Origin: Spartobacteria bacterium
GTDB lineage: Bacteria; Verrucomicrobiota; Verrucomicrobiia; Chthoniobacterales; UBA6821
DNA length: 38,445 nt
Assembly: GCA_947487385.1 (NCBI GenBank)
Contig: CANKWU010000016.1
Coordinates: 1 to 38,445, forward strand
Direction of reading: 5' to 3'
Under the pieces are notes generated by a model. The model made no database searches, had not been told where the DNA came from, and saw only the letters and a program-made list of their open reading frames with translations. Position 1 is the stretch's first letter. The number at the start of each line of letters is the position of its first letter. Made by a program: the position numbers and the translations under genes. Of the stretch, positions 1 through 38,445 are shown one piece after another.

Positions 1-270
1 CTGGTGGGTCTTCTGCTCGTGCAGGGCAACTGCATCAGTCAATTCGTGATGAGTTGCCGAGTGGTAGGGCTGGATGTGGAGCAGCAGATGCTCCGGGAGG
101 TGGTCGACCGGATCATTGCCCAAGAAGTCACCGCAGAGTATGCGAAGACCGATAAGAACCATCTCTGTGCCGATCTCTACGCCAAGAACGGCTTCGAGCT
201 TCAAGATGATCTCTGGGTCCATGCCAAGCCACCGAAGAAAAGCTTGATCAAGAGGATCATGAAGGAATGA
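1..270 (+). CDS. FkbH-like / HAD-IIIC family protein, C-terminal fragment
   Basis: The reading frame is open from the first base, so the gene starts outside the window and only about 89 codons of its 3' end are present. The motif FVMSCRVVGLDVEQQML followed by an acetyltransferase-like tail (LYAKNGFEL) is typical of the GNAT-like C-terminus of FkbH-type proteins, which pair a HAD domain with an acyl or glyceryl transfer domain in polyketide and surface-glycan pathways. Its stop overlaps the start of the sulfotransferase gene by 4 nt (ATGA), so the two are probably co-translated. The substrate cannot be inferred from this fragment. Confidence 0.75.
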   Translation: MVGLLLVQGNCISQFVMSCRVVGLDVEQQMLREVVDRIIAQEVTAEYAKTDKNHLCADLYAKNGFELQDDLWVHAKPPKKSLIKRIMKE

Positions 271-1268
271 GAGATCGCGAGGAGAGGTTGGTCCGGGAGA
301 TTTATGAGGCCTTGCTTGGGCGTGATGCCGATCTCGGAGGTCTGGAGCATTACTCCAAAGTTGTCGCGGAGCCCGGCGGAGTTGCATCGTGCCTGAATGC
401 GATGATCGGCTCGGCGGAATTCACTAATAGGATCAGGGCAGCCAAGCGGAATATTAACTTCAGTAAGGCGGATCTGGAGCAGGAGAAGATCGTCTTTCTC
501 CACATTCCGAAGACCGGTGGCACGACGCTGCATCATCTACTCAGCGAGGGGAGAGAGGATGGAGAAATCTGCCCGGAGAGGTTCAATGGGCTGCATTCCT
601 TCACGGCCGGGGAACTTGTGAGATATAAGGTTTTCTCGGGGCATTTCGACCATCCTTCCACGGAATTGATACCCGGACGCAAGGCCGTGATCACGATGCT
701 TCGCGAACCGGTGGCCCGTCTTGTCTCCCTCTACCATTTCCAGAAATCCCATCGGGATGAGGTGATCGAGCGGGATGAGCTGAGACTGGCCCGCCTGGCC
801 AAGGATCATTCGATGGAGGCATTCTTCCGTCTGGAGGAGATCAGGAATCACCCATCTGTCAACAATGCGATGACCCGTATGCTCTCCGAGAGGGTGCCGT
901 CATGGAGATGGGAGTCTAACTGCGAAGTGCTTCAACCACTTCCCGCACCCGATCTGAAGATCGCTCTCAAAAATCTTGAGGGGCTTCGGGCATTCGGCCT
1001 AATGGAACGCTACGAGGAGTCTGTCCGGGTCATGTTCGACAAGCTGTGCTTGCCTATTCCCCAAGAGATTCCCCGCAAGATGGTCCTCGATAAGATCATG
1101 GAGGAAGACCCCGGGCTACAAAGGATCGAGAAAGAACCTGAAACTCCTGAACTGAGAGAACTGTTGGAGGAATTGACTGAGGCGGATGCCCGTCTCTACG
1201 CGAGGGCGACGGCGCTCTTTATACAAAAGTTACCAGATGGCATGAGACTAGCTCATGGAGTTCTGTGA
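267..1268 (+). CDS. DUF4214-sulfotransferase fusion protein
   Basis: A 333-residue protein. Residues 5-55 (LVREIYEALLGRDADLGGLEHY...GSAEF) look like a DUF4214 repeat unit, a domain often found in secreted or glycan-associated proteins. From about residue 72 the sequence KIVFLHIPKTGGTTL is the 5'-phosphosulfate-binding loop of Sulfotransfer_2-type enzymes, and a second motif near residues 140-160 (MLREPVARLVSLYHF) matches the 3'-phosphate-binding region. The family transfers sulfate from PAPS to carbohydrate hydroxyls. Its neighbours are glycosyltransferases and a KpsS-like protein, so modification of a surface polysaccharide is the likely role. It overlaps the upstream gene by 4 nt. The fusion is unusual; the acceptor is unknown. 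Confidence 0.8.
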   Translation: MRDREERLVREIYEALLGRDADLGGLEHYSKVVAEPGGVASCLNAMIGSAEFTNRIRAAKRNINFSKADLEQEKIVFLHIPKTGGTTLHHLLSEGREDGEICPERFNGLHSFTAGELVRYKVFSGHFDHPSTELIPGRKAVITMLREPVARLVSLYHFQKSHRDEVIERDELRLARLAKDHSMEAFFRLEEIRNHPSVNNAMTRMLSERVPSWRWESNCEVLQPLPAPDLKIALKNLEGLRAFGLMERYEESVRVMFDKLCLPIPQEIPRKMVLDKIMEEDPGLQRIEKEPETPELRELLEELTEADARLYARATALFIQKLPDGMRLAHGVL

Positions 1269-1335
1269 TTCGCCTCAGTATTATGGTTGAATCAGCAACC
1301 GAACTACTATAGCAAAAAACCTTAAATTACTATCT

Positions 1336-1668
1336 ATGGATCCCTTTCTTTTCCGAATTCTACGTTCATTCGTCATGGCCACCATCATGTTCTTTTCCGT
1401 GAAATCCCTAGGTCTCCCTGCCTCGGCAGCAACTATCGCGGCATTGATCCCTCTTCTGCTTGGAATCGTGGATGTGATGGCCCCGACTGCTTACGGTATC
1501 ACTGCGATCATTTTCATTCTGGCCGTGGTTGTTCATGTGTTTCCTGAGCAGTATGAGTCGCTGAAAAAGATGGCTGGCGAAGGTCTGGCTGAGGCTCATG
1601 CCAGTCTCACGGCTCAACCGGCCTTGCCATCGCCTGCTCCGACAAATACCTCCGTCCCAAAGCAGTAG
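1336..1668 (+). CDS. Small membrane protein of unknown function
   Basis: I do not recognise this 110-residue protein. Residues 5-30 and 32-72 are strongly hydrophobic and could form two or three membrane segments. They are followed by a short amphipathic stretch (FPEQYESLKKMAGEGLAEAHASL) and a Pro/Ala/Thr-rich tail. The ATG at 1336 has no Shine-Dalgarno sequence. It lies in the glycan locus between a sulfotransferase gene and an APS kinase remnant, and that remnant continues in the same reading frame 12 nt after this stop codon. Whether this is a real gene or the reopened front of a fused relic is not certain. Confidence 0.5.
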   Translation: MDPFLFRILRSFVMATIMFFSVKSLGLPASAATIAALIPLLLGIVDVMAPTAYGITAIIFILAVVVHVFPEQYESLKKMAGEGLAEAHASLTAQPALPSPAPTNTSVPKQ

Positions 1669-1812
1669 GCCGATCGCTGTGATCAGATAATCATCTGGCT
1701 CACAGGACTCTCCGGAGTAGGGAAATCCAACCTGACTGAGGGCGTGGCCGCACGGATGCATGAAGATAGCCGTTTTATGGAATCATCATCAGGCTTTATC
1801 ATAGAAAGATAG
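1669..1812 (+). pseudogene. Adenylylsulfate (APS) kinase remnant, cysC-like
   Basis: No start codon is usable, but frame 1 reads IIIWLTGLSGVGKSNLTEG from about 1687, followed by VAARMHEDSR and a stop at 1810-1812. WLTGLSGxGKS is the Walker A region of APS kinases, which phosphorylate APS to PAPS. The usual Thr after GKS is Asn here. Only about 45 codons remain of a normally ~200-codon enzyme and the rest is missing, so it cannot be functional. It lies about 400 bp downstream of a PAPS-dependent sulfotransferase gene, which makes a former PAPS-supply gene plausible. Confidence 0.65.
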
Positions 1813-1878
1813 AATATAAGAATTTGGGGCATAAAGTACGCCTTGATTTTCAGAAACTTCTTCCTTACTTTCTTATCC

Positions 1879-2127
1879 ATGCAAGCCGTTCTTACCACAA
1901 AGGGGCAGATCACCATTCCTGTGGAGCTTCGGAGGCGACTTAAGCTCCATGCTGGGGATCGCTTGGAGTTTGATGAGCAGGCACCTTTTTTGAAGGCTTC
2001 CAAGGCTATTCAACCTAGGGCTTGGGAGAAATTCCGGAAGGGGTGGCAGGATCCCTTTCCTAGTATGACTTCTGGGCAAGTGATCGATGAAATTCGTGGC
2101 TCCATCGAACTTCCCACTGCTCCATGA
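1879..2127 (+). CDS. AbrB/MazE/SpoVT-family antitoxin (VapB-like)
   Basis: An 82-residue protein starting with MQAVLTTKGQITIPVELRRRL, the swapped-hairpin AbrB DNA-binding fold seen in VapB and MazE antitoxins. The C-terminal half would bind and mask the toxin. I chose the ATG at 1879 because homology begins there; a TTG at 1843 in the same frame would add 12 unlike residues. The leader is pyrimidine-rich and lacks an SD. The stop overlaps the PIN toxin start by 4 nt (ATGA), the usual toxin-antitoxin arrangement, and the pair is probably autoregulated. Confidence 0.85.
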   Translation: MQAVLTTKGQITIPVELRRRLKLHAGDRLEFDEQAPFLKASKAIQPRAWEKFRKGWQDPFPSMTSGQVIDEIRGSIELPTAP

Positions 2128-2522
2128 AGACGGCAATCGACTCATCGGTACTCTGGTGTATCCAGAAGCAGGAACCGGGATATAAAGGCTGGCAGAGTCT
2201 CTTGGAAAAATCAGCCTTGGAGGGGCATTTGTGTATCTGCCCTGTGACATTCGCTGAGATTTCACCAGGCCGTGCGAATTTCGAAGAGGTGCTGGAAGTG
2301 ATGTCGTTTCTGGCGATTTCGTACGAGGAAATCACTCCTGAGTCTGCTTACCTGGCGGGGAGTGTTTTCCTGAATTACCGCCGAGAGGGGGGGCCTAGAA
2401 CTCAAATGATCCCTGATTTTCTCATCGCTGCTCATGCTGAGGTTCAATGCACGCATTTGGCCGCAATCGATCGAGGATACATCAGGAGGTATTTTCCAAG
2501 GCTCCAATTACTCCAGCCATAA
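2124..2522 (+). CDS. PIN-domain toxin (VapC-like RNase)
   Basis: A 132-residue PIN-domain protein. The expected acidic metal-binding positions are visible: D6 (MKTAIDSSV), E45 (FAEIS), D98 (IPDFLIAAHA) and D116 (AIDRGYIRRYFP). VapC toxins cleave tRNA or rRNA when released from their antitoxin. Length and the ATGA overlap with the upstream AbrB-type gene fit a complete type II toxin-antitoxin pair. All catalytic residues are present, so it appears intact. It sits in a glycan-synthesis locus with signs of rearrangement, where such modules are common. Confidence 0.88.
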   Translation: MKTAIDSSVLWCIQKQEPGYKGWQSLLEKSALEGHLCICPVTFAEISPGRANFEEVLEVMSFLAISYEEITPESAYLAGSVFLNYRREGGPRTQMIPDFLIAAHAEVQCTHLAAIDRGYIRRYFPRLQLLQP

Positions 2523-2702
2523 AAGACCACGGATGGTCGTGGATGGGGAATAGTGGATGAGTTACCAAAAGCCTTTGCCTTCACTTCTGATGGAACCGAC
2601 TTTTCTACTTTTCACCTTCCCACCTTTTACTCCTCTGAGCGGAGCGAGGTGGTACCACGGATGGCGTGTGTTGAGACCGGTGATTTGTCAGATAAGTTTG
2701 TA

Positions 2703-3473
2703 ATGATCCAACACAACCAGAAGATCTCGGTGATCATCCCGACGAGGGATAAGGCGGAGCTTCTGAGCCGTTGCATCAATAGTATCCGGGAAAAGTCGAC
2801 TTATCCTGATTATGAGATCCTGATTGTCGATAACGGGACGTCTGAACCGAAGGCTCTCCGCATGCTGGAGGGGCTGGAGTGGGCGGCTGACACGCGGGTC
2901 CTGAAATATCCTGGGCCTTTCAACTTCTCTGCAATGATCAACATGGCGGCATCCGAGGCGAATGGGTCAGTCCTGTGCCTGCTCAACAATGACACGGAGG
3001 TGATCTCCCCAGACTGGATGCAGACGATGGCGGCGGGGCTTATGCAGGAGGGGGTCGGGGTGGTGGGGGCATTGTTACTCTTCCCGAACGGATCAATCCA
3101 GCATGCGGGAGATGAGATCGGTGGGAGTGCATGCGTCCGGCATCTCCGTGATGTGGCAGTTGCAGATGACGCTGATGGAAGTGCTCTGCAGATAGTGCGG
3201 GATGTTCCCGCTGTCACAGGGGCATGTCTGATGACACGAAGGGATTTGTTCCTGAAGCTGGGGGGGCTGGACGAGAAGGCGTTTACGGTGGCCTTCAATG
3301 ATACGGATTACTGCCTGAGGGTTAGGGAATCAGCGCTAAGGGTGGTTTGTGCCCATCAGGCGAGGCTCTTTCACCATGAGTTGGCTACGCGAGGGCGAAT
3401 ATGGAAACCTGTCGACTTAATGCGTCTTCGTCGTGAGAAGAGGGCTTTTCGGAAGCGCTGGCTCGACAAGTAA
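2703..3473 (+). CDS. Glycosyltransferase family 2 protein
   Basis: From the ATG at 2703 the protein has 256 residues. ISVIIPTRDKAELLSRCI begins the GT-A fold, LLNNDTEV is the DxD-like metal/nucleotide-sugar site, and GACLMTRRD and FNDTDYCLRVR match the acceptor-side motifs of rhamnosyl/glycosyl GT2 enzymes. A GTG at 2553 is in frame and would add 50 residues unlike the family. That stretch carries a repeated 11-mer (accacggatgg), so I take it as non-coding. Related proteins are often longer, with an N-terminal region missing here, so 5' truncation is possible. The role is probably adding a sugar to a surface polysaccharide. Confidence 0.85.
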   Translation: MIQHNQKISVIIPTRDKAELLSRCINSIREKSTYPDYEILIVDNGTSEPKALRMLEGLEWAADTRVLKYPGPFNFSAMINMAASEANGSVLCLLNNDTEVISPDWMQTMAAGLMQEGVGVVGALLLFPNGSIQHAGDEIGGSACVRHLRDVAVADDADGSALQIVRDVPAVTGACLMTRRDLFLKLGGLDEKAFTVAFNDTDYCLRVRESALRVVCAHQARLFHHELATRGRIWKPVDLMRLRREKRAFRKRWLDK

Positions 3474-3535
3474 TACACTGCTCCGTTCACTATCCATCAT
3501 TCCGCTGGGCAGGAAGTGCTATCTTTTTTCATTCC

Positions 3536-4555
3536 ATGAAGCTGAATTTTATCAAATGCGGTGGCCGCTATGACGGGCGTCCTGTGCGATCAGTCCTGGT
3601 GCTGGAACCGGGAGCGGTTCCCACCACGTCCTATTATGTGCGCTCGAGGATTCCGGATGGTCTTGGGTACCGTCGTGTGAACAGTCTCAGGGTTCCCGAC
3701 GCCTCCTTGTCCATCGAAGACGGAACCTGGGTCATCATCGTCCGGCATGCTTCCCGTAGGTGGCTGAAGCATTTGGCAGGAAACGCGGATCGGCTCGCCC
3801 GGGTGACTTACCTGAAGGATGATGATATCTCGGCTGTCTTCGCGGCGAAGGAGTTGCCGTGGCATTATGCCCTGTGGACTGGATGGCGTTACTTGAGGAC
3901 TAAGGATCTGCTATCAAAAGTGGTGAGCGATATCGCTGTCTCGACTCAGGAACTCGCCGACCGTTATGAGGAGTGCAAGCCTCAGGTCTGGGAACCTCAC
4001 TACACTCATTGCATCGAGGCCACGGCGCAACGGGAAGATCCGCTGGTCTATTTTTATCACGCAACCCTGACGCATGCCCGAGAGATCAAATGGCTGGTGC
4101 CGATTGTGCGTAGGGTTCAGCAAGCAGTTCCCAATGCATGGTTCGAAATCATCGGTGGAGAGTCGGTGGCTAGGATGTTTCGTGGCATTCCCCGAGTGAG
4201 AGTTGTGCATACGATGAACTGGACCGATTACCAGGCCTACATTGCCGGTATCCACTATGATGTGGGTCTTGCTCCCTTGATGGATACCTCCTTCAACCGT
4301 GCCAGATCCCATACCAAGCTCTACCAAATAACCCGTGCAGGTGCCGCGGGAATCTATTCGGATATCACTCCTTACTCAGGAAAAATCATTGATGGGGAGA
4401 CCGGTGTGCTTTGCGGGAACCGTCGCTATCTTTGGGTCAGAGAGATTGTCGCGTTGTTGAAAGATCAACCGCGAGGAAGGTTCTTGTACGATAATGCTGA
4501 AATCTGGTGTCATGAACGACAGGGAATTTCTCTAAAAAATGAGGGAACAGCTTAG
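3536..4555 (+). CDS. Glycosyltransferase-like protein (GT-B type)
   Basis: A 339-residue protein without a signal peptide. The C-terminal half resembles GT-B enzymes: VYFYHATLTHAREIKWLVPIV, then WFEIIGGE, then a donor-site-like stretch (YDVGLAPLMDTSFNRARSHTKLYQITRAGAAGI), where processive and GT4-like enzymes keep their nucleotide-sugar contacts. The N-terminal half is not recognisable. The ATG at 3536 follows a pyrimidine-rich leader with no SD. The 3' end overlaps the KpsS-like gene by 17 nt. It probably acts in polysaccharide assembly; donor and acceptor are unknown. Confidence 0.65.
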   Translation: MKLNFIKCGGRYDGRPVRSVLVLEPGAVPTTSYYVRSRIPDGLGYRRVNSLRVPDASLSIEDGTWVIIVRHASRRWLKHLAGNADRLARVTYLKDDDISAVFAAKELPWHYALWTGWRYLRTKDLLSKVVSDIAVSTQELADRYEECKPQVWEPHYTHCIEATAQREDPLVYFYHATLTHAREIKWLVPIVRRVQQAVPNAWFEIIGGESVARMFRGIPRVRVVHTMNWTDYQAYIAGIHYDVGLAPLMDTSFNRARSHTKLYQITRAGAAGIYSDITPYSGKIIDGETGVLCGNRRYLWVREIVALLKDQPRGRFLYDNAEIWCHERQGISLKNEGTA

Positions 4556-5903
4556 ATCAAAAAAATCCATCATACCTAATCTCATTCTGTTGCCTCAAAC
4601 TTCACCTCTTACGCGATCGCCTGAATTGTCCGATGAGCAGAAAGTTTTCCTCTTCCTGCAAGGACCTAACTGCAGTTTCTTCAAGGGAGTTGGGGAAAAA
4701 CTCAGAGGATTAGGTCACACATGCTTCAAAATCAGCTTGAGTGCCGGAGGAAGCCTCTACTGGGGAGGTCCCAGCATCCATTATCGAGGCTCCTATAAGG
4801 AATGGGGGAGCTTTCTTAGCAAAATTCTTGAGAAGGAAAAAGTTACCGACATCGTCCTTAATGGCGATCAGCGTCTCTATCACAAGGTCGCTATACGATT
4901 GGCCCAAAAAAGGAGCATTCGTATCGCAGCTACCGATTTTGGTTATCTCAGACCTGATTGGATAACTCTGGAATCCCATGGGACGCTTGGTAACTCTGGA
5001 ATCCCGAAGAGTTTGCCGGCAATCAGATCAATGGCCAGTAAGCTTGAGTTGCCTGATCTTCGACCGCTGTTCAATGATAGTGGATTCCGCTTTGCCCTGG
5101 CTGAAGCCGTTGGTGGGGGTACGACTTGGTTCTTCAAATTTCTCTATCCCAGATACAGGCCCTTTGGAATTCACCATCCGATTCTTCATGGGCTTGCGTT
5201 CGTGAAAACGTTTATCAAAAAAAAGTTTTTATCTCCTTTAACACAAGTAAAACTCAGGGCGACTATTTCAAATGTAGGCTATAGTCCCTACTATCTCTTC
5301 CCCATGCAGCTTGAAGGGGATTTCCAAATTAGGTCTCACAGTAATTACTCAACTCAGGTGACGGCCCTTGAGGAAGTCATGGATTCATTCGCTGAGTATG
5401 CACCAGAAAATTCACTCCTAGTCTTCAAACAACATCCCCTAGAACCCGACTTCAGGGGATGGAGGGGTGTCGTGGATCGCCTGGCCCTAGAAATCGGAAT
5501 TCAGGAGCGCGTGGTTTTTCTGCGTGAAGGATCCATAGCCACTCTGCTGGATGCAGCCCTAGGGGTAGTGACGATCAATAGCACGGTGGGGCTTGAGGCG
5601 GTCAGGAGTGGAAAGAAAGTGAAGGCATTGGGAAAAGCGGTCTATGATGTTCCCGGGATTGTTTTTGAGGGAATCCTGAACGATTTCTGGAGATCTGAAT
5701 TCTCTCCTGACCCCGAGGATGTGCAGTCCTTTCTTAAAATTCTTGTGGCGATGACCCAGGTGCGAGGTAACTGGTTTAGCGATGAGGGTCTAGCCATGGC
5801 GATCGACGGTACGGTAGAGCGTCTGCATCACGGTACGGTCGGGAAAATCGACTCCATGATTTCTCCCTCCGAGAGCAAACTGGCAGAGGTGGCAAGCCGC
5901 TGA
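4539..5903 (+). CDS. kpsS: KpsS/LipB-like capsule polysaccharide biosynthesis protein
   Basis: A 454-residue protein. KVFLFLQGPNCSFFKGVGEKL near residue 35 and GYLRPDWITLESHG near 135-150 are hallmarks of KpsS/Capsule_synth proteins. FKQHPLEP near 305 and a TINSTVGLEAVRSGK motif near 350 match the conserved C-terminal half. Family members are Kdo transferases that build the linker on the lipid anchor of group 2-type capsules at the inner membrane. No KpsC partner is visible, but the window starts inside the locus. The ATG at 4539 overlaps the preceding gene by 17 nt. This is the last gene of the glycan block. Confidence 0.8.
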   Translation: MREQLRSKKSIIPNLILLPQTSPLTRSPELSDEQKVFLFLQGPNCSFFKGVGEKLRGLGHTCFKISLSAGGSLYWGGPSIHYRGSYKEWGSFLSKILEKEKVTDIVLNGDQRLYHKVAIRLAQKRSIRIAATDFGYLRPDWITLESHGTLGNSGIPKSLPAIRSMASKLELPDLRPLFNDSGFRFALAEAVGGGTTWFFKFLYPRYRPFGIHHPILHGLAFVKTFIKKKFLSPLTQVKLRATISNVGYSPYYLFPMQLEGDFQIRSHSNYSTQVTALEEVMDSFAEYAPENSLLVFKQHPLEPDFRGWRGVVDRLALEIGIQERVVFLREGSIATLLDAALGVVTINSTVGLEAVRSGKKVKALGKAVYDVPGIVFEGILNDFWRSEFSPDPEDVQSFLKILVAMTQVRGNWFSDEGLAMAIDGTVERLHHGTVGKIDSMISPSESKLAEVASR

Positions 5904-5982
5904 ATTCAGAAGGTAGAGGAAGGCAGCTCCATAGCAGCAGCTTCTTGTCAGAAACAGCTTCGCGTCTCATACTCCCAGAACG

Positions 5983-6852
5983 ATGCAGATCTATATCGAC
6001 GGTGCTTTCTATCCTGAATCCGAGGCCAAGATCTCGGTCTTTGATCACGGCCTTCTCTATGGGGATGGTGTGTTCGAGGGGATCCGATTCTACAACGGCA
6101 AGGTCTTCCGTCTGGAGGAGCACATTGACCGTCTCTACAAGTCGGCCGCCGCGATCTGCATGGTGATTCCGCTGGATCGCGCAGCAATGACAGAGGCGCT
6201 GCTCGAGACGATCCGCCGTAATGAACTGAAGGATGGTTACATCCGCCTTGTGGTGACCCGAGGCAAGGGAAACCTAGGACTTAGCCCGGAGCATTGCCCG
6301 AAGCCGACCGTGATCATCATCGCGGCCAAGATCACGCTCTATCCCGCCGAGAGCTATGAGAAGGGACTGAAGGTCGTGACCTGCTCCACGCGACGTATTG
6401 CCCATGGGGCCCTCAGTCCGATGGTGAAGTCCCTGAATTACCTCAACAACATCATGGCCAAGATCGAGGCAACCCATGCCGGAGCAGGCGAGGGGCTGAT
6501 GCTGAACGAGCAGGGACTTGTTGCTGAGTGCACTGGAGACAATATTTTTCTTGTTTCCGACGGATTGATCACCACGCCGCCGATCTCCTCGGGAGCCCTT
6601 GCCGGAGTCACGCGTGCCGTGGCTATTCAGATCGCTGATGAGTTGGGTCTGGAGGTCTCCGAACCTCAGATGACCCGCTACGATATCTATACAGCCGATG
6701 AGTGCTTCCTGACTGGTACCGCCGCTGAGATCATTCCCGCCGTGGAACTCGATAAGCGTCCAATCGGGGATGGAAAGCCGGGACCGATCACCCGTCGCCT
6801 GATTGCCCGATTCCACGAGTTGACACAGACCGAAGGCACGCCGATCTATTGA
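5983..6852 (+). CDS. ilvE: Branched-chain amino acid aminotransferase
   Basis: A 289-residue fold type IV PLP enzyme, the usual size for IlvE. It opens with the typical MQIYIDGAFYPESEAKISVFD, then GDGVFEGIR. The PLP lysine lies in MVKSLNYLNN at about residue 149, and the Glu that contacts the pyridine nitrogen is in GLVAECTGDNIF. The late motif ECFLTGTAAEI is the substrate/cofactor phosphate region. It catalyses the last step of Leu, Ile and Val synthesis with 2-oxoglutarate/Glu. It lies 17 nt upstream of mcsA and probably shares its transcript. D-amino-acid transaminase is a less likely alternative. Confidence 0.88.
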   Translation: MQIYIDGAFYPESEAKISVFDHGLLYGDGVFEGIRFYNGKVFRLEEHIDRLYKSAAAICMVIPLDRAAMTEALLETIRRNELKDGYIRLVVTRGKGNLGLSPEHCPKPTVIIIAAKITLYPAESYEKGLKVVTCSTRRIAHGALSPMVKSLNYLNNIMAKIEATHAGAGEGLMLNEQGLVAECTGDNIFLVSDGLITTPPISSGALAGVTRAVAIQIADELGLEVSEPQMTRYDIYTADECFLTGTAAEIIPAVELDKRPIGDGKPGPITRRLIARFHELTQTEGTPIY

Positions 6853-6869
6853 TATAAACTTTTTTACCC

Positions 6870-7463
6870 ATGTTCTGTGATGTCTGCAAATCCAAGGAGG
6901 CCACGGTCTTCCTGACCCAGATCGTGGAGGGAAAGATGCAGAAGGTGAATCTCTGCGAAGGATGCTCCAAAGAAAAGGGAGTCAACGATCCGACCGGATT
7001 TGCCCTAGCAGATCTCTTACTTGGCCTCGGGGCTGCTCAGGAAATCGAGAAGAATCCAGCCGGCAACCGCTGTCCGGTTTGCGGATTCTCACAGGCTGAT
7101 TTCAAGAAAACGGGACGTCTTGGATGCAGTGCCTGTTACGACGCCTTTGCAGAGGGGCTTTTCGGCATGCTTAAGAACATGCACCGTGGTAGCGTCCATA
7201 CAGGGAAGGTGCCGGCCAAGCTACGTGTCGGGCGTCTGCGCAATAGAGAGATGGCCGAGTTGCAGACAAGTCTTCAGAAAGCGATTCAAGAGGAGCAGTT
7301 TGAAGAGGCTGCGGCCCTGCGTGACCGGATCCGCAAGCTGGAGGAGGAGTTTCGTAACGAGATGGTATCCTTCGAAGAAAGCTCCACGGAAGTGAACCGA
7401 CTTGCCTCGCCTCAAGGAACGGCCGAAGCCCTGAGCGTTCCAAAACCACGCAAGCAGCCATGA
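6870..7463 (+). CDS. mcsA: McsA, zinc-finger activator of McsB
   Basis: A 197-residue protein. Paired cysteine motifs are visible: CDVC near residue 3 with CEGC near 32, and CPVC near 68 with CSAC near 88, giving two zinc sites. Residues 128-160 (LQKAIQEEQFEEAAALRDRIRKLEEE) form a UVR (UvrB/C) motif like that in ClpC. In Firmicutes McsA activates the arginine kinase McsB. It overlaps mcsB by 4 nt (ATGA). The ATG at 6870 has a T/C-rich leader and no SD, so translation may couple to ilvE or initiate without SD. Confidence 0.9.
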   Translation: MFCDVCKSKEATVFLTQIVEGKMQKVNLCEGCSKEKGVNDPTGFALADLLLGLGAAQEIEKNPAGNRCPVCGFSQADFKKTGRLGCSACYDAFAEGLFGMLKNMHRGSVHTGKVPAKLRVGRLRNREMAELQTSLQKAIQEEQFEEAAALRDRIRKLEEEFRNEMVSFEESSTEVNRLASPQGTAEALSVPKPRKQP

Positions 7464-8593
7464 AGCTCTCCCGAATCATTGCAAATACGGGTGAGTGGCT
7501 CAGTGGGGCCGGTCCCCATGATCAGATCGTGGTTAGTAGCCGTGTCAGGCTGGCGCGCAATCTAAAAGGAAAGCCCTTTCCCGGATGGGCGAAGAAGGCG
7601 GAGCGCGTAGCGATTCTCGAAGAGATTAGGGGTTCCGTGGAGCATCTTCCTGAAATGGAGGAATCCTTCTCCGAAAAGCTCGATGATCTCTCGGCACTTG
7701 AGAAGCAGGTGCTCGTCGAACGCCACCTGATCAGCCGTGAGCATGCTGCCAAGGGGGCTGGCAGCGCTGTGGTGATGAATACATCACAGACCCTCAGCTT
7801 CATGATCAATGAGGAGGATCATCTACGGATGCAGGCAATCCGGGCGGGATTGCAACTCGATAATGTCTATGCCATGATTAACAAGACTGATTCTGAGCTG
7901 GAAGATACGCTGGACTTTGCCTTCCACGACGATCTTGGTTATCTCACGGCCTGCCCGACGAATGTCGGCACCGGAATGAGGGCAAGCGCAATGATGCATC
8001 TGCCAGGCCTTGTCATGTCGGAGCATGTGAACAAGATTATTAATTCGGTCAACAAGATCGGTCTTGCTGTGCGAGGTCTCCATGGTGAGGGAACTGAGGC
8101 GATGGGAAACCTCTTTCAGGTTTCCAACCAGACAACCCTTGGCGAGACTGAGGAGGAGATTATCGGGCGCCTGAACAAGGTCATTTTCCAAATCTTGGAA
8201 CATGAGCAGAATGCCCGCCAGATTTTACTCCAGCAGCGTGCCGAAACTCTTCTGGACCAGATTGGCAGGGCCTACGGTATTCTGTGCCACGCCCATTCGA
8301 TCACCTCAAAAGAGGCCTTGAATCTCCTTTCCTTCATCAAGATGGGAGTCGATCTTGGTCTCTTCCCCTCAAACAATCGTCTCCATGTGGACGAACTCTT
8401 CATCGAGACCCAGCCGGCTCATCTTCAGAAGGGGTTGCAAGTCACAAAACTGGGGGCCGAAGAACGCGATTCCTTGCGCGCGGCCCTTATTCGTACGAAA
8501 CTAAAACAAATGCAGGAGCCCGAAATAGGGAAAATCCCGACGAACGGTTCCTCCAGCACAAGCAGCACATCCGAAACAAGCGAGGGATCATGA
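7460..8593 (+). CDS. mcsB: McsB, protein-arginine kinase
   Basis: A 377-residue ATP:guanido phosphotransferase-family protein. IVVSSRVRLARN near residue 24, NEEDHLRMQ near 115, the active-site loop ACPTNVGTGMRASAMMHLP near 164-182 and RGLHGEGTEAMGNLFQVSNQ near 205-224 are all conserved. McsB phosphorylates arginines on proteins, which marks them for degradation by ClpC-ClpP. The C-terminal ~20 residues are Ser/Thr/Glu-rich and extend beyond the usual ~355. It overlaps mcsA and clpC by 4 nt on each side, so the three are made together. No ctsR gene is present in the cluster. Confidence 0.93.
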   Translation: MKLSRIIANTGEWLSGAGPHDQIVVSSRVRLARNLKGKPFPGWAKKAERVAILEEIRGSVEHLPEMEESFSEKLDDLSALEKQVLVERHLISREHAAKGAGSAVVMNTSQTLSFMINEEDHLRMQAIRAGLQLDNVYAMINKTDSELEDTLDFAFHDDLGYLTACPTNVGTGMRASAMMHLPGLVMSEHVNKIINSVNKIGLAVRGLHGEGTEAMGNLFQVSNQTTLGETEEEIIGRLNKVIFQILEHEQNARQILLQQRAETLLDQIGRAYGILCHAHSITSKEALNLLSFIKMGVDLGLFPSNNRLHVDELFIETQPAHLQKGLQVTKLGAEERDSLRAALIRTKLKQMQEPEIGKIPTNGSSSTSSTSETSEGS

Positions 8594-11118
8594 TGAACAA
8601 TTTCACGCCGCGCGCCCAGCAGGTTCTTGCGCTTTCACGCAAGGAAGCTGACCGCTTTAACCATAATTATGTCGGGACCGAGCATCTGCTGCTGGGCCTC
8701 ATCAAGCTTGGTCAGGGAGTTGCCGTGAATGTGCTCCAGAAGATGGGTCTGGATTTGGAGACTGTTCGCCAAGAGGTTGAGAAGCAGGTGGGATCCGGCC
8801 AGGAAAACAAGATGGATGGGAATATTCCCTACACGCCGCGCGTTAAGAAGGTGCTGGCCCTTGCGGGCAAGGAGGCGAAGGCACTCCAGCATTCCTACGT
8901 CGGAACAGAGCATATCCTGCTCGGTCTGCTCCGAGAGGGGGAGGGGGTTGCGGCCCAGGTTTTAAAGAATCTTGAAGTCGATCTCGACCGCACCCGTAAC
9001 GAAGTGCTCAAGGAACTCGATCCCAACTTCAATCCCGAAGATGGTCAGGAAAACGAAATCTCTGGCGATGAAGAGGAGATGGCTTCCGCATCCGCAAGTT
9101 CATCCCGAAAAGAGGGAAAGACCCCGGCTCTCAAAGCCTTTGGTCGCGACCTGACCGAGATGGCCTCCAAGGGAGAGCTGGATCCAGTGATTGGTCGCGC
9201 CGAGGAGATTGAGCGTGTGATTCAGATTCTCTGCCGTCGCAGCAAGAACAACCCAGTGCTGATCGGTGAGGCTGGTGTCGGTAAGACAGCCATCGCCGAG
9301 GGGCTTGCCCAAGAGATCGTCGCCGGCAATGTGCCAGAACTTCTGGTTGGAAAACGCGTCATCACTCTCGATCTTGCGCTCATGGTGGCCGGCACGAAAT
9401 ACCGAGGGCAGTTCGAAGAGCGCATCAAGGCGGTGATGGATGAGATCCGCAAGAACAAGAATATCATCCTCTTCATCGACGAGATGCATACCATCGTCGG
9501 CGCAGGCTCCGCCGAAGGCGCCATGGATGCCTCCAACATCATCAAGCCTGCTCTCAGCCGAGGCGAGCTTCAGTGCATCGGGGCCACGACGCTGAATGAG
9601 TACCGCAAATACATCGAGAAGGACTCGGCTCTTGAGCGTCGTTTTCAGTCCGTAAAGGTTGAAGCGCCCTCAGTCCAGGATACCGTCCTTATCCTCAAGG
9701 GGCTTCGTCCCAAGTACGAGTCGCACCACAAGGCCGTCATTACCGACGCTGCCCTGGAGGCTGCCGCCAAACTCTCCGACCGCTATCTGACCGGGCGATT
9801 CCTCCCCGACAAGGCGATCGATCTCATGGATGAGGCCGGTTCCCGCGCGAGGATCGGCGCGATGACCCGCCCTCCTTCCACCAAGGATCTCGAGGCTGAC
9901 ATCGACCGGATTCGGGGTGAAAAAGAAACAGCCATTAAGGCCCAAGATTTTGAGAAGGCAGCCTCACTTCGCGATACTGAGAAAAAGGCCAAGGAGGATC
10001 TCGAAACAGCGCTTGCTCTCTGGCGGAAAGAACGCGACGAACGCGAGGTCGTTGTTGGTGAGGATGAGATCATGCATGTCCTCTCCAAGTGGACAGGTGT
10101 GCCACTCAACCGCATGGAGCAGAAGGAGACCGCAAAGCTCCTTGCCATGGAGGAGGAACTCAAGAAACGCGTTATTGGTCAGGACGAGGCTGTCACCGCG
10201 ATCAGCAAGGCGCTCCGCCGCTCTCGCGCCGATCTCAAGGATCCCCGCCGCCCCATCGGCTCGTTCATCTTCCTCGGCCCCACTGGTGTCGGTAAAACTT
10301 TCCTGGCCCGCTCCCTTGCAGAATTCATGTTCGGTGACTCCGACGCGCTCATCCAGATTGACATGTCCGAGTACATGGAGAAATTCACCTCCTCGCGCCT
10401 CATCGGATCCCCTCCCGGTTATGTCGGTCACGAGGAGGGAGGACAGCTCTCCGAGGCCGTCCGCCGTCGTCCCTATTCCGTCGTTTTGTTTGATGAGGTG
10501 GAAAAAGCTCATCCCGACGTCATGCACCTGTTGCTTCAGATCCTTGAGGAGGGCACGGTCACCGACAGCCTTGGTCGCAAGATCGACTTTCGGAATACCA
10601 TCATTATCCTGACTTCGAATGTCGGCGCCGAGCTAATCAAGAAGCAGACCACTCTCGGGTTTGGTGCTCCGAAGCACGACGAAGGTCACGATACGATGCA
10701 GGGCAAGATTCTGGAGGAGACCAAGAAGGTCTTCAAACCCGAGTTCCTGAACCGCCTCGACGACATCATTGTCTTCCATACGCTCTCCAAGGAGATGCTG
10801 ACGCGGATTGTCGACCTCGAGGTGGTCAAGGTCGTTGACAGGATCAAGGAGAGGGAAATCGTCATCACGCTGGATGCTTCCGCCCATGAACTCCTCATTC
10901 AGAAAGGATACGATCCAGACTACGGGGCTCGTCCAATGCGTCGCGCCGTGGAGCGTTACCTTGAGGATCCGATGGCTGAGGAGATCCTGCGTGGAACGTT
11001 CAAGGCCGGTGACCAGATCCAGGTAACCCGTGACGGAGAGAAACTCACGTTCAAGGTTTCCGAAGCCTCTGAAGGCATGCCACTTGTACCTGCCAAGACC
11101 CGGAAAGCCAAGGGTTAG
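8590..11118 (+). CDS. clpC: ATP-dependent Clp unfoldase ClpC
   Basis: An 842-residue two-ring AAA+ unfoldase. A double Clp_N repeat covers residues 1-145, the first Walker A ([13 protein letters not shown]) is near 226, and Walker B (ILFIDEMHT) near 296. A UVR-containing middle domain is near 435-475. The second Walker A ([11 protein letters not shown]) is near 565, and the ClpP-docking loop LGFG near 689. ClpC unfolds substrates, including arginine-phosphorylated ones, and feeds them to ClpP. The start is one of two adjacent ATGs (8590 or 8593) that overlap the mcsB stop. A frame extension back to 8284 lies inside mcsB and was not used. clpP is not in the window. Confidence 0.95.
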
Positions 11119-11130
11119 GATTCTCGGGCA

Positions 11131-12141
11131 ATGCCCCCCCCATCATCCCCTGTAGGCAATGCGTCCACGGAGCATCTGGGCCGCCCACTTGCCGAGTTTA
11201 TCAGTCCAGGTCCGCCGCCCCTCAGGGTCGATCAGACAGTAGGGGAGGCACTTGATGCGATTCGCGCCACGGGACTGGCGGAGAGGATTTTTTACTTCTA
11301 TGTCGTCGATGCCGAGGAACATCTCTCTGGTGTTGTCCCCGCCCGAAAGCTTCTGACCGAACCGCTTGGCAGCTTAATTTCGCAGGTCATGATGACTAGG
11401 GTGCTGTCGCTTCCGGAGCATGCCACCCTGATGGAGGCCTGCGAGTGTTTCATTCTTCACAAGTTCCTCGCGATTCCCGTGGTCGACGGAAACAAGCGCT
11501 TCCGTGGCATCATCGATGTGGGGCTTTTTACCGACGAGGTGATGGAACTCAGCACCGGAACCAATAACGACCAGCTCTTTCAGTCGCTCGGTATCCATGT
11601 GCAGGAAGTGCTCCATGCCTCTCCTTGGAAGGCCTTTGGCATTCGCTTCCCATGGTTGGCAGCCACGGTCTCAGGGGGTGTGCTGTGTGCGTTTCTGGCA
11701 GGTGCCTTTGCATCAACCCTCCAGCAAAGGGTGGTTCTGGCTGTCTTCATGGCCTTGGTGCTGGGACTCGGCGAGGCGGTTGCCGCGCAGTCGCTGGCCC
11801 TAACAGTCCAATCGCTACCCCATTCCCGGGTACGATGGAAATGGCTCCGAGTGAAACTCCGGCGCGAGGGAGTCACGGCTGCCTTGCTCGGGTTGCTTGC
11901 CGGGGTTGCTGTAGCGGTGATGGTGGCTTTCTGCTGGCACGATGCCGTTGCAGCGATTTCGATCGGAGGCAGCGTTGTGCTCTCTGTTCTCATTTCTGGC
12001 CTCCTGGGAGTGCTTGTTCCCGTACTGCTCCGAAGCGTTCACTGGGATCCCAAGATTGCGGCCGGCCCGATCACTCTGGCGGCAGCCGACCTCTTCACGG
12101 TCACTTGCTATCTGGTGACGGCCAGAGTCTTTTTGGGTTGA
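11131..12141 (+). CDS. Short MgtE-like magnesium transporter (CBS pair plus membrane domain)
   Basis: A 336-residue protein. Residues 15-140 form a CBS pair (VDQTVGEALDAIRATG and LPEHATLMEACECFILHKFLAIPVVD). Five hydrophobic segments follow from about residue 170. The last region, AAGPITLAAADLFTVTCYL, matches the MgtE pore segment, including the Asp used for Mg2+ selection. Standard MgtE is about 450 residues and has an N-terminal superhelical domain that is missing here. The gene lies 12 nt after clpC and likely shares its mRNA. Co-transport of Mg2+, Mn2+ or Co2+ cannot be distinguished from sequence. Confidence 0.78.
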   Translation: MPPPSSPVGNASTEHLGRPLAEFISPGPPPLRVDQTVGEALDAIRATGLAERIFYFYVVDAEEHLSGVVPARKLLTEPLGSLISQVMMTRVLSLPEHATLMEACECFILHKFLAIPVVDGNKRFRGIIDVGLFTDEVMELSTGTNNDQLFQSLGIHVQEVLHASPWKAFGIRFPWLAATVSGGVLCAFLAGAFASTLQQRVVLAVFMALVLGLGEAVAAQSLALTVQSLPHSRVRWKWLRVKLRREGVTAALLGLLAGVAVAVMVAFCWHDAVAAISIGGSVVLSVLISGLLGVLVPVLLRSVHWDPKIAAGPITLAAADLFTVTCYLVTARVFLG

Positions 12142-12215
12142 GGGTCCTGTTGGATAACTAATTTGTTTTCTTTCAACTTCCTTCCTCTTTCCTTACGTCC
12201 TTCTCAACCATCCTT

Positions 12216-13046
12216 ATGCACAAACCCACCCTCACCATGACAACACGATTACTCGCATTCACCGCATTCCTTATTATTCTTTCAGCCCCAGTATCCCAAG
12301 CATCCCCTGCATCCTCTCTCGAAAGGACTCCCGAGAGCGCCATCACGCCCTCAGAAAAAAGCCGTCACACCGGTTTCATGCAACAGATCAAGGATGGAAA
12401 CGGGGATTTCGATTTCGTGCTGATCGGTGATTCTATCACTGATGCTTGGCCAGGAAGGGGTAAAGACTCGTATTCGCGCTTTGCTCCCTGGAAGCCTCTG
12501 GATCTTGGTGTCTCCGCTGAGACGACCGAAGAAGTGCTCTGGCGTCTCCTGAACGGCGAGCTCGACGGGATTCATCCGAAAGTTGTGATGATCATGATCG
12601 GAACGAATAACCTTGGCCATTACCGTAGTGAGAAGCCTGAGTGGGTGGCCGCCGGTATCAAGAAGATCATCGAGACGGTTCGGGCGAAGCAACCCCAGGC
12701 GAAGATACTACTTCTGGCGATTTTCCCGAGAGGGGCTACTTCTACGGACGTGACACGTCAAAGGGTTGATGAAGTGAATAAACTGCTTCCCGTATTGGCC
12801 GATGATAAGAATGTTTTCTTCATGGATATTGGTCCGAAGTTCCTCGACCCTCAGGGAAATCTTCCGAGAGAGATCATGCCCGACCTCCTCCATCCGAACG
12901 CCGATGGCTACAGGATCTGGATCGAGGCTGTGCGTCCGAAACTCGAAGAACTGATGGGCTCTCCTCTGGCTCCTGCTGTAGTAGCGGCTCCTTCGCCGGC
13001 GCCAGTATCCAGTGCACCTCCATCCACCAACACTCTTGCAAAATAA
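12216..13046 (+). CDS. Secreted SGNH/GDSL hydrolase
   Basis: A 276-residue protein with a Sec signal peptide (positively charged start, hydrophobic core to about residue 27, then SQAS). The SGNH blocks are visible: IGDSITDAWPG (nucleophile Ser, near residue 71), GVSAE, MIGTNN (Asn block) and PDLLHPNADGY (catalytic Asp-His). It resembles the PAF-acetylhydrolase-like subgroup, which removes acyl or acetyl groups from lipids or glycans. The C-terminal 30 residues are Pro/Ala/Ser-rich. The substrate is unknown. Its leader is strongly pyrimidine-rich and SD-less. Confidence 0.85.
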   Translation: MHKPTLTMTTRLLAFTAFLIILSAPVSQASPASSLERTPESAITPSEKSRHTGFMQQIKDGNGDFDFVLIGDSITDAWPGRGKDSYSRFAPWKPLDLGVSAETTEEVLWRLLNGELDGIHPKVVMIMIGTNNLGHYRSEKPEWVAAGIKKIIETVRAKQPQAKILLLAIFPRGATSTDVTRQRVDEVNKLLPVLADDKNVFFMDIGPKFLDPQGNLPREIMPDLLHPNADGYRIWIEAVRPKLEELMGSPLAPAVVAAPSPAPVSSAPPSTNTLAK

Positions 13047-13152
13047 ATTCTGGGCTTATTGAGCTTCTATCTTTCCATTAGAAATTTCCTTAAAGGGAAG
13101 GTCATGATGAGCAGAGAGCGCTTGCGGCATTGGCACCTTGGGAGATAGTTCA

Positions 13153-14952
13153 ATGATGGCACCGGCAACAGCAACCACCTCCGTGCCCGCAGCGAGCGCC
13201 TTGGCGGAGCTTTTACTCTCGGCAGCAGTCAGTGCGGGATGCACTGATCTGGATACTGTCCGGGAGGCTCTTGCGCGCGCGGCCTTTTCCCAGCAGTCCC
13301 AGGTGGCTGCTGTCATCGCCTCGGGTACCGTCCCTGAAAATGATTTCATGAAGGAGTTGACCTCTCTTCTCGGCATGGAATGGAGGGAGGAAGATCAGTT
13401 GACTCCGGCTGAGAATGTCCGTTCCACGTTTCCTGCGCGGCTGGCGCTCGGTTTTCAGATCCTGCCTGAGCAGCCGAGAACAAAGATTGCTGATGAGGTG
13501 GAGCTGGAGGAGGGCTTGGAGGAAGAGGCGATCTCTTCTTCCGATGAACTGAGCCTTCTGATCTGGGATCCTTTTGACCATGCCGCCTGGCAGGCCGTCA
13601 CTCATCATCATCCGGGTCCCGTCCATCTTGTGATGACCACGCGTCGCCGCCTGACCGAGGCGGTGAAGGCTGCCTATGGCGTCGGTGCGGAGACCTTCGA
13701 GGAACTGCTGGAGGGACGTGATGAGGAGGCCTTTGTTGAGAAAGAGGAGGTCAATGTCCTTGATGGAGAGGATCCCGAGGCCTCGGTCATGAAGTTCGTG
13801 AATCAGATTCTGCGCGAGGGACTCCAGCAGGGGGCCACCGATATTCACTTCGAGCCGCTCGGCCACGATCTCCGTATTCGCTACCGCATCGACGGTGTCC
13901 TGCACGAGGCCCCCGTTCCACCGAATATCCGGGTCCTTCAGGATTCCGTCACCTCGCGTTTGAAAATCATGGCTTCTCTCGACATTGCGGAGAGGCGTCT
14001 GCCGCAGGATGGTCGTATCGCTCTAGAGCACAAGGGTCGCCCCATCGACGTGCGTGTCGCGACGATTCCCTGTGTGCATGGGGAGAATGTCAGTCTGCGA
14101 CTGCTCGGTGCCGAGCAGTTCGATTTCAAGCGCCTTGGTCTGGAGGAGGGCGTCGAGAAGATCATCCGCTCATTGATCTCGATGCCGAACGGCATTGTCC
14201 TGGTGACCGGCCCCACCGGTTGCGGTAAGAGCACTTCACTCTACACGTTCCTGAGTGCACTCAATGTGAAAGAACGCCGGATCATCACGATCGAGGATCC
14301 TGTGGAGCACAAGATCGACGGGGTCATCCAGATCGCGGTGAAGCCGGAGATTGACCTGACCTTTGCCAACGCCCTGCGAAGCATTCTCCGCGGCGACCCG
14401 AATGTCGTGATGATCGGTGAGATGCGCGACCGTGAGACGGTCGAGATCGCTATTCGTGCCGCGCAGACCGGTCACCTGGTCTTTAGCACGCTTCATACGA
14501 ACGATGCTGTCGGTGGCATCACTCGTCTCATGGATATGGGCGTCGAGCCGTTTCTTGTCGGATCGTCCGTCCGAGCCTTCTTGGCTCAGCGTCTTGTCAG
14601 GAAACTCTGCCCGAAATGCTCCAAGCCCTCGGAGATGTCCCGCGAGGAACTTGAGGGAGTCGGTTTTCCGATAGAATTAGCCGAGGGCCTGCGTCAGCCA
14701 GTTGGGTGCCAGTCTTGCAGACAGAGTGGATATGCTGGTCGGCTTGCCATCATGGAGATCTGTCTCGTGACTACTGGCTTACAGGAGCTACTCCAGAGGC
14801 GCGCCACGGGCAATGAACTTGCCGAACAGGCCGTCAGGGACGGAATGATCCCCCTGAGAAAGGATGGATGGCGCAAAGCCTCCATGGGACTTACTTCGCT
14901 TGAGGAAGTCCTGCGGGTCACCGCAAGTGATCTGGCCGTTCTTGACGAGTAG
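13153..14952 (+). CDS. GspE/PilB-type secretion or pilus assembly ATPase
   Basis: A 599-residue protein. The N-terminal ~190 residues are a T2SSE_N-type domain with an acidic linker. The ATPase core follows: Walker A (GPTGCGKSTSLY) near 352, the Asp box around RIITIEDPVEHKID, the His box FSTLHTNDAVGGI, and a zinc-binding pair CPKC (near 485) and CQSC (near 519). These are diagnostic of GspE/PilB extension ATPases of type II secretion or type IV pili. I chose the ATG at 13153 because GGGAG lies about 8 nt upstream; a TTG at 13138 is the alternative. No other secretion or pilus genes are adjacent, so its system is encoded elsewhere. Confidence 0.9.
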   Translation: MMAPATATTSVPAASALAELLLSAAVSAGCTDLDTVREALARAAFSQQSQVAAVIASGTVPENDFMKELTSLLGMEWREEDQLTPAENVRSTFPARLALGFQILPEQPRTKIADEVELEEGLEEEAISSSDELSLLIWDPFDHAAWQAVTHHHPGPVHLVMTTRRRLTEAVKAAYGVGAETFEELLEGRDEEAFVEKEEVNVLDGEDPEASVMKFVNQILREGLQQGATDIHFEPLGHDLRIRYRIDGVLHEAPVPPNIRVLQDSVTSRLKIMASLDIAERRLPQDGRIALEHKGRPIDVRVATIPCVHGENVSLRLLGAEQFDFKRLGLEEGVEKIIRSLISMPNGIVLVTGPTGCGKSTSLYTFLSALNVKERRIITIEDPVEHKIDGVIQIAVKPEIDLTFANALRSILRGDPNVVMIGEMRDRETVEIAIRAAQTGHLVFSTLHTNDAVGGITRLMDMGVEPFLVGSSVRAFLAQRLVRKLCPKCSKPSEMSREELEGVGFPIELAEGLRQPVGCQSCRQSGYAGRLAIMEICLVTTGLQELLQRRATGNELAEQAVRDGMIPLRKDGWRKASMGLTSLEEVLRVTASDLAVLDE

Positions 14953-14995
14953 GGGATCCGATAAGACTCGTGCAGAATTCGCTAATCAGACTGCA

Positions 14996-15055
14996 TATTT
15001 TCCCGCAGAGGTGCGGAGAACGCAGGGAGTTGGTGCAGACAGGATGCTCTAGTTC
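14996..15055 (+). repeat. CGCAGAG-like intergenic repeat
   Basis: The spacer between the convergent gspE-like and EVE genes carries cccgcagaggtgcggagaacgcag. It resembles the short cgcagagNcgcagag-type intergenic repeats found in several bacterial phyla. No clear hairpin with a T tract is visible. Assignment to a repeat family is by eye only. Confidence 0.3.
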
Positions 15056-15469
15056 CTAGATCTTGGCGCCCATTTCCAGGATCCTTGCATACTCCTCAGG
15101 CTTTACCGGCATGACGCTGAGACGGGACTGCTTGATGAGTGAAATCTCTGCGAGGGATTGATCCTTCTTAATCTCCTTGAGCGTCACAGGAGAGAGGAGT
15201 GCCTTCACGGCAGCCAGATCAACACAGCTCCAGTCACCCTCCGTCGCGGTGGCATCGGCGTAAGCCTCCTTCACCACTTTGGAGATCCCCATAACCGAGG
15301 GATCGGTCACGCTCTGGTAAAACAGAACGAGATCACCCTTTTTCATAGCACGCAGGTTATTCCTGGCCTGGAAGTTCCGCACTCCGGTCCAAGCGGTCTT
15401 CCCATCCTTCACAAGATCCTCCCATGCGTAGGAGGAGGGTTCCGATTTGACGAGCCAGTGATGTGCCAT
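15056..15469 (-). CDS. EVE domain-containing protein
   Basis: A 137-residue protein, the normal length of single-domain EVE (PUA-like) proteins. It starts with HHWLVKSEPSSYAWEDL and continues WTGVRNFQARNNL, KGDLVLFYQS and PSVMGISKVV, the conserved core. The fold recognises modified bases in DNA or RNA. The biological role of stand-alone members is not settled. It is transcribed against its neighbours and appears monocistronic. The start ATG is clear from the family N-terminus. Confidence 0.9.
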   Translation of the reverse strand: MAHHWLVKSEPSSYAWEDLVKDGKTAWTGVRNFQARNNLRAMKKGDLVLFYQSVTDPSVMGISKVVKEAYADATATEGDWSCVDLAAVKALLSPVTLKEIKKDQSLAEISLIKQSRLSVMPVKPEEYARILEMGAKI

Positions 15470-15550
15470 GCGGGTATTTTACTCGGACTCAGGGAGTTCT
15501 TTCAATCTCATCATCCTACTGATTTCAGCGTTTCCCTAGAGAACAAGTAG

Positions 15551-16909
<1,359 letters not shown>

Positions 16910-16938
16910 CAGGAGAGGTCTGACCTAGTTTCCTATCT

Positions 16939-17688
16939 GTGAGTATCACCTCCCCATCCAAGGTGCCGCGTCACACCGCAATCATCATGGATGGTAACGG
17001 CCGGTGGGCCAAGGAAAGGGGCTGGCCCCGCCTTATGGGACATGAGCAAGGGGCCGGAAATGTCGAAACGATTTGCGAGGCCTGTATCAACGAGGGCGTG
17101 GAGTACCTGACCCTTTACGCTTTCTCAACGGAGAACTGGAGGCGTCCCACCCACGAGGTCGCTGGACTCATGCTGCTTCTGGAGCGCTTCCTCTCGGAAA
17201 AAGTCGCCATGATGAACAAGAACGGGGTGCGTCTGGCCGCCATTGGGAGGATCGCCGACCTGCCTGGACCCGCTCGGAAACGTCTCGAACAGGCCATCGA
17301 GGAGACGGCTCACAATACCCGCCTTACCCTGACCCTGGCCCTGAACTACGGTGGTCGCGACGAGATCGTGGATGCCGTGCGCTCCATCGCCACCGAGGTG
17401 CTGAAGCGGACACTGGAACCAGACCAGATCACCGCGAAAACAATTACTGATCATCTTTACACTCGGATGATGCCGGATCCTGATCTTCTGATCAGGACGT
17501 CGGGGGAAATGAGAATCTCTAATTTCCTGCTTTGGCAACTCAGCTACACAGAGATCCATGTCACCCGGAAGTTGTGGCCCGATTTTGGAGCTGAGGATCT
17601 CCATACAGCTATTCTGGACTATGGTTCCCGAGAACGGCGTTACGGCGCCTCTGTTGAAAATCTTGGCAACCTGGAGAAAGTTTCCTGA
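16939..17688 (+). CDS. uppS: Isoprenyl transferase (undecaprenyl diphosphate synthase)
   Basis: A 249-residue cis-prenyltransferase. HTAIIMDGNGRWAKERGW (residues 12-29) holds the Mg2+-binding Asp, and GHEQGAG, LTLYAFSTENWRRP, LNYGGRDEIVDA and PDLLIRTSGEMRISNFLLWQLSY follow in the family order. It extends farnesyl diphosphate to the lipid carrier for peptidoglycan and other cell-wall glycans. The start is GTG at 16939. It lies 29 nt after purA and 5 nt before the sigma-54 activator gene. The usual partner cdsA is not adjacent. Confidence 0.95.
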   Translation: MSITSPSKVPRHTAIIMDGNGRWAKERGWPRLMGHEQGAGNVETICEACINEGVEYLTLYAFSTENWRRPTHEVAGLMLLLERFLSEKVAMMNKNGVRLAAIGRIADLPGPARKRLEQAIEETAHNTRLTLTLALNYGGRDEIVDAVRSIATEVLKRTLEPDQITAKTITDHLYTRMMPDPDLLIRTSGEMRISNFLLWQLSYTEIHVTRKLWPDFGAEDLHTAILDYGSRERRYGASVENLGNLEKVS

Positions 17689-17693
17689 TATTT

Positions 17694-19184
17694 ATGAGCA
17701 TTGCCCCGATCAATCAAACTGTGCTGGTCGTCGACGGCGAGACGGACTTTCTCGACTGGGTGCGCCAGCAACTCAAGGCCTCAGGTGTCCGGGTGATCAC
17801 GGAGACGAATTCCGCAAATGCCTTCAAGATCTTCTGCCTCGAGAAACCCGATCTGGTCATTGCGGAGATGCATCTTCGGCCATCCGGAGGACTCGATCTT
17901 CTTGCCAAGATCCGGGCCGAGTCTCCGAATGCCATGGTGATTATCATGAGTGCCTTCGGCACCACGCAGGCGGTGATCGAATCGATGAAGCTTGGAGCCT
18001 TCGACTTCCTGCGCAAGGAGTCGCTTCCCTTCACCATGAAAGTCGTGGTCGATTCGGCCCTCAAGGCTTCCGCTGAGCTTCGGATGGCTTCACCAGCCAA
18101 ACCGGCGCTCACCGTCGAGCAGTACCATGACGATATTGTCGGCCAGTCCGAGGCGATGCAGTCTGTCTTTAAAATGGTGGGGCGTGTGGCCATGAGCGAT
18201 GCCCCCGTCCTGGTCACCGGGGAGAGCGGCTGTGGAAAGGAACTGGTTGCGTGTGCCATTCATAATTACAGCGAGAGAAACAAGAAGCCTCTCATTGCGA
18301 TCAACTGCGCGGCCATCCCGGAGAATCTCCTGGAAAGCGAACTCTTCGGTCATGAGAAGGGTTCCTTCACTGGGGCCGCCACCCAGCGCATCGGCCGCTT
18401 CGAGCAGGGGAATGGAGGGACTCTCTTCCTCGACGAGATCGGCGAGATGCCCCTGGCCGTGCAGAGCAAGCTCCTTCGTGTCCTCCAGGAGGGGGAGTTT
18501 TCACGCGTTGGAGGTAATGCCACCCTCAGATCGAATGTCCGGATCGTCGCCGCAACGAACAGGAACTTGGAAGAGTCGATTGCCAAGAAAGAATTCCGCG
18601 AGGATCTGTATTACCGGCTCAATGTCGTCGGCATCCATTTACCCCCGCTCCGGGCCCGTGTAGAGGACATCCCCTTGCTGGCCGAGTATTTCCTATCACG
18701 CATTGCCCAGAAGCAGCACCGCCCGCTTCTCCAACTCTCGGGTGATGCCATTAAGGTAATGCAGGCCTATCCTTGGCCCGGTAATGTCCGCGAACTCCAG
18801 AACACTTTGCAGCGCGCCTGTGTTCTGGCGACAAGCGATGTGCTTCTGCCGAAGGATCTCCCGCTTGGCCAGGTAACGGGTGCTTCGGAACACAACGATC
18901 CATCAACCGGAAAAGAAATCCAGGGAATCGTTCCTAGCGCGCTGCCTGCCCTTACGGACCTGACGGTCGATGAGGCAGCCCGTTTGCTCTTCGAGGCATT
19001 GACCAATGAGAATGGAGGCCGGGAACTGCTCCCCTGGGTCGAGGAGGATTTCACCAGGCGAGCGATGGAGTTGAGCGGCAATAATCAGGTTAAGTCCTCA
19101 AAGCTACTTGGAATCACCCGTGCGACCCTCCGAAAACGTCTCGAGAGAATTGGAATCCGTGGGGCCTCGTCCTCGGGCGAGTGA
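17694..19184 (+). CDS. Sigma-54-dependent transcriptional activator with degenerate receiver domain
   Basis: A 496-residue NtrC-type protein. Residues 8-125 are a receiver-like domain, but the acidic pair reads VVDGE (D14, G15) and the phosphoacceptor position is Glu58 (LVIAEMHL) instead of Asp. The switch Ser (MSAFGTT) and Lys (FLRKE) remain. The AAA+ core has Walker A GESGCGKE, the sigma-54 contact loop GSFTGA (usually GAFTGA), Walker B GGTLFLDEIGEM and the PWPGNVRELQN sensor region. A Fis-type helix-turn-helix (SSKLLGITRATLRKRLERIGI) closes the protein. Phosphorylation by a histidine kinase is unlikely. No kinase gene is adjacent. Target genes are unknown. Confidence 0.93.
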   Translation: MSIAPINQTVLVVDGETDFLDWVRQQLKASGVRVITETNSANAFKIFCLEKPDLVIAEMHLRPSGGLDLLAKIRAESPNAMVIIMSAFGTTQAVIESMKLGAFDFLRKESLPFTMKVVVDSALKASAELRMASPAKPALTVEQYHDDIVGQSEAMQSVFKMVGRVAMSDAPVLVTGESGCGKELVACAIHNYSERNKKPLIAINCAAIPENLLESELFGHEKGSFTGAATQRIGRFEQGNGGTLFLDEIGEMPLAVQSKLLRVLQEGEFSRVGGNATLRSNVRIVAATNRNLEESIAKKEFREDLYYRLNVVGIHLPPLRARVEDIPLLAEYFLSRIAQKQHRPLLQLSGDAIKVMQAYPWPGNVRELQNTLQRACVLATSDVLLPKDLPLGQVTGASEHNDPSTGKEIQGIVPSALPALTDLTVDEAARLLFEALTNENGGRELLPWVEEDFTRRAMELSGNNQVKSSKLLGITRATLRKRLERIGIRGASSSGE

Positions 19185-19197
19185 TGAATTTCCAGTC

Positions 19198-20067
19198 ATG
19201 AGGAAGAAGGAGGTCGTGGATTTCCGATCCTGGCTTTGGGATGGACGCTCGATCATCTCGCACACAGGAGGTGTTTCCCTGAAGGATAGGGGATTCCGTT
19301 ACGGTCAGCATCTCTTTGAAAGCATCGCCATCAGGAATGCCCAAGCACTCCTTGTCACGGAACATCTTAAGCTCCTGACCGATGCGGCCCGGCGAAACGG
19401 ATTCCCCTTTCCCCGGACGCTGGCTTCTGCTCTCCGGCGTTTTCTTGAAAGCGTCTCCCTCTCCGACGGGATGCTAAGGATTTATCTCACAGCAGGTGAG
19501 GGGGCACCCGCAGCTCCCATCTGCAAAGCAGGATGCTATATCACATGGGAGCCGGTTCATTTTCCGACCACAGCGCAGCTCTTGGAAGGTTATCGACTCA
19601 CTGTTTTAACGAAGCCATTTCTTGGCGATGTTTGGGGGGAAAAGTCCGGAAACTATGCCGGGCATCTGAAGGCGCTCGCTGGTGCCCGCGCTGGCAAGGT
19701 CGCCGCAGACGAAGGGATCGTGCTTGATGCCAAGGGATACACACTCTCCTGCGCCATGGGAAACCTGCTGGTTTGGATGCCTCTGAGAATAGGTGACAAG
19801 AGGGAGATCGTTCTTTGCACTCCAGCCGTCTCCCGCGGTGCTCGCTCCGGTGCGGTGATGAGTTGGGTGAAGAAAAATGTCCCCGTGATGGAGCGGGATC
19901 TTCGTCCTGCCGATCTGAGGAAGGTTCTTGCCATGGCGGTGACGAATTCCCGCCTCGGGGTGATGTCTGTTGCCTCGCTGGACGGGATCCCCCTTCGCGA
20001 GCCTTCTCTCTCCCAGGCGCTCGCGCACTCCTATCTGGAATATCATGGTCTACTCCGGCGCTCATAA
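19198..20067 (+). CDS. Class IV PLP-dependent aminotransferase / aminodeoxychorismate lyase-like protein
   Basis: A 289-residue fold type IV protein. DRGFRYGQHLFESI (residues 30-43) and the lysine in WGEKSGNYAGHLKALAGAR (K149) match the family. At the position where the Glu that pairs with the PLP nitrogen normally sits (IlvE: GLVAEC), this protein has Ser184 (GYTLSC). PabC (4-aminobenzoate synthesis) is one option, an unusual transaminase another; the changed residue argues against a confident choice. The ATG at 19198 was chosen by homology. Its 3' end overlaps mfd by 23 nt. Confidence 0.7.
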   Translation: MRKKEVVDFRSWLWDGRSIISHTGGVSLKDRGFRYGQHLFESIAIRNAQALLVTEHLKLLTDAARRNGFPFPRTLASALRRFLESVSLSDGMLRIYLTAGEGAPAAPICKAGCYITWEPVHFPTTAQLLEGYRLTVLTKPFLGDVWGEKSGNYAGHLKALAGARAGKVAADEGIVLDAKGYTLSCAMGNLLVWMPLRIGDKREIVLCTPAVSRGARSGAVMSWVKKNVPVMERDLRPADLRKVLAMAVTNSRLGVMSVASLDGIPLREPSLSQALAHSYLEYHGLLRRS

Positions 20068-23000
20068 CGATCTGCTGGATGCCGTTGGAGAGCATCCGCG
20101 TCTCCGCACGGTACTAGCCGGTTTGGATGCCCGTAAAAACTCGGGTGGCGTCATGGAGCTTCGTGATGCCTCGGAACAGGCCTGGCCTTTTCTTGCCGCC
20201 GTGGCGGCACGTCGGATGACTGCCGGAGCACGCATCTGGTATGTCTGCCGCGATGTGCGGTCACAGGAAGAGTTCGCTTCGGAGCTTTCGGTCTGGATCA
20301 ATCAGGCAACACTTTTTCCAGACCTGGAGGTTCCGGCAGCCGGACTGGGCCTCCCCGATCCGGAAACAGCTTCGGAAAGGATAGCCATGCTTGGGCGGAT
20401 GGCAGGCGGTGAGGTCTTGGCTCCGGTCATCACTTCTTCCCAATGGGAGGAGTTGGTCCCATCGGTCACCGATCTGACCGGCAATCTTCTTTCCCTTACG
20501 AAGGGATGGAAAGGATCCCCAGGAAGAGTGGTTGTCCAACTTGAAGATTCCGGTTACGAGAGGGTGGCCCAAGTCACGCGACGTGGTGAGTTCGCCGTGA
20601 GGGGTGGTATTCTCGATCTGTTCTCATGGCAGCAGTCGATGCCGATCCGACTCGAGTTTGACGAGGATGGGATCGAATCGATTCGAGAGTTTGACCTCGA
20701 TACACAGACCTCGGTGGGTGAGGTGGATGAATGTCCTGTACAACTTGGGGACACGGATCGTCCCAGCGTGAGGCTGGCCGATTATCTGAAGCCCGACGAT
20801 CTGGTTGTGGAGATCGGATGGGAGGGTGAAGCCGAGGAGGAAGAGAAGCGCAACAGTGAAGAAAAGGGAGTGGATAAAAAGCCAACTGATCGGCTCCTCC
20901 CTCCGATAAAGCGCCTGCTCATTTCCTCCGCCCCTTCTCTCGAATTTTTTAAACAGCGTGGGAAAGGGAAGCCGGCAGATGAATTGACGACGTTCGATCC
21001 GATCCCCTTTGCATCCTTTGGTGCAGGTGATTTTGTGATCGATGAGGCCCGTCGGCAGGAATTCTTCAGGCAGTTGGATTCATGGAGGAAGGAAGGTTGG
21101 CGGATCATTCTGCTGAGTGCGACGGAAGGCGAAGCAGAGCGATTCCGGGAACTCGCCTCGACAATGCCCGATTTCTTGTCGGGAGAGAATCTCCCGGAAA
21201 TACGGCTCTGCGCTATCTCACGTGGTTTCTGCTTTCCTGCGGGCAAGTTGGCTCTTCTGGCTGATGCCGAGCTTTTTGGAAGATCCGCCAGCCAGCGACT
21301 TCGCCGGCTTCACCTTCGTCGGGAAAAGCAACGGGCTTCCCGATCCGCGATCGATTTCACCGAATTCGAAGAGGGTCAGCTTGTCGTCCATACGGAGCAT
21401 GGCATCGGTCGCTATCTTGGCTTGCAGCGTCTCCCCGCCGCAGATGGTACGGAGGGGGAGGTGCTGGCCCTGGAATTCGCGAACGATTCGCGTCTCTTTG
21501 TCCCGATCGAGCAAGCTTGGCAGGTCTCGCGCTATGTCGGTGTGGGCAAGCATGCGCCGCACCTCTCCTCTCTTGGCGACGACAAGTGGTCGAAAGCAAG
21601 GAAGGCCGCTGAAAAATCAGTTTTTCTCTACGCGGGGCGTCTCCTGAAACTTCAGGCAGAGCGGGAAACGGGACAGGGGCACGCCTATGGACCCGATACT
21701 CCGTGGCAGCGTGAGCTGGAGATGAGCTTCCCCTACCGGGAAACCGTCGATCAACTCCGTGCCATTGCCGAGATCAAGCAAGACATGGAATCCCGGCGAC
21801 CGATGGATCGTCTTCTCTGCGGGGATGTCGGTTTTGGAAAGACCGAGGTGGCGCTGCGTGCAGCTTTCAAGGCTTTGATGGGAGGAAAGCAGGTGGTCTT
21901 CCTGGCGCCGACCACGGTTCTGGCCCAGCAACATTTGAGGACTCTCCGGGAGAGGATGAGCGAATATCCGGTGAAGATTGAACTACTGAGCCGCTACCGC
22001 ACGGCTGCCGAGCAGCGCGAGGTGGTCAAGGGGCTCGCGGACGGCTCGGTCGATTTAGTTGTGGGGACACACCGTCTTCTTTCTCCCGACGTCATCTTCA
22101 AAGACATCGGCATGGTGATCGTCGACGAAGAGCAGCGTTTCGGTGTGAAGCATAAGGAAGCCTTGAAAGAGCGCTTCCGCCTGATTGACGTGCTGACACT
22201 CTCGGCGACTCCGATTCCCAGAACCCTCTATCTTTCCCTGATGGGAGCACGCGATATGTCGGTGATCGAGACGCCTCCGCCCGATCGTCAGCCGGTGGAG
22301 ACCGTGATCTGCGCTTATGATGAGCGGATCATCCGCGACGCGATCCAACGGGAACGCACGAGAGGCGGTCAGGTCTATCTGCTCCATAACCGGATAGGAA
22401 CCATCGGGAAGGTCGCTTTGCGGATCAGTGAGCTCTGTCCAGGAGTCCGTGTGCTGGTGGGTCACGGACAGATGGAGGAGGGTGAACTGGAAGGGGTGAT
22501 GAAGAGTTTCGTAGAGGGCGATGCGGATGTCCTAGTCTCCACGACGATTATTGAAAGCGGTCTCGATATCCCCAATGCGAACACAATCATCATCGACCGT
22601 GCTGACCGATTTGGACTTGCCGACCTCTATCAACTCCGAGGGCGTGTCGGCCGTGGACGACAGAAAGCTTACGCTTATCTGATGCTTCCACGTGACATGA
22701 TGATGGTGGGGGAGGCTCGTCGACGTGTGCAGGCGATCAGGCAATACTCGCAACTCGGCGCCGGTTTCCGGATTGCCATGCGCGATCTGGAGATCCGCGG
22801 AGCGGGGAATCTTCTCGGGACAGCCCAGAGCGGCCAGATCGCTGCCGTCGGGTTTGATCTTTATTGCCGGATGCTACGTCAGGCTGTTGCCCGTATGAAG
22901 GGTGAGTCGGCGGGATCGGGCGAATTGGATCTCGGAAACCAAGCCCTCTTGAGGCTCGATTTTGTGGCGATGACTCCCGAGGAACTCTCCCGCTCGAATC

Positions 23001-23386
23001 CCACTCCGGAGGGAGGAGCAAAAATCAGCCGCTGTGGAGCATTCATTCCCTCCGTGTACCTTCCCGAATCCAGACTCCGGATCGAGGCACACCGCTCCCT
23101 CGCAGCAGCTCCGGATGTCGCTGCGCTTGAGTTGATTGCCGCTTCTTGGCGTGATCGTTTCGGGCCGCTGCCTCAGGAGATTAGTCATCTTTTCTTCGCC
23201 GAAAGGATCCGTCGTGAGGCTGCCGCGAAGGGAATTACCAAAGTCGAGACACGGGGAGAGCGCTTGATGCTGACCCGAGGTGGTAACTTCCTTCTTATCG
23301 GCCATCGTTTTCCACGCTTGACGGCCTCCAAGGCCGCTTCCAAGCTTTCCGAGATTTTGCGCTTTCTGGAGGCGTTGAGGGTATAG
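20045..23386 (+). CDS. mfd: Transcription-repair coupling factor
   Basis: A 1113-residue Mfd protein of normal length. The N-terminal UvrB-like module (ATLFPDLEVP...SERIAML) is followed by a charged insertion near 260-280. The RNA-polymerase-binding CarD-like domain (GQLVVHTEHGIGRYLGLQRL) is near 440, the translocase Walker A (CGDVGFGKTE) near 592, the DEEQRFG box near 692, the helicase C motif (IIESGLDIPNANT) and a C-terminal TRCF domain. It displaces stalled RNA polymerase at DNA lesions and recruits UvrA. I used the ATG at 20045 inside the preceding gene; the 25 codons upstream of it read the other gene in a wrong frame. Confidence 0.95.
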   Translation: MVYSGAHNDLLDAVGEHPRLRTVLAGLDARKNSGGVMELRDASEQAWPFLAAVAARRMTAGARIWYVCRDVRSQEEFASELSVWINQATLFPDLEVPAAGLGLPDPETASERIAMLGRMAGGEVLAPVITSSQWEELVPSVTDLTGNLLSLTKGWKGSPGRVVVQLEDSGYERVAQVTRRGEFAVRGGILDLFSWQQSMPIRLEFDEDGIESIREFDLDTQTSVGEVDECPVQLGDTDRPSVRLADYLKPDDLVVEIGWEGEAEEEEKRNSEEKGVDKKPTDRLLPPIKRLLISSAPSLEFFKQRGKGKPADELTTFDPIPFASFGAGDFVIDEARRQEFFRQLDSWRKEGWRIILLSATEGEAERFRELASTMPDFLSGENLPEIRLCAISRGFCFPAGKLALLADAELFGRSASQRLRRLHLRREKQRASRSAIDFTEFEEGQLVVHTEHGIGRYLGLQRLPAADGTEGEVLALEFANDSRLFVPIEQAWQVSRYVGVGKHAPHLSSLGDDKWSKARKAAEKSVFLYAGRLLKLQAERETGQGHAYGPDTPWQRELEMSFPYRETVDQLRAIAEIKQDMESRRPMDRLLCGDVGFGKTEVALRAAFKALMGGKQVVFLAPTTVLAQQHLRTLRERMSEYPVKIELLSRYRTAAEQREVVKGLADGSVDLVVGTHRLLSPDVIFKDIGMVIVDEEQRFGVKHKEALKERFRLIDVLTLSATPIPRTLYLSLMGARDMSVIETPPPDRQPVETVICAYDERIIRDAIQRERTRGGQVYLLHNRIGTIGKVALRISELCPGVRVLVGHGQMEEGELEGVMKSFVEGDADVLVSTTIIESGLDIPNANTIIIDRADRFGLADLYQLRGRVGRGRQKAYAYLMLPRDMMMVGEARRRVQAIRQYSQLGAGFRIAMRDLEIRGAGNLLGTAQSGQIAAVGFDLYCRMLRQAVARMKGESAGSGELDLGNQALLRLDFVAMTPEELSRSNPTPEGGAKISRCGAFIPSVYLPESRLRIEAHRSLAAAPDVAALELIAASWRDRFGPLPQEISHLFFAERIRREAAAKGITKVETRGERLMLTRGGNFLLIGHRFPRLTASKAASKLSEILRFLEALRV

Positions 23387-23429
23387 AAACAGTTTTGTTC
23401 CTGTGTTCCGCTGCCGATCTCCCGTCATT

Positions 23430-24434
23430 ATGATTTCCATTAGATCTACACCATTTTTTCTCTCTGCCGTCGCTCTGGTCACCCTGAGTGCCGTAGCGCC
23501 ACTTCCTGCTGCAGAGGAGGTGATCAACGGAATTGCCGCCATTGTGAATGGGGATGTCGTCACCTATTCCCAAGTCCGGGAACTGGTGGCTGCCCAGCAA
23601 AAATCAGCTTCGGAGATTTATCAGGGGGAAGAGCTTCAGAATAAGATCAAGGAAATGCGCCAACATGCGGTCAATGATCTCATCGACCGGGATCTGATTC
23701 TTCAGGAGTTCAAGAAAAAGGAATTTAATATTCCCGCCTACATCGTCGACGACAGTATCCAACGTATTATCCGCCAGGAGTTCGGAGGAGACCGTACGGC
23801 ATTTGTCAAAACACTCCAAGCGCAGGGCTACACCATGGCCCGTTTTCGTAATAACGAGAAAGACAAGATTACCGTTCAGGCGATGCGCCAGTCAAAGACA
23901 AGCGATAACATCATCGTCTCTCCGGTAAAGATCCAGGCCTATTACGATAAGCATCGCGATGCCTACTCCACTCCTGCTCAGATCAAACTCCGAATGATCG
24001 TACTCAAGGAAGGGTCTTCCTCCGAGGGAAGCAGTGACGCCTCTTCTCCTACTTCCGTCAGCAAGAAGCAGATGGCTGTGGAAATCAGGGAAAAGCTATC
24101 CGAGGGAGCCGAGTTTGATCGTCTCGCCCAGATGTACTCGGAGGATTCGACCAATGAATCAGGCGGAGACTGGGGATGGGTCGAACGCATGACCCTCAAT
24201 GAGGATCTTGCTAAGGTTGCCTTCTCCCTAAAGCCCTCTGAGATCAGCCCCATTATTCCCCTTGATAATGCATATTATATCCTGATGGTTGAGGCCGTGA
24301 AGCCGGCCGTCACGAAGCCCCTTTCCGAGGTTCAGCAGGAGATCGTTCAGAAACTCGTCCAGGAAGAAAAGCTTAAGGGTCAGGAGCGTTGGCTTAAAGA
24401 GCTTCGCGAAAAGGCCTACATCAAGATCTTGTAG
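23430..24434 (+). CDS. SurA-like periplasmic peptidyl-prolyl isomerase
   Basis: A 334-residue protein with a signal peptide (hydrophobic core to about residue 25, PAA before EEVINGIAAIVNGDVVTYSQV). The SurA_N-type chaperone module runs to about residue 180. A single parvulin domain follows (IKLRMIVLKE, LAQMYSEDST, GGDWGWV, AFSLKPSEIS). SurA helps outer-membrane proteins fold, and E. coli SurA has two parvulin domains. A GTG at 23403 is in frame, but the ATG at 23430 gives a better signal peptide. pdxA follows at 12 nt, as in E. coli, where surA and pdxA are also neighbours. Confidence 0.88.
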   Translation: MISIRSTPFFLSAVALVTLSAVAPLPAAEEVINGIAAIVNGDVVTYSQVRELVAAQQKSASEIYQGEELQNKIKEMRQHAVNDLIDRDLILQEFKKKEFNIPAYIVDDSIQRIIRQEFGGDRTAFVKTLQAQGYTMARFRNNEKDKITVQAMRQSKTSDNIIVSPVKIQAYYDKHRDAYSTPAQIKLRMIVLKEGSSSEGSSDASSPTSVSKKQMAVEIREKLSEGAEFDRLAQMYSEDSTNESGGDWGWVERMTLNEDLAKVAFSLKPSEISPIIPLDNAYYILMVEAVKPAVTKPLSEVQQEIVQKLVQEEKLKGQERWLKELREKAYIKIL

Positions 24435-24446
24435 AAGACAGCCGCA

Positions 24447-25310
24447 ATGAAGAACGCGGTGATAGGACTTGTTGCGGGCGATCCGGCCGGTATCGGTCCC
24501 GAGCTTCTGTCTGCTGCTCTCACTCATCCGCCGGCTGGAGTGCATCTTGAAGTCATCGGGGATCCTTCCCCGCTGGATCCCGGTCATCCCTCCCCAGCGG
24601 GATCTCTCCGTGCGATTGCGGGCTTGGAGGAGGCTGCCTTGCGTGTTCTCTCGGGTGAGTTGGACGCCGTAGTCACTGGACCAGTGAGTAAGAAGCATCT
24701 CCATGAGGTAGGATTCAGTTTTCCGGGGCAGACAGAATTTTTCGCAGCTCGGGCCCAGGTCTCGAACTTCGCCATGCTACTAACCGGAGGCCCCCTCACC
24801 GTGGCCCTAGTCACAGCGCATGTGCCGTTAAAGGATGTAGCCGATCTGCTGACGATCGATGAAATCGTGAGAGTAGGGGGGCTGTTGGCTGATTTTTTGA
24901 AAAAGCGGGGAATCTCCACTCCTCGCATCGCAGTTGCAGGGCTCAACCCCCATGCCGGCGAGCAGGGAGATCTGGGTGATGAGGAGGGGAGGATCATCGA
25001 GCCTGCCATGCCGCGGCTCAGTGCAGAGAATCCGGGAGTTTCCTTTGATGGTCCCTTTAGCCCGGACACAATTTTTTGGCGTGCTGCCAACGGTGAGTTT
25101 GACGGAGTGCTCTGCATGTACCATGACCAGGGTCTGATTCCGCTGAAGCTGCTCGGTTTCCATGACGGGGTTAATGTCACTCTTGGTCTGCCGTTTGTTC
25201 GCACCAGCCCGGACCACGGCACGGCTTATGAGATTGCAGGAACCGGAAATGCGCGTCCCGAGAGCTTCCTCTCTGCCGTTCGCCTGGCAGCGGCGTTGGT
25301 GAAGGGTTGA
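24447..25310 (+). CDS. pdxA: 4-hydroxythreonine-4-phosphate dehydrogenase
   Basis: A 287-residue protein, somewhat shorter than the usual ~330. GLVAGDPAGIGPELL opens the fold. TGPVSKKHLHEVGFSFPGQTEF is the substrate loop. The metal-binding histidines lie in TAHVPLKDV, YHDQGLIPLKLLGF and RTSPDHGTAYEIAG. It oxidises 4-phosphohydroxy-L-threonine with NAD in pyridoxal phosphate synthesis. The length loss is between the first Rossmann strand and the substrate loop (PSPAGSLRAIAGLEEAAL), where loops are shortened. It probably shares a transcript with surA. Confidence 0.92.
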   Translation: MKNAVIGLVAGDPAGIGPELLSAALTHPPAGVHLEVIGDPSPLDPGHPSPAGSLRAIAGLEEAALRVLSGELDAVVTGPVSKKHLHEVGFSFPGQTEFFAARAQVSNFAMLLTGGPLTVALVTAHVPLKDVADLLTIDEIVRVGGLLADFLKKRGISTPRIAVAGLNPHAGEQGDLGDEEGRIIEPAMPRLSAENPGVSFDGPFSPDTIFWRAANGEFDGVLCMYHDQGLIPLKLLGFHDGVNVTLGLPFVRTSPDHGTAYEIAGTGNARPESFLSAVRLAAALVKG

Positions 25311-25370
25311 AGGGTTGATTCCGCTTGAGGTTGCCTGCCAACCATCAATCCCTCGACTCATCTCCTTTTT
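25311..25370 (+). terminator. Nested hairpin after pdxA, probable terminator
   Basis: Directly after the pdxA stop an outer stem (agggttgat pairing with atcaatccct, one bulge) encloses an inner hairpin (ggttg/caacc around cctgc). A short T run (tctccttttt) ends at 25370, 16 nt after the stem. Position and shape fit transcript termination between pdxA and lysS, but the T run is not adjacent. Confidence 0.4.
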
Positions 25371-25445
25371 AACATTTTAACTCATTACCCCTTAACTCCT
25401 CCGTTTTTGATTGATCGGAAGGCTCTCTCCGTTTGCTCTTTAGAG

Positions 25446-26969
25446 GTGGAACAACCTACTCCTTCATCTTCCCCCGCAACACCCGCCTCCCCATTAAGCG
25501 AGCTTGTCGCCGTCCGACGGCAGAAAATGCAAGCCATCCGGGATCTTGGCATCGATCCATTCGGGGGACTCTTTGAAAGCACGGGAACAGTCGCCGAGGT
25601 GAGGGATGGATTTGAAGAGGGGCGTGTCGTTTCGCTTGCTGGACGCATCACCGCCTACCGCGACATGGGAAAGAGTCGTTTTCTTGATCTCTCCGACATG
25701 GGGGGAAGGATGCAGGTCTATGTGAATGCGAAGGAAGTTGATGAGAGCTCTCTGGCCGTGGCTTCCCATCTTGATATCGGTGATTTCATCGGTGTGGAGG
25801 GGGAGTGCTTTACTACCCGGACGGGTGAGTCGAGCATCAAGGTGCGGCATCTTAGGATTCTCTCCAAGTCTCTGCGTCCCCTTCCGGATAAATGGCATGG
25901 AGTTCAGGATCCTGAGACACGCTATCGCCAACGCTATCTGGACCTGATCGCCAATCCCTCCTCGCGAGGCATTTTCCTTCAACGCTCGGCCATCGTCCGG
26001 GAGATCCGTCGTTTCCTGGATGAGCGGGGCTTCCTTGAGGTTGAGACGCCGATGATGCAGGCAGTTCCCGGCGGGGCTGCTGCCGAGCCATTCAAGACCC
26101 ATCACAATGCGCTTGGCATGGATTTTTTCCTGCGTATTGCACCCGAGCTCTATCTCAAGCGTCTTCTGGTGGCCGGTTTCCCGAAGGTCTTCGAGCTCAA
26201 TCGGAGCTTCCGCAACGAGGGGATCTCCCGCCGTCATAATCCCGAGTTCACGATGCTCGAGGCCTACTGGGCTTTTGCAGATTTTCAGCTCATGTCGGTG
26301 CTTGTTGAGGAATTGGTCTGTCATCTGGCGGTCATGCTCGGCAACAAAGACCATCAAGTCCATCACCGCGATGCGGAGGGTAATGTCACCAAGACCATCA
26401 ATCTCTCACGTCCTTGGAAACGCGCATCCTACCATGAGCTGATCGAGGAAGCCGTTCCGGGATGGTTCGCTCTCGACAAAGCCGGCAAGGTTGCCAGATG
26501 CGCGGAGTTGAAGCTCGATATCTCGCATTGCCCCGAGGAGTTCGAGATGACCCAGCATGTCTTTGAAAAGTTGGTCGAGGAAAAGACGATCGACCCCTGC
26601 TTTGTCACCCATGTCCCGAAGGAGTTGGTGCCTCTTGCGCGTCTCAATGATGCCGACCCGTCGAAGGTCGATGTCTATGAGTTAATCATCAACGGACAGG
26701 AAATCTCGCCGGGCTATTCCGAGCTCAATGATCCCGACCTTCAGCGTGAACGCCTCGAACATCAGGCTGGTGAGGAGCAGCAGAAGATCGATACCGAGTT
26801 CCTCGAGGCCCTCGAATACGGGATGCCTCCGGCGGGGGGAATCGGTATCGGCATTGATCGTCTGGTGATGCTTCTCACGGGCGCCGAATCGATTCGCGAG
26901 GTGATCCTGTTTCCGCATCTGAAGCAACGCTTCCAGGCTGCCACTCAGGATACGGGCTCCAAGGTGTGA
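25446..26969 (+). CDS. lysS: Lysyl-tRNA synthetase, class II
   Basis: About 507 residues from the GTG at 25446; a TTG at 25407 in frame would add 13. The anticodon-binding OB fold covers residues 45-150 (VSLAGRITAYRDMGKSRFLDLSD). The catalytic core has motif 1 (VREIRRFLDERGFLEVETPMM), motif 2 (FRNEGISRRHNPEFTMLEAYW) and motif 3 (GGIGIGIDRLVMLLTG). It charges tRNA-Lys. The exact start is uncertain because neither candidate has a convincing SD. The stop overlaps the MFS gene by 4 nt (GTGA). Confidence 0.94.
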   Translation: MEQPTPSSSPATPASPLSELVAVRRQKMQAIRDLGIDPFGGLFESTGTVAEVRDGFEEGRVVSLAGRITAYRDMGKSRFLDLSDMGGRMQVYVNAKEVDESSLAVASHLDIGDFIGVEGECFTTRTGESSIKVRHLRILSKSLRPLPDKWHGVQDPETRYRQRYLDLIANPSSRGIFLQRSAIVREIRRFLDERGFLEVETPMMQAVPGGAAAEPFKTHHNALGMDFFLRIAPELYLKRLLVAGFPKVFELNRSFRNEGISRRHNPEFTMLEAYWAFADFQLMSVLVEELVCHLAVMLGNKDHQVHHRDAEGNVTKTINLSRPWKRASYHELIEEAVPGWFALDKAGKVARCAELKLDISHCPEEFEMTQHVFEKLVEEKTIDPCFVTHVPKELVPLARLNDADPSKVDVYELIINGQEISPGYSELNDPDLQRERLEHQAGEEQQKIDTEFLEALEYGMPPAGGIGIGIDRLVMLLTGAESIREVILFPHLKQRFQAATQDTGSKV

Positions 26970-28309
26970 CCGGTCGGACAGACGACAACAAGAGCGGAGC
27001 TGAAGCTGGCTACCGTGGGTTTTTGGGCCTCATGCCCGTACCTTATGACCGCGGGATTTTCAACTTTCATTGGTTCAATTTTTTCAACGCCATCTGCTTT
27101 CAGATTATCCTTGGGGCCCCGATCGTTCTGCTGGCTAAGGATTTGGGGGCTAACTCCATCACGCTGGGTATCATTGAGTCGTTCACCCCTCTCATGACCA
27201 TCCTTCAGCTTCCCGCTGCGCGGCATCTGGGGAAATACAGCTATCGCTCCTTTGCCCTTATGGGATGGGGGCTTCGCTCGGTTTTCATTGCGACCTCGGC
27301 GATCGTTCCCCTTCTCTCGTTCTGGCCCAAGGACGTGAGGCTGGGATTGTTGCTGGGCAGCCTCTTTCTATTTAATGTGATCAGGGGAGTTTCCTCCGCT
27401 GCATTCCTTCCGTGGATTACAGGTATCGTGCCTGGCATGATGAGGGGGCGTTACATCGGTGTTGATCAAACTTTCGTCTATGGCGGATCGCTGCTGACCA
27501 TGCTCCTTTCCTCGCTCCTGATGAGGGGACAGATCGAGCCGTGGCGCTACTCGGTGGTTCTCGGAATTTCCGTCATGGGGGCGGCGGTGAGTCTGCTCTT
27601 CCTGCGGTTGATTCCCGATGCCCGTCATTCAGATGCCACCGCGGCTTCTTCGGAACACATCTCAATTCTCCAGATGCTCTCCCTGATACCTTTCCGAAAC
27701 CTGATCCTCTTCAGCCTGCTCTATGCCACCGTCACGGGAGGACTCTCTGTTTTTCCCGTCGAGTACCTCCGGATGCAGGCCCAGTTCACTCCCTCCACGA
27801 TCTTTGCCCTCTCTGCGGCGACGTTTTTTGCCCCGATGCTTATTCTCCAGTGGTTGGGCCGTATCGTGGATCTTGTCGGCAGCCTCGCCGTTATGCGCGC
27901 CTCAATCCTCCTTTTTACGATGGTGCTGGCAGTCTGGTTCGCCATGTCGGCTGGGCTGATCAATCCAGACTGGAAGATGGTTCTCTTCTTGAACTTTACC
28001 GGCGGAATAGGTGTTGCTGGACTGAACCTTGCCAGCCTGCATCTCGGCATGTCGATCGTCCCCGTTTCGGGAAGAAATCACTTCTTCGCCCTCTCCACCG
28101 TCATCACGAGTCTCGGTCTGGGATTGGTTCCGATCCTCTGGGGGGCGATTCTGGATCTCCTGGGGGGCATGGATCTGCTGCTTGGTCCCTTTCACATCCG
28201 TCGTCACAGCATCTACTTCCTCGGCATCTCCCTGCTCTCCCTGGTAGCCCTCTTAATGACACGGATCCTGATCCGTCCCGTTCAGGTTCACACCCCTCAA
28301 TCAGTTTAG
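26966..28309 (+). CDS. MFS transporter
   Basis: A 447-residue membrane protein with about 12 hydrophobic segments and a polar central loop (LIPDARHSDATAASSEHIS) between the two six-helix halves. RGVSSAAFLPWITGIVPGMMRGRYIG resembles the conserved helix 4-5 region of MFS proteins. The start GTG overlaps the lysS stop by 4 nt, so translation is coupled. The substrate is not evident. Coupling to lysS does not by itself indicate a function. Confidence 0.82.
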   Translation: MTGRTDDNKSGAEAGYRGFLGLMPVPYDRGIFNFHWFNFFNAICFQIILGAPIVLLAKDLGANSITLGIIESFTPLMTILQLPAARHLGKYSYRSFALMGWGLRSVFIATSAIVPLLSFWPKDVRLGLLLGSLFLFNVIRGVSSAAFLPWITGIVPGMMRGRYIGVDQTFVYGGSLLTMLLSSLLMRGQIEPWRYSVVLGISVMGAAVSLLFLRLIPDARHSDATAASSEHISILQMLSLIPFRNLILFSLLYATVTGGLSVFPVEYLRMQAQFTPSTIFALSAATFFAPMLILQWLGRIVDLVGSLAVMRASILLFTMVLAVWFAMSAGLINPDWKMVLFLNFTGGIGVAGLNLASLHLGMSIVPVSGRNHFFALSTVITSLGLGLVPILWGAILDLLGGMDLLLGPFHIRRHSIYFLGISLLSLVALLMTRILIRPVQVHTPQSV

Positions 28310-28346
28310 TTCCCTCACCAGTTTAGATTTTTATTCTTTGGCCCTC

Positions 28347-29678
28347 ATGTCACGATTCCCCATGCCTTCAAGCTTAAGCCTGCCAGCGCCTCTCTTCCTA
28401 GCGGCCCGCTATCTCAAGCCGAAGCGCACCTTCTTGGCTGTGATCACGCTGATCTCCGTTCTCGGGGTGACCTTGGGCATCACCGTGCTGATCCTGGTCA
28501 TGTCGGTGATGACGGGCTTCGAGCGGGAACTGCAACGCAAGGTGATCGGATTCGACGCTCACCTGCTGGTGACCAATAACGGCCTGATCGAAGGCTGGAG
28601 AGATCTCGTGATAAGATCTGAAAAGACTCCGGGAGTGGTTGCCGTAGCGCCATTTGTCCAGGGGCCGGTGATCGTGGAGTTCAACCACCAGCGTCTCGCC
28701 CCGAAGATCCGCGGGATCGAACCGTCGCTTGAGCTCAAGGTGAGCGATCTCTCCAAGTTCATCATCTCTGGCAAGTTGGACCTTGGCGGAGACAGCACCG
28801 TCATTGGATCCGAGCTTGCGCGTACCCTTGGCGTCCATGTCGGGGATGTCCTTACCATCTATTCCCCTGGGAATCTGGGTGAGGTCATCGAGCAGTTGGA
28901 CCAACTCAAGCAGAAGCACGGCAAGGGACCCAGGGGATCAAGTGTCGAGGAGATCGACTCGATCCGCCAGATGGTGCTGCCCACCCAGTTGACGGTCACC
29001 GGCATCTTCGAGAGTGGTCGCTACCTCTACGACAGCGAGTTTCTGCTTGTTCCCCTACACATCGGTCAGGAGCTCTACGGCTTGGGAGGATCGATCCACG
29101 GACTTTCCATCCGGACAGTCGATGCTAATCGTGCTGCCGAGATCAGGGAGGATCTCAGGAAGAACCTTCCGGAAGAGCTCTCCTGCATCACGTGGATGGA
29201 TCTGAACAAGCAGCTCTTCGATGCGATAGCGATGGAGCGCCATGTCATGTTTTTCCTGTTGATGTTCATCATTCTGGTGGCCGCCTTCGGCATCATGAAT
29301 ACCCTCATCACGGTGACGGTGCAGAAGACCCGGGAGATCGGCGTGCTGAAGGCACTGGGGGCACGCACTTGGCAGATCATCGCTGTCTTTCTACTCCAGG
29401 GAATGGTGGTCGGTCTGATCGGCGTGGCCAGCGGACTCGTGCTGGGAATGACATTGATTCGCTGGCGCAATGAAGTCAGCCAGTGGTTGGCTTCAGTCTT
29501 GGGCGTGGAGATCTTTCCGCGCAGCGTCTACCAGTTCAACGAGATTCCCGCTGAGATTGTGCCGACAGATGTGGCCCTGATTTGTATCAGCGCTTTTGTC
29601 ATCTGCTCACTGGCAGCGTTGATCCCGGCCTGGATTGCCTCCCGGATGGATCCGGTCAAGGCGCTCCGCTGCGAGTGA
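28347..29678 (+). CDS. lolC: LolC/LolE-family ABC transporter permease
   Basis: A 443-residue permease of the MacB/FtsX fold. An N-terminal membrane helix (FLAVITLISVLGVTLGITVLILVMSVMTGFE, residues ~30-60) precedes a large periplasmic domain (to about 300). Three further helices close the protein, including the coupling-helix motif VQKTREIGVLKALGA and the terminal ASRMDPVKALR. LolCDE extracts lipoproteins from the inner membrane for transfer to the outer membrane. The ATG at 28347 was chosen; a TTG at 28338 is possible. The ATPase lolD, often the next gene, is absent here. Confidence 0.88.
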   Translation: MSRFPMPSSLSLPAPLFLAARYLKPKRTFLAVITLISVLGVTLGITVLILVMSVMTGFERELQRKVIGFDAHLLVTNNGLIEGWRDLVIRSEKTPGVVAVAPFVQGPVIVEFNHQRLAPKIRGIEPSLELKVSDLSKFIISGKLDLGGDSTVIGSELARTLGVHVGDVLTIYSPGNLGEVIEQLDQLKQKHGKGPRGSSVEEIDSIRQMVLPTQLTVTGIFESGRYLYDSEFLLVPLHIGQELYGLGGSIHGLSIRTVDANRAAEIREDLRKNLPEELSCITWMDLNKQLFDAIAMERHVMFFLLMFIILVAAFGIMNTLITVTVQKTREIGVLKALGARTWQIIAVFLLQGMVVGLIGVASGLVLGMTLIRWRNEVSQWLASVLGVEIFPRSVYQFNEIPAEIVPTDVALICISAFVICSLAALIPAWIASRMDPVKALRCE

Positions 29679-29684
29679 GTCCAA

Positions 29685-29709
29685 CGGACTAGGAAAGCGC
29701 TGATTAGTC
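29685..29709 (+). terminator. Weak hairpin after lolC
   Basis: gacta at 29687-29691 can pair with tagtc at 29705-29709 around a 13-nt loop, 8 nt after the lolC stop. There is no T tract. A terminator or processing site is possible but unproven. Confidence 0.2.
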
Positions 29710-29721
29710 GCATAGAGGCCG

Positions 29722-29979
29722 TCACGGAAGAACTTGCCGAGGTCTTCTCATCTCCGCATGAGAACTTTGATCGTAAATCACGAGTCGGTCAGCTCGGCTG
29801 ATCGGGAGATATTTTATCCTGCTTTCCCCGAGTTGCCCCGAGCCTTCCCGGGAATCTCGATTAGCAAATTCTTCGGGGGTAACGGGAACCACGGGGGCAT
29901 AGCCCGCCTCAGCGAGTACGGCGAAAGTCCTGATTATACTGACCGGATCCATGGCGAGGACGATATCCACAGTTCCTAG
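29722..29979 (-). pseudogene. Nucleotidyltransferase-like remnant
   Basis: This fills most of the 310-bp gap between lolC and pyrF. The minus-strand frame reads ITLGTVDIVLAMDPVSIIR, then FAVLAEAGYAPVVPV and TPEEFANRDSREG. This resembles the central part of stand-alone nucleotidyltransferases (DUF6036-like), which have a DVDIV-type strand, a helix, then a GYxPxxPV stretch. The catalytic N-terminus is missing (stop just upstream), and the residues after FANRDSREG do not resemble the family. I read it as a decayed fragment. The plus-strand ORF in the same place has no recognisable features. Confidence 0.35.
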
Positions 29980-29988
29980 AGTAATTTG

Positions 29989-30699
29989 TCAGCTTAGTTC
30001 AGCGATGACATTGGCGTAGGCTTCCTTAGGGCTCTCGGCGGCGGTGATCGGGCGACCGATCACTAGCCAGTCGGAGCCGGCCTTGACGGCCTCCGCAGGA
30101 GTCATCACCCGTTTCTGATCTCCCGCAGCCGCCCAGGTGGGACGGACACCTGGAGTAACGATCCGGAGGTTATTTCCAAAGGATCCGCGGATAGCGGAAA
30201 TTTCCAGAGGACTGCAAACGATACCGCCAATACCCGCTGCGGAAGCCAAGCCAGCCAGGCGGAGAACCTGCTCCTTTGGTTCCACATTGATGCCCGTAGA
30301 GGAGAGTTGGTCGGAGTCCATGCTAGTGAGGACGGTCACGGCTAAGATTAGTAAATCCGTTCCCTCTACTGACTTTGCGGCGGCCTCCATCATGACGGGT
30401 CCACCCACAGCATGGATTGTCGTCATCGCGACACCAAGGCCTGCCGCCGAGCGGATGGCATGGGCGACGGTGTTCGGAATGTCATGAAATTTCAGATCAA
30501 GAAAGATCTCGCACCCACGCGCCTTTACCGCCTTGACCACAGAGGGACCCTCGGCCGTAAAGAGCTCTAGGCCAATCTTGCAGAGTGCCGGGGGTTCGCC
30601 GTGATCGGCTATGGAATCAATGAGTCTCAGGGCTCCATCGGTATCGGGAACATCGAGAGCGATGATGATTTTGTCTTGGGCTCGGGACGGTAGTTTCAC
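29989..30699 (-). CDS. pyrF: Orotidine 5'-phosphate decarboxylase
   Basis: A 236-residue PyrF of normal length. IIIALDVPDTDGAL opens the barrel, CKIGLELFTAEGP follows, and the catalytic segment FLDLKFHDIPNTV has the DxKxxD Lys and Asp residues. TPGVRPTWAAAGDQKRVMTPAEAVKAGSDWLVIGRPI is the phosphate-binding end. It decarboxylates OMP to UMP, the last step of pyrimidine synthesis. The start is GTG at 30699. It is divergent from ispE with only 28 nt between start codons. Confidence 0.94.
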   Translation of the reverse strand: MKLPSRAQDKIIIALDVPDTDGALRLIDSIADHGEPPALCKIGLELFTAEGPSVVKAVKARGCEIFLDLKFHDIPNTVAHAIRSAAGLGVAMTTIHAVGGPVMMEAAAKSVEGTDLLILAVTVLTSMDSDQLSSTGINVEPKEQVLRLAGLASAAGIGGIVCSPLEISAIRGSFGNNLRIVTPGVRPTWAAAGDQKRVMTPAEAVKAGSDWLVIGRPITAAESPKEAYANVIAELS

Positions 30700-30727
30700 A
30701 CGATGATGGGGCTCTTAATGATATAAC

Positions 30728-31591
30728 GTGACACAGACCATCTCACTCACGGCTCCGGCCAAGATCAACCTTTCTCTCCGCATCTTGGGAGTGAGGCCTG
30801 ACGGTTTTCATGAATTGGAGACACTCATGGTGCCCATCACTCTTGCTGATACGGTCGAGGTCTCTCATGGGATAAGTCATGGAATCACGATGATCTGCAA
30901 TGATCCCGAACTCCCCACAGGCTCCGATAACCTCTGTGTGAAAGCCGCCGAAGCCTTCCGTGCTGCCACTGGCCTCGATCATGGGATCGCGATCACGCTA
31001 TTAAAGCGAATCCCTCACGGAGCCGGACTGGGCGGAGGAAGCAGTGATGCCGCTGCCGTACTGAAGGGACTGAACGAACTCTTCGATGATCCTCTTGTTG
31101 ATGAAGAGCTTCATCAGATTGCGGCAACGCTCGGCTCTGATATCCCGTTCTTCCTTGGAAACGGAGCGATTTGGTGCCGGGGGAGGGGTGAGATTTTGGA
31201 AACGGCTTCCGCTATTCCCCAGCGAAGACTCCTGCTCATCAAGCCACCCTTCCCAGTGCCGACCGCATGGGCCTACAAAAAATATGCCGAGCTGAAGGAA
31301 TCAAGAAAACTTCCAGATCAGGCCGAGAAGCAATTTCTCGGCGAGTTGGAAATCATCAACGACTTGGAGTCCGCTGTTTTTCACAAGTACCTCCTGCTTC
31401 CAGTCATGAAATCATGGCTGCGCGAGCAATCTGGTGTCGAAGCCTCCTTCATGACTGGCTCCGGTTCCACGATGGTTGCGGTGCTTGCTCAGGAAACAGC
31501 CTCCGAGAAAATCTCAATGCTCAAGAAGGGTATCCGCTCCGAATTCGGGGAGACGATGTGGCTCTGCGAGACGGGGTGGGGAGTTTATTGA
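30728..31591 (+). CDS. ispE: 4-diphosphocytidyl-2-C-methyl-D-erythritol kinase
   Basis: A 287-residue GHMP kinase. LTAPAKINLSLRILGVRPDGFHELETLM at the N-terminus and the ATP-binding loop PHGAGLGGGSSDAAAVL near residue 96 are diagnostic of IspE. The late motif ASFMTGSGSTMVAV is also conserved. It phosphorylates CDP-methylerythritol in the non-mevalonate (MEP) isoprenoid pathway and so supplies precursors to UppS. The start is GTG at 30728. No other MEP genes are adjacent. Confidence 0.93.
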   Translation: MTQTISLTAPAKINLSLRILGVRPDGFHELETLMVPITLADTVEVSHGISHGITMICNDPELPTGSDNLCVKAAEAFRAATGLDHGIAITLLKRIPHGAGLGGGSSDAAAVLKGLNELFDDPLVDEELHQIAATLGSDIPFFLGNGAIWCRGRGEILETASAIPQRRLLLIKPPFPVPTAWAYKKYAELKESRKLPDQAEKQFLGELEIINDLESAVFHKYLLLPVMKSWLREQSGVEASFMTGSGSTMVAVLAQETASEKISMLKKGIRSEFGETMWLCETGWGVY

Positions 31592-31595
31592 AAAC

Positions 31596-31685
31596 TCACA
31601 GGGATTAAGGGGATAAATGAGATTTGAGAAGTGATGATCAACAGCCGGATTTTACCCATCCCTTCTATCCCCTTTATCCTTGTGA
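31596..31685. terminator. Inverted repeat between convergent ispE and larE
   Basis: Arm 31596-31616 (tcacagggattaaggggataa) pairs with arm 31665-31685, which reads tcacaaggataaaggggatag on the reverse strand: 18 of 21 positions match. It occupies the whole gap between the ispE and larE 3' ends and could terminate transcripts from both sides. The arms resemble the aaggggat-type intergenic repeats seen in PVC genomes. Confidence 0.5.
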
Positions 31686-31697
31686 ACTCTTGCTACA

Positions 31698-32522
31698 CTA
31701 CCTTTGTAGCGGAGTTGGATCGATCTCGACGCGGCTGAAGCCGCTTGCCGAGAGGGCAGCGATGAGTGTGAACCGCGTTGATTCCAGCCGAGGCATTTCC
31801 TCTGGGGAGACCTGCACCTTGGCGCCCGGACGATCAATTCCTTCCAGCGGTACGTAGCGGACGCGGAAGACCTTGAACCCGAACTGCCGAACGATTGCCT
31901 CGCCACGTTCCACATAATCAAGGGCCTCGATGGTCACGCGTGTGCCATGGGGGATACGAGAACTAAGACACGGCTGGGCCGGTGCATCCGCAGTCGGAAG
32001 GCCTAGCTTGCGGGAGAGTGCACGGACATCGGCCTTGGTGAAGCCTGCTTCCTTGAGCGGGGCGATCACGGAGAACTCGGCAGCCGCCTGTGAGCCTGGC
32101 CGCAGGTGTGCCGGGTCGTCGGCATTCTCCCCGTATGCGATGGATGCGAATCCTCGCTCCCGTGCCACCTGATCCATCCGGGTGAAGAGCTCGGCCTTGC
32201 AGAAGTAGCAGCGGTTTATCGGATTCTCCGCATAGCGTGGATCCTCTAATTCCGTGGTGGCGACCAGCTCAAGGTGCACCCCCATTTCTTTTGCTACCCG
32301 GACGGCTTCATTCAAGGAGGCACGGGGAAGGCTGGGCGAGTCGGCGATGATGCCGGTGGCCTGATTACCAAGCTTCCGATGGGCGATTGCCAGTAACAGT
32401 GTGCTATCGACGCCTCCTGAGTAGGCGATCAGCAGGGGAGCATGCCGGGAGAGGATTTCCTCGAGGAGAGCCTCCTTCACTGCCAGATCAGACAGCGTCG
32501 AGCTTTGGGAAGATAAGGTCAC
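31698..32522 (-). CDS. larE: ATP-dependent sacrificial sulfur transferase LarE
   Basis: A 274-residue PP-loop protein. LLIAYSGGVDSTLLLAIA near residue 31 is the ATP pyrophosphatase loop. NPINRCYFCKAELF and the C-terminal QPCLSSRIPHGTRVT near 185 match LarE; the cysteine in this motif is the one that donates its sulfur in known LarE proteins. LarE completes the nickel-pincer cofactor of lactate racemase-type enzymes. larB and larC are not in the window. The gene overlaps hemQ by 4 nt and is downstream of it on the minus strand. Confidence 0.88.
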   Translation of the reverse strand: MTLSSQSSTLSDLAVKEALLEEILSRHAPLLIAYSGGVDSTLLLAIAHRKLGNQATGIIADSPSLPRASLNEAVRVAKEMGVHLELVATTELEDPRYAENPINRCYFCKAELFTRMDQVARERGFASIAYGENADDPAHLRPGSQAAAEFSVIAPLKEAGFTKADVRALSRKLGLPTADAPAQPCLSSRIPHGTRVTIEALDYVERGEAIVRQFGFKVFRVRYVPLEGIDRPGAKVQVSPEEMPRLESTRFTLIAALSASGFSRVEIDPTPLQR

Positions 32523-33355
32523 AGATTCAACCGATTGCAGAGATCGGGGATATCCATCCGGATGCCGATGAAGAAATCGCCGAACTCCGCATAATGGGAG
32601 CTCACCACGTCAAAGCGCATCTCATAGACGATCGCCTTGATCTCGCTAGTGGTCTTCGCGAAGAGGGTTACTCCCCATTCCATATCATCGAGTCCGGTCG
32701 AGCCGGTGATGAGCTGTAGGACACGGCCTGCATAGGTCCGCCCGATTTTGGCATGGCCCGCCATCAGGCGTTTGCGATCCTCAAAAGGGAGTGCGTACCA
32801 GTTGAGCTGATGCATCCGTCTCTTGGACATCGGATAGAAGCAGAAGACCGGCCACTCCCCAGCCTCCGGAAGCTCGGGATAGACACGGCGGCGCATGTAC
32901 TTCTCCATACGGTCATGGAACTCGGCGATCTTGGTCGCGAACTCGGGCGTCTCCGGGTCAATCCCCTCGGCTTTGAGTTCTGCGCTGTATTCTGCTTCAG
33001 AGGTCGTGTACTCGCTCCGCTCGGTCATTGATAACCATGAGAAGGCTGGAGTCAGCATGCCGGCCCCAAGCCCCTCGCCGAGCATCTTGGAGCAGCGGTC
33101 GGCGACCTGAAGATCAGGAGTGATCAGCATGAACCCAAGGTCGGCCTTCGGACTCACCACGCTGTAGGGGAGGAGCTGGGTCTGGGGTAGAGACTGAATC
33201 TCCCTGACGATTCTGGCCAGGCCATCGCGCCTCTTGCGCCGATCAGCTGCCTCCAGATAAGACCAAGGCTCCTGCTCCATGCGGTAAAAGAGATGCACGA
33301 CATGAAGGCCCTCGGTGGGCAGGATCGCGGGGAGTGCGGTAGTGGATTCGCTCAT
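32519..33355 (-). CDS. hemQ: HemQ-type coproheme decarboxylase (chlorite dismutase family)
   Basis: A 278-residue protein of the Dyp/Cld superfamily. HVVHLFYRMEQEPW at the start, FCFYPMSKRRMHQLNWYALPFEDRKRLMAGHAKIGRTYAGRV (with the YPMSKRR loop and the proximal-His segment) and LQLITGSTGLDDMEWGVTLFA match HemQ. The enzyme converts coproheme III to heme b in the coproporphyrin-dependent pathway. Other Cld-family activities cannot be fully excluded by eye. It is divergent from mrp with 103 nt between and overlaps larE by 4 nt. Confidence 0.85.
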   Translation of the reverse strand: MSESTTALPAILPTEGLHVVHLFYRMEQEPWSYLEAADRRKRRDGLARIVREIQSLPQTQLLPYSVVSPKADLGFMLITPDLQVADRCSKMLGEGLGAGMLTPAFSWLSMTERSEYTTSEAEYSAELKAEGIDPETPEFATKIAEFHDRMEKYMRRRVYPELPEAGEWPVFCFYPMSKRRMHQLNWYALPFEDRKRLMAGHAKIGRTYAGRVLQLITGSTGLDDMEWGVTLFAKTTSEIKAIVYEMRFDVVSSHYAEFGDFFIGIRMDIPDLCNRLNL

Positions 33356-33458
33356 GCCAATAATTTGATCGCGACACGGATTTTGGCAACCTTCTTAACT
33401 TTGAGTCCTAGGAGCCATTCTCTCTCGTCATTTTTCGCAATGTTTCTAGGATCGTCAA

Positions 33459-34472
33459 ATGATTGACGAAAAGCAGGTCCGCGATCTTCTGGCCAAGGTT
33501 CCCTATCCCGGGTTCACCCGCGACATCATCTCCTTCGGGATCGTCAAGGCCATCACCATCGGGTCGGAGATCAAGGTTCAGCTTGTCGTCTCGACCAATG
33601 AGACCGGGGTGGGTGCCAAACTTCGATCGAGTGTCGAGCAGGCATTGAAGGAGCTTCCTGGAAAGCCCCCGATCAGCGTGCTCGTCGACGTGCAGGCTCC
33701 AGTTCAGTCATCCGGACAGGGACCCACGAGTATCGAAGGGGTGCGTCGTGTCATCGCCGTGGCGAGTGGAAAGGGAGGCGTGGGTAAGTCCACGGTTGCC
33801 GTGAACTTGGCGGCCGCATTTGCTGCCCAGGGACTCAAGACGGCGATCTGTGACTGTGACCTGTATGGACCGAGCATTGCCCTTATGTGCGGGACCTCCG
33901 AGCGTCCCTATGCCGACGAGGCAGGAAAGATCATCCCCGTGGAATCCCATGGTCTGAAGCTCATGTCGCTGGGACTGATGCTGGATGACGATTCGCCGGC
34001 TATCCTTCGAGGTCCCATGGTGACTCGCTACACGCAGCAGTTCCTGCGTGATGTGGCCTGGGGTGATCTTGATGTGCTGGTCCTTGATCTGCCGCCCGGG
34101 ACCGGAGACATCCAACTAACCATCGTTCAGACCGTGGCACTCTACGGTGTGGTCATTGTGACCACGCCACAGGAGGTTGCTCTCATTGACGCGCGTAAAG
34201 CCGTCACCATGTTCAAGAAAACGAATGTGCCAATCCTTGGCATCGTTGAGAACATGGCCTGCTTCATTGCTCCGGACGGTAGCCGCCATGAAATCTTCGG
34301 AAGTGGGGGTGGTGCACGAGAAGCAGAGCGTCTTCAGGTTCCTTTTCTAGGATCGCTTCCGCTTGATCCTGCCGTGAGAATTGCCGCTGATGCTGGATTT
34401 CCCATCGTCCTGAGTGATCCTGCGAACCCCGCCTCTCTCAAAATTATGGAGATTGCAGGAAATCTGTCGTAA
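33459..34472 (+). CDS. Mrp/ApbC-family P-loop ATPase (Fe-S carrier type)
   Basis: A 337-residue protein. Residues 1-85 are an MIP18/FSCA-type domain (VPYPGFTRDIISFGIVKAITI). VIAVASGKGGVGKSTVAVNLAAA near 104 is the deviant Walker A. DCDLYGPSIALMCG, LVLDLPPGTGDIQLT and TTPQEVALIDARKAVTMF follow. Known Mrp proteins load Fe-S clusters through a CxxC motif. Here that region reads VENMACFIAPDGSRHEIFG with a single Cys. The FSCA cysteine is also absent (STNETGVGAKL). Function as an Fe-S carrier is plausible by family, but cluster binding is not supported by these residues. Confidence 0.85.
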   Translation: MIDEKQVRDLLAKVPYPGFTRDIISFGIVKAITIGSEIKVQLVVSTNETGVGAKLRSSVEQALKELPGKPPISVLVDVQAPVQSSGQGPTSIEGVRRVIAVASGKGGVGKSTVAVNLAAAFAAQGLKTAICDCDLYGPSIALMCGTSERPYADEAGKIIPVESHGLKLMSLGLMLDDDSPAILRGPMVTRYTQQFLRDVAWGDLDVLVLDLPPGTGDIQLTIVQTVALYGVVIVTTPQEVALIDARKAVTMFKKTNVPILGIVENMACFIAPDGSRHEIFGSGGGAREAERLQVPFLGSLPLDPAVRIAADAGFPIVLSDPANPASLKIMEIAGNLS

Positions 34473-34479
34473 AAAACCG

Positions 34480-34507
34480 TTGCAATCGCTTGAGGCGCTT
34501 TTAACCT
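34480..34507 (+). promoter_or_regulatory. Possible sigma-70-like promoter for the ferredoxin gene
   Basis: ttgcaa at 34480-34485 and taacct at 34502-34507 are 16 nt apart, about 10 nt upstream of the ferredoxin ATG. The spacing is acceptable and the match to consensus moderate. If used, the 5' leader would be only a few nucleotides long. Confidence 0.25.
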
Positions 34508-34516
34508 TTTCACACT

Positions 34517-34747
34517 ATGGCTGACGTATCCAACAAGTATCCCGAGAATGTGGCAGGAGCATATTACTGCGATGACCAATGCATCGATTGTGATCTTTGC
34601 CGCGAGACCGCCCCTGCCAACTTCACGCGCAACGAGGATGGCGGACACTCCTACGTCTTCAAGCAGCCCGAGACTCCAGAAGAGGAGGCTCTCTGCAAGG
34701 AGGCCATGGAAGGCTGTCCCGTCGAGGCGATCGGCAACGACGCCTAG
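34517..34747 (+). CDS. Small [4Fe-4S] ferredoxin
   Basis: A 76-residue acidic protein. Cysteines at C18, C22, C25 and C28 (CDDQCIDCDLC) and a later CPVEAIG form the pattern of a one-cluster bacterial ferredoxin. Net negative charge (many Glu/Asp) is usual for electron carriers. It lies between the Mrp-type gene and the DciA-like gene. Its redox partner is unknown. The leader is SD-less. Confidence 0.85.
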   Translation: MADVSNKYPENVAGAYYCDDQCIDCDLCRETAPANFTRNEDGGHSYVFKQPETPEEEALCKEAMEGCPVEAIGNDA

Positions 34748-34775
34748 GGAGCACTCTAGGAAGCGCTTCCCTAGT
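34741..34775 (+). terminator. Palindromic hairpin after the ferredoxin gene
   Basis: ctaggaagcgcttccctag (34756-34774) is a near-perfect palindrome. An alternative stem pairs cctaggga, which includes the ferredoxin stop, with tccctag. There is no T tract, so termination is uncertain and a processing or attenuation role is possible. Confidence 0.3.
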
Positions 34776-34786
34776 CCACGGATCTG

Positions 34787-35188
34787 ATGGCCGCACCTCG
34801 ATCTGGTGCAGATGAGACGGGGGGGCGATATCCTCAGAAGTGGTCACCCGCAAAGAGGGTGACATTTGAATGGAGAGGACTTCCGGAAGACTCCCGTCCC
34901 GATCGTGCAACGACCATCGGGGATGTTCTCGGGAAGCTTCTCCCCAAGCTCGGACTTAACACCCGCATCAAGGAGGCCGACATCATGGCGGCCTGGAAGG
35001 GGATTGTGGGAGACTTTATTGCCCAGCACTCCCAGCCCGAGCGTCTGGTTGCCGGCACGTTGATGATACGGGTGATCCAGCCGAGTGTCCGCTACGAACT
35101 CGACCGCACCTGGAAACCACAGATCATTTCAAAGCTCCGGGATCAATTCGGGGAAAAAGTGATCCGTGATATCAAATTCATCCTTTGA
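34787..35188 (+). CDS. DUF721 (DciA-like) protein
   Basis: A 133-residue protein. Residues 42-125 (TIGDVLGKLLPKLGLN, EADIMAAWKGIVGDFIAQHSQP, LMIRVIQPSVRYELD) match the DUF721/DciA family, proteins thought to load the replicative helicase DnaB in bacteria without DnaC. The N-terminal 40 residues are low-complexity and charged. It overlaps the upstream extension of folB; the folB ATG itself is 13 nt after this stop. The role in replication is inferred from the family only. Confidence 0.75.
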   Translation: MAAPRSGADETGGRYPQKWSPAKRVTFEWRGLPEDSRPDRATTIGDVLGKLLPKLGLNTRIKEADIMAAWKGIVGDFIAQHSQPERLVAGTLMIRVIQPSVRYELDRTWKPQIISKLRDQFGEKVIRDIKFIL

Positions 35189-35201
35189 GGGAGGCCTGAG
35201 C

Positions 35202-35561
35202 ATGGAACGCATCATCTCGATCCAGGGACTGGAGGTCTTAGCTCGCGTGGGTGTGCCGGAAGAGGAGCGAGCATCCCCCCAACGCCTTCTATTCGACCTG
35301 CGGTTTGCGGCGCTTGTTCAGCCGGAAGCGCTTCATGACGAGATTACTCAAACAGTTGACTACCATGCGGTGAGCCTGAAGGTTGCAGAGATTTCCGTAG
35401 CACGTCCCCGCAAGCTGATCGAGACGCTTGCCGATGAATTAGCCGAGTCATTACTCTCGGAGTTTCATCTAAGCTGGATCGAAGTCACGATCCGGAAGTT
35501 CATTCTGCCCAACACGGAGTGGGTCGCAGTCACCACTCGACGTGAAGCAGGTAGTGACTGA
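35202..35561 (+). CDS. folB: Dihydroneopterin aldolase
   Basis: A 119-residue FolB-type protein of normal size. It begins MERIISIQGLEVLARVGVPEEER, and TVDYHAVSLKVAEI and RKLIETLADELAESLL carry the family positions, including the Glu and Tyr used in catalysis. It cleaves dihydroneopterin to 6-hydroxymethyl-dihydropterin in folate synthesis. The ATG at 35202 has GGAGG about 8 nt upstream, one of the few clear SD sequences in the window, so I chose it over an in-frame start at 35166. Confidence 0.88.
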   Translation: MERIISIQGLEVLARVGVPEEERASPQRLLFDLRFAALVQPEALHDEITQTVDYHAVSLKVAEISVARPRKLIETLADELAESLLSEFHLSWIEVTIRKFILPNTEWVAVTTRREAGSD

Positions 35562-35653
35562 GCAGGAAGGTACGAAGGTGAAAAAGCAGGAAGGTTCTGA
35601 GGATATTCACGAAGAGGCACTTTTCAACATTCAGACTTTACCACTTTTTACTG

Positions 35654-35792
35654 CCCCTCGACCCCTCGACCCTCGATTGATGGCACTTGCCGCCCGGCAA
35701 GCGGTGCCACCCCTCCGGGGCTACTTACAGTAGTCTTCCGCGGCTCTTCCCAGAGCCTTGGTTCTCGACCCTCGACCCTCTTCGTTCGACTC
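35654..35792 (+). repeat. Composite intergenic repeat block (ctcgaccctcg tracts plus hairpins)
   Basis: The 235-bp spacer between folB and chaA carries cccctcgacccctcgaccctcga (35654-35676), a hairpin (ggcacttgcc / ggcaagcggtgcc, 35682-35708), a GC-rich short hairpin (cccctccgggg) and a second tract ctcgaccctcgaccctcttcgttcgactc (35764-35792). Related copies occur at 37849-37911 (inverted) and 38352-38386. It looks like a dispersed, hairpin-forming (REP-like) repeat. No coding sequence is visible in this spacer. Confidence 0.55.
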
Positions 35793-35796
35793 CGCC

Positions 35797-36912
35797 CTAG
35801 TCAAACATCAGCACAATGTAGGCGACAAAGAGGAGGAGATGGACGAATCCCTGAAGGATATTCGTCTGTCCCTGGCCGAAGGTGATAATACAGCTCCCCA
35901 GGGTGACAGCCAGGAGTGTCATGTAGGTGGGTGAGAGTCCGAGGAGCAGCGGTTTCCCATAGATCAGGCTGATCGCGAGTGCTGCCGGTACGGTGAGGCT
36001 GATCGTTGCCAATACCGAGCCGAGCAGGACATTCACCGAGCGCTGCATTTGGTTCCGAGAAGCTGACTGGATCGCCGCCAATCCCTCGGGTGCCAGGATC
36101 AGAATCGCAACAACCAATCCGACAAGCTCTAGGGGAAGCCCCCCTTGATGAACCCGGTAATCCAGCAGATGGGCCATCTGCTTTGAGAGTAGGACGATCG
36201 GAATGAGATGCAGGATCAGCAGGAGTGAAGAAAGGCCAATCGAGCCCTTGGGGGCATCAGATTCCGAATCCGAGGGACTCCAGCCCGCCTCATTGAAGAA
36301 CTCCCGGTGCCTGCTCGTCTGCACTGCCAGAAAGACACCGTAAATCGTCAGGGAAAGCAGTATCAGGCAAATGGCATGAAGGGGGGAGAACATCCCGAGG
36401 CCACCGGAATTAGTAAAATTGGGTAGAACGAGGCAAAGAAGCGAGAGCGGAAGAATCAGACCTAGGAACGAATTCACCCCCTTCAGGTTGAAGTTCTGCT
36501 CCCCGAATTTCAGACCTCCTATCAGGAGCGCTAATCCAAGCAGGCCGCCGAGGACCACCATCACCACGGAGAACATCGTATCTCGGGCCAGCGCGGGATT
36601 ATCACCAGTGAGCATCAGCGCCGAGATCATCATCACCTCGATGCTGGTGACCGCAAGAGTTAGGATCAGCGTTCCTAGTGGCTCCTTGAGTCTCTCCGCC
36701 AGGTGATCCGCATGGCGCACCACGGCGAATGAGGAAGAGAGCATCGCCGCGAAGAGCCAGAGAAAGAGAACCCAGCCGAAGGCAAAACCGGGATTGGTTC
36801 CGAGCCATGCTTTCCCGAGCGTCAGGAACGCAATCATAGTTCCGTAGCTCGTGAAGAGAACCAACTCCTTGCGCATGAATTTAAGTATCGGGAAGCGGGA
36901 GTGAGAGCTCAC
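35797..36912 (-). CDS. chaA: ChaA-type Ca2+/H+ antiporter (CaCA superfamily)
   Basis: A 371-residue protein with about 11 hydrophobic segments. The two inverted CaCA repeats are visible: LILTLAVTSIEVMMISALML in the first half and ILILAPEGLAAIQSASRNQMQRSVNVLLGSVLATISLTVPAALA in the second, each with the acidic ion-binding residue. A hydrophilic loop (near 215-240) joins the halves. ChaA exports Ca2+ (and Na+ or K+) in exchange for protons. The GTG start overlaps the stop of the upstream DUF421 remnant by 4 nt (GTGA). Confidence 0.85.
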   Translation of the reverse strand: MSSHSRFPILKFMRKELVLFTSYGTMIAFLTLGKAWLGTNPGFAFGWVLFLWLFAAMLSSSFAVVRHADHLAERLKEPLGTLILTLAVTSIEVMMISALMLTGDNPALARDTMFSVVMVVLGGLLGLALLIGGLKFGEQNFNLKGVNSFLGLILPLSLLCLVLPNFTNSGGLGMFSPLHAICLILLSLTIYGVFLAVQTSRHREFFNEAGWSPSDSESDAPKGSIGLSSLLLILHLIPIVLLSKQMAHLLDYRVHQGGLPLELVGLVVAILILAPEGLAAIQSASRNQMQRSVNVLLGSVLATISLTVPAALAISLIYGKPLLLGLSPTYMTLLAVTLGSCIITFGQGQTNILQGFVHLLLFVAYIVLMFD

Positions 36913-37150
36913 GAGGTTGGACTATAGTGAGGAATCACACTGATGGAACCATCGTTTTCGAGGATCGCCGCGCGCACATCGCCAAGGTCAGAGAACCCTT
37001 CGGAGCGAAGGCCGACATCAGTTCCTCCCGTGTGAGTTGGGCGTCCTTGAGTATTTTCTCATAAATTTTTCCGTTATGCAGCAGAACTTGGGGGGATACG
37101 ATCAGAGCGCGAAGGACGTATTTGCACCAAGGGAGAGAAAGATGCCACAT
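36909..37150 (-). pseudogene. DUF421 (YetF-like) C-terminal remnant, frameshifted
   Basis: The open frame from 37150 reads SPQVLLHNGKIYEKILKDAQLTREELMSA, typical of the cytoplasmic tail of DUF421 proteins. After about 37010 it becomes unlike the family. Shifting frame there (one missing base near 37005-37012) gives LRSEGFSDLGDVRAAILE then NDGSISVIPHY, the conserved end of DUF421, and a TGA at 36909-36911 that overlaps the chaA GTG. The N-terminal membrane helices are missing, so the gene is truncated as well as frameshifted. Confidence 0.65.
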
Positions 37151-37198
37151 CTTTTCGGATTAACGGATGGGCTTCCTTTTAGAAAGCGATGATTTCAT

Positions 37199-37223
37199 AC
37201 TTCATTTCATTTTGAATTGAAGT
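37199..37223. promoter_or_regulatory. 25-nt dyad, candidate operator of the GbsR/MarR-type regulator
   Basis: acttcatttca-ttt-tgaattgaagt reads as an inverted repeat with 10 of 12 positions paired around a single central base. Each arm contains two TTCA half-sites. It ends 27 nt upstream of the regulator's ATG and lies between that gene and the divergent DUF421-chaA genes. Dyads of this size are typical operators for winged-helix dimers such as MarR/GbsR proteins. Binding is inferred. Confidence 0.5.
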
Positions 37224-37250
37224 GTCCGCATTTTCTGCTTTCTTGTCCTT

Positions 37251-37769
37251 ATGAATCCGTCGGTTATCGCCAATACTGGAGTCTCGGAGACCGGGGCCTC
37301 TTTGTTGTCCATTCAGCGGGAGATGGCCTCTGTCTTTGCGGAGATAGCCGATCTCTTTGGCAATCCCTCCTCATTGGGGGCCATTTACGGACTTCTCTTT
37401 GCTTCGCCGGAGCCTCTCTCCATGGAGGAGATTGTCGAGCGTCTTGGAATCAGTACTGGAACAGCCAGTCAAGGACTACGGCGCTTGGCGGAGATGCAGG
37501 CCATCCTGCCCAAAAAAGAGGATGGGGAACGAGTCACCCGCTACGAGGCCAAGCTCGAGCTGCGCCCCTTCGTTGCCATGTTTCTTGAGCAGCAGCTCCT
37601 GCCTAAGATCGGTCACTCCGCCGAGAGGATCGAGACGCTCAAGCAAAAGCTTTCCTCAATCCCCAAGGATTCCCGTGAGGAGTTAGGAATCCGCATGGAA
37701 AGAGCTTCCAAGTGGCACCGCAGGGCCAAGACCTTCCTTCCGCTCGTCAGAAAGTTTCTCGGTGGTTGA
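37251..37769 (+). CDS. GbsR/MarR-family transcriptional regulator
   Basis: A 172-residue winged-helix protein. Residues 30-100 (GAIYGLLFASPEPLSMEEIVERLGISTGTASQGLRRLAEMQAIL) form the helix-turn-helix expected of GbsR/MarR regulators. The C-terminal half (ERIETLKQKLSSIPKD...) is helical and probably mediates dimerisation. GbsR-like proteins sense choline or osmolytes in Bacillus; the ligand here is unknown. A 25-nt dyad just upstream suggests autoregulation and control of the divergent chaA genes. The leader is pyrimidine-rich and SD-less. Confidence 0.82.
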   Translation: MNPSVIANTGVSETGASLLSIQREMASVFAEIADLFGNPSSLGAIYGLLFASPEPLSMEEIVERLGISTGTASQGLRRLAEMQAILPKKEDGERVTRYEAKLELRPFVAMFLEQQLLPKIGHSAERIETLKQKLSSIPKDSREELGIRMERASKWHRRAKTFLPLVRKFLGG

Positions 37770-37848
37770 AATCAGGTAGGGAAACCGCCGCCTCCATGGT
37801 TGGCATCACAACAATTCAAATCCGAAATAGCCAAAGGGGAAACCCTGC

Positions 37849-37911
37849 GGCCAAGGGCGGCAGCGTGCCTTCGGCTGAGTCGAAAGACGAAAGACGAGGG
37901 CCGAGGGCTTG
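37849..37911 (-). repeat. Inverted copy of the composite repeat, left flank of the four-helix-bundle gene
   Basis: Read on the minus strand it contains ggcacgctgccgcccttggcc and a 35-nt segment (37877-37911) that matches the one at 38352-38386 in 28 of 35 positions, in opposite orientation. The ggcac...gccgccc part resembles the hairpin at 35682-35708. It ends 9 nt before the start of the next gene. Confidence 0.55.
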
Positions 37912-37920
37912 AATAATAAA

Positions 37921-38319
37921 ATGAGCAGCAATCTTAAAAACTTTCGATTTGAGAAACTGGATGTTTGGCAACATGCCCGTCGCTTGAACAAAAAAATCTA
38001 TCTTTGCAGTAGCCAGTTTCCAGAGTCGGAACGTTTTGGTCTAGCGAGTCAGATCAGGCGCGCCTCGGTCTCCATTTCTTCCAACATAGCTGAAGGCTCG
38101 GGAAGAAACTCAGATGTAGATTTTTCTCATTTCCTGGAAATTGCCTATGGATCACTCATGGAAGCTATCTCTCAGCTATATTTGGCACTGGACGAAGATT
38201 TTATCACAAAAGCTCAACTGGACGATATTGTTAACGATGCGCATAGCCTTGCGGCACAGATTACAGCGCTTTCTAAATCTCTCGGCAGGCAGCCCCGCCG
38301 TTTGAAGCAAGGCGCTTAA
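37921..38319 (+). CDS. Four-helix-bundle protein (TIGR02436 / 23S rRNA IVP-like)
   Basis: A 132-residue protein. NFRFEKLDVWQHARRLNKKIY opens the fold, then FGLASQIRRASVSISSNIAEGSGR, FSHFLEIAYGSLMEAISQLYLALD and a final helix with TALSKSL. This matches the four-helix-bundle family first found in ORFs inside spirochete 23S rRNA intervening sequences. The function is unknown; relatives include the Avd protein of diversity-generating retroelements. The ATG at 37921 is preferred; a TTG at 37909 is in frame and lies within the repeat. Inverted 35-nt repeats flank the gene. Confidence 0.88.
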   Translation: MSSNLKNFRFEKLDVWQHARRLNKKIYLCSSQFPESERFGLASQIRRASVSISSNIAEGSGRNSDVDFSHFLEIAYGSLMEAISQLYLALDEDFITKAQLDDIVNDAHSLAAQITALSKSLGRQPRRLKQGA

Positions 38320-38351
38320 AAGTCTTCCATCGCGGCATGTATCTTTGTTTC

Positions 38352-38386
38352 CAAGCCCTCGACTTTCGACCCTCGTCGTTCGACTC
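38352..38386 (+). repeat. Right-flank inverted repeat of the four-helix-bundle gene
   Basis: caagccctcgactttcgaccctcgtcgttcgactc pairs with 37877-37911 (28 of 35 positions). It ends 3 nt before the start codon of the next gene and resembles the ctcgaccctcg tracts at 35654-35792. Confidence 0.55.
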
Positions 38387-38389
38387 GGT

Positions 38390-38445
38390 ATGAAAAAACA
38401 TTTTTTAATCATCGGCGCCGGCTTTGCTGGGCTTACCTTGGCCGA
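38390..38445 (+). CDS. Rossmann-fold FAD/NAD-binding oxidoreductase, N-terminal fragment
   Basis: The last 56 bases encode MKKHFLIIGAGFAGLTLA, a GxGxxG dinucleotide-binding motif at the very start of a protein, as in FAD-dependent oxidoreductases. The rest lies beyond the window, so the reaction cannot be named. Confidence 0.6.
   Translation, partial: MKKHFLIIGAGFAGLTLA

Follow-up and report, generated by a model that had tools for sequence, protein, structure and literature searches.

A four-helix-bundle gene between inverted heptanucleotide arrays as a probable mobile cassette resembling rRNA intervening sequences

Near the end of a 38,445-nucleotide stretch of Spartobacteria DNA, a small gene for a four-helix-bundle (FHB) protein lies between two protein-coding genes and is bracketed by inverted arrays of 7-nt repeats. 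The stretch, referred to here as the window, makes up an entire contig in a draft genome of 2.05 Mb that is 94.5% complete (G000). The gene product belongs to PF05635, the 23S rRNA intervening-sequence protein family, which has so far been met chiefly in insertions within rRNA genes and for which, to our knowledge, solved structures exist and no function is known; we are likewise aware of no settled origin for rRNA intervening sequences (IVSs) or for bacterial heptamer repeats, an open question since about 1990. We favor, with moderate confidence, the reading that the FHB gene and its two inverted 7-nt arrays together form a selfish mobile cassette of about 0.5 kb that resembles an IVS and is located outside rRNA genes. 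No description of this cassette was found in the open-access literature, to which the search was confined, subscription papers lying outside it.

The FHB gene and its arms in the window

The FHB gene (positions 37921 to 38319, forward strand) encodes 132 amino acids, with a TTG at 37909 as an alternative start. Its product matches PF05635 (E value, 9.6e-37; 125.9 bits, above the cutoff of 33.8) and TIGR02436, four helix bundle protein (E value, 6.6e-34; 116.4 bits, above the cutoff of 24). The AlphaFold model is a confident four-helix bundle (pLDDT, 91) and has the fold of the solved PF05635 members XCC0516 (2gsc; Z score, 19.9) and BT_0352 (2rld; Z score, 17.7), which are its closest matches. 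The next matches are to Avd, both alone and within the reverse transcriptase ribonucleoprotein (Z score of about 15; root mean square deviation, 1.5), and unrelated helical bundles fall below Avd, with Z scores of 12 or less. Avd is a pentameric, RNA-binding partner of the reverse transcriptase and template RNA in diversity-generating retroelements (DGRs). At the sequence level the likeness is weak, since the match to Pfam bAvd (PF22296) reaches an E value of 2.9e-4 and 21.8 bits, under the cutoff of 40; the similarity between PF05635 and Avd has already been noted in the DGR literature (PMC10053308), and XCC0516 forms a ring of five subunits (PMC4990558). PF05635 is present in 141 of the 195 sampled genomes of the phylum. 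The gene is under purifying selection: dN/dS between orthologues is 0.07 to 0.13 (0.126 between the window and genome G003), and the protein is therefore selected for function rather than drifting.

The left arm (37877 to 37911, forward strand), which pairs with the right arm in the predicted folds, is a purine-rich, degenerate 7-nt array of GACGAAA/GACGAGG units. The right arm (38352 to 38386, reverse strand) is an inverted copy of the array (CTCGACTTTCGACCCTCGTCGTTCGACTC), identified by repeat matching and shuffling; the tandem core of the cassette is a degenerate 7-nt unit, TCGACCC/TCGACTT. An initial annotation, made from the sequence alone, had described inverted flanks here that match in 28 of 35 positions and lie close to the start codons on both sides, and our analysis upholds both statements. 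In inverted orientation, 28 of the 35 positions of the arms do match; 60 first-order Markov shuffles of the region yielded no 35-nt inverted match better than 24 (mean of the best matches, 21.4). Nine nucleotides separate the left arm from the FHB ATG at 37921, and 3 nt separate the right arm from the ATG of the downstream gene at 38390. In a repeat search, the pair was the top-ranked inverted repeat of the region, and the match extended to 46 nt at 74%. A chance inverted repeat can be rejected on the shuffles and on the frequency of such arms, which flank 73% of FHB genes and 2.3% of other genes in the survey described below. The folding check that had been suggested also gave a positive outcome: the arms pair in both the minimum-free-energy (MFE) and the centroid predicted RNA folds (z, -2.58).

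The outer limits of this pairing place the whole cassette at 37875 to 38388 (forward strand). Outside it lie two host genes on the same strand, an upstream gene for a MarR/CudC-like regulator (37251 to 37769), recognized by profile matches, and downstream glf (38390 to 38445), which encodes UDP-galactopyranose mutase. The latter was assigned by its start and by an orthologue (locus L052); only its first 56 nt are present, because the window is the whole contig. Neither an rRNA match nor a match to a known RNA family was found in the cassette region, which sits between the MarR-like gene and glf.

Host junctions with and without the cassette

We surveyed 167 FHB loci in Verrucomicrobiota, Planctomycetota, Bacteroidota, and other phyla. 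A first sample comprised 62 FHB genes with their flanks from the same genus, family, and order; to this were added 80 loci from Planctomycetota, Bacteroidota, Verrucomicrobiota, and a few other phyla, together with loci from the phylum. The 62 copies are spread over 38 host sites, and a single FHB lineage occurs at several sites.

The initial annotation had advised a search for empty sites in relatives, and such sites were found at four chromosomal junctions, the relatives compared being draft genomes. The glf junction is filled in G000, G003, and G014 and empty in G006, where the MarR stop codon and the glf start codon are 3 nt apart. The cysH-cysD junction holds a cassette in seven genomes, and these cassettes belong to two FHB lineages that differ in unit and in position at the cysH end; five genomes are empty there (six loci, one genome having two cysD loci), with a junction of about 60 nt, and G002, among the genomes that lack this cassette, has a short solo array. 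The oppC-oppD junction is filled in four cases and empty in six, and G007 has a short array; G003 retains both arms and a remnant of the end of the FHB gene and is a deletion derivative. At the hemL junction, FHB is present in two cases, three are empty, and several have gene-less inverted-array hairpins. These comparisons show that the cassette is gained or lost at host junctions.

The gene-less hairpins at the hemL junction (loci L309, L311, L312, L314, and L315) are built from GCGCAGAG and GAACTCAG units, among others, and the junction, shared by them and by FHB cassettes, looks as if it were a hot spot. In another locus 5' of hemL (L064, on contig C90 of G006), translation of the right arm may give HemL an N-terminal extension (MSDLQPSAFSLQPAAP...).

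The cleanest comparison of empty and filled sites comes from named, complete plasmids of Nostoc, many of which share one operon. Between two genes of this operon, a cassette with arms of GGAGTCA units is present in pC052_D, pNsp_a, and pNPM1 (its FHB gene is broken in pNPM1), and the same junction is empty in pNsp_c, pC052_A, pC052_B, pNsp_b, and p057_H, where 3 nt separate TAG from ATG (the TAG-GTT-ATG type). One junction further on, only pNsp_c has a cassette, a different one with GGGAAAA-like units; here, TAA is followed directly by ATG in four other plasmids, and the rest have 2 to 4 nt. Cassette boundaries on these plasmids are near-exact. When the operon was used as a blastn query, the GGAGTCA cassette also turned up in Aulosira laxa, Trichormus variabilis, and Scytonema. 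The sites there are unrelated, and homology between them starts and ends at the arms: gene and arms are one unit. A decayed cassette is found in pC052_E at the Trichormus-type site. No clear target-site duplication was found; the candidates on the Nostoc plasmids are a 3-nt ATG and a 5-nt TTCTA, and the latter may belong to the repeat unit instead. The small repeat-bounded cassette that had been proposed for the window is well supported by the empty sites at four junctions and on plasmids, by the unrelated sites, and by arms that are specific to the gene.

A further plasmid, pPg_01 of Pseudanabaena galeata (locus L330), has cas6 and cas4 on either side of an FHB gene, and long direct 7-nt arrays flank the FHB gene. 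A large CRISPR survey includes the 23S rRNA intervening-sequence protein in an association figure (PMC10910872), and passenger status of the FHB gene may explain this reported CRISPR association of PF05635. The cas6-cas4 case exemplifies a more general warning, that PF05635 genes should not be read as functional partners of the operons that host them.

Where both neighbors could be called and form a co-directional pair, 121 FHB genes point the same way as the pair and 7 lie antisense to it; if insertion were random, half of the copies would be expected to be antisense. Other genes at these loci are co-directional in about 76% of cases. The nrdB-FHB-nrdA locus of Nostoc edaphicum is an exception in orientation, and at some other loci the FHB gene is antisense to the host operon or the arrays are in direct orientation. 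Because the cassette is usually co-directional with its host genes, it is probably transcribed with them. This orientation, together with the strong purifying selection on FHB, the proximity of the arms to both start codons, and their pairing in the predicted RNA, would also suit a regulatory hairpin, in which FHB is a stable host gene whose product binds the stem of its own operon and controls the processing or translation of the neighbors, the arms being an immobile operator. We regard this alternative as unlikely, since the 38 sites have host genes that are unrelated to one another, the sites of close relatives are empty, two FHB lineages occupy one junction (cysH-cysD), and decayed copies of the cassette exist.

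A somewhat smaller probability attaches to an mRNA-borne IVS that persists mainly because RNase III cuts the hairpin out, with mobility being rare or passive and relying on homologous recombination. The anatomy is that of the Coxiella IVS, which is excised by RNase III (PMC4990558), and a long hairpin is predicted; however, if the ends left by excision were not ligated, the host mRNA would be severed, and homologous recombination alone does not explain the presence of one cassette at unrelated sites. The broader suggestion of the initial annotation, a hairpin-forming transcript like the rRNA IVSs, is compatible with the predicted pairing of the arms and with the Coxiella anatomy (PMC4990558) and can stand in that form.

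Arm units, FHB lineages, and gene-less arrays

Matching inverted arms, defined by a score of at least 13, flank 122 of the 167 FHB genes (73%) and 6 of 256 other genes on the same contigs (2.3%; Mann-Whitney P value, 1.6e-43). The FHB figure is an undercount, because in some cassettes, such as L324, an arm overlaps the end of the gene; arms are not above background in about a fifth of FHB loci. By eye, most of the 62 loci in the first sample have a degenerate array, mostly of 7-nt units, 5' of the FHB gene and an inverted array 3' of it. In this sample, arms match their own partners far above permuted partners (z, 22.5), and the inverted orientation beats the direct one at 54 of the 62 loci; the pattern recurs in loci of other phyla. 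That inverted arms are specific to the FHB gene is well supported.

The repeat unit varies from locus to locus (TCGACCC, TTCAACT, TTTAACG, CATTACC, ACTGCGA, AGYCTWM, TTCATCC, and others). A single fixed repeat family around all FHB copies is therefore rejected, units differing by lineage, and the idea that identical repeats might flank other copies of the gene fails within G000 itself, where the second of two FHB genes has the unit TTCAACT. Among locus pairs at different host sites, unit similarity rises with FHB protein identity: the shared 5-mer fraction increases from 0.09 at low identity to 0.34 at 60 to 80% identity, and it reaches 0.29 between different phyla (nonorthologous sites). The Mantel correlation between arm unit and FHB identity is 0.233, against a null standard deviation of 0.042, and is the same after control for GC difference. 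These comparisons show that gene and arms are linked; the correlation is no proof of recognition, because arms and gene could simply be coinherited. Within orthologous sites, a test for compensatory evolution of the arms gave a weak signal (17.7 for own arms and 16.5 for arms swapped between orthologues), and we do not claim such evolution in general, because own arms hardly beat swapped ones. The cysH-cysD copy of G000 departs in part from this: paired with its own left arm, its right arm scores 18.8, compared with about 10.4 when the left arm is taken from its three orthologues.

Heptamer arrays also occur on their own. G000 has 16 exact TCGACCCTCG sites, compared with 1 for the reversed control, yet only two FHB genes, genome-wide array counts being based on pattern searches and about 0.44 Mb of sequence. 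Some of these sites are chance matches in genes, and several are real arrays (on contigs C1, C12, C15, and C6); because real arrays occur without an FHB gene, the 7-nt repeats are not restricted to the cassette. The initial annotation would have given up the cassette if other FHB copies lacked flanking repeats and the repeats occurred mostly without the gene; the repeats are indeed widespread without it, and a lack of flanking repeats around FHB copies was not what we found. Gene-less hairpins may represent decayed or nonautonomous forms of the cassette.

One gene-less relative, recognized by repeat matching, lies in the window itself (35654 to 35792) and consists of two direct 7-nt arrays around a structured core of about 100 nt. 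It had been assigned to the same repeat family as the arms, and positions 35764 to 35792 do match the right arm at 90% over 29 nt; as a whole, however, it is a different, gene-less composite with direct arrays. Its structured element (GATGGCACTTGCCGCCCGGCAAGCGGTGCC...) recurs in 7-nt arrays elsewhere in G000 (C12:50238 and C15:4369; loci L011 and L013) and in loci L054, L056, and L083, and in some cases it sits inside the left arm of an FHB cassette; the window copy has no Rfam match. Also in G000 (C1:251303-251513; locus L006), two array insertions lie in frame within a glycosyltransferase-like open reading frame (944 to 2233 of the locus), which recalls Rickettsia palindromic elements. At locus L094 (contig C24 of G004), an FHB gene and long period-7 arrays lie between two glf genes of the same contig, an arrangement that suggests a rearrangement through the arrays.

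Already disfavored, and in our judgment quite improbable, is the reading that 7-nt repeats expand by slippage and spread intergenically on their own, FHB genes merely tending to sit between two of them: gene-less arrays are frequent and some lie within a coding frame, period 7 is also dominant in arrays near other genes, and heptanucleotide repeats are described in PMC4679880 as the commonest long repeats in many genomes, but inverted matched pairs are concentrated around FHB genes on the same contigs (73% versus 2.3%), the unit tracks the FHB lineage, and cassettes move together with their arms.

Proposed mechanism and relation to known systems

In the mobile cassette reading, insertion would take place between a stop codon and the start codon that follows it, in most cases co-directionally with the host genes. 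The cassette transcript, or a single DNA strand, is predicted to fold into a long hairpin with the FHB gene in its loop. The FHB protein would bind this hairpin, or the repeat units that belong to its lineage, and might protect the hairpin or present it for integration, leaving the catalytic step to host or other trans-acting enzymes. The binding of RNA or hairpin, the mobile intermediate, and the mover are thus the parts of the model that we infer; it is possible that host replication or repair acting on the hairpin moves the cassette. No nuclease, recombinase, or reverse transcriptase gene is found within the cassette. Retromobility through a linked or resident reverse transcriptase is disfavored, since RVT_1 was not detected in G000 (at 94.5% completeness) and among 16 genomes of the genus was found only in G001; the linked reverse transcriptase of a DGR is likewise not seen. 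Mobilization by a Y1/RAYT enzyme is also disfavored, as PF01797 is not found in G000 and within the genus occurs only in G003 and G006.

More tentatively, and with rather less confidence than we place in the cassette itself, we suggest that an Avd-like pentameric protein that lacks a nuclease marks and mobilizes its own repeat-armed hairpin, and that such hairpins could be widespread minimal mobile elements. The rRNA IVSs would then be those copies that had inserted into rRNA genes, and the nonautonomous offspring of these elements would include many bacterial heptamer arrays and stems that lack the gene, perhaps also the cyanobacterial heptanucleotide repeats known as STRRs. If the cassette reading is true, the origin of IVSs, the heptamer repeats, and the function of PF05635 are joined in one object of about 0.5 kb, a mobile element with a single gene, the product of which is folded like a retroelement partner.

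Several known systems share parts of this anatomy. FHB has the fold of DGR Avd and weak sequence similarity to it; unlike a DGR, the cassette shows no template or variable repeat, and its genome has no detected reverse transcriptase. RAYT/REPtron elements likewise have a single small gene with inverted repeats on both sides, and derivatives that lack the gene are found elsewhere, but their gene encodes a Y1 (HUH) transposase, whereas the cassette gene belongs to PF05635 and lacks the Y1 nuclease fold, and the cassette has variable heptamers in place of the fixed, tagged palindromes of RAYTs. An integron-type cassette is rejected on anatomical reasoning, as there are arms on both sides rather than one attC hairpin. 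In marine Beggiatoaceae, intergenic TAACTGA heptamers end just 5' of start codons; unlike the arms of the cassette, these are direct repeats, and no FHB linkage is reported in the accessible text of that study (PMC4679880).

In the cyanobacterial STRRs and the P6b stems of the Nostoc tRNA-Leu intron, 7-nt units pair across the stem and are replaced as blocks (PMC4476775). The pairing is like that of the FHB cassettes, although these stems have no gene, and cyanobacteria also carry FHB cassettes with 7-nt arms; a common origin of the two may be envisioned.

The anatomy of the cassette recurs in the IVS of the Coxiella burnetii 23S rRNA gene, which is 428 nt long and has a 28-bp terminal inverted repeat, an S23p open reading frame, and three tandem GACAGAT heptamers just 5' of the S23p start codon (PMC4990558). 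Older proposals cited in the same study held that IVSs are mobile elements and that the open reading frame helps their mobility. The Coxiella IVS and the cassette have in common the protein family, a size of about 0.43 to 0.5 kb, terminal inverted repeats that form a long stem, and tandem 7-nt repeats just 5' of the open reading frame. Unlike the rRNA IVSs, the window cassette lies between protein-coding genes, its FHB gene is intact and under purifying selection, and its arms are arrays with a lineage-dependent unit. It has the terminal inverted repeats that form a stem, here a predicted one, and we do not count it among the rRNA IVSs, because it lies outside any 16S or 23S rRNA gene. By its anatomy, the cassette would work like an IVS that resides outside rRNA.
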